Shown piece by piece: positions 1 to 64,000 of a stretch of DNA of 64,000 nt. The stretch is taken from NCBI GenBank assembly GCA_021299455.1, contig JAJTGQ010000097.1, forward strand, positions 1 through 64,000, written 5' to 3'. Origin of the DNA: Flammeovirgaceae bacterium. GTDB lineage: Bacteria > Bacteroidota > Bacteroidia > Cytophagales > Cyclobacteriaceae. The notes under the pieces were generated by a model, which was given only the letters and a program-made list of their open reading frames with translations, searched no databases and was not told the origin of the DNA. A program made the position numbers and the translations under genes. Numbering within the stretch: position 1 is the stretch's first letter; each line of letters starts with the position of its first letter.

Positions 1-321
1 GAATTAGCTTCTTATTTGAAAGAAACATATGGCATTGAGCCTGCTGCTGCTGCAGTTGTTGCTGGCCCTGCGGCTGGTGGTGCTGCTGGCGGTGCTGCTG
101 CTGCTGAAAAAACTAACTTCGATGTAGTATTGAAATCTGCAGGTGCAAACAAACTACAAATCGTGAAGTTGGTGAAAGAATTGACTGGTCTTGGCTTGAA
201 AGAAGCAAAAGATTTAGTTGATGGAGCCCCAAAGACTATCAAAGAAGGCTTACCAAAAGACGAAGCAGAAAACTTGAAGAAGCAACTTACTGAGGCAGGC
301 GCTGAAGTAGAGTTGAAATAA
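1..321 (+). CDS. rplL: 50S ribosomal protein L7/L12 (5' end outside window)
   Basis: The frame is open from base 1 ([14 protein letters not shown]...) to a TAA at 319-321. The track start at 16 is an internal TTG, so the real start lies to the left of the window and roughly 15-20 residues are missing. An Ala/Gly-rich hinge ([17 protein letters not shown]) follows the N-terminal dimerisation part. The C-terminal domain has the typical [20 protein letters not shown] and [16 protein letters not shown] blocks, which contact elongation factors on the ribosome stalk. It is followed by rpoB in the usual rplJL-rpoBC order. Confidence 0.97.
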
Positions 322-361
322 TTCTTGAGGGCGATCGGTACCGTCTGAAAGGTATTTCAGG

Positions 362-389
362 CCCCATTCCTATGCAAATAGGGTTGGGG
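362..389 (+). promoter_or_regulatory. Hairpin in the rplL-rpoB spacer (attenuator or processing site)
   Basis: CCCCATTCCTAT and ATAGGGTTGGGG can form a 12-position stem (ten Watson-Crick pairs, one G-U, one T-T mismatch) closed by a GCAA loop, which is of the stable GNRA type. It is followed by TTTGCCTGTTT, a poor U-run. The position between rplL and rpoB is where other bacteria have a partial terminator or an RNase III site that makes rpoB less expressed than the ribosomal genes. That role is inferred here. Confidence 0.6.
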
Positions 390-465
390 TTTGCCTGTTT
401 ATACTTGTACCCCAGCTTATTGGTTTTTTAAGTCTTATCCGGGAAAATTTTAAACTGTACGCACC

Positions 466-3400
466 TTGGCAAAGAAGACATCAAATAATAGGATTGATTT
501 TTCATCAATCGAAAAAGTATTGGAGTATCCAGACTTTCTGGATATTCAACTTCAGTCGTTTAAAGACTTTTTGCAGATAGAAACGGCTGCCGAAAGAAGG
601 CAGAATGAAGGTCTGTTTAAAGTATTCGCTGAGAATTTCCCTATCGCAGACTCGCGCGAGAACTTCGTGTTGGAGTTTGTGGATTATACCATCGACCCGC
701 CAAAGTATGACGTGGACGAATGTATCGATCGTGGATTAACCTTCTCGGTGCCTTTGAAGGCCAAACTTCGTCTTACATGTAATGATGAAGACAATGAAGA
801 TTTTCAAACCATTGAGCAAGAAGTATTCCTAGGAAATATTCCGTACATGACGGAGAAAGGATCTTTTGTTATCAACGGTGCGGAGCGCGTGATTGTGTCT
901 CAACTCCACCGTTCACCTGGTGTGTTTTTCGCCATGAGTAAACACACTAATGGAACGAAACTCTATTCAGCCAGAATTATCCCTTTCAAAGGTTCTTGGA
1001 TTGAATTTGCCACAGACGTAAACGCGGTCATGTATGCATACATTGATCGGAAGAAGAAGTTTCCAGTTACCACTTTACTTCGAGCAATCGGGTATGGAAC
1101 TGACAAAGATATCCTTGATCTATTTGGATTGTCAGAAGAAGTGGAGGCTAATAAGCCTAACCTAAAAAAATCAGTTGACCGCAAACTAGCAGCTCGGGTG
1201 TTGAAAACCTGGACCGAAGATTTCGTGGACGAAGACACGGGTGAGGTTGTTTCAATTGACCGAAACGAAGTGTTGTTGGAGAGAGATCATATCCTCACAG
1301 CTGAGGATGTTGACACGATCATTGAATCGGGTGTGAAGTCGGTAATTCTTCATCGCGTAGATGTGAACGTGGCCGATTACTACATCATCTTTAATACGCT
1401 CGCGAAAGACAATTCAAATTCAGAAAAAGAAGCGGTCGAGCAAATCTATCGTCAATTAAGAAATACAGAAGCTCCTGACGAACAAACAGCTCGCGATATC
1501 ATTCAGAGTTTATTCTTTAGTGAGAAGCGTTATGACTTAGGTGAGGTGGGGCGTTATAGGATCAACAAAAAACTAGGACTTGACCTAAGCTTCGATCAAC
1601 GCGTATTAACGACTGAGGATATTATCCTCATCGTGAAATACTTGATTGGTTTGATTAACTCTAAAGCTGTTGTGGATGATATTGACCACTTAAGCAATAG
1701 ACGTGTAAGAACTGTAGGTGAGCAATTGTATTCTCAATTTGGTGTAGGATTGGCACGTATGGCCAGAACCATCAAAGAAAGAATGAACGTTCGTGATAAC
1801 GAAGATTTCAAGCCGGTTGACTTGATCAATGCGAGAACATTGTCTTCCGTGATCAATTCGTTCTTTGGAACAAACCAACTTTCACAGTTCATGGATCAAA
1901 CGAATCCATTGGCTGAGATTACACACAAGAGAAGAATGTCGGCACTCGGGCCAGGAGGTCTGTCGCGTGAGCGTGCAGGTTTCGAGGTACGAGATGTGCA
2001 CTATACCCACTATGGTCGTTTATGTACCATTGAAACACCCGAGGGACCAAATATTGGTTTGATTTCATCCCTTTGTGTTCACGCAAAAGTGAACAAGATG
2101 GGCTTTATCGAAACTCCTTATCGCTCAGTTGAAAATGGTAAAGTAAAAGGGAAGGATGTTATTTTCTTGACTGCCGAAGAAGAAGATACGCATAACATCG
2201 CCCAGGCGAATGTGAAAATTAAAGCAGGTGGCGAACTTGAAAACGAGAAAGTGAAAGCTCGTTTCGAGGGAGATTTCCCGGTGGTGGATCCAAAAGAGAT
2301 TCGCTATATGGACATTGCCCCTAACCAGATTGTCTCGATTGCCGCTTCGATGATTCCTTTCTTGGAACACGATGATGCAAACCGTGCCTTGATGGGTTCG
2401 AACATGCAACGTCAAGCGGTGCCATTGATGCGTGCCGAAGCACCTATCGTGGGAACTGGCTTGGAAGGAAGAATTGCGTTGGATTCAAGAGCCTTGATAT
2501 TGGCTGATTCAAGTGGAACGGTTGAATTTGTAGATGCGAAGAAAATTGTCATTAAGTATGACGTTTCAGAAGACCAGCAAATGGTTCGCTTCGATGATGA
2601 GTATAAAACGTACAACCTGATAAAGTTCAGAAGAACCAATCAGGATACTTGTATCAATTTAACGCCACTTGTTAAGAAAGGTGATAAGGTGTCAAAAGGC
2701 CAACCACTGTGTCAGGGATATGGAACAGCAAATGGAGAATTGGCATTAGGTAAAAACTTGTTGGTGGCTTACATGCCGTGGCAAGGATATAACTTTGAGG
2801 ATGCGATCGTTATTTCAGAACGTGTTGTTCGAGATGATGTCTATACTTCTATTCACGTGGAGGAGTTTGAGTTGGAAGTTCGAGACACCAAGCGTGGTGA
2901 GGAGGAATTGACTTCTGAGATTCCAAATGTGAGCGAAGAGGCGATTAAGCATCTGGACGAGAATGGTATTATCAGAGTAGGCGCTGAAGTGAAAGAAGGC
3001 GATATCCTGATAGGCAAAATCACTCCAAAAGGAGAGACAGATCCAACACCAGAAGAGAAATTATTGAGAGCTATCTTTGGAGATAAGGCAGGTGACGTGA
3101 AGGATGCTTCAATGAAAGCACCGCCATCATTGAAAGGTGTTGTAATCGATACGAAGTTATTCTCTCGTCCTAAGAAAGATAAGGACGTACGTACCAAGTC
3201 TAAAAAGGAATTGGATGCGCTGAAGAACCGTTATAGCAAGAGCTTGACGGATCTTAAGAATGAGATGATTAAGAAGCTTACGCATCTATTGACTGGCAAA
3301 ACCAGCCAGGGAGTAAAGCATAAGTTTGGAGACGAACTCATTAGCAAGGGAGTGAAGTTCACAAGCAAGGTGATTGAAAGCAATCTGTTCCCTGACAAGA

Positions 3401-4335
3401 ACATCTATCGTGACGAAAGTAACTATAGCGTGCCAGAGGAAGTGAACTTGATTGTGGACATCAGCTTAGATGGTTGGACGACTGATGATGCAACCAATGA
3501 CTCGGTTTCTGAATTAGTGAAAAACTATCTTAATAAACGTAACTCTATCGCAGGTACGTTTAAGAGAGAACGATTTACATTGGAAGTCGGTGATGAGTTA
3601 CCAACAGGTATCGTACAGCTAGCCAAAGTTTACATCGCTAAAAAGCGTAAGCTTAAAGTGGGTGATAAAATGGCGGGTCGCCACGGTAACAAAGGCGTGG
3701 TTGCTCGTATTGTTCGTGAAGAAGACATGCCGTTCCTGGAAGATGGAACTCCGGTCGATATTTGCTTGAATCCGCTGGGTGTACCTTCTCGTATGAATTT
3801 GGGTCAGATTTATGAAACTGTGTTGGCGTGGGCTGGAAAGAAATTGGGTCGCAGGTATGCTACTCCTATTTTCGATGGTGCTTCATTAGAGCAAGTTTCA
3901 GCAGAGTTGACAGAAGCTGGGTTGCCAGAGTTTGGCAGAACGTATTTGTACGATGGATTGACGGGAGACAAATTCGATCAACCTGTTACTGTAGGAATGG
4001 CGTACATGCTCAAGTTAGGTCACTTGGTGGACGATAAGATGCACGCACGTTCTATAGGACCTTATTCATTGATTACGCAACAACCATTGGGCGGTAAAGC
4101 TCAATTTGGAGGTCAGCGTTTCGGTGAAATGGAGGTATGGGCGATCGAAGCATTTGGTGCTTCTCATATCCTACAGGAAATTTTGACAATTAAATCAGAT
4201 GACGTGATTGGTCGCGCTAAAGCATACGAAGCCATTGTAAAAGGCGAGAATATGCGCAAGCCGAATATACCAGAATCGTTTAATGTGTTAGTGCACGAAT
4301 TGCGTGGTCTCGCATTAGAGATTACGATGGATTAA
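466..4335 (+). CDS. rpoB: DNA-directed RNA polymerase subunit beta
   Basis: 1289 residues, full length for a Bacteroidota beta subunit. It starts with TTG ([24 protein letters not shown]), which matches the usual N-terminus of the family; no ATG fits better. The rifampicin region reads [20 protein letters not shown] with D, H and S (MSALGPGGL) at the classical resistance positions, so it looks wild type. The C-terminal part carries the [16 protein letters not shown] block that binds near the active centre. It is the large catalytic partner of the beta' subunit encoded 103 bp downstream. Confidence 0.98.
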
Positions 4336-4346
4336 TAAAGTCGGGG

Positions 4347-4403
4347 AGTCCGAAAGTCGGTAAGCTAAGCTTTCGGACTTTCGGACTAATCAACTTTCGG
4401 ACT
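4347..4403 (+). repeat. One-to-three inverted repeat between rpoB and rpoC
   Basis: One copy of AGTCCGAAAG (4347-4356) is followed by three copies of its exact reverse complement CTTTCGGACT at 4370-4379, 4378-4387 and 4394-4403. The left arm can therefore pair with any of three right arms (10 bp perfect stems with loops of 13, 21 or 37 nt). No U-run follows, so it is not a standard terminator. It fills most of the 103 bp rpoB-rpoC spacer. Confidence 0.75.
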
Positions 4404-4438
4404 TAAAAGTGAATTAGTTAACTGAAAACTCAACAAGC

Positions 4439-7400
4439 ATGTCTTTCAGAAAAAATAAAAAGATCAACAACGATTTCTCAAAAATCACTATCAGTTTAGC
4501 TTCGCCAGAATCAATTTTGGAAAGCTCGCATGGTGAGATCACGCAACCGGAGACCATCAATTACAGAACGTATAAGCCAGAGATGGGCGGCTTGTTTTGT
4601 GAGCGTATTTTCGGTCCGGTAAAAGACTGGGAATGTCATTGCGGAAAGTATAAGCGTATTCGTTACAAGGGTATTATCTGCGACCGATGCGGTGTAGAGG
4701 TAACGGAGAAGAAGGTAAGGCGTGAGCGCATGGGGCACATCGAATTGGTGGTACCCGTTGCTCACATCTGGTATTTCCGTTCCTTGCCAAATAAGATCGG
4801 TTACTTGTTAGGCTTGCCAACCAAAAAATTAGATCAGATTATTTACTATGAAAGATATGTGGTAATCGCTCCCGGAATAAAAGAGGAAGATGGTATTAAC
4901 CGCCTTGACTTCTTGACCGAGGAAGAATATCTGGACATAGTAGACAAGCTTCCACGTGAGAATCAGTTATTGGATGATGCTGATCCAAAGAAGTTTATTG
5001 CAAAAATGGGTGCGGATGCGCTAGAGATGTTATTAAGCCGTGTGAAGTTGGATGAACTTTCCTATGAACTTCGCCACCAGGCGGCAACCGATACTTCTCA
5101 ACAACGTAAAGCGGAGGCATTAAAGCGTTTGAAAGTAGTCGAAGCTTTCCGTGAAGCAAACACTCGCGTTGAAAATCGTCCGCAGTGGATGACCATTAAA
5201 ATGGTTCCTGTAATTCCACCTGAGTTACGTCCATTGGTGCCATTGGATGGTGGTCGTTTTGCGACTTCCGATTTGAATGACTTGTACAGACGTGTGATCA
5301 TACGCAATAATCGTTTGAAGAGATTGATTGACATCAAAGCTCCTGAGGTTATTCTACGGAACGAAAAACGCATGTTACAAGAGGCAGTCGATTCATTGTT
5401 CGACAACTCGCGTAAAGTGAATGCTGTACGTTCGGATGGTAACCGTGCCTTGAAGTCGTTGAGCGATATGCTGAAAGGTAAGCAAGGACGTTTCCGCCAA
5501 AACTTATTAGGTAAGCGTGTTGACTACTCAGGCCGCTCGGTAATTGTGGTTGGTCCTGAATTGAAATTGCATGAGTGCGGTTTGCCAAAAGATATGGCAG
5601 CTGAATTATTCAAGCCATTTATTATTCGCAAGCTGATCGAAAGAGGTATTGTGAAAACCGTGAAGTCTGCAAAGAAAATTGTTGATAGAAAGGATCCGGT
5701 TGTTTGGGATATTTTGGAGAACGTATTGAAAGGACATCCTGTTCTTCTCAACCGCGCCCCAACCCTACATAGATTAGGTATACAAGCATTCCAGCCTAAG
5801 TTGATTGAAGGAAAAGCAATCCAATTGCATCCCCTTGTTTGTACTGCATTTAACGCTGACTTTGATGGTGACCAGATGGCCGTGCACATTCCATTAGGTC
5901 AAGAGGCTATTTTAGAAGCATCTGTATTGATGCTTTCATCTCATAACATCTTGAACCCAGCAAATGGTGCGCCTATTACCGTTCCTTCTCAGGACATGGT
6001 GTTGGGTCTATACTATTTGACGAAGGGAAGAAAAGGCGAAAAAGGAGAAGGCAAAACTTTCTATTCTGCTGAAGAGGTAGTGGTTGCTTACAACGAAGGC
6101 AAGCTTTCGAAGCATGCCATCATCAAGGTAAAAGCTAACGTAAAAGATAAAAAGACAGGTGTTGTTACTAGAAAAATGATCGAGACCGTAACGGGTCGAG
6201 TGATCTTTAATCAAGTGATACCTGAGGAAGTTGGTTTTGTAGATGAACTTTTGACAAAGAAGAAACTTCAAACCATTATCGCAGAAGTATTTAAGTATGC
6301 TGGTCAAGCTAAGACTGCTAAGTTCTTGGATGATATCAAAGAACTTGGTTTTCAAATGGCTTACCGTGGAGGTTTGTCAATGGGGTTAGGTGATGTGAAG
6401 GTGCCAGCGGAGAAAAAGAAGTTAGTTGAAGAAGCTCAGAAAGAAGTTGATTCTGTTTGGAATAACTACATGATGGGTTTGATTACTGACAACGAGCGCT
6501 ACAATCAGGTAATCGACATTTGGACCAGAACCAACACGATGTTGACCAATACGCTGATGAAGCAATTGGAAGAAGATCAACAAGGGTTCAACTCTATTTA
6601 TATGATGATGCACTCTGGTGCACGTGGATCACGTGAGCAGATTCGTCAGTTGGGTGGAATGCGTGGATTGATGGCAAAGCCTCAAAAGAATTTGGCGGGT
6701 TCTGTTGGTTCAATCATTGAGAACCCAATCTTATCCAACTTTAAGGAAGGATTAGATGTGTTGGAGTATTTCATTTCTACACACGGTGCGCGTAAAGGTT
6801 TGGCCGACACAGCTTTGAAAACGGCTGATGCAGGTTACTTGACGCGTAGGTTGGTAGACGTTGCCAATGACTTGGTAATTACTGAAGATGATTGTGGTAC
6901 ATTGAGAGGCTTGAAAGTTTCAGCGTTGAAAGACAATGAAGATATAGTAGAGCCATTGTCTGAACGTATTGTGGGTCGTGTGACAGTACACGATATCTAC
7001 GATCCCCTCACAGAGAGATTAATTTGTGCGGGCAACGAAGAAATCACAGACGAGATTGCTAAACAAATTGAGGAAACAAGTATTGAAGAAGTAGAGATAC
7101 GCTCTATTCTTACTTGTGAAACTAAGTTTGGTGGTTGTGCAAAATGCTACGGCCGTAATTTGGCCACTGGCAAAATGGTACAAGAGGGCGAGGCTGTTGG
7201 TGTAATTGCGGCTCAGTCAATCGGTGAGCCTGGTACCCAGCTTACACTTCGTACGTTCCACGTTGGAGGTACAGCGTCCAACATTGCGGTAGATGCAAAC
7301 ATCAAAGCAAAGTTCTCTGGAACAATTGAATTCGAAGGCATCCGTACTGTTGATACAACTGATAAGGATGAGAATAAAGTAAAAGTGGTGATGGGGCGTA

Positions 7401-8722
7401 CTGGAGAGATTCGCATTCTGGACGATGAGAAGCGTGTGCTAATTGCCAATAACGTTCCTTACGGTGCTTACTTGAAAATAAAGGATGGACAGAAAGTTGA
7501 AAAAGGTGCAGAGCTTTGCTACTGGGACCCTTACAACGCAGTTATCCTTTCCGAATTTGATGGAGAGATCGAGTATGAAGCCATCATTGAGGGTCTTACT
7601 TACAAAGAAGAGTCCGATGAACAAACCGGTCACCGCGAGAAAGTGATCACTGATACACGTGACAAGACGAAAAATCCGTCAGTCATTGTAAAAGGGAAGA
7701 CCGACTCAAAAGGTTATAACATGCCGGTAGGAGCTCACTTGGCAGTTGATGCGGGCGAGAAAATCAAGGCTGGACAAGTAATGGCCAAGATTCCTCGTAC
7801 GATGGGTAAGTCTCGCGACATTACGGGTGGTCTTCCACGTGTAACAGAATTGTTTGAAGCACGTAATCCTTCTAATCCAGCTGTTGTCAGCGAGATTGAT
7901 GGAGTGGTGACATATGGTGGTATTAAGCGTGGTAATCGCGAAATATTCATCGAATCAAAAGATGGTGTACAGAAGCGCTACCTAGTTCCTTTGAGCAAGC
8001 ACATTTTGGTGCAGGACAATGACTTCGTGAAAGCGGGTCAACCTCTTTCTGATGGTGCGATTACGCCTTCTGATATTTTATCAATAAAAGGCCCGACTGC
8101 GGTGCAAGAGTATCTTGTGAATGAAATTCAAGAGGTGTATCGCCTGCAAGGTGTGAAGATCAACGACAAACACATTGAGTGTATCGTTAGTCAAATGATG
8201 CAGAAAGTAGAGATTATTGATTCAGGAGATACGACTTTCTTGCCTGGCGAATATGTAGATAAGTTTGAATTCCGTGAGGAGAACGACATGATCTTGGATA
8301 AGAAAGTGGTGATGGATTCTGGCGACTCAACAAGATTCAAAGTTGGGCAGATCATTACGCCTCGCGAATTCCGTGATGAAAACTCTTCATTAAAGAGAAA
8401 AGATCAGCGTATCGTAGAAGTTCGGGATGCGTTGTCAGCTGTGTCTCGTCCGACATTGCAAGGTATTACTCAGGCATCTTTGAAAACAGAAAGCTGGTTG
8501 TCAGCTGCTTCTTTCCAAGAGACCACCAAAGTATTGAGTGAAGCTGCCATCCGTGGTAAGGCTGATCAATTGATGGGCTTGAAGGAAAACGTGATTGTAG
8601 GACATTTGATTCCTGCAGGTACCGGACAACGCAGGTTCAACGACATGATTGTTGGGTCTGAAGAAGACTACCATCGAATGGTCGATGCTCCTGAACGGAA
8701 AGTGAAAGAGTTGCAAGACTAA
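4439..8722 (+). CDS. rpoC: DNA-directed RNA polymerase subunit beta'
   Basis: 1427 residues from an ATG ([16 protein letters not shown]). The N-terminal zinc finger is visible as [20 protein letters not shown]. The catalytic metal loop reads [15 protein letters not shown] with the three invariant aspartates. The bridge-helix and trigger-loop region includes [16 protein letters not shown], and a second zinc site is [14 protein letters not shown]. The long insertion between the trigger-loop halves is normal for this phylum. It lies in the rpoBC operon and ends just before a strong terminator. Confidence 0.98.
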
Positions 8723-8744
8723 TTGAATTGTCAATTAATCGATT

Positions 8745-8784
8745 ATCAATTAGCCGATGGGTAACCATTGGCTAATTGATTTTA
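8745..8784 (+). terminator. Rho-independent terminator after rpoC
   Basis: ATCAATTAGCC (8745-8755) pairs perfectly with GGCTAATTGAT (8770-8780). The stem continues through a G-U pair and ATGG/CCAT to a GTAA (GNRA) loop, 16 pairs in total, and is followed by TTTTATT. It closes the rpoBC unit before the DUF3467 gene. Confidence 0.85.
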
Positions 8785-8809
8785 TTGGCTAACCGAAAAA
8801 TTAAATATT

Positions 8810-9133
8810 ATGGCAGACGACAAAAACATCCCTCCCCAAAATCAGATAAACATTGAGCTATCCGAAGAGATTGCGGAAGGCATTTATTCAAATCTCGCAA
8901 TGATCGCCCACTCCAATAGCGAATTTGTGATTGATTTCATTAGGCTAATGCCAGGTGTTCCAAAAGCAAAGGTCAAATCGCGAATCGTGATTACCCCCGA
9001 ACATGCGAAACGCCTATTGGCCGCCTTGAAAGATAACATTAGCAAATACGAGGCAACATTTGGCGCCATAAAGCAAACCAATGACCTTCCCACTTTCCCA
9101 ATGAATTTTGGAGGTACAATGGGCGAAGCATAG
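8810..9133 (+). CDS. DUF3467 family protein
   Basis: 107 residues starting at ATG (MADDKNIPPQNQINIEL). The pattern IELSEEIAEGIYSNLAMIAH, EFVIDFIRLMPG and SRIVITPEHAKRLLAALKDN is that of the short DUF3467 family, which in Bacteroidota is commonly found between rpoC and the rpsL cluster. No catalytic motif is visible and the function is unknown. The gene stands alone, between the rpoC terminator and the str-operon promoter. A promoter for it is not obvious, so some transcription may come from read-through of the upstream terminator. Confidence 0.85.
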   Translation: MADDKNIPPQNQINIELSEEIAEGIYSNLAMIAHSNSEFVIDFIRLMPGVPKAKVKSRIVITPEHAKRLLAALKDNISKYEATFGAIKQTNDLPTFPMNFGGTMGEA

Positions 9134-9208
9134 TTGGTTTTTAGCTCTTTTTAGGGCTTCGAAATGGCCAAAAAATGCTCCTTCCGCAAAATTTCTTTAC
9201 TCCAAAAT

Positions 9209-9238
9209 TTTGCATCCTTCCAAATTTAAATACCTTTG
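9209..9238 (+). promoter_or_regulatory. Promoter of the rpsL-rpsG-fusA-rpsJ operon
   Basis: TTTG (9209-9212), an 18 nt spacer and TACCTTTG (9231-9238) match the Bacteroidota primary sigma consensus TTTG / TAnnTTTG. The start codon of rpsL is 37 nt further on. An inverted repeat, GCAAAATTT (9186-9194) and AAATTTTGC (9205-9213), covers the upstream box and could be an operator or simply a small hairpin. Confidence 0.8.
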
Positions 9239-9275
9239 CAGTCCTTATTTTTAAAGGTTTTAAAAGAAAACATAA

Positions 9276-9695
9276 ATGCCTACCATTCAGCAACTTGTGA
9301 GAAAAGGTCGGACAAAATTGACTTTTAAGTCAAAGTCTCCAGCCCTTGATTCATCGCCTCAGCGTAGGGGCGTGTGTACTCGTGTGTACACAACCACCCC
9401 AAAAAAGCCCAATTCTGCTATGAGAAAGGTTGCCCGTGTGCGCCTGACCAACCAGAAAGAGGTGAATGCTTACATCATGGGCGAAGGCCACAACCTTCAA
9501 GAACACTCTATCGTGCTAGTGCGCGGTGGTCGTGTAAAGGATCTGCCAGGAGTAAGATACCACATTGTACGTGGAGCACTCGATACAGCAGGTGTCAATG
9601 GACGCAAGCAAAGCCGTTCTAAGTATGGCGCAAAACGTCCTAAGGCAGGGGCTGCAGCTCCGGCAGCTAAGGGAGCACCGGCAAAAAAGAAATAA
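9276..9695 (+). CDS. rpsL: 30S ribosomal protein S12
   Basis: 139 residues with the conserved [20 protein letters not shown] and [17 protein letters not shown] blocks. The lysines that change in streptomycin resistance (in KKPNS and RVKDLPG) are the wild-type residues. The C-terminus is extended by an Ala/Lys-rich tail ([14 protein letters not shown]), common in this phylum. It is the first gene of the str operon, 37 nt after a good promoter, with rpsG 20 nt downstream. Confidence 0.98.
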
Positions 9696-9715
9696 AGCAT
9701 TCAAAATAGTTAGCC

Positions 9716-10186
9716 ATGAGAAAGTCAAAACCAAAGAAAAGATACCTTCTTCCTGATCCTAAGTTCAACGATACATTGGTCACTAAGTTCGTGAACTATA
9801 TGATGAACGATGGCAAGAAAAGTATTGCCTACAATATTTTCTATGATGCCATCGAGCAAGTAGAGAAAAAAGCGGGCGGTGAAAATGGCCTAGAGGTATG
9901 GAAGCGTGCCATGAGCAATGTAACGCCAGGTGTAGAAGTGAAAAGCCGTAGGGTAGGTGGTGCTACTTTTCAGGTACCTGTAGAAATTCGCCCTGAACGC
10001 AAGATCAATTTGAGTATCAAATGGTTGATCGACTATGCACGGGCTCGTGGTGAAAAAACGATGATGGATAGACTGGCGGGAGAAATCCTTGCTGCATCCA
10101 AAGGCGAAGGTGCTGCGATCAAGAAGAAAGACGATACGCACCGCATGGCAGAAGCGAACAAAGCATTCTCTCATTTTAGATTTTAA
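9716..10186 (+). CDS. rpsG: 30S ribosomal protein S7
   Basis: 156 residues, normal for S7. Recognisable blocks are [35 protein letters not shown], and [17 protein letters not shown], which belong to the 16S rRNA 3'-domain binding surface. The C-terminal [21 protein letters not shown] is also typical. It sits between rpsL and fusA in the usual order. Confidence 0.98.
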
Positions 10187-10225
10187 TTAAATCCTCAATC
10201 ATAACTCTTAATTCTAACATCTTTC

Positions 10226-12340
10226 ATGGCAAGGGATTTAAAGTACACTAGAAATATCGGTATAGCAGCACACATTGATGCTGGAAAAACTACAACCACA
10301 GAGCGAATCCTTTATTATGCCGGTGTGAACCATAAAATCGGTGAAGTACATGAAGGTGCAGCAACAATGGACTGGATGGCGCAAGAACAAGAACGTGGTA
10401 TTACTATCACTTCTGCTGCGACTACCGTGCATTGGAAGTATCGCCAAAAAGAGTATCATGTAAATATTATTGATACACCGGGACACGTTGATTTTACCGT
10501 TGAGGTAAATCGCTCCCTTCGGGTGTTAGATGGTCTTGTTTTTTTGTTTAGTTCAGTTGATGGAGTAGAACCCCAATCAGAAACGAACTGGCGGTTGGCA
10601 GATAACTACAAAGTGGCTCGCATCGGTTTTGTAAACAAAATGGATCGTTCGGGTGCTGACTTTTTAGGGGTTTGTAACCAAGTAAGGGATAAATTAGGTA
10701 GCAAGGCAGTTGCTTTGCAATTACCGATCGGTGCGGAAGATAACTTTAAGGGTGTGGTTGATTTGATCAACAACCGTGGTATCATTTGGAATGAGCATGA
10801 CAAGGGAATGACCTTTCAAGAAGTGCCTATTCCTGACGATATGAAGGAGGAAGCTCACGAATATCGGGAGAAATTGCTGGAAGCAGTTGCTGAATACGAT
10901 GAGACATTGATTGAGAAGTTCTTTGAAGATCCAAACTCAATCACTGAGGCTGAGATATTGTCTGCATTACGAAAGGCAGTAATCGATATGAAAATCGTTC
11001 CCATGGTCTGCGGTTCTTCGTTCAAGAACAAAGGCGTACAAACGATGCTAGATTATGTGATGGAATTATTGCCATCACCGTTGGATAAAGATGAGATTAT
11101 TGGAACGGATCCTGATACAGATTTGCCGGTGACCATCAGACCTGATGAGAAGGAGCCTTTCGTAGCTTTGGCATTCAAAATAGCCACAGACCCATTCGTA
11201 GGGCGTTTGTGTTTTATACGTGCTTACTCAGGTGTGCTGGAATCTGGTTCATATGTGTATAACACACGCACTCAATCAAAGGAAAGAATTTCTCGCGTGT
11301 TCCAAATGCACGCTAACAAGCAAAATCAGATTGAAAGATTACCTGTAGGTGATATCGGTGCTGTTGTTGGATTTAAAGATATTAAGACGGGCGATACTTT
11401 GTGTGATGAAAAGCGTAAAGTGATATTGGAATCGATGATTTTCCCGGAGCCAGTTATTGGTTATGCGATCGAACCTAAGAAGCAGGCAGACTCTGACAAG
11501 TTGGGGATGGCCATTGCGAAATTGGTGGAGGAAGATCCAACTCTTCGAGTGAATACAGATCATGAAACAGGTCAGGTTATTCTTCGTGGAATGGGTGAGT
11601 TGCACTTGGAGATTATTATTGACCGCTTGAAGCGTGAATTCAAAGTAGAGATCAACCAAGGAGCGCCTCAGGTTGCCTACAAAGAAGCACTTACTAAGTC
11701 AATTGAGCACAAAGAGGTTTACAAAAAGCAGACGGGTGGTCGTGGTAAGTTTGCCGATATTGTGTTCGAGATTGGGCCACGCGAACTAGGTCCTGAAGAT
11801 AAGCCAGGTCTGGAGTTTGAAAATGACATCGTAGGTGGTGTGATCCCTCGCGAATTCATTCCTGCTATCCAAAAAGGTTTTGAGCAGTCTATGGTGAATG
11901 GCCCGTTAGCTGGTTATCCAATTGACTCAATGAAAGTGAGATTGTACCACGGTTCTTTCCACGATGTTGACTCTGATTCATTGTCATTTGAATTGGCGGC
12001 TCGCATTGGATTTAAAGAGGCAGCTCGCAAATGCGCTCCTCAATTGTTAGAACCAATCATGGGTGTTGAAGTTATTTCTCCAGACGAGTATACAGGTTCC
12101 GTAACGGGTGACTTAAACAGAAGAAGGGGAATCATGAAAGGAATGGATATGAGAGGTGGGGCGCAAGTGATTAAAGCAGATGTGCCGCTGAAAGAGCTTT
12201 TCGGTTATATCACAGACCTTAGAACACTTACCTCAGGTCGCGCTTCAGCGAACTTAACGTTCTCTCACTATTCACCTGTTCCTAGAAATTTAGCTGATAA
12301 AGTTATTGAAGAAGTAAAAGGCGCTGTTGCCACAAAATAA
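10226..12340 (+). CDS. fusA: Elongation factor G
   Basis: 704 residues. The GTPase domain shows [17 protein letters not shown] (P-loop), [12 protein letters not shown] (G3) and [10 protein letters not shown] (G4). The switch I region has [11 protein letters not shown]. Domains II-V follow, including the domain IV loop [14 protein letters not shown] and the C-terminal [22 protein letters not shown]. The protein drives translocation of tRNA and mRNA on the ribosome. Position between rpsG and rpsJ argues for the translational EF-G rather than a recycling paralogue. Confidence 0.98.
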
Positions 12341-12360
12341 ATCTAAAAGACGTTTAGATC

Positions 12361-12663
12361 ATGAGCCAAAAAATCAGAATCAAATTAAAATCCTACGATC
12401 ACAACTTGGTTGACAAGTCATCTGAGAAAATCGTGCGCGCGGTAAAAGCAACAGGTGCTGTCGTAAGCGGACCTATTCCCCTTCCTACAGAAAAGGAGAA
12501 GTTCACAGTACTTCGCTCTCCTCACGTAAACAAGAAAGCACGTGAGCAATTTCAATTGTGTACGTATAAGCGCGTAGTAGACATCTACTCAAGCAGTACT
12601 AAGACGATCGATGCGTTGATGAAACTGGAATTGCCGTCTGGCGTAGATGTTATCATCAAATAA
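12361..12663 (+). CDS. rpsJ: 30S ribosomal protein S10
   Basis: 100 residues: [20 protein letters not shown], the [20 protein letters not shown] loop and [15 protein letters not shown] are diagnostic of S10. S10 is part of the 30S head and also works with NusB in antitermination. It follows fusA by 20 nt and is the last gene of this operon: a strong terminator comes next and the following gene is a SET-domain gene, not rplC. Confidence 0.98.
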
Positions 12664-12687
12664 GATTTATAAATAATTTATAAGAAA

Positions 12688-12718
12688 CATCCTGATTAAT
12701 CGTCAGGATGTTTTTTTT
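12688..12718 (+). terminator. Rho-independent terminator after rpsJ
   Basis: CATCCTGA, a 7 nt loop and TCAGGATG form an 8 bp perfect stem followed by eight T residues. It ends the rpsL-rpsG-fusA-rpsJ unit. Confidence 0.92.
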
Positions 12719-12738
12719 GTACCTAACAGCATGCAAAA

Positions 12739-13236
12739 ATGGCCTTACTAGAGAAATCGCTAATTGTTAAGAAGTCCACATTGCCTGGGGCCGGGCGCGG
12801 GCTGTTCACCAAAATAGCAATTGCAAAAGGAACACGCATTGTAGAATATAAAGGGAAGAAAGTCACTTGGAAAGAAGTCGAGAAAATGGCAGATGACCGC
12901 AATGGTTATGTCTTTTACTTCAATAGTAAGAACTGCATCGATGCCTGGCAGACAGAAAAATCAGTAGCCCATTTTGCAAACGATGCGATGGGCATTACAA
13001 GGATTGAGGGGCTTCGAAATAATGCTGAATATGTTACGGAAAAGAAACGATGCTTCATTGAGGCATCGAAAGATATCCCGGCAGGTGCTGAAATCTTGGT
13101 GGGCTATGGTGCCGAGTACTGGCAAGTGATCCGTTACAATATTCGTCTAGAACAAAAGAACCGTGAGAAGGAAGGGAAGAAAGCAACAGGGAAAGAGTTG
13201 CCACATCACAGTGCATCTAAACGCAAAAAGAAGTAA
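12739..13236 (+). CDS. SET domain-containing protein
   Basis: 165 residues. The start of a SET fold is clear: LPGAGRGLFTKIAIAKGTRI and VEYKGKKVTWKEV. The cofactor/substrate core is HFANDAMGI...NNAEYV, replacing the more usual NHSCxPN, and the end GAEILVGYGAEYW matches the G-E-L-x-x-x-YG closing motif. The tail is Lys-rich (HHSASKRKKK). SET proteins are lysine methyltransferases; bacterial ones may act on ribosomal or DNA-binding proteins. The place after rpsJ is suggestive but a ribosomal substrate is only a guess. A terminator separates it from rpsJ. Confidence 0.8.
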   Translation: MALLEKSLIVKKSTLPGAGRGLFTKIAIAKGTRIVEYKGKKVTWKEVEKMADDRNGYVFYFNSKNCIDAWQTEKSVAHFANDAMGITRIEGLRNNAEYVTEKKRCFIEASKDIPAGAEILVGYGAEYWQVIRYNIRLEQKNREKEGKKATGKELPHHSASKRKKK

Positions 13237-13284
13237 CTATTTGACGCGGGCAAATCATATCGTTCGTGGCAAAGCGGGAATAGT

Positions 13285-13575
13285 TCATTGGGGGTATTTT
13301 CTCGGATCTTGAGCGGTGTGAAAAACAGGCACTATCGACACTTTAAAGTTTTCTTCATCTACTTTAAACAGTATAAGAAACGGGAAATTTTTAAGGTTAT
13401 AGCCCCGTACGTTTTTATACTTTTTAGCATAGAAAGGATTGATTGCTAAAATAGTAAAAGAATTTTCAAGTTCATTGAGGAAACGTGTACCTAACTCCAA
13501 CTGCTTAGAATTATACCAAATAGCAGCTTTCCTTAACTGGGCGATCGCCTTTGGCTTAATCTCAATGGCATACAT
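13285..13575 (-). CDS. ParE/RelE-type toxin of a type II toxin-antitoxin pair
   Basis: 96 residues (MYAIEIKPKAIAQLRKAAIW...). The order helix (AIAQLRKAAIWYNSKQLELG), LNELENSFTILAINPFYAKKY, and strands RGYNLKNFPFLILFKVDEEN, VSIVPVFHTAQDPRKY is that of the RelE/ParE fold, including the C-terminal VxHxxQDPxxY pattern. Its start overlaps the end of the antitoxin gene by 14 bp, a typical TA arrangement. Whether it targets gyrase or ribosome-bound mRNA cannot be told. Confidence 0.8.
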   Translation of the reverse strand: MYAIEIKPKAIAQLRKAAIWYNSKQLELGTRFLNELENSFTILAINPFYAKKYKNVRGYNLKNFPFLILFKVDEENFKVSIVPVFHTAQDPRKYPQ

Positions 13576-13813
13576 CCAGTTCTTTTCGTAATTGAGTTAA
13601 AAAAAACTTACCTTCTGTAGCAGGTTGCGGATTTGCTTCTTCCTCTTTAAGAATTTGTTCTAGCTCTTCTATTTGCCACGGGTGCAGATCCATTTCTGCT
13701 GAAATATTTTTGAGTTCATCAGTTTTCAGCACGGTGGCTGTTTTAAACCGCTCTAGTACCGCCATATAGAAACTGAATTCATTGTCAGGCACAGATATGT
13801 AAATACTTTTCAT
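13562..13813 (-). CDS. Putative antitoxin paired with ParE/RelE toxin
   Basis: 83 residues (MKSIYISVPDNEFSFYMAVL...). It begins with a short beta-strand-like segment, continues with helices (LKTDELKNISAEMDLHPWQIEELEQILKEEEANP) and ends with a Lys/Arg-containing tail. It precedes and overlaps the toxin gene. No standard DNA-binding motif is plain by eye. The role follows from position and size, so the call is partly by association. Confidence 0.65.
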   Translation of the reverse strand: MKSIYISVPDNEFSFYMAVLERFKTATVLKTDELKNISAEMDLHPWQIEELEQILKEEEANPQPATEGKFFLTQLRKELDVCH

Positions 13814-13982
13814 ACCATTTTTATTTGTCTCCTAAAACCTATTTTTACTTTGTAAAAGTATCTTAAAACCTTGGTATAAAAAAGTTAACCGTGCCTAATG
13901 GGATACTGAGTTTGCCTACTATCAATGGAAAGGCGCATCATTCAAATCTGTGGCTTGCAAAGAGGCACATTTTACTTCCTAC

Positions 13983-14230
13983 TTCTTAGCTTTGCTTTTT
14001 AACATTACATTCTCTTCTCTCAACGACTGGTTTTGTTCTTTCAGCAATGCAATTGTTTCTTCCAGGCTCTTCCTGTTTTCCGCATTTGATCCACCTAATT
14101 TATCAGATCAATACTAAATGCTTTTAGGAGCTGTCTTTGGTCGTCTGTTTTCACATGAAGGATACGGGTGGACTTACCCAAGTCGGGTAGTTGCATTTCA
14201 ACTGCAAAGATTGATTGCATGAGCCGTATT
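13983..14230 (-). pseudogene. Frameshifted gene remnant, family not recognised
   Basis: On the minus strand one frame reads ...AIRLMQSIFAVEMQLPDL, GKSTRILHVKTDDQRQLLKA, FSIDLIN and stops. A second frame takes over at the same point: LGGSNAENRKSLEETIALLK, EQNQSLREENVMLKSKAKK and a TAG at 13983-13985. Together they look like the C-terminal part of one protein ending in a short coiled coil, broken by a frameshift near 14102. It is too short for the ORF track. The protein family was not identified. Confidence 0.5.
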
Positions 14231-14252
14231 GCCTTGTTTCCTCACAGAGTAT

Positions 14253-14456
14253 CGCTTCGGGGATCTCTGCGCAAACACAGGCGGAAGGGATGATATTTAC
14301 CTCAGAAGCAGGGCGGATAAATGCCGAAGATCGTACACTCGCATCTGTTTTTTAATAGGGCATAGCCCCTAGCGCAATAAAGCAACAGACAATGCAGCCT
14401 ATGTAAATGATAGCGGTGCGAGTGTAGGTGGGGAAGTAGGTGTTTTCGGGAAACAT
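14253..14456 (-). pseudogene. Remnant of a HlyD-family secretion protein N-terminus
   Basis: Starting at ATG 14456 the minus strand encodes MFPENTYFPTYTRTAIIYIG, a membrane segment (CIVCCFIALGAMPY), an in-frame TAA (14352-14354), then KTDASVRSSAFIRPASEVNI. A short soluble head, one membrane helix and a DxSVxSxxxIRPxxE stretch is the usual start of HlyD/membrane-fusion proteins. After about 68 codons similarity is lost. With the neighbouring remnant this makes 13.98-14.46 kb a gene graveyard. The rest of the 13.8-14.66 kb gap shows nothing further, apart from a short open stretch (WLNEIKELKLVIEKYLRYLE) just before the AraC gene. Confidence 0.5.
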
Positions 14457-14666
14457 TTTTGTTTTAGTTGATCATACTTTCGAAGCACAAGCGGATGCTT
14501 GCGCTAGCCAGGGTTTGATGGGTATTTTTCTGCAACCCTAAGGTAATAAATATTTTGAGTGCTTGTGCTGTGCCGGAATTCGAAGATGCATAATTGTCTG
14601 CGTGGCTGAACGAAATTAAGGAACTAAAACTTGTTATTGAAAAGTATTTGCGTTATTTAGAGGTTG

Positions 14667-15797
14667 ATGGATTTTACTGTTTTCAACATTCTGATACTCT
14701 TCGGCTGTGTTCAAGGCTTTTTTTTAGCATTCTTATTGGTACGTGGATCAAAATTTAAAAAGAAGTACCATGCCTACTTGGCTCTTTTCATTTTTAGTTT
14801 TTCACTCAACAATCTTTACTACTTTTCTTACGATGTAGGGTTGCTTCAAAAGTACCCGCTCTTATTTTTTTTACCTTTCACTTGGGGGCTGCTACTGCCA
14901 TTTGCTTTGTTATACTTTGTGGAATACCTGGTCAATCCCGGCTTCAAGCCGTCTAAGAAAGTTACGTTTTGGTTGGTCCTGCCATTCGCCATTCATATTT
15001 TAATTGAGGTGGCTTCGGGCGTAATCTTTTTGGTAGACCGAAAATGGCTTGCCGAGCATATCTCAATTTACAATACTGTTTTGGAAATCAGCGAATTAGT
15101 CAATATTGTTTTGGCGATTGTCATTTTGGTTTTTGTCTTATATAAAATTAATCGCTATCAATTCGACTTAAAAAATAATTACGCTGCGCTCACCAATAAA
15201 ACGTTGGTTTGGCTGAGAACCCTGATCATTGCATTGTTGGTACTCTGGGCACTCTGGAGCATTCCATATTTGTACGAGATTTTTATAGGTTCGTCTAGTC
15301 AAGCCCATCATTACCCCTTATGGATTGGAATGACGATTGTCATTTACTGGATTGGCTATTCTACCTATACCAAGGGCGAAGTATTTGAAGTGGCTGCTTT
15401 TGCACAGCCGGTTGAGCCTTCAAAGACAGATTCAACACTTTCGGAAAAAACAGAGGAACATCATCAAAAGCTGATGGACACGATGAAAAATCTGAAGCCT
15501 TATTTAAACCCCGATTTGAATCTAGAAATGCTGGCTGCGAATGTAGACGTAAGTGCTGGCTATCTCTCGCAAATTATCAACAAAAAGGAGAAAGTGAATT
15601 TTTATGATTTTGTCAATCGCTACCGCGTAGAAGAGGCAAAGAATATCATTAGAAACCCTAAGTTTAGGCACTATTCCTTGCTTGCCATCGGGCAGGAGGC
15701 AGGCTTTAATTCTAAGACTACATTCAATGCCGCTTTTAAGCGGTACGCAGGAGCCACCCCCTCGCAGTTCAAAAATGAGATGGAAAGGCAACTTTAA
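14667..15797 (+). CDS. Membrane-anchored AraC-family transcriptional regulator
   Basis: 376 residues from ATG 14667; the track begins one codon earlier at a TTG. About seven hydrophobic segments fill residues 1-235 (FNILILFGCVQGFFLAFLLV to WIGMTIVIYWIGY). A linker follows, and a C-terminal AraC helix-turn-helix pair: LNLEMLAANVDVSAGYLSQI and FYDFVNRYRVEEAKNI, with AIGQEAGFNSKTTFNAAFKR and YAGATPSQF as the second helix-turn-helix. Such proteins are common in Cytophagales and probably sense a signal in the membrane. The serine hydrolase gene 101 bp downstream is a plausible target or functional partner. Confidence 0.9.
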   Translation: MDFTVFNILILFGCVQGFFLAFLLVRGSKFKKKYHAYLALFIFSFSLNNLYYFSYDVGLLQKYPLLFFLPFTWGLLLPFALLYFVEYLVNPGFKPSKKVTFWLVLPFAIHILIEVASGVIFLVDRKWLAEHISIYNTVLEISELVNIVLAIVILVFVLYKINRYQFDLKNNYAALTNKTLVWLRTLIIALLVLWALWSIPYLYEIFIGSSSQAHHYPLWIGMTIVIYWIGYSTYTKGEVFEVAAFAQPVEPSKTDSTLSEKTEEHHQKLMDTMKNLKPYLNPDLNLEMLAANVDVSAGYLSQIINKKEKVNFYDFVNRYRVEEAKNIIRNPKFRHYSLLAIGQEAGFNSKTTFNAAFKRYAGATPSQFKNEMERQL

Positions 15798-15898
15798 ATT
15801 CAGTTTTTTGCTCAATTTGAGGTGCGGCTGCTTTAAATTTAAATAAAACGGGCATTGGCTACTTTTTTCAATATCAAATTGCACCCAAAAATTTCCGT

Positions 15899-16981
15899 AT
15901 GAAAAAAGCAACTTGGATTATTCTGGTAGTGATGATGATTACGCTGCAATCTTGTTTGGTAGGGCGGTTTGCCTGGTACAATTTTTCGAATATTACCGAT
16001 TACAAAATCTTTCCCTCCCGTCTGCTAAATAAATCAACTGAACCTTTTCGGTTTACGGAAGCCATCAAAAAGGAAAGGGTGGGCAGGGCTCGGGTTTACA
16101 AAATCGATTCTATGGCTGCGGCCAATAACTCGGTCGCCTTTTTAATTATTCGAAACGACTCACTGGTGTTTGAGCGGTACTACCAAAGCTACGAAGCCAG
16201 TTCCACAGTAGCTTCCTTTTCAATGGCAAAGTCGTACACCTCGGCATTGATTGGTGCAGCCATTGCCGATGGAGACATCAAGAGTGTGGAAGAGCCCATC
16301 ACCAATTACGTTACAGAATTGAAAAGCAAAAAGGGATTTAACGATATCAAAATCAAACACCTTTTGCAGATGACCAGCGGCATCAAATCGAGCGAGAGTT
16401 ACTACAACCCGCTGGGGCAGGCGGCCAAGTTATACTATGGAAGAAATTTACGAGGCTATCTAACTCGGCTAAAAACAGATTACGCACCGGGTACTAAGTT
16501 TGAATACCGTAGCGTAAATACGCAATTGCTGGGATTGATTGTGGAACGTGCCACAAAAAAGAATGTGACTGATTATATGAACGAAAAAATCTGGGGCTAC
16601 CTGGGGGCAGAATATGAAGCCACGTGGAGCATAGATAAAAAGAACAATGGCTTGGAAAAAACATTCTGCTGCATCAATGCCAGAGCTCGTGACTTTGCCA
16701 AGTTCGGGAGACTGTATTTAAACCATGGCAACTGGAATGGGCAACAGCTTCTGCCCAAACAATGGATAGAAGAATCAACAACCTCTGATAAAAAAGAAGG
16801 GGCCGTTGACTATTACGGCTATCAATGGTGGATTTCGGAAAAAGGTTTTTATGCCGATGGTTTCCACGGCCAATTTATTTATGTAAATAGGGCAAAGAAT
16901 TTGATCATCGTTCGATTAGGCAAGAGCGAAGGCAAAATGCCTTGGCCTAGCTTCTTCGATCAACTGGCGGAGTATCTATAA
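15899..16981 (+). CDS. Serine hydrolase of the beta-lactamase (class C / PBP-like) family, lipoprotein
   Basis: 360 residues. The N-terminus MKKATWIILVVMMITLQSCL has a lipobox (LQSC), so it is likely a lipoprotein. The nucleophile motif SxxK is SMAKSYTSALIG; the second motif is in FEYRSVNTQLLG, and WWISEKGFYADGFHGQFIYV near the C-terminus corresponds to the third. HLLQMTSGI is typical of the family. Members act on cell-wall peptides, esters or amides; the substrate cannot be predicted. The gene lies after the AraC regulator in the same direction. Confidence 0.88.
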   Translation: MKKATWIILVVMMITLQSCLVGRFAWYNFSNITDYKIFPSRLLNKSTEPFRFTEAIKKERVGRARVYKIDSMAAANNSVAFLIIRNDSLVFERYYQSYEASSTVASFSMAKSYTSALIGAAIADGDIKSVEEPITNYVTELKSKKGFNDIKIKHLLQMTSGIKSSESYYNPLGQAAKLYYGRNLRGYLTRLKTDYAPGTKFEYRSVNTQLLGLIVERATKKNVTDYMNEKIWGYLGAEYEATWSIDKKNNGLEKTFCCINARARDFAKFGRLYLNHGNWNGQQLLPKQWIEESTTSDKKEGAVDYYGYQWWISEKGFYADGFHGQFIYVNRAKNLIIVRLGKSEGKMPWPSFFDQLAEYL

Positions 16982-17007
16982 CAGAAATAAAATTAGACCC
17001 ATTAACT

Positions 17008-17316
17008 ATGAAAACAACAATTATTTTAATTCTAAGCCTTGGCGCTTTTTCTTCTTTTGCTCAGCAAGCCAAACCAGCGGCAGATACCACCGTGGGTAAA
17101 TCAAATTCTGTTGTTCATTTCAAAAAGGACTCCACTCAACCCATTGTCAGGTCTCCACTTTTCATCAACAGCAACTCGAATTCTCACAATTTAAACGGCA
17201 TTACTCCACCGGCTCAACAGAAAGTGACGTCAGCGATTGTTTATGACATCAACGGGCAAATAAAAAGCAGCAGTAGTTCAATACACTTTGGGCAAAAGAA
17301 GAAAGGTAAAAATTAA
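17008..17316 (+). CDS. Small secreted protein of unknown function
   Basis: 102 residues starting MKTTIILILSLGAFSSFAQQ, a clear signal peptide with cleavage expected after SFA. The mature part is Ser/Asn/Lys-rich and low in complexity (SRSP-like stretches such as NSNSNSHNLNGITPP and IKSSSSSIHFGQKKKGKN). No family recognised. It starts 26 bp after the serine hydrolase and is probably co-transcribed with it. Confidence 0.65.
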   Translation: MKTTIILILSLGAFSSFAQQAKPAADTTVGKSNSVVHFKKDSTQPIVRSPLFINSNSNSHNLNGITPPAQQKVTSAIVYDINGQIKSSSSSIHFGQKKKGKN

Positions 17317-17645
17317 AGAAAATCCCTAACGCATATTTTCGCATCAACAGGATTCTAGTTTACCATTCGCGTCCTATGTTCGTTGGTGAATAAAACCAAT
17401 GAAGGCAACATGCCATATGCAGTTCAAAAGTGCGATTGCTACCAGCACCCTATTTGCAAGTAATTTTCTTTCTAAATCTTATCTCCTGCCAAGTTGACTG
17501 TAGCTATAAATCACTGCCACATGATCCAGAGATGATCCAGTCTCGAGTCATTGACAGCCCACAGCATAATCAGCGACAACGATGTGAATTCTAGTTTGCG
17601 AAGAGCGATATACTGCCCGAGCAAATTGATCCAAACCTTTGTTTT

Positions 17646-17801
17646 CTATATTTCCGCCAAGCCCAAGTACCGGCATGTTTTCCCCTCCTCCACAAAGAAA
17701 TCCCCCTTCTTAAATGTCTTTTTCGAAAAGGAATTCGCAATTTTTTGAGCTACTTTTTCGCTGAAATGCTGCGACTGAAAGTAGGCAAAAAGTTTTTCCA
17801 T
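17646..17801 (-). pseudogene. 5' remnant of a Crp/Fnr-family regulator gene
   Basis: From ATG 17801 the minus strand encodes 51 residues: MEKLFAYFQSQHFSEKVAQK, IANSFSKKTFKKGDFFVEEG, KTCRYLGLAEI, then TAG. The KKGDFFVEEGxxCxYLG block is the beginning of the cyclic-nucleotide-binding fold of Bacteroidota Crp/Fnr proteins. The rest of the cNMP domain and the DNA-binding domain are absent. Nothing else was recognised in 17317-17645; the track ORF on the opposite strand here (17551-17748) is probably a shadow. Confidence 0.6.
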
Positions 17802-17810
17802 CCCTGATAG

Positions 17811-17965
17811 TTAATCCCAAATTTTGCAGTAGCAAAATTTGCCTGCGGTTGACGCAAAATGCATAGCATTTTGGTCAAGGTTAACCCTGAAAATACTGAC
17901 GGTACCGTCAGTATTCTTCAGCCCTCCGGGCAGATTTTGCAGCCAACTGCAAAATCTGGGTTAAT
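17811..17965. repeat. Dense cluster of hairpins with a perfect 24 bp palindrome
   Basis: Four stems follow each other: CAAATTTTGC/GCAAAATTTG (17818-17841, 4 nt loop); CAAAATGC/GCATTTTG (17855-17873, 3 nt loop); a perfect palindrome with arms AATACTGACGGT/ACCGTCAGTATT (17892-17915) prolonged by CTGA/TCAG-type flanks; and CAGATTTTGCAG/CTGCAAAATCTG (17931-17958, loop CCAA). TTAACCC (17881) and GGGTTAA (17958) enclose the last two. It lies between a gene remnant and the convergent LytTR gene. It might be a mobile palindromic repeat or a bidirectional terminator. Confidence 0.8.
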
Positions 17966-18040
17966 GGTCAAAGTTAAACTATTCCATGACGAAAAGGGCA
18001 ATTGGACCATTAGACTAACCGTCAATATTTAAAGTGCCAA

Positions 18041-18796
18041 TTAAGTCGTGAGGCTCTTTTTATTGAAGCCCCCATTGGAAATGGATTTGAAGTAGTTGAC
18101 TACGGTCTTTTTGTAACTCTCACCAATCGGAATTACAGTTTGGTTTATGACCACCGACTGGCTTGTAAACGATTCTACTTTTAGGGTAGAAATAACAAAT
18201 GATTTGTGTGCTCGTAAAAATCCATGTGGTTTTACAAGTTCTTCAATTGAGGAGATTTTTGAATTGTAAATTCGTGTAGTGCCATCTACAAAAAACACTT
18301 TACAATAATTACCGAATGCTTGAAAGTAAGAAATCCGAGAAATTATAACGCGATGGATGATACGGTCTGCCTTCAAAAAAATAAAGGGATCACTTTCCGA
18401 TGCTTCTGGAAGTAAAGTAATCTTTGGCTTAATGATTTTATGAATGGCGTTACTAAACCGCTGAAACGAAAATGGCTTTCGTAAAAAATCAATCACGCCA
18501 AGTTCAAATCCATTGATTGCATATTGGTCATAGGCAGAAGCAAAAATGACCGAAGGCTGATACGCCAAACCCTTTACGAAATCAATTCCTGATTTGCCCG
18601 GCATTTTGATATCAGAAATGATAATCTCCGGATGATTTTCTTCGATGTATTTCTTTGCTTCCATGGCATTACCAAATGCCGCCACCAAATGAAGCTCGTT
18701 CATTCGTTTGATATAGTTGGTAACTACTACGATGGCAGGTGGTTCATCATCAATAATCACACAGCGAAAAGGCAATGTAGATTTGTTGCCAACCAT
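18041..18796 (-). CDS. LytTR-family response regulator
   Basis: 251 residues. The receiver domain (about 10-125) has the acidic pair IIDDE, phosphoacceptor Asp in IISDIKMPGKSG, and the KP pair in FLRKPF. The LytTR DNA-binding domain (about 145-245) shows RIIHRVIISRISYFQAFGNY, FLRAHKSFVIS and VIPIGESYKKTV. The start is an ATG 7 bp after the stop of the histidine kinase gene. It is the transcriptional output of this two-component pair; target genes are unknown but the divergent amidohydrolase is close. Confidence 0.93.
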   Translation of the reverse strand: MVGNKSTLPFRCVIIDDEPPAIVVVTNYIKRMNELHLVAAFGNAMEAKKYIEENHPEIIISDIKMPGKSGIDFVKGLAYQPSVIFASAYDQYAINGFELGVIDFLRKPFSFQRFSNAIHKIIKPKITLLPEASESDPFIFLKADRIIHRVIISRISYFQAFGNYCKVFFVDGTTRIYNSKISSIEELVKPHGFLRAHKSFVISTLKVESFTSQSVVINQTVIPIGESYKKTVVNYFKSISNGGFNKKSLTT

Positions 18797-18803
18797 GTTT
18801 GCG

Positions 18804-19793
18804 TTAATTCAAGTCCAAGCGCAAGGTAGCGATGTAAACAGAGTTTTCAGAAATCAACTGCAAATCATATTTGTTTTTAAAAAGGAGTTCTAATCTTTTT
18901 TTTACGTTCTTTAGCCCAGTTCCGGAGCTGTTCTTCATCGGTAGTTGATCGCCAATTGAATTCGACACCTGAAAGAAAACTTCATTTTGCTGCACAGCTA
19001 TATCAATTCGAACAAACGAATGTGCTGTTGCTACTTCAGTGCCATGCTTAAATGCATTTTCAATAAATGGTAACAAGAGCAATGGAGGAACCTGTACGGC
19101 ATCAATTGGGCCGGTTACTTCAACCGATGCCTCGCATTTATTGCCAAACCGCGCCTTCTCCAAATGGATATAATGGGTGATGTATTCTACTTCTTGGCGG
19201 AGGGGAATCATGTGCAGTTGCGCTACCTTAAACATATAATGCATCAGCTCTGAAAGCTGGAGAATGGCCGCACTGGTCTTTTCAGGATTTTCCAGTGAGA
19301 GTGAATAGATGCTGTTCAAGGCATTAAAGAAGAAATGTGGATTTACTTGCGCCTTCAGCAAGTCCAGTTCGGCTATTAATTGTTGCTCACGAAGCTTTTT
19401 ATTCATGGCCACCGACCGCATAAACAACCCAATAAACGTTCCGACCAGTAAGTAAAAGCCCGCACCAACTAAATGAGACAAAAAATCTTTACTCTGAGTT
19501 ACCCCTAAATCAACATGAATACTCGCAAAAGAAATGACCAGTAAGCTACCGATTACACTAAGTGCATAATAGACATATTTTCTTCTGTCCAGCAAATGGG
19601 GCACCAACACATACAAATTGAAATAGATCAGCAGGGCTAATTCAAGGGAGTGACCGACCAGTTGAACAAGTGTTATTATGTGTATTTCCTGATTGGCCAG
19701 AATCAGAAAATACACTTGCATGGAAAACCAAACAGACCAGACCAAAAGGTGGCCAATCACCTTTTTCAGTTGTGGCGTCATCAAGCGATTCAT
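18804..19793 (-). CDS. Sensor histidine kinase, LytS/YehU type
   Basis: About 329 residues from ATG 19793 (MNRLMTPQLKKV); the track starts seven codons earlier at a GTG. Four membrane helices occupy roughly 15-140. The His_kinase region follows: LKAQVNPHFFFNALNSIYSL contains the phosphorylated His, and the ATPase part has PPLLLLPFIENAFKHG (N box) and GTGLKNVKKRLELLF (G box). It phosphorylates the LytTR regulator encoded next. A TACCTTTG box lies just before the ATG, suggesting a very short or absent leader. Confidence 0.92.
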   Translation of the reverse strand: MNRLMTPQLKKVIGHLLVWSVWFSMQVYFLILANQEIHIITLVQLVGHSLELALLIYFNLYVLVPHLLDRRKYVYYALSVIGSLLVISFASIHVDLGVTQSKDFLSHLVGAGFYLLVGTFIGLFMRSVAMNKKLREQQLIAELDLLKAQVNPHFFFNALNSIYSLSLENPEKTSAAILQLSELMHYMFKVAQLHMIPLRQEVEYITHYIHLEKARFGNKCEASVEVTGPIDAVQVPPLLLLPFIENAFKHGTEVATAHSFVRIDIAVQQNEVFFQVSNSIGDQLPMKNSSGTGLKNVKKRLELLFKNKYDLQLISENSVYIATLRLDLN

Positions 19794-19952
19794 TGTACAA
19801 AGGTAATCATCCACTTGAGGTGACCGGATTCACCATTCCGAGAAGCAGGGGTGTTCGTCACTAAAATATTGGGTTTCATCATCAAAAAGTTTCTCATTAA
19901 ATCTTAAATAAAGTCTGATTCGTTTCTTTGAGCAAAATCATCATTACAAACT

Positions 19953-22136
19953 ATGAAGCAATTTACAATTACTCTTTTTTTGGTATTCGCCATCACGGCC
20001 AGCGTGGCTACCGTGTTTGGGCAAACCAACCCATTGATTAACTCATGGAAGATTGAAGAAAAATCGGTTACGGCATTTTCGGAAGTGGTTATACACAGGA
20101 TCAGTAAGGTAAATCCGGATCAGGCCAAACAAATGGAAGCCTACCCCGATGCTGTTATTGAACTAGTAAAAGCGCTCGAATATACGTTCGGTGAAAAAGG
20201 TATCTACGAGGTTAATTCTACGCAAGGTAAGCAATCGGGCACGTGGAAAATTGTAGGCAACGATTTGATTACCCAATTAGCCGGAGGTGCCGAACGAAAA
20301 GACAGCATCATTTCCATTTCAAAAAATAGCATGATTCTGCTCAACCGCGAAGTTAGAAAACGCATCGAATATGTCTCGGCAAAAGCGGAGGGCACACAAA
20401 ACAAAAAGGAATTAAGCGAATTGCGCGAAGGATTAGAAAAGGAAAAGAAAGAATTTTCGCAAACCAAAGCAATCAGAAATGTATCTGTGGTAGATGTAAT
20501 CACCGGCAGACTTCTGAAGAATCAAACTGTTGTATGGAAGGAAGGTAAATTCATATCCATTTTACCGGGCAACAAATCAATACTTCCGGCCGATGCGGTT
20601 GTGGTAGACGGACAAGGAAAATTTGTGTTGCCCGGCTTGATGGATTCGCACATTCATTTCTTTCAAAGCGGAGGGCTCTACACACGCCCCGATGGCTTCG
20701 ACTTTACAAAAGTAATGTCCTATGAAAAAGACCAGCAATGGATCAAAGACAATCATGCCATCACCATGAAGCACTACCTTGCAAATGGTATCACCACTGT
20801 GGTAGATGTAGGTGGCCCCCTCTCCAATTTTACCATCCGAGATTCTATCAATCTAAAAATAGCAGCACCACATACCATTGTCACGGGGCCTCTGATCTCA
20901 ACCTACGCTCCTCCAAACTTAGATAAAGCCGATCCGCCCATTATCAAAGCAAACAATGCAGAAGAAGCCCGAGCACTCGTGCGCAAACAATTGCCATTCA
21001 AACCCTCGTTCATTAAAATATGGTTGGTGGTTTTGCCCGGACAGAAAGCAGAACAGTTTAGTGCAGAGGTAGGCGCTGCCATTGATGAAGCGCATAAAAA
21101 CAATTTGAAAGTGGCTGTCCACGCCACCGAGTTAGCCACCGCTAAAGAAGCCATTCGATTGGGAGCCGATTTGTTGGTTCACAGTGTAGACGATGCCATC
21201 CTCGATAATGCTTTTCTTAAAACGTTAAAGACCAAGAAAATTGTTTACATCCCCACCTTGCAGGTAGCTCAGCAGACTTACCGCATTTTAAAACAGCAGT
21301 TTGATTTTACTTCGCACGAGTTGGCGTGGTCAGACCCTACACAATTAAGTTCATTGCTTGATCTTCAACACCTCGACCCAAAAGACTTGAATGGATTTAA
21401 CTACAAAGCAATTGGTTCACAATTCTCCATTCCCTCCAAAAGCGACAGCATTATGCTTGTGAATTTGAAACGTGTGGCCGACTTTGGAATTACTATTGCC
21501 ACAGGCACCGATGCCGGTAATCCGGGCGTGGCCCACGGTGCTGCATACCTGCGTGAAATTGAGATGATGAAACGAGCGGGACTATCCAATTGGCAAGTGC
21601 TAAAAGCTTCGACTATTGATGTGGCCAAAAGTTTTGGTGTAGCCAGCTTATTTGGAAGTATTGAACGTGGTAAAGTGGCTAACTTCATTGTGTTAAAAGA
21701 GAATCCGCTACAATCTATAAATGCCTTGGAAAAAATAGAAACCGTTTATCTGAATGGATACGGATACTTTCCCGCGGATCTTCTTCCTAAAACTGTAGAC
21801 GAACTTGCGAAGGCAGAAGTAAATGCGTACAATGCACGTAACATTGATGCGTTCGTTGCCCGCTATGCTCCCGATGCAGAAATCTACGACCTATCAAATC
21901 TCTCTGTACCGATCGCCAAAGGCAGTAAACAAATCAGAGAAATATGGGGAGGCTTTTTTAAGCAGTTTCCAAATTTGCACTGTCATGTAACTAGCCGTAC
22001 CATTCTTGGCAACAAATGTATAGCCATCGAATCGATTTCGGGCGTGGAGCCAAATCCCATGATTGGAGTGGGCACCTACATATTTAATCTAAAAACGGGT
22101 CTGATCGAGAAAGTCTATTTTGTTTCTGAACGATAA
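19953..22136 (+). CDS. Secreted three-domain amidohydrolase (lipocalin-like, amidohydrolase, SnoaL-like)
   Basis: 727 residues with a signal peptide (MKQFTITLFLVFAITASVAT). Residues about 25-135 look like a lipocalin-type domain (NSWKIEEKS...SGTWKIVGNDLITQL). The amidohydrolase part (about 170-600) has DSHIHFFQSGG (HxH metal ligands), FIKIWLVV (bridging Lys), VAVHATELATAKEAIRLGAD, LLVHSVDD and ATGTDAGNPGVAHG (Asp ligand), as in imidazolonepropionase-like enzymes. The last 110 residues (AEVNAYNARNIDAFVARYAP...) resemble a SnoaL/NTF2-like domain. The substrate is unknown. It is divergent from the two-component genes and closed by a terminator. Confidence 0.85.
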   Translation: MKQFTITLFLVFAITASVATVFGQTNPLINSWKIEEKSVTAFSEVVIHRISKVNPDQAKQMEAYPDAVIELVKALEYTFGEKGIYEVNSTQGKQSGTWKIVGNDLITQLAGGAERKDSIISISKNSMILLNREVRKRIEYVSAKAEGTQNKKELSELREGLEKEKKEFSQTKAIRNVSVVDVITGRLLKNQTVVWKEGKFISILPGNKSILPADAVVVDGQGKFVLPGLMDSHIHFFQSGGLYTRPDGFDFTKVMSYEKDQQWIKDNHAITMKHYLANGITTVVDVGGPLSNFTIRDSINLKIAAPHTIVTGPLISTYAPPNLDKADPPIIKANNAEEARALVRKQLPFKPSFIKIWLVVLPGQKAEQFSAEVGAAIDEAHKNNLKVAVHATELATAKEAIRLGADLLVHSVDDAILDNAFLKTLKTKKIVYIPTLQVAQQTYRILKQQFDFTSHELAWSDPTQLSSLLDLQHLDPKDLNGFNYKAIGSQFSIPSKSDSIMLVNLKRVADFGITIATGTDAGNPGVAHGAAYLREIEMMKRAGLSNWQVLKASTIDVAKSFGVASLFGSIERGKVANFIVLKENPLQSINALEKIETVYLNGYGYFPADLLPKTVDELAKAEVNAYNARNIDAFVARYAPDAEIYDLSNLSVPIAKGSKQIREIWGGFFKQFPNLHCHVTSRTILGNKCIAIESISGVEPNPMIGVGTYIFNLKTGLIEKVYFVSER

Positions 22137-22223
22137 GAGCCTTGCTTCGTCATTGAATTCTGAGAGCACAGCTAAGTCCTGAAAAGGCACCTTTCAGTTG
22201 GTTTAAACAGCGTAAGCGCAAAG

Positions 22224-22252
22224 TCCCTGATCACGAGTCAGGGATTTTTTTT
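22224..22252 (+). terminator. Rho-independent terminator after the amidohydrolase
   Basis: TCCCTGA, a 7 nt loop (TCACGAG) and TCAGGGA form a 7 bp stem followed by eight T residues, 88 nt after the stop codon. Confidence 0.88.
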
Positions 22253-22541
22253 GATCAAAAAAGCGTATCCATTTACGTGGCTTGATGTAAGGCTTTGAGT
22301 TTCCACAACCACCCACTATTTTTATTCCGGTATGATTGGTTGAATTCGCTAACAAAATTTATTGCCATTTTCGCACTCAAACAAACGATGCAAAATGGAA
22401 TCTTTAAAAAACACGGTCGTGGAAGGCAGATTCAAAAATCGCCCCTTTGAACCATTGACGTGAAAAATTTCAGGTTGATAGGTTTTGACCTTACCAGATT
22501 GGCACGCATGTTACCCCAAGACCCTCGCTTTACTCCAATTT

Positions 22542-22572
22542 TTTGTAAGCCTAAAGCCAATTTCCAAGTTTG
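22542..22572 (+). promoter_or_regulatory. Possible promoter of the truncated LytTR-type gene
   Basis: TTTG (22542-22545), a 19 nt spacer and CAAGTTTG (22565-22572) match the Bacteroidota consensus at all but one position. The ATG at 22579 is only 6 nt further on. No other feature was found in the 22253-22541 gap. Confidence 0.5.
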
Positions 22573-22578
22573 TTGTGT

Positions 22579-22990
22579 ATGGAGCAAACTCAGGCAGTTA
22601 AATCTTCAGAAATCAATTCGCTACGAGGTTCGTGGACGCAGCAAATTGTAGATTGGCTCAGCGCTCTCTTTCCATTCTATCTGAATGACGGACGCAAAAA
22701 TTTTTTGCTGATTTCGATTCTTAGTGCTTTTATCACAGCATTCCTTTACTTGTTCAAAACACAGTCTGAGTTTTCGTTTGCCAATCAGCTGGAATGGCTC
22801 CACGGACTGATTACATTTGGGGCTTTGTGTTTCAACATCCTGTTGCTACCCCGGATTTTCCCAGTATCAATGGATTCCTCAGCATGGACAATTAAGAAAT
22901 ACATCCTGCTTAATGTTTTTCATTTAATCCTGATTTGGGCAGTAGCTACCGTTCTTGAAAAAATATTTTTTTGCTCTCTAGATATGACCC
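22579..22990 (+). pseudogene. 5' part of a membrane-anchored (LytTR-type) regulator, cut by the IS element
   Basis: From ATG 22579 (MEQTQAVKSSEINSLRGSW) the frame gives a soluble start, then hydrophobic helices FLLISILSAFITAFLYLF, LEWLHGLITFGALCFNILLL and KKYILLNVFHLILIWAVATV. The WLSALFPFYLNDGRKNFLLI and SAWTIKKYILLNVF pattern is that of the membrane half of Cytophagales LytTR transcription factors. The frame runs into the left end of the IS at about 22989 and stops inside it at 23121. The region right of the IS shows no LytTR domain, so the 3' half was lost and not merely displaced. Confidence 0.7.
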
Positions 22991-23036
22991 CCGCCTTGGT
23001 TCGTGGGGACACCATAGCCGTCAACCTAAGGAAAAA
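22989..23036 (+). repeat. Left terminal inverted repeat of the IS
   Basis: It reads CCCCGCCTTGGTTCGT, then GGGGA, then CACCATAGCCGTCAACCTAA and GGAAAAA. It matches the inverse of the right end over 48 positions except for the five-base GGGGA core, which reads TCCCC in the inverted right end. Confidence 0.9.
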
Positions 23037-23065
23037 AGACATAGGAAAAGAAACTGAATCTCATT

Positions 23066-24388
23066 TTGAACAGGAAAATCAAGAGTTTTTCAAATTATCT
23101 GTCAACTATTGTTTCAGATGAACATCTGGAATCGATGGCCACATCATCGGGTTTCATGAAACGAAGGTCAACCATTTCACCCAAGGGTTTTCTGGACACA
23201 GTTTTTTTCTGTAACCAGAACAATAGCCCATCACTATCAGAGTATTGCATAGACTTATCACAGCATGGGGCCTCGGTGAGCAAACAGGCCATCGATAAAC
23301 GTTTCAACGAAAGCACGAAAGCCATGTTCACCAATCTTCTTGGGGAGGTCATGAGCCATCAATTGTCAGGCAAGGCCAAGAAAACGGCAAGCAAGAAATG
23401 GTTTACCGATATCCAGATAATGGACAGTTCGGAGTTTGCTGTTTCCAAACGGGCAGCAGGGACTTTTCCCGGCTACGGGGGAGAGGGGCGGGAGGCCCTT
23501 GTCCAAATCCAATTTGAATACCAATTGCTCGGGGGCAAGGTGACAACCTTGTCGGTTGGTTCCGCACTGGATTCAGATAGTATTGAGGGAATGAAAAACC
23601 TTGACCAGATACCCGCAAAGACTTTGCTGTTGAGGGACCTGGGGTATTGCTCCCCAAAAGCATTTAAAGAGTTAAGCAAGAGGGACCTGTATTTTATCAG
23701 CCGGGCCAAATCACAATGGAATTTTTATACACTTCACAATGGGGAGTGTCATTTGCTCACAACGGCAGACATTATTGGCAAGCTGAACCAAGCCCAGGGC
23801 AAGTATATTGATTTGGACGTGTTTGTTGGTGAACAAGTCCGCACACCGGTAAGGCTTATCGCCAATCTGCTTGCGGAAGAACAAAAGAAAAAACGTCTCA
23901 AGAAAAAATCGGCCAACAGAAAATTGGGGGAAGATGCACTGGAGAGTATTGGGCTGAACTTATTTGTGACCAATGTGGAAAGGGAAAAATGTGCAGCCAG
24001 TGAAATCTATGAACTCTATACTCTTCGTTGGCAGATAGAACTTGTCTTCAAGACTTGGAAAAGTGTGATGCAGGTACATAAAATACATGGCATGAACCCT
24101 ATTCGATTGGAGTGCATTATTCTCATAAAACTACTTTGGGTCATGTTGAACTGGTCGATCGTACGCTACCTCAGAAACCTCACTGGATTGGATTTGAGCT
24201 ATCATAAAGTGCACCGCACGATATTGAGCCGATCAAAAAGAATATCAAGCATTATCATGAAAAGCAGTGAGCTGTTTACAGAGTGGTTGATTGACCTGTG
24301 CGGGATAAGTGAACGACATCACGTAAAGGAATACAAGAAGGGCAGCAAAAGTATTCCAATAATTTTGTCGCAAGCGACAAGCCATTGA
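23066..24388 (+). CDS. IS4-family DDE transposase
   Basis: 440 residues from a TTG (MNRKIKSFSNYLSTIVSDEH); no ATG is available upstream inside the element. DDE residues are visible as D in QIMDSSEFAV, D in LLLRDLGYCS, and E in the IS4 signature YTLRWQIELVFKTWK, which fits Y-x2-R-x3-E-x6-K exactly. The protein cuts and rejoins the element ends. A Lys-rich insert (EEQKKKRLKKKSANRK) lies before the E motif. The reading frame is complete. Confidence 0.93.
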   Translation: MNRKIKSFSNYLSTIVSDEHLESMATSSGFMKRRSTISPKGFLDTVFFCNQNNSPSLSEYCIDLSQHGASVSKQAIDKRFNESTKAMFTNLLGEVMSHQLSGKAKKTASKKWFTDIQIMDSSEFAVSKRAAGTFPGYGGEGREALVQIQFEYQLLGGKVTTLSVGSALDSDSIEGMKNLDQIPAKTLLLRDLGYCSPKAFKELSKRDLYFISRAKSQWNFYTLHNGECHLLTTADIIGKLNQAQGKYIDLDVFVGEQVRTPVRLIANLLAEEQKKKRLKKKSANRKLGEDALESIGLNLFVTNVEREKCAASEIYELYTLRWQIELVFKTWKSVMQVHKIHGMNPIRLECIILIKLLWVMLNWSIVRYLRNLTGLDLSYHKVHRTILSRSKRISSIIMKSSELFTEWLIDLCGISERHHVKEYKKGSKSIPIILSQATSH

Positions 24389-24493
24389 TCATGGGAGCGG
24401 TTATATTTGTACCAACAAAAACGGCAAGGCCATCCGTCACATGGCCTAAAAAAGACATGGAAAATAAAACTAGGCCATGCGAATGGCCGTGCC

Positions 24494-24541
24494 TTTTTCC
24501 TTAGGTTGACGGCTATGGTGGGGACACGAACCAAGGCGGGG
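24494..24541 (-). repeat. Right terminal inverted repeat of the IS
   Basis: Read inward from 24541 on the minus strand it gives CCCCGCCTTGGTTCGT, TCCCC, ACCATAGCCGTCAACCTAAG-type sequence and GGAAAAA. On the plus strand both ends contain GTGGGGACAC in the same orientation (23003-23012 and 24518-24527), each 14 bases from its terminus. Confidence 0.9.
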
Positions 24542-24592
24542 CATTTTTTATACCATAAGAAAGGTTTTTAATTGATGCTCCATGCAAAGCAG

Positions 24593-25039
24593 CTAGTTTT
24601 TCACCGCCTTCGCCTTTTCAATCGACTCGTTCATTAGGTCTTTGACCTTTTTAATTCTCTCCATTTCAGATTCTAAATAGGCTCTTGCTTTTTCCTGATC
24701 GGCAGAATCCGGGAGAGGTTTGAATAGATGCATCCAATCCATCATGGATTGATCGGCAGAATCCAGCTGAGCAATGACCAGTTCCAATTCTTGCTTTTTA
24801 CCCTCAGCCAACTCTGGACTGCTAGTCAATTTTTCTTGAAGTTCTTTCTTGAGTTGATAAATATCCTCTGCTCGAGGCATAATTTCATCGTGAATATCCA
24901 TCACTTGATCGTACAATGCTTGGTTAGGATTTTCTTCTGAGTTCCCGCCATTGTGGTGATGATCTTCTTGCTTGCCTATTTTAGCGCATGACGCTAGAAT
25001 TGACAAAGAAATAAATAGTAAGGTTTTGAGATTTTTCAT
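24593..25039 (-). CDS. Small lipoprotein, helical, unknown function
   Basis: 148 residues starting MKNLKTLLFISLSILASCAK, with a lipobox LASC. A His/Asn-rich spacer (EDHHHNGGNSEENPN) follows, then heptad-rich helices (ALYDQVMDIHDEIMPRAEDI, ELELVIAQLDSADQSMMDWM, EKARAYLESEMERIKKVKDL). The MDWMHLFKPLP motif is shared by a family of Bacteroidota lipoproteins sometimes mislabelled as viral inclusion proteins. The gene lies just right of the IS. Function unknown. Confidence 0.7.
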   Translation of the reverse strand: MKNLKTLLFISLSILASCAKIGKQEDHHHNGGNSEENPNQALYDQVMDIHDEIMPRAEDIYQLKKELQEKLTSSPELAEGKKQELELVIAQLDSADQSMMDWMHLFKPLPDSADQEKARAYLESEMERIKKVKDLMNESIEKAKAVKN

Positions 25040-25084
25040 ATTTCGAGTTTAAAAGCATTTTAATATGTAACTTATTTACATTTT

Positions 25085-25189
25085 CTATTCAGGCTGAGTT
25101 CTTTGAATCACAATATCAAAAATGGGTCTGTAGATTGATTTCTTTGATATGCAAACTAAAAGAGCATTGCTATCAAGAATGACTTTCAC
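25085..25189 (-). pseudogene. Truncated PIN-domain toxin gene
   Basis: A GTG at 25189 overlaps the TGA of the antitoxin gene (GTGA). The frame gives 34 residues, VKVILDSNALLVCISKKSIY, RPIFDIVIQRTQPE, then TAG. The KVILDxNxLLVxISxKSxYRPIFD start is typical of the PIN_3 toxin family, whose members are about 130-140 residues long. The other three acidic residues of the RNase site are missing, so the toxin is dead. It is too short for the ORF track. Confidence 0.65.
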
Positions 25190-25410
25190 TGCTTAGAGGA
25201 GGTGCGTGTATGTGTAGCAGCCCATTCTTCCATCGTACTATTGTCCCATTTATTTTGCTCCCAAAGCTTGTCCATCTCAGCCGTTGCTTTTTCAGCAAAG
25301 TAAGAGGAAAGCAATTGCCTGATTTCCGCTAATTGAGTTTCGTTTAGGTTGTATTGAAACACCTTTAGAAGTTCATGCTGTAGGTTAGTAAGTTTATCTT
25401 GAGCTACCAT
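25186..25410 (-). CDS. Putative orphan antitoxin of a PIN-type pair
   Basis: 74 residues from ATG 25410 (MVAQDKLTNLQHELLKVFQY); the track start at 25431 adds seven codons. It is helical with LNETQLAEIRQLLSSYFAEK and ends DNSTMEEWAATHTRT. Its stop overlaps the start of a truncated PIN toxin, the usual antitoxin-toxin overlap, which is the main reason for the call. A hairpin (AACGCC/GGCGTT) and the palindrome GTTGTACAAC (25483-25492) lie upstream; either might be an operator. Confidence 0.6.
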   Translation of the reverse strand: MVAQDKLTNLQHELLKVFQYNLNETQLAEIRQLLSSYFAEKATAEMDKLWEQNKWDNSTMEEWAATHTRTSSKQ

Positions 25411-25540
25411 AATAGAGCTTTTGTAATTCAAATATATGTAATTTTCAAGCTAACGCCAGTTAGGCGTTTAAAATAATGTTCTGTTGTACAACACCATAGT
25501 TGCATATGTCAAGAATTTGCGTTTCCTTCGTTCTATTATT

Positions 25541-25624
25541 ATGAAAATGAAAACTCAGCGATTTTATTTTAGCTTTTATTTTAATCCAGCCCTACCGGGA
25601 TTAGATAGAGAATCGCTTTGTTGA
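25541..25624 (+). CDS. Phe/Tyr-rich leader peptide of the aromatic operon
   Basis: 27 codons, ATG AAA ATG AAA ... TGA, giving MKMKTQRFYFSFYFNPALPG and LDRESLC. Codons 8-14 are Phe-Tyr-Phe-Ser-Phe-Tyr-Phe, so four Phe and two Tyr codons fall within seven positions. The ORF lies just before a terminator and upstream of a prephenate dehydratase gene. This is the arrangement of the pheA leader of enteric bacteria, in which ribosome stalling on scarce aminoacyl-tRNA prevents termination. The short ORF is not in the track. Confidence 0.8.
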   Translation: MKMKTQRFYFSFYFNPALPGLDRESLC

Positions 25625-25684
25625 AAACATAAAAACAAAAGAAACTCAGAAAAGTCCCGGTAAAAGCCGGGACTTTTCTTTTTT
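25582..25684 (+). promoter_or_regulatory. Attenuator: competing hairpins and terminator
   Basis: Segment 1 TAATCC (25582-25587) can pair with GGATTA (25598-25603). TACCGGGA (25593-25600) can instead pair with TCCCGGTA (25655-25662). That same segment forms the left arm of the terminator AAAAGTCCCGG (25650-25660) / CCGGGACTTTT (25667-25677), which is followed by CTTTTTT. The three pairings exclude each other in the 1:2, 2:3, 3:4 manner. Segment 1 begins right after the last Phe codon. High charged Phe/Tyr-tRNA would favour termination. Confidence 0.75.
25650..25684 (+). terminator. Terminator within the aromatic operon leader
   Basis: An 11 bp perfect stem AAAAGTCCCGG/CCGGGACTTTT with a 6 nt loop is followed by CTTTTTT. 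It lies 26 nt after the leader stop and about 74 nt before the prephenate dehydratase start. Confidence 0.88.
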
Positions 25685-25757
25685 ACCTGTGCTACGTAGG
25701 TTTTGTAGAATGTAGCCATAGTTGATGTAGTAGTAACCGAAGTAGCATAACGATCGG

Positions 25758-26600
25758 ATGAGTAAAAAAAGAAAATTGAAAGTAGCCATACAGGGCATTG
25801 CCACTAGTTTTCACGAGGTGGCAGCGCAAACCTATTTTGGAGATTCGATTGAATCTGTTGAGTGCCTATCGTTTCATGCACTTTGCGAATCATTGAAAAA
25901 GGAGGAGTCCGACTTTGCCGTAATGGCTATCGAAAATTCGATAGCAGGAAGTATCCTTCCTAATTATTTCCTTTTGCAGGAATTTCATTTCTCAATTATC
26001 GGGGAAGTTTATCTGCCTATCCATATGCACTTACTGGCTTTGCCGGGCGTAAAGATGTCAGACATTAAAAGCATTGAATCCCATCCAATGGCAATCAGAC
26101 AGTGCAATGATTTCTTGTTTCGGCTTAGGAATGTGGAGATCAGAGAAAGTGATGATACGGCCGTGTCAGCCAGGAAAGTAAAGGAAAATAAACTGACCAA
26201 TACAGCAGCGATTGCCAACGAGCACGCAGCAAAAAAATTCGGATTGCAGATTCTTGAAAAGCGAATAGAAACAAATAAGAAGAATTTTACACGCTTTTTG
26301 ATTCTTGCAAAGGGCAGACAAACGACTCATGATAGTAACAAGGCGTCCCTTTGTTTTGAAGTTGCCAACGAGGTAGGAAGCCTGGCCGAAGCGCTAATGA
26401 CTTTGAAGAAAAACTTGATCAATCTTACAAAGATCCAATCAATACCTATTGTTGGTAAGCCAAGCGAGTATTCCATTCATATTGATGTAGAATGGAAGAA
26501 AAGAAGGAATTATGATACCGCGTTGCGGGAGATTTTGAGGCAAGTAAGGAATTTGAATGTGTTGGGTGAATACAAGAGCGCAAAAATTGAGTACAAGTAG
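25758..26600 (+). CDS. pheA: Prephenate dehydratase
   Basis: 280 residues. The catalytic domain has VAIQGIATSFHEVAAQTYFG, FAVMAIENSIAGSILPNYFL and the TRF motif in NKKNFTRFLILAKG, whose Thr is needed for dehydration of prephenate to phenylpyruvate. A C-terminal ACT domain (about 195-278) has ASLCFEVANEVGSLAEALMT and LTKIQSIPI where ESRP is usual in Phe-binding ACT domains, so feedback control may differ. There is no chorismate mutase domain; that activity is fused to DAHP synthase downstream. It is the first structural gene after the attenuator. Confidence 0.93.
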   Translation: MSKKRKLKVAIQGIATSFHEVAAQTYFGDSIESVECLSFHALCESLKKEESDFAVMAIENSIAGSILPNYFLLQEFHFSIIGEVYLPIHMHLLALPGVKMSDIKSIESHPMAIRQCNDFLFRLRNVEIRESDDTAVSARKVKENKLTNTAAIANEHAAKKFGLQILEKRIETNKKNFTRFLILAKGRQTTHDSNKASLCFEVANEVGSLAEALMTLKKNLINLTKIQSIPIVGKPSEYSIHIDVEWKKRRNYDTALREILRQVRNLNVLGEYKSAKIEYK

Positions 26601-26631
26601 AAAGTGGAATTCTGAACTTTGAATTTTGAAA

Positions 26632-27819
26632 ATGATTGAATTTGCAAATAGAATAAAGAACGTAGAAGAGTACTACTTCAGCAAGAAATTGGCGGTGGTG
26701 AGAAGTATTGATACGCCCGAATGGCGCGTAATCAACCTGGGGATTGGTAGCCCTGACCAGATGCCAGCTACAAATGCGATTGATGCTTTAGTCGTTTCGG
26801 CAAAGAATCCAGCCAACCATGGGTATCAGAACTACAAGGGGATACCGCAACTACGAAAAGCTATTGCGGATTTTTATGTAGACACGTATGATGTATCGTT
26901 GAATGTTGAATCTGATATACTTCCTCTTATGGGATCGAAAGAGGGGATACTTCACACCATGATGGCTTTCGTGAATGAAGGAGATGAGGTATTGATTCCC
27001 GATCCCGGGTACCCAACCTATGCGTCAGTGGCGAAATTGGTTGGCGCCAAGGCAGTTACTTATGACATGAAAGAAGAAGCGAACTGGCAAATCGATGTTG
27101 AGGGTCTTCGAAAAAAGGATCTTTCAAAGGTCAAAATAATGTGGGTCAACTTTCCGCATATGCCAACAGGAAGAATAGCTTCACGCAAGGAATTGAAGGA
27201 CCTGGTTGATCTGGCAAGAGCAAATAGATTTTTGATCGTAAACGACAATCCTTATTCACTCATTTTGAATGAACATCCACTGTCAATACTGAGTATTGAA
27301 GGCGCTGCTGAGGTGGCTCTTGAGCTTAACTCGCTGAGCAAATCACATAACATGGCAGGCTGGCGAATTGGTTGGGTAGCTGGTAATGCACATTATGTCG
27401 ATGCGGTGCTGCGCGTAAAAAGCAATATGGACTCCGGCATGTTTTTAGGATTGCAACATGCTGCCGTGGAGGCATTGAAAAGTGGCAAGGAATGGTTCGC
27501 CAATTTGAATGCGATGTATCAAGAAAGAAAAGATACGGCATGCAAAATTTTAGATGTATTGGGATGCAGCTATTCCACCCAGCAATCAGGTCTGTTTGTA
27601 TGGGCAAAGGCGCCTGTTGGAGTGAATGATGTAGAGAAATGGATTGATGAGATACTCTATGGAACGCATGTGTTCATAACACCCGGATTTATCTTTGGCG
27701 AAACAGGTAGAAGGCATATACGGATTTCGCTCTGCGCAACAGAGGAAAAGCTAAACGAAGCGTGCAACCGAATTCAAGAATTCGTTGACTCTCAAGTCAC
27801 ACAACCACAATCTTTTTAA
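26632..27819 (+). CDS. PLP-dependent aminotransferase (class I/II), probably aromatic
   Basis: 395 residues from ATG 26632 (MIEFANRIKNVEEYYF); the track start is a TTG two codons earlier. The cofactor lysine lies in LNSLSKSHNMAGWRIGWVAG. NLGIGSPDQMP, NPANHGYQNYKGIP and the substrate Arg in RRHIRISLCATE are typical of fold-type I aminotransferases. Between pheA and tyrA it most likely converts phenylpyruvate or 4-hydroxyphenylpyruvate to Phe/Tyr, or prephenate to arogenate; the sequence does not decide. Confidence 0.88.
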   Translation: MIEFANRIKNVEEYYFSKKLAVVRSIDTPEWRVINLGIGSPDQMPATNAIDALVVSAKNPANHGYQNYKGIPQLRKAIADFYVDTYDVSLNVESDILPLMGSKEGILHTMMAFVNEGDEVLIPDPGYPTYASVAKLVGAKAVTYDMKEEANWQIDVEGLRKKDLSKVKIMWVNFPHMPTGRIASRKELKDLVDLARANRFLIVNDNPYSLILNEHPLSILSIEGAAEVALELNSLSKSHNMAGWRIGWVAGNAHYVDAVLRVKSNMDSGMFLGLQHAAVEALKSGKEWFANLNAMYQERKDTACKILDVLGCSYSTQQSGLFVWAKAPVGVNDVEKWIDEILYGTHVFITPGFIFGETGRRHIRISLCATEEKLNEACNRIQEFVDSQVTQPQSF

Positions 27820-27820
27820 A

Positions 27821-28669
27821 ATGAAGATAGCAATAGTTGGATTAGGTTTGATAGGAGGTTCACTCGCCATAGATTTGAGGAGTAAAAAAATCGCAACAAG
27901 GCTGATTGGTGTTGACTTCAATGAAGGACATGCGAGAAAGGCATTAGAACTAGGGTTGGTCGATGAGATTCTTCCAGAGGAGAAGGCGTTTGCGGAATCT
28001 GATGTAGTGATATTGGCTATACCGGTCAACACCATCGGTGCACTTTTGCCCTCCATACTTGATCGCGTAGCAAAAAATGCAGTGGTCATTGATACAGGCT
28101 CCACGAAAAGTATGATCTGCAAGTCTGTGGCCCAACACGACAGACGCGCCCAATTTGTGGCTGCGCACCCAATTTCAGGGACAGAAAACTCCGGACCTAC
28201 AGCCGCTTTGCAAGGATTGTTTGAGGGGAAAACAAATATCATTTGCGAAAAGGAACAATCTTCTGAGTCATCTTTGGCTGTGGCCAAAAACATTTTTGAT
28301 AGCGTGGGAATGAACACGATATTCATGGAGCCAGACGAACATGATAAACACGTGGCTTATGTCTCTCATCTCTCACACGTCAGTTCTTTTTTATTGGGGC
28401 AAACAGTATTGGATATCGAGAAAGATGAAAAGAATATTTTTGACTTGGCGGGTAGTGGTTTTGCATCTACTGTGAGGTTGGCAAAAAGTTCTCCGGCTAT
28501 GTGGGCACCTATCTTTGAGCAGAATTCGGAATATTTAAGTCAAGCGTTGTTGGAATACATCATGCATCTTCAAAAATTTCATTACCACCTGATGAAGAAG
28601 GACACAAAAGAATTGGTCAAGACGTTGACTAATGCAAATGAGATTAGAAGGGTGTTGGATAAAAAGTAA
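27821..28669 (+). CDS. tyrA: Prephenate dehydrogenase
   Basis: 282 residues from ATG 27821 (MKIAIVGLGLIGGSLAIDLR); the track start at 27785 is a TTG inside the previous gene. The Rossmann GxGxxG is VGLGLIGGS. VIDTGSTKSMI and AAHPISGTENSGP (catalytic His) are the prephenate dehydrogenase signatures, and HVAYVSHLSHVSSFLLGQTV follows in the helical C-terminal domain. It makes the tyrosine precursor. It starts one base after the aminotransferase stop. Confidence 0.93.
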   Translation: MKIAIVGLGLIGGSLAIDLRSKKIATRLIGVDFNEGHARKALELGLVDEILPEEKAFAESDVVILAIPVNTIGALLPSILDRVAKNAVVIDTGSTKSMICKSVAQHDRRAQFVAAHPISGTENSGPTAALQGLFEGKTNIICEKEQSSESSLAVAKNIFDSVGMNTIFMEPDEHDKHVAYVSHLSHVSSFLLGQTVLDIEKDEKNIFDLAGSGFASTVRLAKSSPAMWAPIFEQNSEYLSQALLEYIMHLQKFHYHLMKKDTKELVKTLTNANEIRRVLDKK

Positions 28670-28732
28670 AAGGCGTGAAGAAAAAAAAGGTGAGAAAATT
28701 GAAAGCTTAGATGCGCAGAAAATAGCAGTTAC

Positions 28733-28835
28733 CGAGCGGCAGGGATAGAAGCGAAAAGCCCACACCCCGATTGCATGTGTGCTGGAACGTGTGCATCGGG
28801 GGAGGACTTGTAGCGAATAGCCCGAAAGCCGCCCG
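28733..28835 (+). ncRNA. Structured bipartite element upstream of the DAHP synthase gene
   Basis: CGAGCGGC (28733-28740) and GCCGCCCG (28828-28835) form an outer stem with one mismatch. CCCCGATTGCA (28765-28775) and TGCATCGGGG (28792-28801) form an inner stem with one bulged T. Between the stems, the two sides carry the related strings AGCGAAAAGCCC and AGCGAATAGCCC. The element occupies the 231 bp gap before the DAHP synthase gene. It may be a cis-acting RNA or a copy of an interspersed repeat; I seem to remember similar strings in other Bacteroidota genomes but cannot verify this. Confidence 0.55.
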
Positions 28836-28900
28836 AAGAAAAAATAGAAGTAGGAAAAGTAAAACGAATTTTAAATCTTGAATCTTTAATTGCGAACGTC

Positions 28901-30001
28901 ATGAAAAAAGGATTGGAACTTGAATCGATTGCTGAATGGTTGGGAGTAAAAAAGCCGATCATTATTAGCGGGCCCTGCAGTGCCGAAACGGAAGAGCAGA
29001 TGGTGGAAACTGCAAAACAAATCGCAGCCACGGGAAAAGTACATGCACTTCGTGCAGGCATTTGGAAACCACGCACGAGACCTGGTCAATATGAAGGTGC
29101 CGGTGATATTGGTTTGAACTGGCTGATGACTGCGAAAAAAGAGACTGGCCTACCGGTAACAACGGAAGTGGCAAATGCGGCACATGTGGAAGCAGCACTG
29201 AAAGCAGGCGTGGATATTTTATGGGTAGGTGCCCGCACCACAGTCAATCCTTTTTCGGTACAAGAGATTGCTGATTGTTTGAAAGGCGTTGACATTCCTG
29301 TGATGGTAAAGAATCCAGTTAATCCTGATCTTGAGTTATGGATAGGCGCACTGGAGCGACTGAACAAAGCGGGCATCAAGAAGATGGCTGCCATCCATCG
29401 TGGTTTTTCATCTTTTGAAAAAGGCCCATTCCGCAATTTGCCAATGTGGGATTTGGCCATAGAATTGAAAACGAGATTTCCGGAATTGGAGATGATCTGC
29501 GATCCAAGTCACATCTCGGGCAATCGAGAATTGATCGCCTTTGTTTCACAAAAGGCACTTGACTTGGATATGGCTGGCTTGATGATTGAAAGTCATATTA
29601 ACCCAGATGCTGCATGGAGTGATGCGAAGCAGCAAGTGACACCAGCTGTGTTGGCTAAAATATTGTCTGAGTTGGTTGTACGCACTGCGTCAAGTGAAAG
29701 TAAAACGTTCAAGGATACACTGAGCATGTTGCGCGAGCAGATTGACCAGCTTGATGATGAGATTATGCAAAAGATGTCTTCACGCATGAAGATTTCTGAG
29801 AAAATTGGACAATACAAGAAAGATAACAACGTAACGATCTTACAGGTAAACCGTTGGGAGGAAATTATAAAAACACGGGTATCTCTCGGAAAGGCAATGG
29901 GGTTGGAAGAGGGTTTCATGCGCGATCTGCTGCGTCTAGTGCACCATGAATCAATTCAAGTACAGACAAAGGTGATGAACCAAATCGAAGAAAGGGTGTA
30001 G
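28901..30001 (+). CDS. Bifunctional DAHP synthase / chorismate mutase
   Basis: 366 residues. Residues 1-270 are a type I-beta DAHP synthase of the KDSA-like fold: PIIISGPCSAETEEQ, LRAGIWKPRTRPGQYEGAG, PVTTEVANAAHVEAAL, ICDPSHISGNRE and MIESHINPDAAWSDAKQQVT. Residues about 275-360 are an AroQ-type chorismate mutase (LREQIDQLDDEIMQKMSSRM, KISEKIGQYKKDN, VNRWEEIIKTR). The enzyme joins the entry step of the shikimate pathway with its branch to prephenate. The mutase domain may act as the feedback sensor, as known in related fusions. Confidence 0.93.
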   Translation: MKKGLELESIAEWLGVKKPIIISGPCSAETEEQMVETAKQIAATGKVHALRAGIWKPRTRPGQYEGAGDIGLNWLMTAKKETGLPVTTEVANAAHVEAALKAGVDILWVGARTTVNPFSVQEIADCLKGVDIPVMVKNPVNPDLELWIGALERLNKAGIKKMAAIHRGFSSFEKGPFRNLPMWDLAIELKTRFPELEMICDPSHISGNRELIAFVSQKALDLDMAGLMIESHINPDAAWSDAKQQVTPAVLAKILSELVVRTASSESKTFKDTLSMLREQIDQLDDEIMQKMSSRMKISEKIGQYKKDNNVTILQVNRWEEIIKTRVSLGKAMGLEEGFMRDLLRLVHHESIQVQTKVMNQIEERV

Positions 30002-30005
30002 TTCC

Positions 30006-30755
30006 ATGGATTGCAAATTCAAAATTCAAGATTCAAAATTCAAAATCTTATTTTGTTGTTGTGTTTTGATTTTTCCTTCGATAATCGGGGCGCAAGATGT
30101 AGACAAGAACTATTTACTTGGCCAATTTGAAGAATCTAAAGATTCACGCTTTGTAAAGTTGGGTGATGATTTAGCCAGAGGAAGTGCACAAGGGAAATAT
30201 TTACGGAAAGAAGCATATGAAGCCTTTGTGAAAATGGCTTCTGCCGCCAACCAGGATGGGATCACACTTTTCATCATTTCTGCTACTCGAAATTTTGAAG
30301 CACAGAAACGTATTTGGGAAAACAAATGGGAAGGTAGAACCTTGGTAGAGGGGCAAAACCTGACCGAGGTTACTGATTTAGAAAAAAGAGCCAAGCTTAT
30401 TTTGTTGTATAGCTCCATGCCTGGTACATCTCGTCACCATTGGGGAACAGATATGGACTTAAATTCATTGGAGAATTCGTATTTCGATTTGGGAGAAGGA
30501 TTGAAAACTTATCAATGGCTGACTACACACGCGGCAAAGTTTGGTTTTTGTCAGCCCTATACATCGAAAGCAGCGGGTCGTACAGGTTATGAGGAAGAGA
30601 AATGGCACTGGTCCTATTGGCCACTTTCAAAAGAATTATTGAGTGCGTACGTAGAGTCAGTTCACTATTCAGACATCAAAGGTTTTAAAGGCAGCAAGAC
30701 GGCAAAATCTATTAATGCGATCGAAAAATATGTCCAGGGTATTGGTTGTAAGTAA
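30006..30755 (+). CDS. M15-family D-alanyl-D-alanine carboxypeptidase (VanY-like)
   Basis: 249 residues with a signal-like N-terminus (ILFCCCVLIFPSIIGAQ). Zinc ligands are visible in MPGTSRHHWGTDMDLNSLEN (SxHxxGxDxD) and EEEKWHWSYWP (the final HxH pair region). ISATRNFEAQKRIWENKWEG is also typical. It probably trims peptidoglycan stem peptides in the periplasm. The first codons lie in a short direct repeat (AATTCAAAATTCAAG-like), a spacer type found between several genes here. It starts 4 bp after the DAHP synthase stop. Confidence 0.88.
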   Translation: MDCKFKIQDSKFKILFCCCVLIFPSIIGAQDVDKNYLLGQFEESKDSRFVKLGDDLARGSAQGKYLRKEAYEAFVKMASAANQDGITLFIISATRNFEAQKRIWENKWEGRTLVEGQNLTEVTDLEKRAKLILLYSSMPGTSRHHWGTDMDLNSLENSYFDLGEGLKTYQWLTTHAAKFGFCQPYTSKAAGRTGYEEEKWHWSYWPLSKELLSAYVESVHYSDIKGFKGSKTAKSINAIEKYVQGIGCK

Positions 30756-30762
30756 GTTTTTA

Positions 30763-32466
30763 ATGGACATGTTTTGTAACTCAATAAAATACAAGACCAC
30801 CGTTTCTTGTTTGAGGGAATCGGCTAGCTGCATCGGAATTCTATTTTTCGTTGGTGTTTTCACTAGTTCATGTGCGCAACATCCAAAACAAAAATTTGAT
30901 TTTATTATTAGAAACGGAACCATCTATGACGGATCAGGTGCAAAACCGTATAAAGGGGACGTGGCTATTCAGGCCGATACATTGGCAGCCATTGGAGATC
31001 TTTCGTACGCCACAGGAACCGAAGAGATAGATGTCAACGGGCTTGCGGTCTCGCCCGGGTTTATTAACATGCTAAGTTGGGCAGATGGTTCTTTGCTAAA
31101 AGATGGTCGTTCCATGAGCGATATCAAGCAAGGAGTAACGCTAGAGGTTTTTGGAGAAGGATGGAGCCCTGGGCCGAGGAAGAAGAGCAGTAGCAAAGAC
31201 ACATTGTGGCGTTCGCTAGGTGAGTACTTTGAGGTGCTGAAAAGGAAAGGCGTCAGCCCGAACTTTGCTTCGTTTGTTGGTGCCACTTCGGTTAGAAATA
31301 TTGTGCTAGGGCTTAATAATAAAAAACCGAATCAGGAGGAATTAAGCCAAATGAAAGAGCTCGTTCGTGCTTCGATGAAAGAAGGAGCGATGGGTCTGGG
31401 CACGTCATTGATTTATGCGCCCGCTGACTATGCATCTACAGAAGAGCTTATCGAATTGAGTAAGGTTGTTGCTGAATACCAAGGAATGTATATCACTCAT
31501 ATGCGCAGTGAAAGCGATAAAATTCTTCCAGCCATGAATGAAGTTTTTCGAATTGCGAAAGAAGCAAACCTACCGGCAGAGATTTATCATTTGAAAATAA
31601 ACAATACCTGGAACTGGAATAAAATTGACACCGTACTTGCTAAGATTGATAGCGCACAAAAAGCAGGTTTGAAAATAACTGCAAACATGTACACGTACAA
31701 TGCCAGTGGAACAAGTATTACAGCGAGGTTGCCTACTTGGGTGCAGGAGGGTGGGTTGCGTGAGATGAGAAAGAGGCTGCGAAATCCTACTATGCGTAGG
31801 CGGTTGTTGCTCGAAATGGAACAAGGCATTCCTAGCCGTAACTCGGATCCCAAAGATGTAATGCTGATGGGTTTTCGAACAGACTCTTTGAATAAACTCT
31901 ACAAGGCAAAAAGATTAAGTGAGGTGGCAAGCCTTCACGGCAAGAGCGCCAACGAGACGATTTTGGATTTGTTAGTAGCCGACAAATCGAGTATCCCTTG
32001 TATTTTCTTTTTAATTTCGGAAGACAACATCAAAAAAATGCTGCCTCTACCCTACGTGAGCATTTGTTCGGATGCTGGTTCCATGGCAGATGAAGCACCC
32101 TTCAACGAAAGTGGCACGCATCCTAGAGCGTACGGAAGTTTTGCACGACTACTCTCTAACTATTCCCGAAAGGAAAAATTGATTACGACTGAGGAAGCGA
32201 TTAGAAAAATGACTTCGCTTCCTGCAAATAACTTGAAGATAAAACAACGTGGGCTTTTGAGAGTAGGTTATTTTGCAGACGTAGTTGTTTTTGATCCAGC
32301 AAAGATCGAAGACCAAGCAACCTTTGAAGATCCCCATCAATATGCGACTGGCGTGTCACATGTTTTTGTGAACGGGCAACAGGTACTAAAGGATGGCGAC
32401 CACACCGGAAAGAAACCGGGCCGTTTGGTAGTTGGGCCAGGTTTTGAAGGCAAGGCCAATCGATAG
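30763..32466 (+). CDS. N-acyl-D-amino-acid deacylase-like amidohydrolase, lipoprotein
   Basis: 567 residues from ATG 30763; the track start at 30715 overlaps the previous gene. A lipobox ends at Cys37 (VFTSSCAQ). FIIRNGTIYDGSGAKPYKGD and GYFADVVVFDPAKIEDQATF are typical of the D-aminoacylase subgroup, as are YITHMRSESDKILPAMNEVF, IYHLKINNTWNW and VSICSDAGSMA. The HxH motif expected after PGFID is absent: residues 99-108 read GFINMLSWAD. Metal binding at that site must therefore differ. It lies 7 bp after the M15 peptidase, so release and deacylation of D-amino acids is a plausible joint role. Confidence 0.8.
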   Translation: MDMFCNSIKYKTTVSCLRESASCIGILFFVGVFTSSCAQHPKQKFDFIIRNGTIYDGSGAKPYKGDVAIQADTLAAIGDLSYATGTEEIDVNGLAVSPGFINMLSWADGSLLKDGRSMSDIKQGVTLEVFGEGWSPGPRKKSSSKDTLWRSLGEYFEVLKRKGVSPNFASFVGATSVRNIVLGLNNKKPNQEELSQMKELVRASMKEGAMGLGTSLIYAPADYASTEELIELSKVVAEYQGMYITHMRSESDKILPAMNEVFRIAKEANLPAEIYHLKINNTWNWNKIDTVLAKIDSAQKAGLKITANMYTYNASGTSITARLPTWVQEGGLREMRKRLRNPTMRRRLLLEMEQGIPSRNSDPKDVMLMGFRTDSLNKLYKAKRLSEVASLHGKSANETILDLLVADKSSIPCIFFLISEDNIKKMLPLPYVSICSDAGSMADEAPFNESGTHPRAYGSFARLLSNYSRKEKLITTEEAIRKMTSLPANNLKIKQRGLLRVGYFADVVVFDPAKIEDQATFEDPHQYATGVSHVFVNGQQVLKDGDHTGKKPGRLVVGPGFEGKANR

Positions 32467-32503
32467 CACTCAATTTTCATGTGGGAGTCTGGTGGTAAAT
32501 GAT

Positions 32504-32511
32504 TACCTTTG
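32504..32511 (+). promoter_or_regulatory. Promoter -7 box of the DEAD-box helicase gene
   Basis: TACCTTTG matches TAnnTTTG exactly. No clear TTG box lies 18-20 nt upstream. The start codon at 32630 would leave a leader of over 100 nt containing a small CCGTT/AACGG hairpin, which might serve cold or autoregulation as in other helicase genes. Confidence 0.5.
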
Positions 32512-32629
32512 ATGCTCGATCCTCCCAATTCCCGTAAAAAGCCGTTTTCAACGGTGCGTTCATCAGTCGGTGAGCAGGTTAGTCAAAGAGGCATTAAGTA
32601 AACAGTCGTCTCTCATATCAAAAATCAGT

Positions 32630-33907
32630 ATGTCATTTGAAAAATTAAATCTAATTGAGCCAATTCTTCGGGCTTTAAAAACAGAAGGTTACACAACACC
32701 CACACTTATTCAGGAGCAGGCAATTCCCATTTTGTTGGAGCGCAAAGATTTACTTGGATGCGCTCAAACAGGCACCGGGAAAACCGCTGCGTTTGCTATT
32801 CCTATTTTGCAATTATTGTATCAAGATGAGCTATATAAGGCGAGTGTAGGCATCAGCACATTAATACTAACGCCAACCCGCGAATTGGCCATTCAAATTG
32901 GCGAAAGCTTTGCTGCCTACGGAAGGCATTTGAAATTGAAACACGCTGTCATCTTTGGAGGCGTTTCTCAAAAATCGCAGACAGATGCGCTGCGCGCAGG
33001 CGTCAACATTCTCATAGCCACACCTGGCAGGTTGCTCGATTTAATGAACCAGCGCTTCGTCAAGTTGGATCATATTAAAATTTTTGTGTTGGATGAGGCA
33101 GATCGCATGCTTGACATGGGATTCATACACGATGTGAAAAAGGTGATTGCGAAACTGCCACCCAAGAGGCAGACGCTATTCTTTTCAGCTACCATGCCGA
33201 AAGAAATTTCTGCGTTGGCAAATTCAATTCTTACACATCCAGTACGTGTTGAAGTAACTCCTGTTTCGTCAACGGCCAATACCATTCAGCAGTCTTTGTA
33301 TTATGTCGATAAGAAAAATAAAAAATCACTTTTGTTGCACCTCTTGAAAGACGAGTCAATCATCACAGCTTTGGTATTTACCCGTACCAAACATGGTGCA
33401 GATAAAGTAACAGTGGATTTGAATAAAGCTGGTGTTCATGCTGAAGCCATACACGGAAACAAATCTCAAAATGCAAGGCAGCGCGCATTGAGCAATTTTA
33501 AACTACAAAAAACTCGGGTACTAGTCGCAACCGATATTGCAGCACGCGGTATTGATGTAGATGAACTTTCAACGGTGATCAATTTTGAACTGCCTAATAT
33601 TCCTGAAACGTATGTACACAGAATTGGCCGTACGGGCCGCGCAGGATTAAGCGGTAAATCCATTTCGTTCTGTGATTTTGAAGAAAGAGAATTCCTTCGC
33701 GACATACAGAAGTTGATAGGAAAGCCCATACCAGTAATTGATGGTCATCCGTTTCCCATGACGGCTACAAGTGGAGATGCGGATAAGCCTAAAGAAGTCC
33801 CTCGTCAAGGCCAGCAGCGTAGACATGGCTCAAGGCCTTCTTCTTCTCCAAGTTCTTCAGCACACGCAGGTAAGAGTTGGGGCGGACGACAAAGACGAAC
33901 CAATTGA
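32630..33907 (+). CDS. DEAD-box RNA helicase, RhlE type
   Basis: 425 residues from ATG 32630 (MSFEKLNLIEPILRALKTEG). The track extends 20 codons upstream to a GTG, but family members start at the MSF. Motifs: Q motif PTLIQEQAIP, Walker A AQTGTGKTAAF, PTRELAIQI, TPGRLLD, DEAD in VLDEADRMLDMGF, SAT in FFSATMPKEI, and VATDIAARGIDVD, YVHRIGRTGRAG in domain 2. The tail is Arg/Ser/Gly-rich (RRHGSRPSSSPSSSAHAGKS), suited to RNA binding. Likely roles are ribosome assembly or RNA turnover in the cold. Confidence 0.93.
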   Translation: MSFEKLNLIEPILRALKTEGYTTPTLIQEQAIPILLERKDLLGCAQTGTGKTAAFAIPILQLLYQDELYKASVGISTLILTPTRELAIQIGESFAAYGRHLKLKHAVIFGGVSQKSQTDALRAGVNILIATPGRLLDLMNQRFVKLDHIKIFVLDEADRMLDMGFIHDVKKVIAKLPPKRQTLFFSATMPKEISALANSILTHPVRVEVTPVSSTANTIQQSLYYVDKKNKKSLLLHLLKDESIITALVFTRTKHGADKVTVDLNKAGVHAEAIHGNKSQNARQRALSNFKLQKTRVLVATDIAARGIDVDELSTVINFELPNIPETYVHRIGRTGRAGLSGKSISFCDFEEREFLRDIQKLIGKPIPVIDGHPFPMTATSGDADKPKEVPRQGQQRRHGSRPSSSPSSSAHAGKSWGGRQRRTN

Positions 33908-33919
33908 GTGGTAAGTCCT

Positions 33920-34288
33920 TTATCCAAATTTAACCTCGCTGACTTGAATAAAGGGCGCTAAGTATTCATCTATTTCAACGTAAAAAGGCTCGTTGGTTAA
34001 GTGCGTAACTGCTCGGTTGAGTACCATCTGCACCACGTTGGAGTATTTGTCCAAATCCACGTTACCCTTTTTTAGATCAAGCAATTGGTCTTTCACTGAC
34101 TCAACCATTTTTCGAGTCGGTTTTACATTGAATTTGTAAACAATATAGGTGGGCAGGTCGCTAATCATCCGAGTGACGATTAACTCTCGATGATCTTTTA
34201 ATATTTCTCGTACTTGCAGTAGAAGTACGTCTGGGTTGGTGTCAATGAGTTGCTTCGTGCCCAGCAGGGCAGATTTTATTGTTTTCAT
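33920..34288 (-). CDS. Conserved hypothetical, second of a tandem paralogue pair
   Basis: 122 residues (MKTIKSALLGTKQLIDTNPD). It is a clear paralogue of the gene at 34303-34671, with the same length and common points such as MKxIKSxLxGxxxxxxxN, QxRxIxxxHRxxxVxRxxxDLxTYxxxKFxVxPxR and FYVEIDE/FFLEIDE. No membrane helix or known motif is visible; the composition suggests a small alpha/beta cytosolic protein. It follows its paralogue by 14 bp. Function unknown. Confidence 0.65.
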   Translation of the reverse strand: MKTIKSALLGTKQLIDTNPDVLLLQVREILKDHRELIVTRMISDLPTYIVYKFNVKPTRKMVESVKDQLLDLKKGNVDLDKYSNVVQMVLNRAVTHLTNEPFYVEIDEYLAPFIQVSEVKFG

Positions 34289-34302
34289 AGAGTTGTTAGT
34301 GT

Positions 34303-34671
34303 TTAGGCTGCAAAATGCAAATGGGTGGTTAAGTTCATCCGGATACTCTCATCGATCTCCAAAAAAAAGTAGTCGTTCTTGATCTTGATTTCGTCCTTCC
34401 GCTTCAACTCTTTCAGCAGTGGCTGATAGTATTCCAGATCTACGTCCTTACTTTTCAGTTGATCGATCTTTTGCGCAATCTCTATCAGCTCATTTCGACT
34501 TGGTTGCACGCGAAATTTGAATTCCATGTAGGTGCCTAGATCCGTTAATATGCGGTTCACCAATGCATCACGGTGCTGGTTAAAAATTGCACGAATTTGA
34601 AACAATTGAATATTTGCTTCTCTAGCTCGCACCACCCTCGCCCCAATTAGTCCCGATTTGATGATTTTCAT
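34303..34671 (-). CDS. Conserved hypothetical, first of a tandem paralogue pair
   Basis: 122 residues from ATG 34671 (MKIIKSGLIGARVVRAREAN). The track start at 34692 is a TTG; the inner ATG gives exactly the start and length of the paralogue and is preferred. Shared pattern: QIRAIFNQHRDALVNRILTD, LGTYMEFKFRVQPSRNEL and YFFLEIDESIRMNL. Upstream lie two tandem operator-like palindromes, so the pair is probably regulated as one transcript. Function unknown. Confidence 0.65.
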   Translation of the reverse strand: MKIIKSGLIGARVVRAREANIQLFQIRAIFNQHRDALVNRILTDLGTYMEFKFRVQPSRNELIEIAQKIDQLKSKDVDLEYYQPLLKELKRKDEIKIKNDYFFLEIDESIRMNLTTHLHFAA

Positions 34672-34698
34672 AGGTCTTTTTTGATTACTCAAATATAA

Positions 34699-34746
34699 AT
34701 ACTAAAAATATTAGTTTTATAAATACTAATAAAATTAGTTTTATGA
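34699..34746. repeat. Tandem 24 bp repeats, each with an ACTAA-N5-TTAGT palindrome
   Basis: Two adjacent copies, 34699-34722 and 34723-34746, agree at 21 of 24 positions. Each contains a 15 bp palindrome, ACTAAAAATATTAGT (34701-34715) and ACTAATAAAATTAGT (34725-34739). The centres are 24 bp apart, slightly over two helix turns, and lie 30-70 bp upstream of the minus-strand paralogue pair. This looks like a double operator for a dimeric repressor or activator. Confidence 0.7.
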
Positions 34747-34822
34747 TCATCAAATTGGGTTGAAAAGGCTATTTTTGGCGATTAAGTCCAATTATTGGGG
34801 GATTTTAAGTAGTTTAGATTCC

Positions 34823-34930
34823 GTGAAAAGAACAATTATTCTATATGGCCTAGCCTTAGCCCTCTTCGTTTCTGGGTTCAAGTTTTTAGAATATCGATTC
34901 TTTGTTTGCGATCTATCTATTGAATTTTGA
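34823..34930 (+). pseudogene. N-terminal remnant of a membrane-anchored LuxR-type regulator
   Basis: GTG 34823 opens a frame of 35 residues, VKRTIILYGLALALFVSGFK, FLEYRFFVCDLSIEF, then TGA at 34928. One membrane helix followed by FLEYRFFVxDLSIEF is the start of a family of Cytophagales LuxR-type regulators. The rest of that gene, including the helix-turn-helix, is missing and the DUF1801 gene begins 11 bp later. The fragment is not in the ORF track. Confidence 0.5.
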
Positions 34931-34941
34931 TTTGATTTTAT

Positions 34942-35403
34942 ATGCAATCCAAATCTAAAACAGTTCCAGAATACATCGATACCCTTCCGGCTGATAGGAA
35001 GCAGATTATCAGCGCCATTCGAAAAGTCATTCTCAAGAATTTACCAAAAGGTTTTCAGGAAGAAATGAACTATGGTATGATTGGCTATGTGGTGCCCCAC
35101 AAAATCTATCCAGATGGTTATCATTGCGATCCAAAACTTCCATTGCCATTCCTAAACGTGGCATCGCAGAAAAATTTTATTGCTGTTTATCACATGGGCA
35201 TCTATGCGCAGCCGAAATTGTTAGAGTGGTTTCAGGATGAATGGAGAGTCCATTCAACGAAAAAACTGGATATGGGTAAATCATGCATTCGATTTAAAAA
35301 ACCAGAAGACGTGCCGTTGGATTTGATCGGTGAACTGGTTACAAAGCTGACGCCTCAGCAATGGATTGGTATTTATGAGAAAGCATTTAAAAATAAAAAA
35401 TGA
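34942..35403 (+). CDS. DUF1801 family protein
   Basis: 153 residues (MQSKSKTVPEYIDTLPADRK). The pattern YIDTLPADRKQIISAIRKVI, EEMNYGMIGYVVP, FIAVYHMGIYAQPKL and MGKSCIRFKKPEDVPLDLIG belongs to the DUF1801/YdhG family, related to iron-binding frataxin-like folds. It overlaps the VOC gene by four bases (ATGA), so the two are translationally coupled. Function unknown. Confidence 0.82.
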   Translation: MQSKSKTVPEYIDTLPADRKQIISAIRKVILKNLPKGFQEEMNYGMIGYVVPHKIYPDGYHCDPKLPLPFLNVASQKNFIAVYHMGIYAQPKLLEWFQDEWRVHSTKKLDMGKSCIRFKKPEDVPLDLIGELVTKLTPQQWIGIYEKAFKNKK

Positions 35404-35807
35404 GCAAAACCGGGTTTGAACAGCCAACAGAGACTATGAAATTAGGTGCATTTTCTGTAAGCCTTAGTGTCAAGGACATCAAGGCCTCAAAGCAATTTTA
35501 TGAGAACCTGGGCTTTAGTGTTTTCGGAGGCGCCCTCGAAAAAAACTACCTAATCATGAAGAATGGAAATTCGTTGATCGGGTTGTTTCAAGGAATGTTT
35601 CAAGGCAACATTTTAACGTTTAACCCCGGCTGGGATGAGAACGCCAAAAATATTGAGAAGTTTGATGATGTCAGAGAGATTCAGCGTCAACTAAAAAGTA
35701 AGGGACTAAAGATTAATAATGAAGCAGACGAGAAAACTTCTGGGCCTGCAAGTTTTATGATCACCGACCCAGACGGGAATGTGGTTCTAATTGATCAGCA
35801 TCGTTGA
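35400..35807 (+). CDS. VOC (glyoxalase/bleomycin resistance fold) family protein
   Basis: 135 residues. FSVSLSVKDIKASKQFYENL, GFSVFGGALEKNYLIMKNGN, LIGLFQGMFQGNILTFNPGW and FMITDPDGNVVLID follow the paired beta-alpha-beta layout of VOC proteins. The usual Glu metal ligand after DPDGN is replaced by VVLID, so metal binding is doubtful. Coupled to the DUF1801 gene by an ATGA overlap. The substrate is unknown. Confidence 0.85.
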   Translation: MSKTGFEQPTETMKLGAFSVSLSVKDIKASKQFYENLGFSVFGGALEKNYLIMKNGNSLIGLFQGMFQGNILTFNPGWDENAKNIEKFDDVREIQRQLKSKGLKINNEADEKTSGPASFMITDPDGNVVLIDQHR

Positions 35808-35859
35808 TCCTGACGGAAACAAAATTGAATTGTGGGAGCCGAAAGACGAGGGTTTTTAA
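35800..35859 (+). pseudogene. C-terminal scrap of a second VOC gene
   Basis: Overlapping the VOC stop, another frame reads IVDPDGNKIELWEPKDEGF and TAA (35857-35859). DPDGNKIELWEP is the classical VOC ending, here with the Glu ligand that the intact gene lacks. The rest of the second gene is missing, so the junction looks like a deletion or replacement scar. GAGGGT/ACCCTC (35848-35865) makes a small hairpin at the end. Confidence 0.6.
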
Positions 35860-35870
35860 ACCCTCATCTT

Positions 35871-36131
35871 TCATTTCATCGAAGCCCAACGTGCAACCTC
35901 TGATCTAAACCACTCGTCAGCTCCTTCAGTCCATTTGAAATTGTCACGGATATATTCCATCGTGTCTTTTTCAACATCGGTGTATTCTCCGCTGTCTTTC
36001 ACAGCAGCGATCATTGTTTCGGCATCCTGTTTTGAGATGCGGCCATCACCGGCACCCGCTATTGCCTCTTCAGCCATGTCAAGCAGATTGCCATCCATTT
36101 TTTTGCCATCAACCGTTTTGTAGTAGCTCAT
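35871..36131 (-). CDS. Small acidic conserved protein, unknown function
   Basis: 86 residues (MSYYKTVDGKKMDGNLLDMA). The region AIAGAGDGRISKQDAETMIA resembles an EF-hand-like loop, although several calcium ligands are absent. The C-terminal half is Trp- and acid-rich (FKWTEGADEWFRSEVARWAS). No signal peptide. It is a single gene without partners in the same direction within 95 bp. Function unknown. Confidence 0.65.
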   Translation of the reverse strand: MSYYKTVDGKKMDGNLLDMAEEAIAGAGDGRISKQDAETMIAAVKDSGEYTDVEKDTMEYIRDNFKWTEGADEWFRSEVARWASMK

Positions 36132-36226
36132 ATTTTTTTTTAACCAAGTTCAAGGAAAAGCATCGTCTACCAAAGTCAATTTGGTTACGATATTGTTAAC
36201 AATAGATGAACAGCGGGTGTGGTGCT

Positions 36227-36625
36227 TTACCCCTTTCTTAAATACTGCTTGGTGAGTTGCTTCAAAGCCATCTTATCATCATCGTTGCCGCCACTTTTTA
36301 CTTTGAGCATCAATTCAAAAAGCACATCTTGCTCATAGCCGAGGCGGGCCGCAATCTTTGAGCAAAATTTGATTTCTTCCTGGTAGAGTCGTTCATCAAT
36401 TTTCATCAGCTGAACAAGGCTGAAGATGTAGTCAAAACGCTGGTCATCAGTTAAATTATCTGGTATGATGATTTCGTGAGATTGGTAGAACAAAGTGGCG
36501 ACAGAAGATTCAGGAAAACTGTTGGCTTTTGCTATGTTGATGATGTAGGTTTTTTCACGCTCGGCCATATCTCCATCAATTCGAGCAAGATTCACCAGTA
36601 ATTTGAGTTGTTCCAGCAGCGCCAT
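36227..36625 (-). CDS. TerB-like helical protein
   Basis: 132 residues, all helical: MALLEQLKLLVNLARIDGDM, AEREKTYIINIAKANSFPES, FDYIFSLVQLMKIDERLYQE and IKFCSKIAARLGYEQDVLFE. Two acidic repeats (ARIDGDMAEREK and MKIDERLYQEEI) match the metal-binding halves of TerB/DjlA-N-like domains. No other ter genes are nearby, so tellurite resistance should not be assumed. Likely cytosolic. Confidence 0.7.
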   Translation of the reverse strand: MALLEQLKLLVNLARIDGDMAEREKTYIINIAKANSFPESSVATLFYQSHEIIIPDNLTDDQRFDYIFSLVQLMKIDERLYQEEIKFCSKIAARLGYEQDVLFELMLKVKSGGNDDDKMALKQLTKQYLRKG

Positions 36626-36710
36626 AAATCAGTTGTTTGTACCAAAAGTCAACAATTTATTGGCGAATAAAAATAGCCTAATATGAATTTCTATTACATT
36701 CGAGGCCTCA

Positions 36711-37298
36711 ATGAACTTTCTTGCGCATCTTTACTTATCGGCCGATGACCCCGAAATACAATTGGGCAACTTTATTGGTGACTTCGTTCGGGGCCGCGAC
36801 TTGTCGTCTCGTTTTTCGCCAGGTATTGTAAAGGGTATTTCGTTGCACCGCGAAATAGATGAATTTACAGATCGGCACGCCATTGTAAAACTGAGTAAAG
36901 ATCGGCTTCGCCCTAAGTACAGACACTATGCACCTGTAATTATTGATATGTTCTATGACCACCTTTTGGCGGTTAATTGGAATGCACATCACCATCAGCC
37001 ACTACCCGATTTTGCTGCTGCATGTTATGGCTATCTAACAAAAAGTGAAGCCATTTTGCCGGAACAAGTGAAATGGATGCTGCCACATATGATGCGAGGC
37101 AACTGGCTTGTCAACTATGGTAAGTTAGAAGGTATTCAACAAGCGCTGAGTGGCATGACAAGGCGATCTAAATTTGACTCTAAAATGAATGAGGCAACGG
37201 AAGAGCTCCAACAGTTCTACAAAGAGTTTGATCAGGAATTTCAATTATTCTTTCCGTTACTAAAAGAGCATGCAACACAATTTCTTGGCAAGTATTAA
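36711..37298 (+). CDS. acpH: Acyl carrier protein phosphodiesterase
   Basis: 195 residues (MNFLAHLYLSADDPEIQLGN). FIGDFVRGRDLSSRFSPGIV, GISLHREIDEFTDRHAIV and RYRHYAPVIIDMFYDHLLAV-type blocks are diagnostic of AcpH, an HD-fold enzyme that removes 4'-phosphopantetheine from ACP. The acid/His pairs in GDFVRG, HREIDEFTD and DMFYDH are the likely metal ligands. It is followed 12 bp later by a small conserved gene. Confidence 0.9.
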   Translation: MNFLAHLYLSADDPEIQLGNFIGDFVRGRDLSSRFSPGIVKGISLHREIDEFTDRHAIVKLSKDRLRPKYRHYAPVIIDMFYDHLLAVNWNAHHHQPLPDFAAACYGYLTKSEAILPEQVKWMLPHMMRGNWLVNYGKLEGIQQALSGMTRRSKFDSKMNEATEELQQFYKEFDQEFQLFFPLLKEHATQFLGKY

Positions 37299-37310
37299 TT
37301 TTGAAATCGT

Positions 37311-37688
37311 ATGGAAATACCCATGAACAATGACCCTGAGCTAAGCGGAAAATATTTGGGCACCATCAGCGCTGATTTTGTAAACGCAGCAGATACCCTG
37401 AAGGAAGCCTCGTATCAAATCAGAAAAGCTGGTTTTTCTTACCCTATTTTTGCCATTTCGAAAGAGGTGGTTCCGATAGGGCAGTTGCTAATTGACAAAT
37501 ACTCCTTACAACTGGAATGGAATTATTTTGCCTCTTTCATGGACGAGTTTGTGCAGCGCGAACTCATTGCTAAAGAGAAGGTAGATGATTTTGTTAGCGC
37601 CTACAAAGACCCCGATGAATTTTGTTGCCTATTTGTAGTAGACAAAGAATTTACTCGTTTTGTTTTTATTCCTTATCCCGAGGACTAG
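37311..37688 (+). CDS. Conserved hypothetical protein
   Basis: 125 residues (MEIPMNNDPELSGKYLGTIS). Two methionines are possible starts, four codons apart. It is alpha/beta without membrane helices: FVNAADTLKEASYQIRKAGF, SYPIFAISKEVVPIGQLLID and FCCLFVVDKEFTRFVFIPYP. I associate it with a family restricted to Bacteroidota, but no function is known to me. It follows acpH by 12 bp and converges with thiL with one base between the stops. Confidence 0.7.
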   Translation: MEIPMNNDPELSGKYLGTISADFVNAADTLKEASYQIRKAGFSYPIFAISKEVVPIGQLLIDKYSLQLEWNYFASFMDEFVQRELIAKEKVDDFVSAYKDPDEFCCLFVVDKEFTRFVFIPYPED

Positions 37689-37689
37689 T

Positions 37690-38727
37690 TTACAGCTTGG
37701 AAAAGTGATTCCAACCTTGAGCTGTTAATGGCACAATAGTCTCTTGTTTGGTCACCATCACATTTTGTTGTGGATTGTTATGCACATGCCCGATGAAGTG
37801 GATATCAGGGTGATTTTTTAATTTTTCATAATCGCTGGGGGTAATAGTAAAAAGTAACTCGTAGTCTTCGCCTCCATTCAGTGCGCAGGTAATCGGGTCA
37901 ATTTTAAATTCAATGGCTGTCTCAAATGCGCCAGCATCAATCGGCACTTTATCTTCGAAAATTTTGATGCCCACTCCAGAACTTTTGCTGAGGTGCAATA
38001 ACTCCGAAGCGAGTCCATCGGAGATGTCTATCATCGCAGTGGGCACGACTTCTTTATCTGCCAATTCGTGCACAATGTCCATTCTCGCCTCTGGTCTTAG
38101 TTGACGCCCCACGAGGTATTCATATTTTTCTAGATCAGGTTGCATCTCAGGGTTAGTGAGAAATACCTGTTTTTCGCGCTCCAGTACCTGCAGCCCCAAG
38201 TAGGCTGCCCCTAAGTCCCCGGTTACACAAATGATGTCGTTCACTTTAGCGGTGCTGCGAAGTGTTTCTTTCCCTTTGTTTACTCTTCCTAAAGCGGTGA
38301 TAGAAATAACAAGACCAGATGCAGAGGCAGATGTATCTCCACCCACCAAATCAACTTTATAATTTTCGCACGCAGAACGAATTCCATTATACACACTTTC
38401 GATAGCTTCTAATGAAAAACGGTTACTAAAAGCAAGGGCCACCGTAATTTGCTCTGGCTTTCCATTCATCGCTGCAATATCAGATACATTAGCAACTACA
38501 GCTTTATAGCCCAGATGCTGCAGCGGCATATACGACAGATCAAAATGCACGCTTTCTAACAGCATATCGGTGGTGACCAAAAGATATTCTTCGCCACTGG
38601 CAATCAAAGCGGCATCGTCACCAATACCCACGATTGATGTACTGTTTTGTAGCGAAAAGCTACTTTTTACTCGTTCAATAAGCCCAAATTCTCCTAAATC
38701 TGTGATTTCTGTTCTCTTCTCCGCCAT
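37690..38727 (-). CDS. thiL: Thiamine-monophosphate kinase
   Basis: 345 residues. IVGIGDDAALI, LLVTTDMLLESVHFDLSYMP, VVANVSDIAAMNGKPEQITV and KVDLVGGDTSASASGLVISI are the ThiL/PurM-like ATP- and Mg-binding blocks, and MIDISDGLASELLHL and LNGGEDYELLFTI follow in the second domain. It phosphorylates thiamine phosphate to the active diphosphate. A promoter box lies 43 bp upstream. No other thiamine genes are in the window. Confidence 0.94.
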   Translation of the reverse strand: MAEKRTEITDLGEFGLIERVKSSFSLQNSTSIVGIGDDAALIASGEEYLLVTTDMLLESVHFDLSYMPLQHLGYKAVVANVSDIAAMNGKPEQITVALAFSNRFSLEAIESVYNGIRSACENYKVDLVGGDTSASASGLVISITALGRVNKGKETLRSTAKVNDIICVTGDLGAAYLGLQVLEREKQVFLTNPEMQPDLEKYEYLVGRQLRPEARMDIVHELADKEVVPTAMIDISDGLASELLHLSKSSGVGIKIFEDKVPIDAGAFETAIEFKIDPITCALNGGEDYELLFTITPSDYEKLKNHPDIHFIGHVHNNPQQNVMVTKQETIVPLTAQGWNHFSKL

Positions 38728-38769
38728 GGGGTAAATTCAGTTAGTCGGTTGATATGTTTATTCGTCCGG

Positions 38770-38777
38770 CAAAAGTA
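38770..38777 (-). promoter_or_regulatory. Promoter -7 box of thiL
   Basis: On the minus strand TACTTTTG matches TAnnTTTG, 42 nt before the thiL ATG. The upstream TTG box is not clear (an ATTG sits 16 nt away), so confidence is moderate. Confidence 0.45.
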
Positions 38778-38846
38778 CGACTTGGGGCTGATACAATGCG
38801 AAGGTGTCAACCTTACCTGTATCTATGTTCAAAAGAAAGAAACGAT

Positions 38847-39005
38847 ATGAAAAAGTGTGTTGTACCTTTTGTAGTGGCGATGATCATTTTTACTTCTTGT
38901 CGGGTAGAAAGACCTTATTATGAAACGCCCATTGGCAAGAAGAAGCAAGATTACTATAACAAGATTCAATATGGCGCAAAAGAGCGCCCGAAGCGGAAAT
39001 TTTGA
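38847..39005 (+). CDS. Very small lipoprotein
   Basis: 52 residues from ATG 38847 (MKKCVVPFVVAMIIFTSCRV), with a lipobox at FTSC. The track start at 38754 adds 31 unlikely residues. The mature part is short and basic (RPYYETPIGKKKQDYYNKIQ, YGAKERPKRKF). No family recognised. It lies between the divergent thiL and the convergent epimerase gene. Confidence 0.6.
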   Translation: MKKCVVPFVVAMIIFTSCRVERPYYETPIGKKKQDYYNKIQYGAKERPKRKF

Positions 39006-39059
39006 AGTATGAGGTTGTGAGAGCTGTGCTATGAAAGGAGCTCAAACATGTCCAGTCAC

Positions 39060-39461
39060 TTACGGATGTTTTTCTTCACACAACTCAACCAAAACATTGT
39101 TCGTGGTTTTTGGGTGTAAAAAAACAATGCGTTTGTTATCAGCGCCATCTTTGGGTTCGGATAGTGGGCGAAAACCCTTTTCGATTTCTTCTTTCACCCG
39201 ATCTTCCAAGCCCACAACCCCAAATGCCAAATGATGAAGCCCTTCGCCCCTCTTTTCAATGAATTTTGCAATGGGTGAATCTGCGCGAATCGCTTCCAAC
39301 AGCTCTATCTTAATTCCGCCCACGTCAAAAAACGATGTTCTCACACCTTCTGAAGCCACTTCTTCGATTTTATAATGGGGTTTTCCGAGCAGTTTTGCGA
39401 ATAGCGCGTTTGACTCTGTCAGGTTCTTGACGGCAATGCCAATATGTTCTAGTTTTTCCAT
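39060..39461 (-). CDS. mce: Methylmalonyl-CoA epimerase
   Basis: 133 residues from ATG 39461 (MEKLEHIGIAVKNLTESNAL); the track start 13 codons upstream is not needed. VOC fold with the metal ligands His in LEHIGIAV and GLHHLAFGV and Glu in IKIELLEAI and VLVELCE. VASEGVRTSFFDVGGIKIEL is diagnostic. It interconverts the methylmalonyl-CoA epimers between propionyl-CoA carboxylase and the mutase, neither of which is in the window. Confidence 0.92.
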   Translation of the reverse strand: MEKLEHIGIAVKNLTESNALFAKLLGKPHYKIEEVASEGVRTSFFDVGGIKIELLEAIRADSPIAKFIEKRGEGLHHLAFGVVGLEDRVKEEIEKGFRPLSEPKDGADNKRIVFLHPKTTNNVLVELCEEKHP

Positions 39462-39607
39462 AATAGGGTATTGATCAGGTTTTCTTAATTTTGATCTCAA
39501 ATTGTGAAACTTTTACGGGTTTCCGAAAGTTTTACATGTGCTACAAAGCTTTTGGCTAAAGTAGTTAAGTTATTGGATAAACTAATAGATCGAAGTAGTA
39601 GAATCAG

Positions 39608-40030
39608 ATGCCAAAAATAACACTCGAAGCAACAACTGACATACACGTGGAATCTGCTCGTGTGCAACAGCAAGTCAAAGATTATTTGGGCTTGCGCACA
39701 AGTGATCTCGTCTTTGAGTTTAGCAATGTAGATGGCAAAGCAAAATTAGATTTGATCACGATCAATCCACGACACAATCAATCTTTTCTGTTTCACAGCG
39801 AGACTGGGTCGGACAAGGTGGATGCCTTGCGAAAGATGTGGGATTATGTGCAGAATTATAAGGAGAAAGAGAATTCCTATACAATCCAATGGGTAACGAA
39901 AAGTGATAGTGAATTGCACACTTCTTATTTTAGGGCCGGAAATATTTTAGAGGCATTAGAGAAGTTATACTATGGCCGAGATCGCAATACCATCACTGTT
40001 TTTAGTGTCGTGTTGAATCCAGTGGCTTAA
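39608..40030 (+). CDS. Conserved hypothetical protein upstream of an IscA-like gene
   Basis: 140 residues (MPKITLEATTDIHVESARVQ). Predominantly alpha/beta with FEFSNVDGKAKLDLITINPR, DKVDALRKMWDYVQNYKEKE and SYTIQWVTKSDSELHTSYFR, then FRAGNILEALEKLYYGRDRN. No cysteines and no signal peptide. It is 20 bp upstream of the IscA-like gene and probably in the same transcript, so a link to iron-sulfur cluster work is possible but unproven. Confidence 0.7.
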   Translation: MPKITLEATTDIHVESARVQQQVKDYLGLRTSDLVFEFSNVDGKAKLDLITINPRHNQSFLFHSETGSDKVDALRKMWDYVQNYKEKENSYTIQWVTKSDSELHTSYFRAGNILEALEKLYYGRDRNTITVFSVVLNPVA

Positions 40031-40050
40031 CAAATATTTTGTAAAAGACT

Positions 40051-40377
40051 ATGATTAGTGTGACGGAAAAAGCAAAAGAGAGAATTCTAAATCTTCGTAC
40101 AGAGGAGGGTAGAGGTCATGAGCAAAACATTCGTGTTTCAGTACAGGGAGGAGGCTGCTCGGGACTGATGTACGATTTAGGTTTTGATGCAGAGATCAAG
40201 CCGGCAGATCAAATTTTTGAAGACAAAGGAATCAAAATTTTAGTGGATAAAAAGAGCTTATTATATCTGTTAGGCACCACACTCGATTTTTCAGATGGGT
40301 TGAATGGAAAAGGATTCCAGTTTATCAATCCCAATGCCTCACGCACTTGCGGCTGTGGAGAAAGTTTTTCGGTATAG
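40051..40377 (+). CDS. Iron-sulfur cluster assembly protein, IscA/ErpA family
   Basis: 108 residues. The three conserved cysteines are present: GGGCSGLMYDLGFD and SRTCGCGESFSV (C-x-C-G pattern). ISVTEKAKERILNLRTEEGR, KILVDKKSLLYLLGTTLDF and KGFQFINPNA are standard for A-type carriers, which hold Fe-S clusters or iron and pass them to apoproteins. Which of the subtypes (IscA, ErpA, SufA) applies cannot be decided. Confidence 0.93.
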   Translation: MISVTEKAKERILNLRTEEGRGHEQNIRVSVQGGGCSGLMYDLGFDAEIKPADQIFEDKGIKILVDKKSLLYLLGTTLDFSDGLNGKGFQFINPNASRTCGCGESFSV

Positions 40378-40396
40378 AAATCAATCGCTGTGACCG

Positions 40397-40978
40397 CTAA
40401 AGCTTGATTAGATTTAGATCGAGAACAAATCCTTCTACAAGACCTTCGCCTTTTAACTTTTTGTCAAATCCTTCAATTTCTATTGTTTCTCTATTTGATT
40501 TATAGATGAATGATTTTTTTTGAAAAGGGTCGATCAGCCAAGCTAGCTGTGCTCCATTATCAATCCATGTTTTCATCTTTGCCTGAAGATCTTGTAATGA
40601 GTCTGATTTTGATTTAATCTCGATTACAAACTCGGGACAAATGGGCGCAAATTTATTTTGATCTTCTTCGGATAACGATCGCCATTTTGTTTTTGAGACC
40701 CACGATGCGTCTGGAGACAAGACCGAGCGATCAGGTAGCGTAAAGCCCGTTGAGGAGTCAAATGCGATTCCTTTTTTTTGCTCAACAGCCCAATTGGCAA
40801 GCTGTCGGGATACTTCCATATTCCAAAAGCCAGACAGTGATGTGACAGGTGACATAATTAGAACTTCAAGGTTGCTATTCCGTTCAATACGCAAGTCTTT
40901 ATTCTCAAGGCAAAACCACAGAAACTCATCGTCTGTCATTTTGTTGGTCACTCGATCTTTAAGAACAATTGTTTCCAT
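40397..40978 (-). CDS. Uma2-family (DUF820) PD-(D/E)xK nuclease-like protein
   Basis: 193 residues. Fold markers: MTDDEFLWFCLENKDLRIER, GFTLPDRSVLSPDASWVSKT, CPEFVIEIKSKSDSLQDLQA (the ExK of PD-ExK) and MKTWIDNGAQLAWLIDPFQK. The Uma2 family is common in cyanobacteria and Bacteroidota; nuclease activity is predicted, the role in vivo is unknown. It is the last of a minus-strand run, 36 bp after the RidA-like gene. Confidence 0.88.
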   Translation of the reverse strand: METIVLKDRVTNKMTDDEFLWFCLENKDLRIERNSNLEVLIMSPVTSLSGFWNMEVSRQLANWAVEQKKGIAFDSSTGFTLPDRSVLSPDASWVSKTKWRSLSEEDQNKFAPICPEFVIEIKSKSDSLQDLQAKMKTWIDNGAQLAWLIDPFQKKSFIYKSNRETIEIEGFDKKLKGEGLVEGFVLDLNLIKL

Positions 40979-41014
40979 AATTGTGATTCACTAGTAAAGC
41001 TACAAAAAAGGAAG

Positions 41015-41440
41015 CTAATTAATTGTCGCAATACATTTTAACTCAATTGCAATAGGTGTAGGCAACGCATTTATTTCTACCGTTGTGCGACAGGGTTGCG
41101 TTGCTTTGTCTGGAAAATAGCTGGCATAAATTTTATTGAAAATCGGAAAGTCGCTTTTCATATTGGTGAGATATACGGTTACATCAATCAGATCTTCCCA
41201 CCGCGAGCCGGAGGCTTCCAGAATTAGTTTTACATTTTTAAACACCGAATGACATTGAACCTCGATGTCGTAGGCAGCAATAGCTCCGTTGGCGTCCAAC
41301 GTTACACCGGGGATTTCTTTGGATCCTTTTTGGCGAGGGCCCACTCCCGACAAAAAAAGTAGGTTGCCCACTTTGCGCGCGTGCGGGTAAGCGCCAACTG
41401 GCTCTGGTGCTTGATCAGATGATATTAGTTGACTACTCAT
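41015..41440 (-). CDS. RidA/YjgF family protein, possibly 2-aminomuconate deaminase
   Basis: 141 residues. PEPVGAYPHARKVGNLLFLS and GVGPRQKGSKEIPG resemble the aminomuconate deaminase branch of RidA proteins. The imine-hydrolysing Arg lies in QPCRTTVEINALPTPIAIEL. If the subfamily is right it would act in tryptophan/kynurenine breakdown. No other kynurenine genes are visible in the window, so a general enamine/imine deaminase is the safe reading. Confidence 0.85.
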   Translation of the reverse strand: MSSQLISSDQAPEPVGAYPHARKVGNLLFLSGVGPRQKGSKEIPGVTLDANGAIAAYDIEVQCHSVFKNVKLILEASGSRWEDLIDVTVYLTNMKSDFPIFNKIYASYFPDKATQPCRTTVEINALPTPIAIELKCIATIN

Positions 41441-41447
41441 TTTGGTA

Positions 41448-42245
41448 TTATTGAATTTCGAAAACTAAACTACTCCACATACTTTGGTAATCAGCACTTG
41501 GTTTTTCAGAAGGAAACATTTTGACGGTGCTCACCATCCAAGGGCCTTTGGAGTTTAATGGAAATGTTATGTTGCCATCTTTCTCAGTATACATATTTTG
41601 TAAAAAAGTCGTGTTGCCGATTTTATTCCAAACTTTCACCAGTTGATTGATCGCAGGTTTCCCATTCACCAGTATTAAACAAGATAGATAATCACCCGAT
41701 TTAATTGCGTAAGGATTTTTGTTAGGGATGATTTCTACCGGTGTGCCAATTTTCTTTTTATACGTGTCTGTTACTTTGTCACCCGTTTGTACCAACAGCT
41801 TGACAAAACGCCCATAGAATTCCTTGCTTGATTTGTTCAGCTCATTATTTTTCTCGCGTAGTTCGTAAATATTCTCCAAGCCATCTTCCTTTAAATAAGC
41901 ATTGAATTTCTCTGCCTCTAACTCAATAAAAGCAAAATTGCTCTGCATGGTAATGAGTTGTGTTCCTTCTTCCGTCATCTTGACGACAACCTTGTCACGC
42001 GCTGTGACATTTACCAGTTTTTTAATATCTGTGACTTTTGCACCCGAATGTAACTCGAGCTTTTCTACCTTGTGTTTTTTCAGATCCCATGGCTCGCCCT
42101 CAAAGTTTTCGCCCACCATCAGGTTAAACTTCAATTCTTCCCCCACCGCTAAGCGGTACTTTCTGGGCAACAGCCAAAACTCATGGGCAATAGCCAACGT
42201 TCCACAGGTGATTAATAAAACAATCGTAATCAATTTTTTACACAT
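41448..42245 (-). CDS. DUF4198 domain secreted protein
   Basis: 265 residues with a signal peptide (MCKKLITIVLLITCGTLAIA) directly followed by HEFWLLPRKYRLAVGEEL, the typical mature start of DUF4198 proteins, whose N-terminal His may bind metal (relatives are components of nickel/cobalt uptake). Ig-like strand patterns follow (SCLILVNGKPAINQLVKVWN). It lies 7 bp upstream of the RidA-like gene. No metal transporter is next to it. Confidence 0.82.
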   Translation of the reverse strand: MCKKLITIVLLITCGTLAIAHEFWLLPRKYRLAVGEELKFNLMVGENFEGEPWDLKKHKVEKLELHSGAKVTDIKKLVNVTARDKVVVKMTEEGTQLITMQSNFAFIELEAEKFNAYLKEDGLENIYELREKNNELNKSSKEFYGRFVKLLVQTGDKVTDTYKKKIGTPVEIIPNKNPYAIKSGDYLSCLILVNGKPAINQLVKVWNKIGNTTFLQNMYTEKDGNITFPLNSKGPWMVSTVKMFPSEKPSADYQSMWSSLVFEIQ

Positions 42246-42287
42246 CGCTCTTACATTTTCAAATCAACGAATTTTCAAATTAACAAA

Positions 42288-43580
42288 TCAATTCATTAGT
42301 TCTTCAATCTCTTCTGTTTCAATTGGAATGTTTTTCATCAGATCGAAATTTTTATCCCTACCAATTACTATGTTGTTTTCAATTCGGATACCTAGTCCTT
42401 CTTCTTTGATATAAATGCCCGGCTCTACCGTCCATACCTGACCTACTTGAATTTTAGCGTGCATATTTCCGACATCGTGTACATCAAGGCCAAGCATGTG
42501 GGAGGTGCCATGCATAAAGTATTTTTGAAAAGCTGGCCTTTCCGAATTTTGATTTTTGATATCTGTTTTGCTTATCAATTTTAACTCCACTAACTCTTTT
42601 TCTATCAATTTTTGAATCTCTTTATGGAACTCAAAATAATGCACGCCTGGCCGCAACATTTTAATCGCTGCTTTTTGTACTCGAAGGACTGCATTGTAAA
42701 CATCTTTCTGTCGCTTGGTGTATTTTCCGTTTACCGGAATGCTCCGTGTTAAATCTGCATTGTAGTTAGCATATTCGGCACCTACATCTAATAAAAGAAT
42801 GTCTCCGTCTTGACACAATTTATCATTTTCAATGTAATGCAATACACATGAATTGGCACCGGAAGCGATGATCGGTGTATAGGCGAAACCTCTTGATCCG
42901 TTTCGCAAAAACTCATGGGCGTATTCGGCTTCTATTTCGTATTCTTTAACTCCGGGCTTTACAAACCGAAGCACTCTGCGAAATGCGGTCTCGGTGATAT
43001 CACATGCTTGTTGTAATAAATCAATTTCTGCTTTTGATTTGACATTTCTCAGTTTGCTGACAATCGGTGCCAATCGCTCGTACCGGTGCAATGGATACAG
43101 CTTTTTGCACCAATCAATGAATCGGGCATCCCGCGTTTCAACGTTGATCTCGGCCCGATAGTGCTCGTTGGTATTTAAGTAAACATTTTCAACGCCCCCC
43201 ATCGTCATCATGTGCCGGAATAGTTTGTTGAATTCTGAAAGCCACATTATCGTTTCAATACCTGTCAATTTGTGCGCTTCTTCTTTTGTTAATTTGTGTC
43301 CTTCCCAGATGGCTATTTGTTCATTGGTTTCTTGCACAAATAAGACTTCTCTGTATTTTTTGTCAGGGAAGTCCGGGCAGATCACCAGAATGCTGTTCTC
43401 TTGATCAACACCGGTCAAATAGAAAAGATCATTGTTTTGCCGAAACGGAAGATGCCCGTCTGCATTCGTAGGCATCGAATCGTTGGAGTTAAACAGTGCC
43501 AACGAAGCAGGTTTTAGTGCTTTTGCTAATTGATTTCGGTTGGAAACAAACAACGCTGGGTTAATGTCTTGGTATCTCAT
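42288..43580 (-). CDS. pepP: Aminopeptidase P (Xaa-Pro aminopeptidase), M24B family
   Basis: 430 residues. The N-terminal domain includes NNDLFYLTGVDQENSILVIC. The metal site of the pita-bread fold is complete: Asp in LLLDVGAEY and YNADLTRSIP, His in MHGTSHMLGLDVHDVG, and Glu in VWTVEPGIYI and RIENNIVIG. It removes N-terminal residues before proline. It is the first of the minus-strand group with the DUF4198, RidA and Uma2 genes, and divergent from lepA. Confidence 0.93.
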   Translation of the reverse strand: MRYQDINPALFVSNRNQLAKALKPASLALFNSNDSMPTNADGHLPFRQNNDLFYLTGVDQENSILVICPDFPDKKYREVLFVQETNEQIAIWEGHKLTKEEAHKLTGIETIMWLSEFNKLFRHMMTMGGVENVYLNTNEHYRAEINVETRDARFIDWCKKLYPLHRYERLAPIVSKLRNVKSKAEIDLLQQACDITETAFRRVLRFVKPGVKEYEIEAEYAHEFLRNGSRGFAYTPIIASGANSCVLHYIENDKLCQDGDILLLDVGAEYANYNADLTRSIPVNGKYTKRQKDVYNAVLRVQKAAIKMLRPGVHYFEFHKEIQKLIEKELVELKLISKTDIKNQNSERPAFQKYFMHGTSHMLGLDVHDVGNMHAKIQVGQVWTVEPGIYIKEEGLGIRIENNIVIGRDKNFDLMKNIPIETEEIEELMN

Positions 43581-43665
43581 AAGAACGTAAGTTACTAAAT
43601 TGACTATCTCGCAAAAAAAGAAAAATCAACCCGTTTTTCACCTTCCCAACACATCATTTTATCCT

Positions 43666-43673
43666 TACCTTTG
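43666..43673 (+). promoter_or_regulatory. Promoter -7 box of lepA
   Basis: TACCTTTG matches TAnnTTTG. It overlaps the TTG start used by the ORF track (43671), so that start cannot be on the transcript; the ATG at 43695 or 43704 must be used. Confidence 0.55.
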
Positions 43674-43694
43674 CCTTTTAAAAATCTTGAAAGA

Positions 43695-45488
43695 ATGACG
43701 GGAATGGAGAATATCCGCAATTTTTGCATCATCGCACATATCGATCATGGCAAAAGCACCCTTGCGGACAGGCTTTTAGAGTTTACAGGTACCCTTACCA
43801 ATCGGCAAATGCACGCTCAAGTGCTAGATAACATGGACCTTGAGCGGGAGAAAGGGATTACCATCAAGTCGCATGCGATTCAAATGAATTATAAGTTTGA
43901 AGGCGTGGAGTATACGCTCAACCTGATAGATACACCGGGTCACGTAGATTTTTCCTATGAAGTTTCCAGGTCGATCGCAGCTTGTGAAGGTGCGCTTTTG
44001 ATTGTTGATGCAGCACAGGGTATTCAGGCACAGACCATTTCAAATTTATACCTCGCTTTAGATCATAACCTTGAGATCATTCCGATCCTAAACAAAATTG
44101 ATTTGCCGGCCGCTATGCCCGAGGAGGTCACTGATCAAATTGTTGATTTGATTGGCTGTGATCGCGAATCAGTTTTGAAGGCAAGTGCGAAAGAGGGAAA
44201 GGGGATTGAGGATATTCTGGCAGCAGTGATCAGACGTGTGCCAGCCCCTAAGGGCGACCCAAAGGCACCCTTGCAGGCTATGATTTTTGATCTCGTGTTT
44301 AATTCGTTTCGAGGTATTGAAGTTTATTATAGAGTTTTCAATGGCACGATGCGCAAGAACGATCAGCTTCGTTTTGTAAACGCAGAAAAGGAATACGGTG
44401 CTGATGAAATTGGTGTGTTGAAATTGGACAAACACCCGCGCCAGGAAATCAGTGCGGGCAATGTAGGTTATCTCATTTCTGGAATTAAGGTGGCCAAAGA
44501 AGTAAAGGTGGGTGATACCATCACCTTGGTAGCTAACCCGGGTGAGGCACTGCAAGGCTACGAAGACGTAAAACCAATGGTTTTTGCCGGAATCTATCCG
44601 GTAGATACGATCGAGTTCGAAGAGCTGCGTAGCTCTATGGAAAAACTACAATTGAACGATGCTTCATTGGTGTGGGAACCCGAAACATCCGCTGCACTTG
44701 GTTTTGGGTTTCGATGCGGTTTCTTGGGCATGCTGCACATGGAAATCATTCAGGAACGACTGGAGCGCGAATTCAACATGACGGTGATCACCACTGTGCC
44801 GTCCGTTCAATTTAAGGCAATGCTCACAAATGGCAAAATGATTGAGATCAACGCGCCTTCCGAGATGCCTGATCCGACTACGATGGACTACATTGAGGAG
44901 CCTTATATCTCTGCGCAAATTATTAGTAAATCAGAATTTATTGGTGCCATCATCGGTTTATGTATGGATAAGCGAGGCATTATAAAAAATCAGGTATACC
45001 TCACTGCTGACAGAGTGGAACTCACGTTTGAAATGCCGTTGTCAGAAATCGTATTTGATTTCTTTGATAAATTAAAATCTATCTCCAGAGGATATGCCTC
45101 TTTAGACTACCAATTGATCGGCTTCCGCGAAAGTGATATGGTGAAGTTAGATGTGATGTTGAATGGCGACAAAGTAGATGCTCTTTCGGCCATTGTGCAT
45201 CGCGGTAAATCATATGAGTGGGGGCGGAAATTGTGTGAGAAATTGAAAGAGTTGATTCCGCGTCAGATGTTTGAGATTGCAATTCAAGCCAGTATCGGGC
45301 AAAAGATTATAGCGCGTGAAACCATTAGCGCCATTCGCAAAAATGTGATTGCAAAGTGTTATGGCGGTGATATTTCACGTAAACGTAAACTGTTAGAGAA
45401 GCAAAAGAAAGGAAAGAAACGGATGCGCCAGGTAGGAAATGTGGAAATTCCGCAAGAGGCTTTTATGGCGGTGTTGAAGATTGATTAA
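43695..45488 (+). CDS. lepA: Elongation factor 4 (LepA)
   Basis: 597 residues from ATG 43695 ([20 protein letters not shown]); ATG 43704 is also possible. Motifs: [16 protein letters not shown] (P-loop), [23 protein letters not shown]. The LepA-specific C-terminal part is present ([60 protein letters not shown]). It is a ribosomal GTPase acting on stalled or mistranslocated ribosomes. The 3' end overlaps the start of the HEPN gene by 8 bases. Confidence 0.95.
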
Positions 45489-45891
45489 TTTGGGACAATT
45501 GTTAGAAGACAGAAAAAAATTGGTTGATTTTTGGGTTGCTTCGTCTGACAACGATTGGGTAACGATGAAAAATCTTGTTGAATCCAAAGACTTTTCTTGG
45601 TCTTTGTTTATTGGACATTTGGTAATTGAAAAATTATTCAAAGCATATTATATCGAAATAAAGGGCGAACATCCTTTATTTATACACGACTTATCGCGTC
45701 TAGCGGAAAAATGTAGTTTGGAATTGACGAAAGAGCAATCAGATTGGCTGGAGGTGGTCACGCGATTTAATCTAAAAGCCAGATATGAAGATTACAAAGA
45801 AAATTTTAGGCTTGTATGTACAGCCGAGTTTACCGCTCTATGGATTGAAAGAATTGAAATACTAAGACAATGGTTGAAAGAGAAGCTCTAG
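45481..45891 (+). CDS. HEPN domain protein
   Basis: 136 residues from a TTG overlapping lepA ([20 protein letters not shown]). [37 protein letters not shown] and [15 protein letters not shown] are HEPN features. The R-x4-6-H RNase motif of toxic HEPN proteins is not visible; the corresponding helix contains [13 protein letters not shown]. It overlaps the nucleotidyltransferase gene by 22 bp. The pair may be a toxin-antitoxin system or a non-toxic nucleotide-binding complex. Confidence 0.8.
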
Positions 45892-46175
45892 AGGTCGCCA
45901 GGAAATTCATGGCGGCAGTGTCTGTGCACTATTCGGTACAGACGGGTTATCTCTTTGGTTCTTATGCCAAAGGGAAGGCACATGTAAATAGTGACATTGA
46001 TGTAGCGATTGTCTTGAATCAAAAGCAATTGTCTTTCGATAGTGAAATGGATTTAGTGAAGTTACGGAGGGATATAGATTTACGCATCGAACCTCACGCT
46101 TTTTTAAAGAACGACTTTAACGATAATAATCCGTTAGCTCGCGAGATTTTAACTCATGGCGTACCCCTAGTCTAG
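45870..46175 (+). CDS. Minimal nucleotidyltransferase (MNT) paired with the HEPN protein
   Basis: 101 residues. The nucleotidyltransferase signature GS-x10-DxD is exact in YLFGSYAKGKAHVNSDIDVA, and a third acidic residue can be assigned in IDLRIEPHAF. In MntA/HepT systems such an enzyme attaches AMP to the HEPN toxin. Here the HEPN partner lacks the toxic motif, so the role is open. It ends 7 bp before folD. Confidence 0.85.
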   Translation: MVEREALEVARKFMAAVSVHYSVQTGYLFGSYAKGKAHVNSDIDVAIVLNQKQLSFDSEMDLVKLRRDIDLRIEPHAFLKNDFNDNNPLAREILTHGVPLV

Positions 46176-46182
46176 ATAGAAT

Positions 46183-47070
46183 ATGGTTGGAGAACAAACC
46201 TACACGCTTATCGATGGAAAGAAAATATCGGCTGATATAAAAGCGGAAATTTCTCTTAAAGTAGTTGAGCGTAAAAATCAAGGCAAGAAAATACCACATT
46301 TGGCCATTATCTTAGTAGGCGATGACGGTGCAAGTCAAACGTATGTCGATCACAAAGTCAAGGCATGCAAAGAAGTGGGCTTTCATTACACCATGATGCG
46401 CTTTGCAGATACTATTGCTGAAGACAAGCTGATGAAGCACATTGATCAGGTAAACAAAGATCAAGATGTCGATGGATTTATTGTTCAACTTCCACTTCCT
46501 GCACATATCACAGTTGAGCGAATCACCGAGAAAATACGATCAGACAAAGACGTGGATGGGTTTACCAATCATAACTTTGGAAGCATTATTTCAAAAAATC
46601 CGTTGTTGATGCCGGCTACGCCATTTGGCGTAATGGAGTTGTTACGCAGATACAACATTGAAACAGAAGGAAAAAATTGTGTGATTGTTGGCGCCAGCAG
46701 GTTAGTGGGTGCACCATTGAGTATGATGTTGGTCGAGCAGGGCAGAGCAACAGTTACCATCTGTCATAAGTATACAGAAGACTTGGCCGCCTGGACAAGG
46801 CAAGCAGATATTCTAGTAGTCGCAGTGGGTAAGCCAGGACTCATTACTGGCAACATGGTAAAGGAAGGGGCTGTTGTTATTGATGTTGGCACTACGAGAG
46901 TGGAAGGCGCGCAATATAAAAATGGTTATAGTTTGAAAGGCGATGTAGAATTCAAAGAAGTCGCTCCCAAAACTTCTTTTATTACACCTGTTCCTGGAGG
47001 CGTAGGACCGATGACCATCGCTTCCTTGCTGATGAACACGCTGAAAGCATGCGAAAATTTGAACCCTTAG
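46183..47070 (+). CDS. folD: Methylenetetrahydrofolate dehydrogenase / cyclohydrolase
   Basis: 295 residues. ASQTYVDHKVKACKEVGFHY includes the catalytic Tyr and Lys; VDGFIVQLPLP, DVDGFTNHNFG, NCVIVGASRLVGAPLSMML and FITPVPGGVGPMTIASLLMN are FolD signatures. It interconverts methylene-, methenyl- and formyl-tetrahydrofolate using NADP. It starts 7 bp after the MNT gene and precedes queE. Confidence 0.95.
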   Translation: MVGEQTYTLIDGKKISADIKAEISLKVVERKNQGKKIPHLAIILVGDDGASQTYVDHKVKACKEVGFHYTMMRFADTIAEDKLMKHIDQVNKDQDVDGFIVQLPLPAHITVERITEKIRSDKDVDGFTNHNFGSIISKNPLLMPATPFGVMELLRRYNIETEGKNCVIVGASRLVGAPLSMMLVEQGRATVTICHKYTEDLAAWTRQADILVVAVGKPGLITGNMVKEGAVVIDVGTTRVEGAQYKNGYSLKGDVEFKEVAPKTSFITPVPGGVGPMTIASLLMNTLKACENLNP

Positions 47071-47111
47071 TTGCATTTTAGATTTGCGATTTGTGATTTA
47101 CGATTTGTACT

Positions 47112-47759
47112 TTGAATAAAGTGAAGCCAGATTCATCAAATCTAAAATCTCGAATCATAAATCAGGAATTGCCCCTGATGGAGGATTTCTACACCATTCA
47201 AGGTGAAGGTTTTCATCAAGGTACTGCTGCTTATTTTATTCGTTTGGGAGGATGCGATGTGGGCTGTGTGTGGTGCGATGTAAAAGAAAGTTGGGATGTG
47301 AATGCGCATCCGAAATTGCCTGTTTCCGTACTGGCGCAAAAAGCCAAGGAAAGTGGAAGCCAGGTTGTAGTAATTACTGGAGGCGAACCCGCCATGCATA
47401 ATTTGGAAAGTTTGACAAGTGAAATAAAACAGGTAGGGCTAAACACACACATTGAGACATCGGGTGTCTATCCGTTAACGGGAACTTGGGATTGGATTTG
47501 TTTCTCACCAAAGAAATTCAAGGCTCCCCATCCCTCTATTTTCGGCCAAGCCCATGAATTGAAAGTAGTTGTTTTTCATAAATCTGATTTTGACTTTGCT
47601 GAAGAATTTGCAGCTAAAGTCTCTTCTTCGTGTTTTTTGTATTTGCAGCCCGAGTGGTCGAAAGAAAATGAAATGTTGCCTTTGATTATTGAATATGTTA
47701 AGCGCAATCCCAAATGGAAGATTTCGTTGCAGGTTCATAAATACATGAATATACCCTGA
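47112..47759 (+). CDS. queE: 7-carboxy-7-deazaguanine synthase
   Basis: 215 residues in the track frame from a TTG. The radical-SAM cluster cysteines are in RLGGCDVGCVWCDVKESW (C-x3-C-x2-C), with MEDFYTIQGEGFHQGTAAYF before and VVVITGGEPAMH after them. The N-terminal 20 residues are encoded by an AT-rich spacer (AAATCTAAAATCTCG-like), so the true start may be nearer to LPLMEDFY; no ATG before Met23 decides it. The product is a precursor of queuosine in tRNA. Confidence 0.9.
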   Translation: MNKVKPDSSNLKSRIINQELPLMEDFYTIQGEGFHQGTAAYFIRLGGCDVGCVWCDVKESWDVNAHPKLPVSVLAQKAKESGSQVVVITGGEPAMHNLESLTSEIKQVGLNTHIETSGVYPLTGTWDWICFSPKKFKAPHPSIFGQAHELKVVVFHKSDFDFAEEFAAKVSSSCFLYLQPEWSKENEMLPLIIEYVKRNPKWKISLQVHKYMNIP

Positions 47760-47775
47760 GCAAGAACAAGGGAAA

Positions 47776-48750
47776 ATGGATCTAAAGAATTTTAAGGAAA
47801 TGCTAAACGATTGGGGACATAATAAAGTCCCTTTTTTGTTTTTCATTGATTTTGAAATGCAAAAGCCGAAAGCCTGGCGGATTAACGAAATCAAATCGGA
47901 TGAGTTACTTTTTGAGATCAACGGATTTTCAAATGCCCCTAAAAGCAAAATAGGAAAAAATGCCAGTTTTAATTTGGAGATCGAATCCGGTTTGGATACT
48001 CAATACGAATCGAAATTTTCCAGAGTGATGCATTATCTCAATCGAGGGGATTCTTTTGTAACGAACCTAACCATCAAAACAAGGATTCACACCAATTACA
48101 CTTTGCGCGAACTGTTTTACTTTGGTAATGCGCGGTACAAGATCTGGCACAAAGAAGAATTCCTCGTTTTCTCTCCCGAAACATTTATCCAAATAAAAGA
48201 TCAAAAAATCTTTTCATTTCCCATGAAAGGAACCATTGATGCGGCCATACCCCATGCAAAAGAAAAAATCCTGGCAGACCAGAAAGAGTTGGCTGAACAT
48301 GTCACGATTGTAGACTTGTTACGAAACGACTTGAGTAGTGTTGCTTCTTCGGTCAAGGTGGAGCGGTTTCGCTATGTCGAAGAAGTCAAAACAAACGGCA
48401 AAAACTTGCTTCAGGTAAGTTCAGAGATACAAGGAGATTTGGCCCCCGATTATTCATCACATTTGGGCGATATCCTGTTTTCACTTTTACCGGCTGGTTC
48501 AGTAAGTGGGGCTCCCAAAGTAAAAACATGTCAGATTATACGAGAAGTAGAGGGCGAAAGTAGAGGCTATTACACAGGAATAGTTGGTTTTTTTGATGGT
48601 GTCAATTTGGATTCGGGTGTAATGATTCGATACATTGAAAAAACAGGAAATGATTTATTTTTCAGGAGTGGAGGAGGAATCACCACGCAGAGCAACGGAA
48701 AAGCAGAGTATCAGGAAGCAGTAGATAAGATTTATGTACCGGTTTATTGA
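47776..48750 (+). CDS. pabB: Aminodeoxychorismate synthase component I-like chorismate-binding enzyme
   Basis: 324 residues, shorter than full PabB (about 450), as the N-terminal lobe is reduced. Conserved blocks: FLVFSPETFIQIKDQKIFSF, PMKGTIDAAI, HVTIVDLLRNDLSSVASSVK, LLPAGSVSGAPKVKTCQIIR and SRGYYTGIVGFFDG. It aminates chorismate with ammonia or a glutaminase partner. It overlaps the class IV aminotransferase gene by 17 bp, supporting a p-aminobenzoate (folate) role over anthranilate. Confidence 0.88.
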   Translation: MDLKNFKEMLNDWGHNKVPFLFFIDFEMQKPKAWRINEIKSDELLFEINGFSNAPKSKIGKNASFNLEIESGLDTQYESKFSRVMHYLNRGDSFVTNLTIKTRIHTNYTLRELFYFGNARYKIWHKEEFLVFSPETFIQIKDQKIFSFPMKGTIDAAIPHAKEKILADQKELAEHVTIVDLLRNDLSSVASSVKVERFRYVEEVKTNGKNLLQVSSEIQGDLAPDYSSHLGDILFSLLPAGSVSGAPKVKTCQIIREVEGESRGYYTGIVGFFDGVNLDSGVMIRYIEKTGNDLFFRSGGGITTQSNGKAEYQEAVDKIYVPVY

Positions 48751-49330
48751 GACAATAAAACTGTTGGATGGACAATTCTTCAATCTGGACTATCACCAAC
48801 AGAGAATGGATCGGACTATCAAAAAATTCTTTGACCAAGAAAATGCTATCCATTTAAAGGAATATCTCGCATGCCAATCGTTTTTGACAGAAGGACTTTT
48901 TAAATGTCGGATTGTTTATGGCAAAACTATTTCATCATTGGAGTTTTTGCCCTATACGATCAAACCTGTCCGTTCATTGAAGGTAGTGCACGCTCATTCC
49001 ATTGAATACGCCTACAAGTTTGAAGCAAGGGACCAGCTACTAGAATTGTACAATCAAAGAGGACTACACGATGAAATAATAATCGTAAAAAATAACCTGG
49101 TAACGGATGCCTCCTATGCAAACTTGATTTTCTTTGATGGAAAATCCTGGTTTACTCCAAGCGCCTGTTTGCTAAATGGAACGATGCGACAAATTTTAAT
49201 CGATAAGCGAAAGATTAAAGCTGCTCAAATTTCGTTATCGGATATAACTAACTTTGAAAAAGTAAAGTTGATCAATTCAATGTTAGGCTTTGAGGGACCT
49301 GAAATCCCGATATCACAAATTGAGATTTAA
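48734..49330 (+). CDS. pabC: Class IV aminotransferase-like protein, probable aminodeoxychorismate lyase
   Basis: 198 residues, short for the family (about 270) because the N-terminal domain is reduced. ETIKLLDGQFFNLDYHQQRM, the PLP-lysine region SIEYAYKFEARDQLLELYNQ, DEIIIVKNNLVTDASYANLI and LLNGTMRQILID fit branched-chain aminotransferase/PabC-type folds. Overlap with pabB indicates the last step of p-aminobenzoate synthesis. The stop is 2 bp before the OmpA-family gene. Confidence 0.82.
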   Translation: MYRFIETIKLLDGQFFNLDYHQQRMDRTIKKFFDQENAIHLKEYLACQSFLTEGLFKCRIVYGKTISSLEFLPYTIKPVRSLKVVHAHSIEYAYKFEARDQLLELYNQRGLHDEIIIVKNNLVTDASYANLIFFDGKSWFTPSACLLNGTMRQILIDKRKIKAAQISLSDITNFEKVKLINSMLGFEGPEIPISQIEI

Positions 49331-49332
49331 AA

Positions 49333-51225
49333 ATGAGATTCGTATTTAGTCTTTTGTTATTGTTTTCATTAGCTGTTCAGGCACAGCCCCCCTTAAGCAC
49401 GAAGTCGAAAAAGGCCATAGAGTATTATTTGCAGTCGGATAACTTTAGGGTTCGCGGTCAACTGGCGCAGGCTATTGCATTATTGAACCAGGCAATCGCA
49501 AAGGATAACAAATTTGAGGAAGCCTACTACCGACTGGGGCTTACCTATCGTAGTTCTGGTGAGCTGGCGCTTGCTGTAAAAATTTTTGAGAAAGGCGCAA
49601 GCCTCACTCGCGATCCATTGAAGGAAAAATCGTATTCGTTTATTCTTGGCGAAACCTATTTGAAGCAGGGTCAATATGCTTTGGCGATACCCTACCTTGA
49701 TCGGTTGTTGGCGTTGGAGAAATTCGATAAGGCTAAATTGGAACAAGTAAAGGTTTGGCGATCACAATGTGACTTTGCGCTGTTACATCAAAATGAAAAA
49801 TGGAGATATGACACGCGTCCTCTTAGTGATACGGTAAACATCTTTCCAATGCAGTATTTCCCTACGCTCACTGCAGATGAAGGGCAACTCATTTTTACCG
49901 TTCGCTTTGGCAAAGAGCATGACGACAATGAGGATATTGTGGTCTCCGGAAAAATGCCAAATGGCCGATGGGGCAAGCCCGTTTCAATTTCAACCAATGT
50001 AAATAGTGGTTTTCGCGAGGGCGCATCGACCATCTCGGCCGATGGTCGCAAATTGATATTTACTATTTGTGGACCACGCGGCTGCGACCTTTACGAAAGC
50101 AATCGGGTAGGAGGGGTTTGGAGTAGACCAATAAGCCTTGGCGCGGGAGTCAATAGCGCAGGTTGGGAAGCCCAGCCCGCCTTATCTGCAGATGGAAATG
50201 AACTCTATTTTGTGTCAGATAGAAAAGGTGGCATTGGGGGGTACGATTTATGGTATTCGCGAAAAGGGGTTGATGGCACCTGGGGCAGAGCCACCAATGT
50301 TGGGAAGCCGGTCAATACACCATTTGATGAAATAGCACCATTCATTCATGTAAGCAATCAAAACATATACTACGCTTCCAACGGACTTCCTGGTTTTGGC
50401 AGTTACGATATTTATGTAGCCGAAAAGTCCGAGGGCGGGTGGGGCATCCCACTTAATATGGGTGCGCCCTTAAACGACTTTCAGGATCAATATTCTCTTG
50501 CCGTGACCAGCGATGGGCAGTGGGCTTATTACTCTAAAGAAGAAGGACGCAACAGGAGCAAGATTTATACTACGCCCATCCCTAAAGATTTTCAGGTGGA
50601 TAGAAAGGGAAACCTCGCGGCCGGTTTTATTACTGACGCAGTCACACAAAAGCCAGTGAAGGCAGTGGTTGAATTGAAAGACTTAAGTACGAATCAAGTC
50701 GTGACAACAGTAACGTCCGACTCAACCACGGGGCGGTATTTGGTCGTAGTCCCGGGAAAATCTGAATACGCATTGTTTGTCAACGCTCCCAATTACCTTT
50801 TTGCCAGCCGTCATTTTGACCTGCGTAAAATAGATCAACCGCAAAAGCCGTTGGAACTTGATTTCAAATTGCAGCCGATAGTCAAAAACGCAGCTATAGT
50901 ATTGAACAACATTTTCTTCGAGGTTGATAAGTACGAACTGGAGGAAAAATCAAAAACGGAGCTGATCGAAGTAGTACAGTTACTCAGAAACAACCCATCA
51001 CTGCGTGTTGAGATCGGTGGCCACACCGATGACACCGGGAATGAAGCTTACAACCAACAATTGTCCCTCAATAGAGCAGGTTCGGTACTAAATTTTCTTC
51101 AAAGTCAGGGAATTTCATCAGAAAGGGTTACCAAAAAGGGGTACGGATCCCAAAAGCCGCTAAAACCCAACAGTTCCGAAGAAAATAGGCAATTCAACCG
51201 GAGAATCGAGTTTAAAGTGCTTTAG
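49333..51225 (+). CDS. OmpA-family envelope protein with TPR and PD40 repeats
   Basis: 630 residues with a signal peptide (MRFVFSLLLLFSLAVQAQ). Order: TPR-like helices (about 25-140: AIALLNQAIAKDNKFEEAYY), WD40-like PD40 strands (about 160-410: GWEAQPALSADGNELYFVSD, RKGGIGGYDLWYS), a carboxypeptidase-regulatory-like beta domain (about 425-510), and an OmpA peptidoglycan-binding domain (VEIGGHTDDTGNEAYNQQLS, NRAGSVLNFL, ENRQFNRRIEFKV). This architecture is common in Bacteroidota and links the outer membrane to the wall; some relatives work in gliding or type IX secretion. It follows pabC by 2 bp. Confidence 0.9.
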   Translation: MRFVFSLLLLFSLAVQAQPPLSTKSKKAIEYYLQSDNFRVRGQLAQAIALLNQAIAKDNKFEEAYYRLGLTYRSSGELALAVKIFEKGASLTRDPLKEKSYSFILGETYLKQGQYALAIPYLDRLLALEKFDKAKLEQVKVWRSQCDFALLHQNEKWRYDTRPLSDTVNIFPMQYFPTLTADEGQLIFTVRFGKEHDDNEDIVVSGKMPNGRWGKPVSISTNVNSGFREGASTISADGRKLIFTICGPRGCDLYESNRVGGVWSRPISLGAGVNSAGWEAQPALSADGNELYFVSDRKGGIGGYDLWYSRKGVDGTWGRATNVGKPVNTPFDEIAPFIHVSNQNIYYASNGLPGFGSYDIYVAEKSEGGWGIPLNMGAPLNDFQDQYSLAVTSDGQWAYYSKEEGRNRSKIYTTPIPKDFQVDRKGNLAAGFITDAVTQKPVKAVVELKDLSTNQVVTTVTSDSTTGRYLVVVPGKSEYALFVNAPNYLFASRHFDLRKIDQPQKPLELDFKLQPIVKNAAIVLNNIFFEVDKYELEEKSKTELIEVVQLLRNNPSLRVEIGGHTDDTGNEAYNQQLSLNRAGSVLNFLQSQGISSERVTKKGYGSQKPLKPNSSEENRQFNRRIEFKVL

Positions 51226-51268
51226 AAGGCTGCAAAGACCACTTTAATATTTTCAGAAAATCAGGAAA

Positions 51269-51315
51269 GTTTTACTGCCATGTTATTGCAGTATTAAATT
51301 TATCCCCTAAATTCG
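51269..51315 (+). promoter_or_regulatory. Promoter region of susC1 with conserved upstream motif
   Basis: TTG (51286-51288), 19 nt and TAAATTCG (51308-51315; one mismatch to TAnnTTTG). It sits in a block GTTTTACTGCCATGTTATTG that recurs as GTTTTGCTTTCATATTATTG before the second susC; both continue with CAGTATTAA. The motif starts at the same distance from each ATG. Confidence 0.65.
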
Positions 51316-51360
51316 CCCCATTAGTAGTATTACTATCATAAAAACCTAAACCAAAAAAGT

Positions 51361-54300
51361 ATGAGGAAAAATTTACTCCTTAAACTTTTGCCGCTTCTGT
51401 TCTTACTGGCAACCAGTATGGCATGGGCGCAAGAGAAAAGTGTATCGGGTAAGGTGACATCACAAGAAGATGGCACCGGACTACCTGGTGTAAACGTAGT
51501 AGTGAAAGGGACTACGAATGGTACGGTTACCGATGCAGACGGTAACTATACGATAAACGTTCCATCAGGTGGTGGAAGCTTGGTATTCTCGTTTATCGGG
51601 CTTTCTACGTCTGAAGTGGAGATTGGCGACCGCACTACGGTCGATGTGAGCCTTGGCTTGGATGTTCAGCAATTGTCAGAGGTAGTGATTGTGGGTCAGG
51701 GAGCGTCTAAAGACAAGAAGGCACTTGGTTACGCTATTTCTACTGTGGGGGCAGATCAGTTATCAGCTCGCCCTCAGCAAGACGTAGCACGCATTTTACA
51801 AGGTAAGGTGGCCGGAGTAAACATCTCACCAACGGGAGGTACTACTGGTTCAGGAGCCAGCATTAATATTCGGGGATATAGTTCACTAAGCGGTAATACT
51901 CAGCCACTATTCGTGGTAGACGGTGTTCCGTTCAGTTCATCCACCAACAACGGTTCTGATTTTGGGTCGGGAGGGGCTTCTGGTACGCCCAGTAGATTCT
52001 CAGATCTTGATCCAAATAACATCCAATCGATCAACGTATTGAAAGGCCTTGCAGCAACCGTTTTATACGGGGATCAGGGGCGAAATGGTGTTATTTTGGT
52101 CACCACTAAGTCGGGCAAAGGTAAGAAGAATGCAGAAGTGACTTTTCAGCAGACCGTTAATGTTACAGAAGTTGCTTCACTTCCAACTTTCCAAAACAGT
52201 TGGGGAAATGGATTTCAAGGTTTGTACGGTGCATTCTTTAGTAATTGGGGATCTAGCTTTTCTGAGATAGATTCAGTCGGACATCCCTATCAATTTTTGG
52301 GAACGCCTTCATTGAGAGATGCATACCCGCAGTATCTGTTCAGCCGTGTGAGATATGATGCAGGGCAAGACATTAGCAAGTTCTTTAGAAAGGGGCTGGC
52401 TTCAAATACCTATTTAAATTTTAGTGGGGGATCGGACAAGGTTGGATTTAACTCCTCAGTCTCTTATACTAAAGAGCAGGGTTTCGCTCCTGGCAATGAG
52501 CAGACTAAGTTAAACATTGCGTTAGGGCTCAATGCAGCCATCACCAAAAAGTTGTCCATCAACAATAACATCCAATTCTCTGTTAATAACATCGACCAGC
52601 CTCCGCTAAGTCCAGCAACGGGAGGTGGCGGTACGTTAGCAGGTGTGCCTTCACTGTATGGCCAATTTCTTTATACTCCCCGTAACCTGGATTTATTCGA
52701 ATGGCCAAACGCAACTCCCGATAATCGTAGCATTTACTACCGAGGAGGAAATGATATTGCCAATCCACTTTGGATCGCCAATAACTATAAAGAGTTAAAT
52801 AACACGGTACGCATTTTTAATGCAACCACGATTTCTTACGACATAACCGACAATTTTAGCTTAAGCTATAGGGTGGGCTATGACACGTATACCGAATCGC
52901 AAGAACGCAGATTCAACAGGGGAGGTACTCAGGGACCAAATATCATTAACGGAGTTTTCCAAACTCAAACTGTGAGGAATACCATCTTCAATCAAGACTT
53001 TATTGTTGGCTACAACAAACAGTTGACAACTGACTTGAACTTAAGTGCAAGGGTTGGTTTCAATGCTAGAAATGATAAATTTAATCGGGACGGCTTATAT
53101 TCTGAAAATCAAGCGATTGATGGTTTGTTTAGACATTATAACTTCTCAGTAGCTTCGTCCAGAAGTATCGGATTTGCTGGCTTCAGCGCAGATGGCGCCC
53201 GCATTCTAAATCGTGAAACCGAGGAACAACGCATGGGTGTTTATGGAGACTTTACCTTAGATTACAAGCAATACATCTTTTTGAATTTAGCGGGCAGAAA
53301 TGACTGGACTTCTACACTTGAGACTGCTAACAATAAGATATTTTACCCATCAACATCACTTTCTTTAATTCTTACCGAAGCTTTTTCATCACTCAAGTCT
53401 AGCGCTATGAGCTTTTTGAAGCTACGTGTCGGGTATGGAACTTCTGCTGGGTTTGCGCCCTTTCCTTATGGAACACGTTCATTGGCTTCTCTGAATACCC
53501 GGGGCTATGTAGATTTGACAGGTGCACCAACAACGGTTAACTCGGTTGGTAACTTCTTGGGAAATCGCAACCTTCGCCCAGAGCTTCAACAAGAAATTGA
53601 GGTGGGGATAGACGGTAAGTTCTGGAACGATCGGATCGGTGTAGACCTTACTTTCTATGATAGAAGCACAAGTGATTTGATTACTGAAGCTCCCTTGGAT
53701 CCTTCAACTGGTTATACCAGCACATTGACAAACGTTGGAAAACTGAGCAATAAAGGTATTGAACTTGGTTTGAATGCCAAGATAATTGGTTCTGGTGCTC
53801 TTCGTTGGGATGCCACACTAAATTACAATATTGTTAGACCTGAAATTATTGATTTGGGTGGAAGCTTATCTCAAGTTAGAATTGCAGGGCAAGACACACG
53901 AGGCAACTTTGCTGTTCCCGGAAGACCTTACAACATCATTAAAGGTTTTGCAGTACGCAAATCGCCTTCTGGCCAACGAATCGTAAGAGATAACGATGGC
54001 TTGTATGCGGTAGACCCAATCATCCGAGAGATCGGGAATCCAAATCCGGATTGGACGGCTTCACTCTTTAATACATTCACTTACAAGGGTTTTGCGCTTA
54101 ACATTCAGGTCGACTATCGTCAGGGTGGCGACATGTACGCATCCACTCCTTCGGCTACCATCGGTCGCGGAACAGTTTCAACCGATGTTGTGTATGGCTA
54201 TGATCAGACCTTTGTGCTTCCTGGCGTGTTAGAGACAGCCAACCCGGATGGCACGTTCACCTATCGTAAAAATGATAAACAGGTCACAGCTTCTGATTAT

Positions 54301-54603
54301 GGATTCAATGTGCAATTCAATGGCACAGATGATACCTCGATCTTTGATGGCACTTCAATACGTCTTCGAGAAGTTTCGTTGGCCTATGAATTCCCCAAGG
54401 GATTTTTGGCGAAGACACCATTCAAATCGGGGTCGCTCCAGTTGAATGGAAATAACCTATGGTTTAACGCTGTTAATGTACCAGCTAATGTTAATTATGA
54501 TCCTGAGGTCTTAAGTACAGGAGTAGGAAACGGTGCGGGGTTTGATTACTTGACGGGGCCAAGTGCTCGGAGATACGGTGTGGTGTTAAGGCTGACTTTT
54601 TAA
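51361..54603 (+). CDS. SusC/RagA-family TonB-dependent outer membrane transporter (1)
   Basis: 1080 residues with a signal peptide (MRKNLLLKLLPLLFLLATSM). A CarboxypepD_reg-like domain (SGKVTSQEDGTGLPGVNVVV, DADGNYTINVPSGGG) comes first, then the plug (ARILQGKVAGVNISPTGGTT, INIRGYSSLSGNTQPLFVVD, NGVILVTTKSGKG) and a long beta-barrel ending PSARRYGVVLRLTF. The protein takes up oligosaccharides or peptides with its SusD partner using TonB energy. The substrate cannot be predicted: no glycoside hydrolase or peptidase gene is next to it. Confidence 0.93.
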   Translation: MRKNLLLKLLPLLFLLATSMAWAQEKSVSGKVTSQEDGTGLPGVNVVVKGTTNGTVTDADGNYTINVPSGGGSLVFSFIGLSTSEVEIGDRTTVDVSLGLDVQQLSEVVIVGQGASKDKKALGYAISTVGADQLSARPQQDVARILQGKVAGVNISPTGGTTGSGASINIRGYSSLSGNTQPLFVVDGVPFSSSTNNGSDFGSGGASGTPSRFSDLDPNNIQSINVLKGLAATVLYGDQGRNGVILVTTKSGKGKKNAEVTFQQTVNVTEVASLPTFQNSWGNGFQGLYGAFFSNWGSSFSEIDSVGHPYQFLGTPSLRDAYPQYLFSRVRYDAGQDISKFFRKGLASNTYLNFSGGSDKVGFNSSVSYTKEQGFAPGNEQTKLNIALGLNAAITKKLSINNNIQFSVNNIDQPPLSPATGGGGTLAGVPSLYGQFLYTPRNLDLFEWPNATPDNRSIYYRGGNDIANPLWIANNYKELNNTVRIFNATTISYDITDNFSLSYRVGYDTYTESQERRFNRGGTQGPNIINGVFQTQTVRNTIFNQDFIVGYNKQLTTDLNLSARVGFNARNDKFNRDGLYSENQAIDGLFRHYNFSVASSRSIGFAGFSADGARILNRETEEQRMGVYGDFTLDYKQYIFLNLAGRNDWTSTLETANNKIFYPSTSLSLILTEAFSSLKSSAMSFLKLRVGYGTSAGFAPFPYGTRSLASLNTRGYVDLTGAPTTVNSVGNFLGNRNLRPELQQEIEVGIDGKFWNDRIGVDLTFYDRSTSDLITEAPLDPSTGYTSTLTNVGKLSNKGIELGLNAKIIGSGALRWDATLNYNIVRPEIIDLGGSLSQVRIAGQDTRGNFAVPGRPYNIIKGFAVRKSPSGQRIVRDNDGLYAVDPIIREIGNPNPDWTASLFNTFTYKGFALNIQVDYRQGGDMYASTPSATIGRGTVSTDVVYGYDQTFVLPGVLETANPDGTFTYRKNDKQVTASDYGFNVQFNGTDDTSIFDGTSIRLREVSLAYEFPKGFLAKTPFKSGSLQLNGNNLWFNAVNVPANVNYDPEVLSTGVGNGAGFDYLTGPSARRYGVVLRLTF

Positions 54604-54611
54604 ATTAAAAA

Positions 54612-56729
54612 ATGACATTTTTTATGAGATATTTTAAAGCTTTTTCAATAGCTATGCTGATGGTGATTGCATCATCGTGCAATTTGGACTTATTAGATGA
54701 TCCAAACGCTGTCAAGCTTACAGCAACTGGGCCCAGTCTGGTTCTAAACCAGATTCAAGTTGATCTGGCGCAATTCTTTAACGGAGCCAGCACTTTCGGT
54801 ATGCAGGTGACTCGCCTTCAAAATTCTGGCGGAGCGTTCTATGAGAATTTTGCAAATCCTCAGACTTTCGATGCAATATGGACAAATGGATATGCCAATG
54901 TTCTTACAGATTGCGATATCTTGATTAAACAAGCAGATGCCAGCGGATTCTCGGTGCATGCAGGTATGGCTCGCGTAATGCAAGCCTATACGTTATCTGT
55001 TTTGGTAGACTATTTTGGCGATGTACCTTTTTCACAATCATTTAAAGGGTCTGAAAATCTCAATCCAGGAACCGATAGATCAGAAGATTTGTATCCAGTT
55101 ATCATCGCAATTTTGAATAGCGCAATCGCAGATTTTGCGAAAACCCCGAATGCTCTTGCCCCCGTTATCACAGATTTTTATTATGGAGGCGGGACAGCCG
55201 GAATAGCAAAATGGGTTCGGTTAGCCAATACACTGAAACTCAAGCTAGGTCTTAATTTAAAAAATCAGAATCCCACGTTGGCTACTACAGTAATCAATCA
55301 GGCATTGACTGCGGGAGTTATTACCGCTCAGGGAGATAGTTTCATTTTCAGATATGCCACCAACGGTGCCGACCCAGATGTTCGTCATCCCCGTTTTGTT
55401 AACAATTACATTACGGGTGCAAACGACTATATGTCGAATTATTTGATGTGGCAGATGTTTTACGGATATGATATGATTGATCCAAGGATGCGCTTTTATT
55501 TTTATCGCCAAAGAGCAGCTAATTCTACGGATCCAAATGAGATTCGTTGTGTAGCTCAAACTGCACCTGGTCATTATCCGTTTACGACTGGCACTGCCGT
55601 TGTGTATGGTGTGGCAGGCATTCCTCCAGGGATAACTTCGGCAGCGGGTAACCCTGCTTGGACGCGCACATTCTGCCAGCCAACACCTATTGGATATTGG
55701 GGTCGGGAACACGTGGATCCACAAGGCATCCCGCCAGATGGATTGGCACGTACTACGTGGGGTGCTTATCCAGCCGGGGGACGTTTTGATGCTAACACAA
55801 ATGCAGGAGTTAATAATCCCGCGTTGGGTATGAGAGGCGCAGGCATTCAGCCAATCTTAATGCGTTCTGCAGTAAACTTTATGCGCGCGGAGATTGCATT
55901 GTCTCCTACTTTATCTGGGGTAACTGGGGCGGGAACGGCTGCAGCGCAGTTTAATTTGGGCGTGACAAATTCACTTGCTGATGTCCGAGATTGGTCTATC
56001 AATGGTACACTTGGAACAAATGCATTTGGTGCTTCACCTGCGGAGACCTCAACTATCAATGGATTCTTTCCAACAGTTGGCACAACGTTAACGCCAGTAA
56101 GGGTAGCTTCCACAGGAAACGTGGCCATTGCAACGGGCGGATTGTTAACGATTGATGGGGTAGCATTGGCAGCCGGTGATCGTGTATTATTAAAGGATCA
56201 AACAACGGGTAGTCAAAATGGAATCTACGTGGCTGCGGCTGGCGCTTGGACTAGAGCATCTGACGCGGATATTCAAGCTGAACTTTTGGGTGCTACGGTT
56301 ACTGTCTCAGAGGGTACGACAAATATTACAGCGCGATTTGTGCAAATTACCACAGGTACAATAAATGTTGATACTACTACACCTCCAGCAACCACGATTA
56401 ACTGGAGATCACCACTTGCAGATGAAATCGCGAGATATACAACACGAGCCAATGCAGCTTTTGCAGCCGCAGGCCCCGATCAATTGAATATAGTCGCGCG
56501 CGAGTATTGGATATCGCTTTTTGGTTGCGGGGTTGAATCGTATAATCTTTATAGACGTACCGGTTTACCTTCGGGAATGCAGCCAACAGTAAACCCAGCA
56601 CCTGGAGCTTTTCCTCGCACGTTTTGGTATCCGACTTCATTTGAGGCAAGAAATTCCTCAGTTGAGCAGAAGCCAAACTTAACAGGTAAGGTTTTCTGGG
56701 ATACGTTTACGGCAAATCTGAATTTTTAG
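54612..56729 (+). CDS. SusD/RagB-family lipoprotein with inserted phage tail-fibre-like module
   Basis: 705 residues. Lipobox in MLMVIASSCNLDLLDD; SusD-like helical repeats include NVLTDCDILIKQADASGFSV and LSVLVDYFGDVPFSQSFKG. Residues about 496-598 (VRVASTGNVAIATGGLLTID, GVALAAGDRVLLKDQTTGSQ, NGIYVAAAGAWTRASDADIQ, ending TTINW) match a repeat known from phage tail proteins. SusD sequence resumes with ADEIARYTTRANAAFAAAGP and YWISLFGCGVESYNLYRRTG. The protein is therefore longer than usual (about 480-600). It starts 8 bp after susC1. Confidence 0.85.
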   Translation: MTFFMRYFKAFSIAMLMVIASSCNLDLLDDPNAVKLTATGPSLVLNQIQVDLAQFFNGASTFGMQVTRLQNSGGAFYENFANPQTFDAIWTNGYANVLTDCDILIKQADASGFSVHAGMARVMQAYTLSVLVDYFGDVPFSQSFKGSENLNPGTDRSEDLYPVIIAILNSAIADFAKTPNALAPVITDFYYGGGTAGIAKWVRLANTLKLKLGLNLKNQNPTLATTVINQALTAGVITAQGDSFIFRYATNGADPDVRHPRFVNNYITGANDYMSNYLMWQMFYGYDMIDPRMRFYFYRQRAANSTDPNEIRCVAQTAPGHYPFTTGTAVVYGVAGIPPGITSAAGNPAWTRTFCQPTPIGYWGREHVDPQGIPPDGLARTTWGAYPAGGRFDANTNAGVNNPALGMRGAGIQPILMRSAVNFMRAEIALSPTLSGVTGAGTAAAQFNLGVTNSLADVRDWSINGTLGTNAFGASPAETSTINGFFPTVGTTLTPVRVASTGNVAIATGGLLTIDGVALAAGDRVLLKDQTTGSQNGIYVAAAGAWTRASDADIQAELLGATVTVSEGTTNITARFVQITTGTINVDTTTPPATTINWRSPLADEIARYTTRANAAFAAAGPDQLNIVAREYWISLFGCGVESYNLYRRTGLPSGMQPTVNPAPGAFPRTFWYPTSFEARNSSVEQKPNLTGKVFWDTFTANLNF

Positions 56730-56752
56730 TTTTTATTTAAAATTCGACAGAT

Positions 56753-57880
56753 ATGAAATTTAAAAGATATAGTTTAGTTACAGCCTTACTTCTAACAGTA
56801 GTTGGAATTGGGTGTAGAGATAAGGACTTGTATCCGCTTCCTTACGATGACAGAGAGGTGGGTGCGTACATGCGTTTGTATTCACAAACTTCTAATGTGA
56901 TTGATTTGAATGACTTGGCAAATAGTGGATTGGACGGAACTTTTGAGGCTGTAGATGGTGCCGGTGGTAACAGTTTGCAGGAATTTCGGATTTTGGTTAG
57001 ACACCGTAGGGGTGCTGCTCTTTCCGGAGAAGTTCCTTTAACTACTATTGCTGGAGCTGACTTTGCCAAGGTGCCAGAGCCCACTTTCTCTGAGTACAGA
57101 CGGGCGAAGGTGAGAGTATCGGCCGCTCAAGCACTCACCGCTTTAGCGACAGCAACGGGCTTTCCGGGTTCATTCGCGAATGGTGATCAGGTTATTTACA
57201 GGGGTGTCATGGTGTTAAAGGATGGCAGACAGTTCACGGATACAAATACGACTCCAAACATCACTGGTGGACAATTCTATAGTGCATCTTTTGTGTACAC
57301 GTTAACTGTTCGGAATCAGACCACTTCGACTTCTTGGCTTGGGCAATACACTCTTGCTCAAACCGCAATTTGGTCGCCTAACCATTCCACTGCTTTGCAC
57401 GCGGCTCCTCAATTTCCGTCTACACTTGCTGCGCGGTTGTTTCCTAACCAAACCGTAACACTAAGCATTCCTCCCGGTGGCCTTTCTACCGAGCGGCAGT
57501 TTACCGTAAGTTATAGGGGACAAAATGTTACGCTACGATTTAACCTAGAAGCGGCTCCTACAACGGCTGCACCAACAGCTGGAACAGTTTTCGTACCGTT
57601 GCAGAATTCTACTGTTGATTGTACTACCGAAAGGGAGATTTATTGGACTCAGCCTACAGGTGGTACTTTTGGTACGGCTGCTGCCCCACCTCCTGCTTAT
57701 ACTAATCCTCTTTTGCCGTCAGGCACTACAGCCAACCAGGGTTCCTACAATACGTCTCAGACGGGTCTTGTCGCAGGTCAGTCACTTTCCATTGGCTTGG
57801 ATGATGATGCCGATGAGTATGGCAGAAGAAATGGCTATTGCACTTGGACAAGACGGGTTCGTTTGACGCTTACTCGCTAG
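56753..57880 (+). CDS. Lipoprotein of the first susCD locus, unknown function
   Basis: 375 residues. The N-terminus MKFKRYSLVTALLLTVVGIG ends in a lipobox (GIGC). The rest is beta-rich and Thr/Ala/Pro-rich (AAPTTAAPTAGTVFVPLQNS, PTGGTFGTAAAPPPAYTNPL), ending in RRNGYCTWTRRVRLTLTR. Third place behind susCD and a lipid anchor suggest a surface ligand-binding protein in the manner of SusE/SusF, but no sequence similarity to them is clear. It starts 23 bp after susD1 and is closed by a terminator. Confidence 0.7.
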   Translation: MKFKRYSLVTALLLTVVGIGCRDKDLYPLPYDDREVGAYMRLYSQTSNVIDLNDLANSGLDGTFEAVDGAGGNSLQEFRILVRHRRGAALSGEVPLTTIAGADFAKVPEPTFSEYRRAKVRVSAAQALTALATATGFPGSFANGDQVIYRGVMVLKDGRQFTDTNTTPNITGGQFYSASFVYTLTVRNQTTSTSWLGQYTLAQTAIWSPNHSTALHAAPQFPSTLAARLFPNQTVTLSIPPGGLSTERQFTVSYRGQNVTLRFNLEAAPTTAAPTAGTVFVPLQNSTVDCTTEREIYWTQPTGGTFGTAAAPPPAYTNPLLPSGTTANQGSYNTSQTGLVAGQSLSIGLDDDADEYGRRNGYCTWTRRVRLTLTR

Positions 57881-57900
57881 AATTTTTTAGCGTTTTACTT

Positions 57901-57929
57901 AAAAAAACCGCCTAAAAGGCGGTTTTTTT
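57901..57929. terminator. Terminator between the two susCD loci
   Basis: AAAAAAACCGCC, a loop TAAAA and GGCGGTTTTTTT make a GC stem flanked by A- and T-runs. It would work in both directions. It separates locus 1 from the promoter of susC2. Confidence 0.92.
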
Positions 57930-57985
57930 ATGTGCAACATGTTAAGCAAGCGACTTTTCCGCAATCGTTTGAAATTTTTTTTAGT

Positions 57986-58032
57986 GTTTTGCTTTCATAT
58001 TATTGCAGTATTAATTAGAAATACTACATTTG
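57986..58032 (+). promoter_or_regulatory. Promoter region of susC2 with conserved upstream motif
   Basis: TTG (58003-58005), 19 nt and TACATTTG (58025-58032), an exact TAnnTTTG box. The upstream block GTTTTGCTTTCATATTATTG and CAGTATTAATT matches that of susC1. TTATTGCAG begins 78 bp before the ATG in both loci. Confidence 0.75.
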
Positions 58033-58077
58033 ACTTCTTAAAGGTATATTCCTTAATAAAAACTTAAACCAAACAGT

Positions 58078-61000
58078 ATGAGGAAAAATTTACTAATCAA
58101 ATTGGTTCCGCTCTTGTTGCTGATCAGCAGCATGGCATGGGCACAGGAACGCATAGTTTCCGGGAAAGTGACTTCCGAGGGTATCGATCTCCCAGGAGTA
58201 AACGTGGTTGTAAAAGGTACCGGCTCAGGTACCGTAACAGATGCAAACGGAGCTTACAGCATTTCGGTCGGTAGTTCTGATGTTGTATTGACCTTTTCAT
58301 TTGTCGGCTATACTTCGCAAGACGTTGTAGTGGGTGACAGAAGAACTGTTGATGTAGTGTTACAATCCGATGTCAAGCAGTTGTCTGAAGTGGTGGTTGT
58401 AGCTTATGGAACAGCAGAGAAGAAATCACTTACAGGTGCGATTGCATCGATTAGCTCTTCATCGTATAAAGATCAGCCCGTTCGCGGTCTTGATCAGGCT
58501 CTTCAAGGACGTGTAGCAGGCGTGCAGGTATCCCAAAATTCCGGAACCCCAGGATCTGGTATTCAGGTTCGTGTAAGAGGTTCTTCATCACTTTCTGCAA
58601 GTAATGAGCCACTTTATGTTGTAGATGGTATTCCTATTAACACTGGTAGTTCTTCACAAATTGGTGTAGGTAACCAGCAAGTGAGTGCTTTGAACGATAT
58701 CAACCCCAATGACATCGAGTCGTTAGAAGTACTAAAAGACGCTGCCTCGGCTTCGCTCTATGGTTCTAGGGCAGCCAATGGTGTTGTTCTGATTACAACC
58801 AAAAGAGGTAAGTCGAACAAAACACAAATAAGCTTTAATGCCTACGCAGGCGTGCAGGATGTCTGGAAGAAAATTCAGCCATTAACTGGCGGTGACTATG
58901 TAAATATGCTGACGGATGGTTTAGTTAACCGTTATGGCGCAGGCACAGGAACAACAGCAAACCCACAAGGCGCATTAAATCCAGATGGTAGCGTTACAAC
59001 TCAAAGCCTTTTTGGATCAGGTGTTAGAACTTGGGCCTCTAGAAATCACTTAGCTGCTTGGTATTGGGGATTGAATCCTGCGTTGACTGTTAATGGCGCT
59101 GGCCAAACCGAGGTCATCCGAAATGGTGCCCCAATTGAAGTGAGTGATGTTGGGTTTTTCCTGGATCCTTCAACGGCTCCCTCGACCAACTGGCTAGATA
59201 AGGTGTTTCAGTCTGCGCCTATCTATAACTATGACTTGTCACTTTCTGGCGGTACGGATAAAACAAAATTCCTTGTTTCTGGTGGATACTTCAAGCAAGA
59301 AGGTGTTATTATCGGTTCAGGATTTGAAAGACTAACTGGTCGCATTAACTTGGACAACCGGGTGAGCGATAAGTTTACATTTGGTAGCACTACTTCGTTT
59401 TCAAGATCGGTGAACAATCGCGTCAATAACGATAACAATATTTTCGGTGTTTTATCAACTGCAGTATTAACGGCTGGTGATGTACCGGCATACACTTCAT
59501 CTGGAGCCTATGCTTTTGATCCTAGGAATTCAACGGACAATCCTATTGCGCAAGCGCGCGAGCCGCAAAATAAAGCTTACAATAATCGTTTCCTCAATAA
59601 CCTTTATGGTGAGTATTCATTCAATCCCAACTTGTCGTTTAGAACTTCGATAGGAATCGATTTTAGCTATTTCTCAGAAAATAGATTTATCCCAACCACG
59701 GTACGTCAGGGACTTCCCAATGGACAGGCTCAAGCGGGAACCAGCCAGGATATCAATTGGATCAACGAGAATATTCTAAGATACAACAAGACGTTTTCAA
59801 GTGATCATGCCGTTGACGTATTGCTGGGAACGTCCTTTCAAGAGTCTCAAAACAGAACAACTTTTGGATCGGTAACAGGATTTCCATTTAATTCCGTTGG
59901 TCAATTGTCTGCCGGTTCTACCAAAACAGACGCAACCAGCGCGGCTACTTCTTGGGCGCTTGTATCTTATTTTGCCAAGGCATCCTATGCTTACAAAGGA
60001 AAGTATATTCTTAACGCATCAATCAGAAGAGATGGTTCGTCAAGGTTCGGAAAAGAAGTTCAGTACGGAAATTTCCCTTCAGTCTCCGTTGCGTGGAATC
60101 TAAAAGATGAAGGGTTCATGGCCGATATAGGCGCTGTCAATAGTCTTAAGTTAAGGGGAAGTTGGGGTATCACGGGTAATCAAGAATTTGGGAATTTCAC
60201 CTATGCTGGATTGTACGGGATTGGTAATAACTATGTCCTAGCAGGAGGTTCTGCACCTTCCCAGCTTCAAAACACTAGACTGTCTTGGGAGGAAACCAGT
60301 CAAATAGATGTGGGGTTGGACATTGGACTTTTTAATAAAGTAAACCTCGTTATAGACTACTATAAGAAGAGTACTACTTCATTGTTGTTGAATCGTCCCA
60401 TTTTGGCCGTATCTGGATTCAATGCAATCGGACAGAATATTGGTGAGATGGAGAATAGTGGAATTGAGGTGGGCATTAATGCCACGCCAATTAGTTCCAG
60501 CAAAGGCTTGACGTGGACTACCGATTTTAATATCGCATTTAATAGAAACAAGATTGTTAGTCTTTCTAGCGATGTTCTCCCCTTTGGTGTAGGCTTTGCA
60601 AGTTGGGTAGAGGCTGGTCAGCCTTTAGGTGCATTTAGAGGGTACAGAAAAGTTGGTATTTTTCAGAACCAAGGTGAAATTGATGCAGCCAACGGAGGCT
60701 CCAAAACAGGTGTTTATCAATCCACTCTTACCCGTCCTGGAGATTTCAAATTTAAAGACATTGACGGAGACGGTGTAATTACAGGTGCTGACCAAGAGAT
60801 ACTGGGCAGCGCGCAGCCTGATTTTATCGGTGGCTGGAACAATAATTTGACCTACAAAGGTTTTGATTTCTCTTTCTTCTTCCAGTTTGTGCAAGGAAAT
60901 AAAATCTGGAATCATACCAGAGTTTTTGCCGAGGGGATGAATAGCATTTTCGGCCAATTCGAATCAACAAAAAGAGCTTGGACTCCTAACAATACAAACA

Positions 61001-61353
61001 CTGAAATTCCGAGAGCAGTGTTTGGAGATCCAAATAATAATAGAAGAAATTCAGACTATTGGCTAGAAGACGGTTCATTTATTCGCATGAAGAATATTGT
61101 TTTTGGATACAGCCTTCCAAGTTCTTTGGTCAACAAAATCGGACTATCAAGGTTTCGGGTCTATGCATCTGCACAAAATTTGTTCACGATTACGAAATAT
61201 TCTGGATTTGATCCAGAAGTGAGTACGTTTAGTTCTGGTAATAGTTTTCAGGGAAGTTCAAATACTACAGCCAATGCTGCCCCTGGAACTGACTTCTTGA
61301 CTTTCCCCCAATCTAGGACGGTGACAGTTGGTGTTAACTTAACTTTTAAATAA
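58078..61353 (+). CDS. SusC/RagA-family TonB-dependent outer membrane transporter (2)
   Basis: 1091 residues; the first bases ATGAGGAAAAATTTACT are identical to susC1. Signal peptide MRKNLLIKLVPLLLLISSMA, then a CarboxypepD_reg-like domain (LPGVNVVVKGTGSGTVTDAN), plug (ALQGRVAGVQVSQNSGTPGS, IQVRVRGSSSLSASNEPLYV, SRAANGVVLITTKRGKS) and barrel ending in SRTVTVGVNLTFK. Same role as transporter 1 but a distinct barrel, so a different substrate is likely. Its SusD partner begins 6 bp downstream. Confidence 0.94.
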   Translation: MRKNLLIKLVPLLLLISSMAWAQERIVSGKVTSEGIDLPGVNVVVKGTGSGTVTDANGAYSISVGSSDVVLTFSFVGYTSQDVVVGDRRTVDVVLQSDVKQLSEVVVVAYGTAEKKSLTGAIASISSSSYKDQPVRGLDQALQGRVAGVQVSQNSGTPGSGIQVRVRGSSSLSASNEPLYVVDGIPINTGSSSQIGVGNQQVSALNDINPNDIESLEVLKDAASASLYGSRAANGVVLITTKRGKSNKTQISFNAYAGVQDVWKKIQPLTGGDYVNMLTDGLVNRYGAGTGTTANPQGALNPDGSVTTQSLFGSGVRTWASRNHLAAWYWGLNPALTVNGAGQTEVIRNGAPIEVSDVGFFLDPSTAPSTNWLDKVFQSAPIYNYDLSLSGGTDKTKFLVSGGYFKQEGVIIGSGFERLTGRINLDNRVSDKFTFGSTTSFSRSVNNRVNNDNNIFGVLSTAVLTAGDVPAYTSSGAYAFDPRNSTDNPIAQAREPQNKAYNNRFLNNLYGEYSFNPNLSFRTSIGIDFSYFSENRFIPTTVRQGLPNGQAQAGTSQDINWINENILRYNKTFSSDHAVDVLLGTSFQESQNRTTFGSVTGFPFNSVGQLSAGSTKTDATSAATSWALVSYFAKASYAYKGKYILNASIRRDGSSRFGKEVQYGNFPSVSVAWNLKDEGFMADIGAVNSLKLRGSWGITGNQEFGNFTYAGLYGIGNNYVLAGGSAPSQLQNTRLSWEETSQIDVGLDIGLFNKVNLVIDYYKKSTTSLLLNRPILAVSGFNAIGQNIGEMENSGIEVGINATPISSSKGLTWTTDFNIAFNRNKIVSLSSDVLPFGVGFASWVEAGQPLGAFRGYRKVGIFQNQGEIDAANGGSKTGVYQSTLTRPGDFKFKDIDGDGVITGADQEILGSAQPDFIGGWNNNLTYKGFDFSFFFQFVQGNKIWNHTRVFAEGMNSIFGQFESTKRAWTPNNTNTEIPRAVFGDPNNNRRNSDYWLEDGSFIRMKNIVFGYSLPSSLVNKIGLSRFRVYASAQNLFTITKYSGFDPEVSTFSSGNSFQGSSNTTANAAPGTDFLTFPQSRTVTVGVNLTFK

Positions 61354-61359
61354 TCATCT

Positions 61360-62691
61360 ATGAAAAAAATATTTTATATCGTTTTGTTTGCCGTTGTTCT
61401 AACAGGTTGCGATTCGTTGCTTCAGGAGCAAAAGCCACAGAATAGCGTGGATCCCACCGTTGTGTTTAAAGATGCACCTGGTGCAAGAGCAGCAATTATA
61501 GGTGCTTATGATGCACTGCAAAGCGCCTCGTATTATGGAGTAGATTTCTTGCTTCTTCCCGAAGTGCACGGTGGAAATCTTAGCCATACTGGCACGTTTC
61601 CTTCTTACGCGCAGTTTGCCAACAGAAGCCTTTTGAACGACAATGCCAATGTGACAAATATGTGGGCTCAGATTTATGTAGGTATCAACCGCGTGAATCA
61701 GATTATCGATAAAGTGCCAAAAATCACAGATCCTGCATTAACACAAGCGGAAAAGGATCAAATCGCGGGAGAGGCACTTTTCTTGAGAGCTCTTCATTAT
61801 TCGAATCTTGTTAAGTATTGGGGTGGCGTACCATTGAAGCTTACACCATCCGATGATGCAAGTCCTTCAAAGATCATTTTACCAAGAGCTACGAAGGATG
61901 CTGTTTATGCACAGATATTAGTTGACCTGGCGGAAGCAATAGTTAAATTGCCAGCCTCTCCATCTAATAAAGCAAGAGCTTCTCAGGCTGCTGCACACGC
62001 ATTGAAGGCAAGAATACATTTGTACCTAGGTCAATATACTGAAGCCATCAATTCAGCTACGTCAGCAAGCACTGGTTATTCATTAGTTGGAAATTTCTTA
62101 GATCTGTGGGTGGTAAGAAATACTTCTGAGGCTATTTTTGAACTTCAATTCAACACGGTCGACACAAACTCTTTAAGCTTTTACCTACTTACTTCGTCCA
62201 CCGGTGGTCGGAATGAAGTGAGGCCTTCTGGCGGGTTAGTGAGTGCGTATTTGGGAACGGACGCAAGAAGAATTCTTTCCACCTCTGTTGATTCAAGATT
62301 GCGTTATTATCGCGCAGCAACGGATGATGATAACGTTCTTTTACTTAGACTGGGAGAGGTTATCCTAAACAGAGCGGAAGCATTGGTTGAGAGAAATACG
62401 GGATCAGATTTAACGGATGCCGTCACGTTCTTGAATCAAATTCGCAACAGAGCTGGGATTGGGAATTATTCAGGTGCTTTAACTCAGACTGCTGTTAGGG
62501 ATGATATTTTCTTACAACGTAGATTAGAGCTAGCGCTTGAAGGACATTATTTCTTTGACTTAGTTAGAACTGGGCGTGCTGCAACAACACTGTCATCACC
62601 GATTTGGAACAATGACCAAGCACTGCTTCCTATACCGTTAAGAGAGCTAAATGCTTCTGGTGGTATTTTGACTCAAAATCCAGGTTACTAG
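61360..62691 (+). CDS. SusD/RagB-family nutrient-binding lipoprotein (2)
   Basis: 443 residues. Lipobox in VLFAVVLTGCDSLLQEQ. PGARAAIIGAYDALQSASYY, INRVNQIIDKVPKITDPALT, EALFLRALHYSNLVKYWGGV and QRRLELALEGHYFFDLVRTG are classical SusD blocks, with TPR helices (ARASQAAAHALKARIHLYLG). It caps the SusC2 barrel and delivers the nutrient. No insert is present, in contrast to the first SusD. Confidence 0.93.
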   Translation: MKKIFYIVLFAVVLTGCDSLLQEQKPQNSVDPTVVFKDAPGARAAIIGAYDALQSASYYGVDFLLLPEVHGGNLSHTGTFPSYAQFANRSLLNDNANVTNMWAQIYVGINRVNQIIDKVPKITDPALTQAEKDQIAGEALFLRALHYSNLVKYWGGVPLKLTPSDDASPSKIILPRATKDAVYAQILVDLAEAIVKLPASPSNKARASQAAAHALKARIHLYLGQYTEAINSATSASTGYSLVGNFLDLWVVRNTSEAIFELQFNTVDTNSLSFYLLTSSTGGRNEVRPSGGLVSAYLGTDARRILSTSVDSRLRYYRAATDDDNVLLLRLGEVILNRAEALVERNTGSDLTDAVTFLNQIRNRAGIGNYSGALTQTAVRDDIFLQRRLELALEGHYFFDLVRTGRAATTLSSPIWNNDQALLPIPLRELNASGGILTQNPGY

Positions 62692-62715
62692 AAATATTGC
62701 CAAAATCTATTTTTG

Positions 62716-62755
62716 ACTTTTGCTGCAGAATTAATTCTGCAGCAAAAGTTTTTTT
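62716..62755 (+). terminator. Terminator after susD2 made of a perfect 34 bp palindrome
   Basis: ACTTTTGCTGCAGAATT (62716-62732) is followed directly by its exact reverse complement AATTCTGCAGCAAAAGT, then TTTTTTAT. Seventeen-base arms without mismatch are unusually long for a terminator. Confidence 0.88.
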
Positions 62756-62774
62756 ATATTTATACCTTTATCCA

Positions 62775-63485
62775 ATGATGAGAAAAAAAATAATTTTTGC
62801 AGCATTTCTGTTGATTGGAAAATCGGTTATTGCTCAAACTCCTCAAGGCTATGATATGCAGCAAAACCTTGCCAATGCTGGTCAGGGAGATGCGTTGGGC
62901 ACCAATACAATCAGAGCAGTTAAACCGCGATATGAGGGAGTGGTAGGCACACCCTACTTTTCAGAAAAACCCATAAGCGGTAATGTTGTCGTGGCTGATG
63001 GACGGAAATTCACCGGGTTTTTTAACTTTGACTGGATGGACAATACTCCGATGTATTACAAGAAGGAAGCGTCTTCTTATATGATTATTGACAACATGGT
63101 GGTTACTCAACTCAATCTAGACTATTCGTATGATAGCCTGATCTCTTTTGATAGATTGAAAAAGGCAGATGGGAGTTTTTTTTTCGGTGAGCGTTTGGGT
63201 CAGATCGACTCAGCCAGGATTTACCTAAGCATTGAAAAAACACTAAAGAAAGCAGACTTTTCTGGTGCCTACAGTGCAGGTAAAAAGTATGATGAAATAC
63301 TTAATGAGTACAACTATTTTATTTGTGCGAATCGTGCAGAAGGTTGTACACCATTTAAGCCAAACAAAAAAGGTTTTACTCAGCTTTTTCCGTTGCGTTC
63401 AGAGCAAATAGCAAAGAATTCGTTCTTGCTCAAGCAAACTAGACCCGAACTAATTGGCCTCTTTTTACGGAATGTAAATCGTTAG
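62775..63485 (+). CDS. Secreted protein of unknown function after susCD2
   Basis: 236 residues from ATG 62775 (MMRKKIIFAAFLLIGKSVIA, signal peptide); the track start at 62697 lies before the terminator and is rejected. TACCTTTA (62764-62771 region) is a likely -7 box, so it has its own promoter. Mature part: VVGTPYFSEKPISGNVVVAD, MVVTQLNLDYSYDSLISFDR, NEYNYFICANRAEGCTPFKP, ending ELIGLFLRNVNR. I cannot assign a named domain. Confidence 0.7.
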   Translation: MMRKKIIFAAFLLIGKSVIAQTPQGYDMQQNLANAGQGDALGTNTIRAVKPRYEGVVGTPYFSEKPISGNVVVADGRKFTGFFNFDWMDNTPMYYKKEASSYMIIDNMVVTQLNLDYSYDSLISFDRLKKADGSFFFGERLGQIDSARIYLSIEKTLKKADFSGAYSAGKKYDEILNEYNYFICANRAEGCTPFKPNKKGFTQLFPLRSEQIAKNSFLLKQTRPELIGLFLRNVNR

Positions 63486-63741
63486 CTTAACATTTCGAAA
63501 TTCTTATTAATACCATTTTAATTTTCTTCTCGCACGAAGAAATAACTGAGGGATTAGAACATTGATTGTTGACCTCAGCCCCTTAAAAATAATAGCATGC
63601 CGTTAATTCGGTGGATTTTTCCCTTTCTTATTAACGCAGCAGGTACAAAAACTCAAGCGTCCCCATTTGAGCGCTTTAACTACATCTCACTTGCACAAAT
63701 TGTGCTTTAGCACAGCTCCAACAAGCTAGTCTGAACCTTCT

Positions 63742-64000
63742 TTGGAAGTGGGAGATCGAGACGCCTATATCGTTGAAAAGGAAACGTTATATTATTCATT
63801 TTCGGATAGGAGAATATCAAAAGTCAAGGAAAAGACAGAGATGCTAGGCTTATTTGGTGAGCGCAAAGAGTTGATAAAATCGTTTATCTCATCCAATAGA
63901 TTGGGATTCAAAAACGAAGAAGACCTTATCAAAATCTTCTCTTACTACATTAGTTCAAAAAAAGTAACTGGCTCACTCTACTCGTGGATAAGACTAATGT
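63742..64000 (+). pseudogene. Incomplete reading frame at the window edge, likely decayed relative of the preceding gene
   Basis: After a TAG the frame stays open to the last base: GDRDAYIVEKETLYYSFSDR, RISKVKEKTEMLGLFGERKE, LIKSFISSNRLGFKNEEDLI and KIFSYYISSKK. The order YY/YF, K-rich turn, LFxxRxExIxxxI, DLIxxF recalls the C-terminus of the upstream secreted protein, so this may be a paralogue without its 5' half. No signal peptide or good start codon is present (TTG 63742 or ATG 63841 possible). The stretch 63486-63741 has no ORF, only a small GCACAA/TTGTGC palindrome. Confidence 0.4.

Follow-up and report, generated by a model that had tools for sequence, protein, structure and literature searches.

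Is the short interval in front of pheA in this Flammeovirgaceae genome a ribosome-controlled switch for aromatic amino acid synthesis, and if so, does it belong to a single locus or to a more general mode of control in Bacteroidota? The window considered here is the whole stretch of DNA that was analysed (64,000 nucleotides of contig JAJTGQ010000097.1), and its positions 25541–25684 had been read in a first-pass annotation as a classical phenylalanine/tyrosine attenuator. A short open reading frame (ORF), three mutually exclusive RNA pairings (1:2, 2:3, and 3:4) and an intrinsic terminator formed by the 3:4 pairing were all found in this interval, on the forward strand. Judged by comparative sequence analysis, the element is very probably a ribosome-mediated transcription attenuator that senses charged tRNA-Phe and tRNA-Tyr.

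Leader, operon and competing pairings

The element lies upstream of genes that make the amino acids it is proposed to sense, all on the forward strand: pheA, coding for a stand-alone prephenate dehydratase (25758–26600; PF00800, E 1.7e-55), a class I/II aminotransferase (26626–27819; PF00155), tyrA for prephenate dehydrogenase (27785–28669; PF02153/PF20463, with NF006307 above its cut-off) and a DAHP synthase/chorismate mutase fusion (28901–30001; PF00793 and PF01817). The upstream neighbour, an ORF at 24593–25039, is on the opposite strand, and the terminator therefore belongs to the leader of the pheA operon. A probable Bacteroidota promoter was placed at 25499–25530 (forward strand), with GTTGC as the −33 box (25499–25503) and TTTCCTTCG as the −7 box (25522–25530); the latter deviates from the consensus, and the position matches clear TTTG / TAnnTTTG boxes in relatives. 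The −7 box starts about 25–30 nt before the leader start codon, both in the window (25499–25547) and in relatives, so the leader would have a very short 5′ untranslated region and be translated almost from the 5′ end of the transcript. Bacteroidota largely initiate translation without Shine-Dalgarno sequences.

The leader peptide ORF (MKMKTQRFYFSFYFNPALPGLDRESLC) extends over 25541–25624 on the forward strand, from an ATG at 25541 to a TGA at 25622–25624, and has the 27 codons and the FYFSFYF run reported for it earlier. The second ATG (25547) is the only start conserved in relatives, which makes 25 codons the likely length. The run occupies codons 8–14 (25562–25582, forward strand), so that this short ORF has many codons for the amino acids that the operon produces. 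In substitutions between similar leaders, which are descriptive counts from non-independent pairs, 102 changes within the run were synonymous and 59 non-synonymous (63% synonymous vs. 11% expected, as random single changes in these codons are synonymous in 4 of 36), 22 of the 59 replaced one aromatic codon with another, and outside the run 90 of 379 were synonymous. On this codon evidence the run is under purifying selection at the amino acid level, acting on its Phe/Tyr identity. At least two Phe plus at least two Tyr codons were present in 79 of 83 leaders, and this mixture, read from the codons, would make the leader a two-product sensor.

Four RNA segments on the forward strand account for the competing structures. 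Segment 1 (TAATCCAGCCC, 25582–25592) begins with TAATCC (25582–25587) and pairs with segment 2 (25593–25610; TACCGGGATT at 25593–25602 plus GAG) through GGATTA at 25598–25603. Segment 2 can pair with either segment 1 or segment 3. Segment 3 (CTC...AAGTCCCGGTA, 25645–25662, including TCCCGGTA at 25655–25662) serves as both the 3′ half of the antiterminator and the 5′ half of the terminator, of which segment 4 (GCCGGGACTTTTCT, 25666–25679) is the 3′ arm. The terminator stem (25648–25679) counts 14 bp, 7 of them GC, and is directly followed by TTTTT, the hairpin with its T-run covering 25648–25684; the fold of the whole stretch had z = −3.25. The TAATCC/GGATTA helix, the 2:3 pairing overlapping it and the terminator sharing segment 3 could thus all be located where the first-pass annotation had proposed them, and two further helices exceed that description. 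The 1:2 hairpin has a second, outer stem, GCGATT (25558–25563, forward strand) with AATCGC within 25600–25620, whose 5′ arm consists of the codons just before the run and at its start; it was seen in the fold, and in relatives it shows GC/CG/AU covariation, for example as CCGATT/AATCGG. The antiterminator gains a second helix between GAG (25608–25610) and CTC (25645–25647).

All three pairings were found to covary in an alignment of 58 sequences, with the caveat that the events were counted in related sequences and are not independent: 3:4 had 99.8% of cells paired and 34 two-sided changes, 2:3 had 91.5% and 16, and 1:2 had 81.2% and 48. Each of them exceeded all 500 column shuffles as well as every register slide, both in cells paired and in covariation score. 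For the outer stem, 73.5% of cells were paired, a figure that probably underestimates the pairing, as the clades are not aligned in the same register and the Ohtaekwangia-type AACACA/TGTGTT stem is shifted. The 2:3 duplex reached p ≤ 0.05 in 80 of 83 loci, and segments 2 and 3 fitted best within their own sequence class: leaders of the CCCGG class gave −14.4 kcal/mol with their own segment 3 and −8.3 with that of the CCCGCC class, while CCCGCC-class leaders gave −13.3 kcal/mol with their own and −8.2 with the CCCGG-class segment. Conservation of the leader ORF and of the alternative pairings in relatives was the check on which the earlier reading had been staked; the leader and the three pairings are conserved in the same order and covary, which supports a Phe/Tyr attenuator.

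Spacing and the proposed switch

Between the end of the run and segment 2 there is a median of 9 nt (10–90% range 7–13). The ribosome footprint reaches about 12 nt past the codon being read (PMC4833913), and with a gap of about 9 nt, a ribosome stalled at the last Phe/Tyr codons would therefore mask segment 1 and leave segment 2 free, while one stalled at the first Phe/Tyr codons would hide the outer arm. When the window sequence was folded stepwise, the 1:2 hairpin formed at −16.5 kcal/mol before segment 3 appears; with segment 1 masked, the antiterminator formed at −20 to −22 kcal/mol from about 25661 to 25670, reaching −22.3 kcal/mol around 25664–25670, when segment 4 is still incomplete. 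The same procedure applied to 83 loci led to 2:3 in 80 of them with masking, and to 1:2 in 82 without it. With a stalled ribosome in place, 3:4 is still the favoured pairing of the full-length RNA at equilibrium, and the switch would therefore have to work kinetically, like that of trp.

From these features we infer translation of the leader, stalling within the run, and read-through in the following order. Transcription would start just upstream of the leader ORF. With Phe-tRNA and Tyr-tRNA plentiful, the ribosome would pass FYFSFYF, 1:2 would pair, segment 3 would be free to pair with segment 4 and transcription would end at the T-run. If either tRNA ran short, the ribosome would stall in the run, its body covering segment 1 as well as the outer arm; segment 2 would then capture segment 3 ahead of the synthesis of segment 4, and the genes from pheA through the aminotransferase and tyrA to the DAHP synthase/chorismate mutase would be transcribed. 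In the window, some 18 nt separate segment 2 from the stop codon downstream of it. A ribosome that has reached the stop would thus leave segment 2 uncovered, unlike in trpL, and in clades of this type termination would have to rely on ribosome release followed by re-formation of 1:2. Among the loci compared, the stop codon was found anywhere from before to after segment 2.

Distribution and alternative readings

A Phe/Tyr-rich leader with a terminator precedes pheA in 83 distinct Bacteroidota loci. Further loci from a phylum survey had the leader in 26 of 26 and the leader plus terminator in 24 of 26, and in another 20 loci the corresponding counts were 20 and 17. The scan of pheA relatives recovered runs such as FYFSFYF, FYFYYFF, FFYNFYYFFF, YFWFYYYYF, and FYFSNSFYFFF, from Cytophagales and other groups; leaders were present in Cytophagales, Solitalea (Sphingobacteriales), Carboxylicivirga and other Bacteroidales, Saprospiraceae, Crocinitomicaceae, and additional families, with the same aromatic genes behind pheA in nearly all relatives. 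A cultured relative, Ohtaekwangia koreensis (L061), is among those with the same leader. Under comparable criteria, the leader–terminator combination was absent from all 20 loci with a bifunctional-type pheA and from all 20 taken in distant Bacteroidota groups, and among 20 loci of the same family with an approximately 40%-identical pheA (L167–L186) it was convincing in just one (L181). By this comparison, presence of the device follows the type of pheA within the family. Across both same-family sets (L167–L186 and L187–L206), where pheA is bifunctional or approximately 40% identical, the leader is missing almost always. Close to one of the pheA loci (L218, 3714–3791) lies a Flavo-1 RNA (RF01705, 71 bits).

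These data bear on three other explanations. That a Phe/Tyr-rich ORF arose by chance in AT-rich DNA beside an ordinary terminator is suggested by the abundance of TTT and TAT codons in such DNA and by dinucleotide shuffling of the 300 nt upstream of pheA, where a short ORF with at least six F/Y in nine codons arose in 6 of 1000 shuffles (0.6% for this upstream region). The same criterion was reached by 81 of 83 distinct related loci against 19 of 996 shuffles, the loci with bifunctional-type pheA and those from distant groups lack the combination altogether, and the terminator cannot be attributed to the upstream ORF on the other strand; chance is already refuted by conservation across Bacteroidota, and we assign it a negligible probability. 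A plain RNA regulator, be it a riboswitch, a T-box or a protein-bound terminator/antiterminator, in which the ORF is incidental, would fit the terminator/antiterminator pair taken alone and would agree with the conservation of part of the 3′ end of the ORF as RNA. We hold it to be very unlikely, since the run is selected at the amino acid level, the ORF and its F/Y richness are kept in relatives even where the RNA sequence has changed completely, the distance to segment 2 fits a ribosome, and the Rfam search gave neither a riboswitch nor a T-box.

A short aromatic peptide upstream of a regulated operon also recalls TnaC, where a free amino acid or another ligand makes the nascent peptide itself stall the ribosome that is translating it. 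Arrest peptides of the TnaC/ErmC kind require fixed residues, whereas in the leaders of relatives F, Y, and W interchange freely, the run varies in length and the C-terminus depends on the clade; the logic of the fold is moreover that of read-through upon starvation, and we consider such an arrest highly improbable.

Wider amino acid control and known systems

Upstream of the leader and its promoter, the inverted repeat CTAACgccaGTTAG (25450–25463, unstranded) forms a conserved, operator-like dyad, CTAAC-N4-RTTAG (as DNA, CTAACGCCAGTTAG). Of 83 loci, 62, including nearly all of those from Cytophagales, have a dyad scoring at least 8 of 10 at 78–113 nt upstream of the leader ATG, while shuffled sequences produced 3.6% at score 8 and none at 9–10. 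The perfect dyad has a single copy in its own genome, at 25450–25463. In other Cytophagales genomes the dyad stands shortly before orthologous genes for the isobutyryl-CoA mutase IcmF, a branched-chain aminotransferase (ilvE), and cystathionine beta-synthase, the last also in the genome of the window, and it occurs near an aspartokinase and an amino acid permease as well (several genera; loci L234, L237, L243–L245, L247–L249, L251, L253, and L256). Its recurrence points to a probable operator of an amino-acid-responsive factor governing a putative, undescribed regulon.

Other leaders were found in the same genome. Upstream of hisG (L118) the leader MKNTQNIHHHHLASGLLVGFMF contains HHHH and upstream of trpE (L122) the leader MKNVNTMMWWWHKSNFDRCMAAF contains WWW, each followed by a terminator and conserved in the genus; in the his and trp leaders tested, the Rfam threshold was not reached. 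An aspartokinase gene of bifunctional length in this genome (L297) is preceded by MENRYSFTSLQVIATGITTITTIITG, a Thr/Ile leader with GITTITTIITG, and at locus L235 the Thr/Ile leader peptide PTIITTTTIITG likewise stands before a thrA-like gene. The terminator scan found none at these two Thr/Ile leaders, where attenuation may act differently. As a further attenuated gene, ilvD was considered and dropped, having no leader within 500 nt upstream. Given Phe/Tyr, His, Trp, and Thr/Ile leaders in one genome, we lean slightly towards attenuation being a general control of amino acid biosynthesis in Bacteroidota, with the Phe/Tyr leader as an either-or sensor that in Cytophagales would be layered on the CTAAC-N4-RTTAG regulon. 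The same design before pheA across Bacteroidota orders, together with strong codon selection, implies a widespread and probably old form of amino acid control. The leaders also lend themselves directly to use as reporters of Phe/Tyr starvation, and their ORFs and terminators, so far unannotated, could be entered both in genome annotations and in Rfam.

At the gathering threshold, Rfam returned no match in the window. Below it, the enteric Phe leader model (RF01859) aligned over its whole span with 38.1 bits (E 4.9e-5), and its gathering score of 55 bits was not reached by the best of the relatives tested either (41.7 bits). Common to the window and the enteric pheA leader (pheL) are a short Phe-rich leader ORF, the 1:2/2:3/3:4 architecture, an intrinsic terminator and pheA downstream. 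The regulatory codons of pheL specify Phe alone, whereas those of the window are mixed Phe and Tyr, its operon serves both branches, Phe and Tyr, and includes DAHP synthase, and its promoter is of the Bacteroidota type. The enteric ilvGMEDA and thrABC leaders are multivalent: their codons stand for several amino acids made by the same operon. The present leader resembles them in sensing several end products, but it is aromatic rather than branched-chain or Thr/Ile, and its sequence is unrelated.

Closer in phylogeny, leader-peptide attenuation was reported upstream of amino acid biosynthesis operons in Flavobacterium psychrophilum, a member of the same phylum, where, as far as the available text of that study goes, structured 5′ elements before pheA and hisG lack Rfam hits, their conservation is noted within Flavobacteriaceae, and neither a leader sequence nor competing structures are given (PMC9723704). 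Long 5′ untranslated regions with short ORFs reminiscent of leader peptides are described in Bacteroides thetaiotaomicron (PMC7366714). The Bacteroid-trp RNA motif (RF01692; PMC2864571) is a cis-regulatory RNA of Bacteroidetes linked to trp by name; it had no match in the genome of the window, although a WWW leader precedes trpE there. The earlier remark that this kind of control is far better documented in gammaproteobacteria than in Bacteroidota is fair, but the F. psychrophilum elements and the Bacteroid-trp motif keep it from being absolute. The distribution in Bacteroidota appears wide and largely undescribed, and a 2010 survey (Lopatovskaya et al., cited in PMC4833913) may include members of the phylum. 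The mechanism itself is already known from enteric pheL, trpL, and ilvL; what would be new, on the comparisons made here, is that it extends across the phylum, that it would sense Phe as well as Tyr, and that a conserved operator-like site upstream is common to other amino acid genes.
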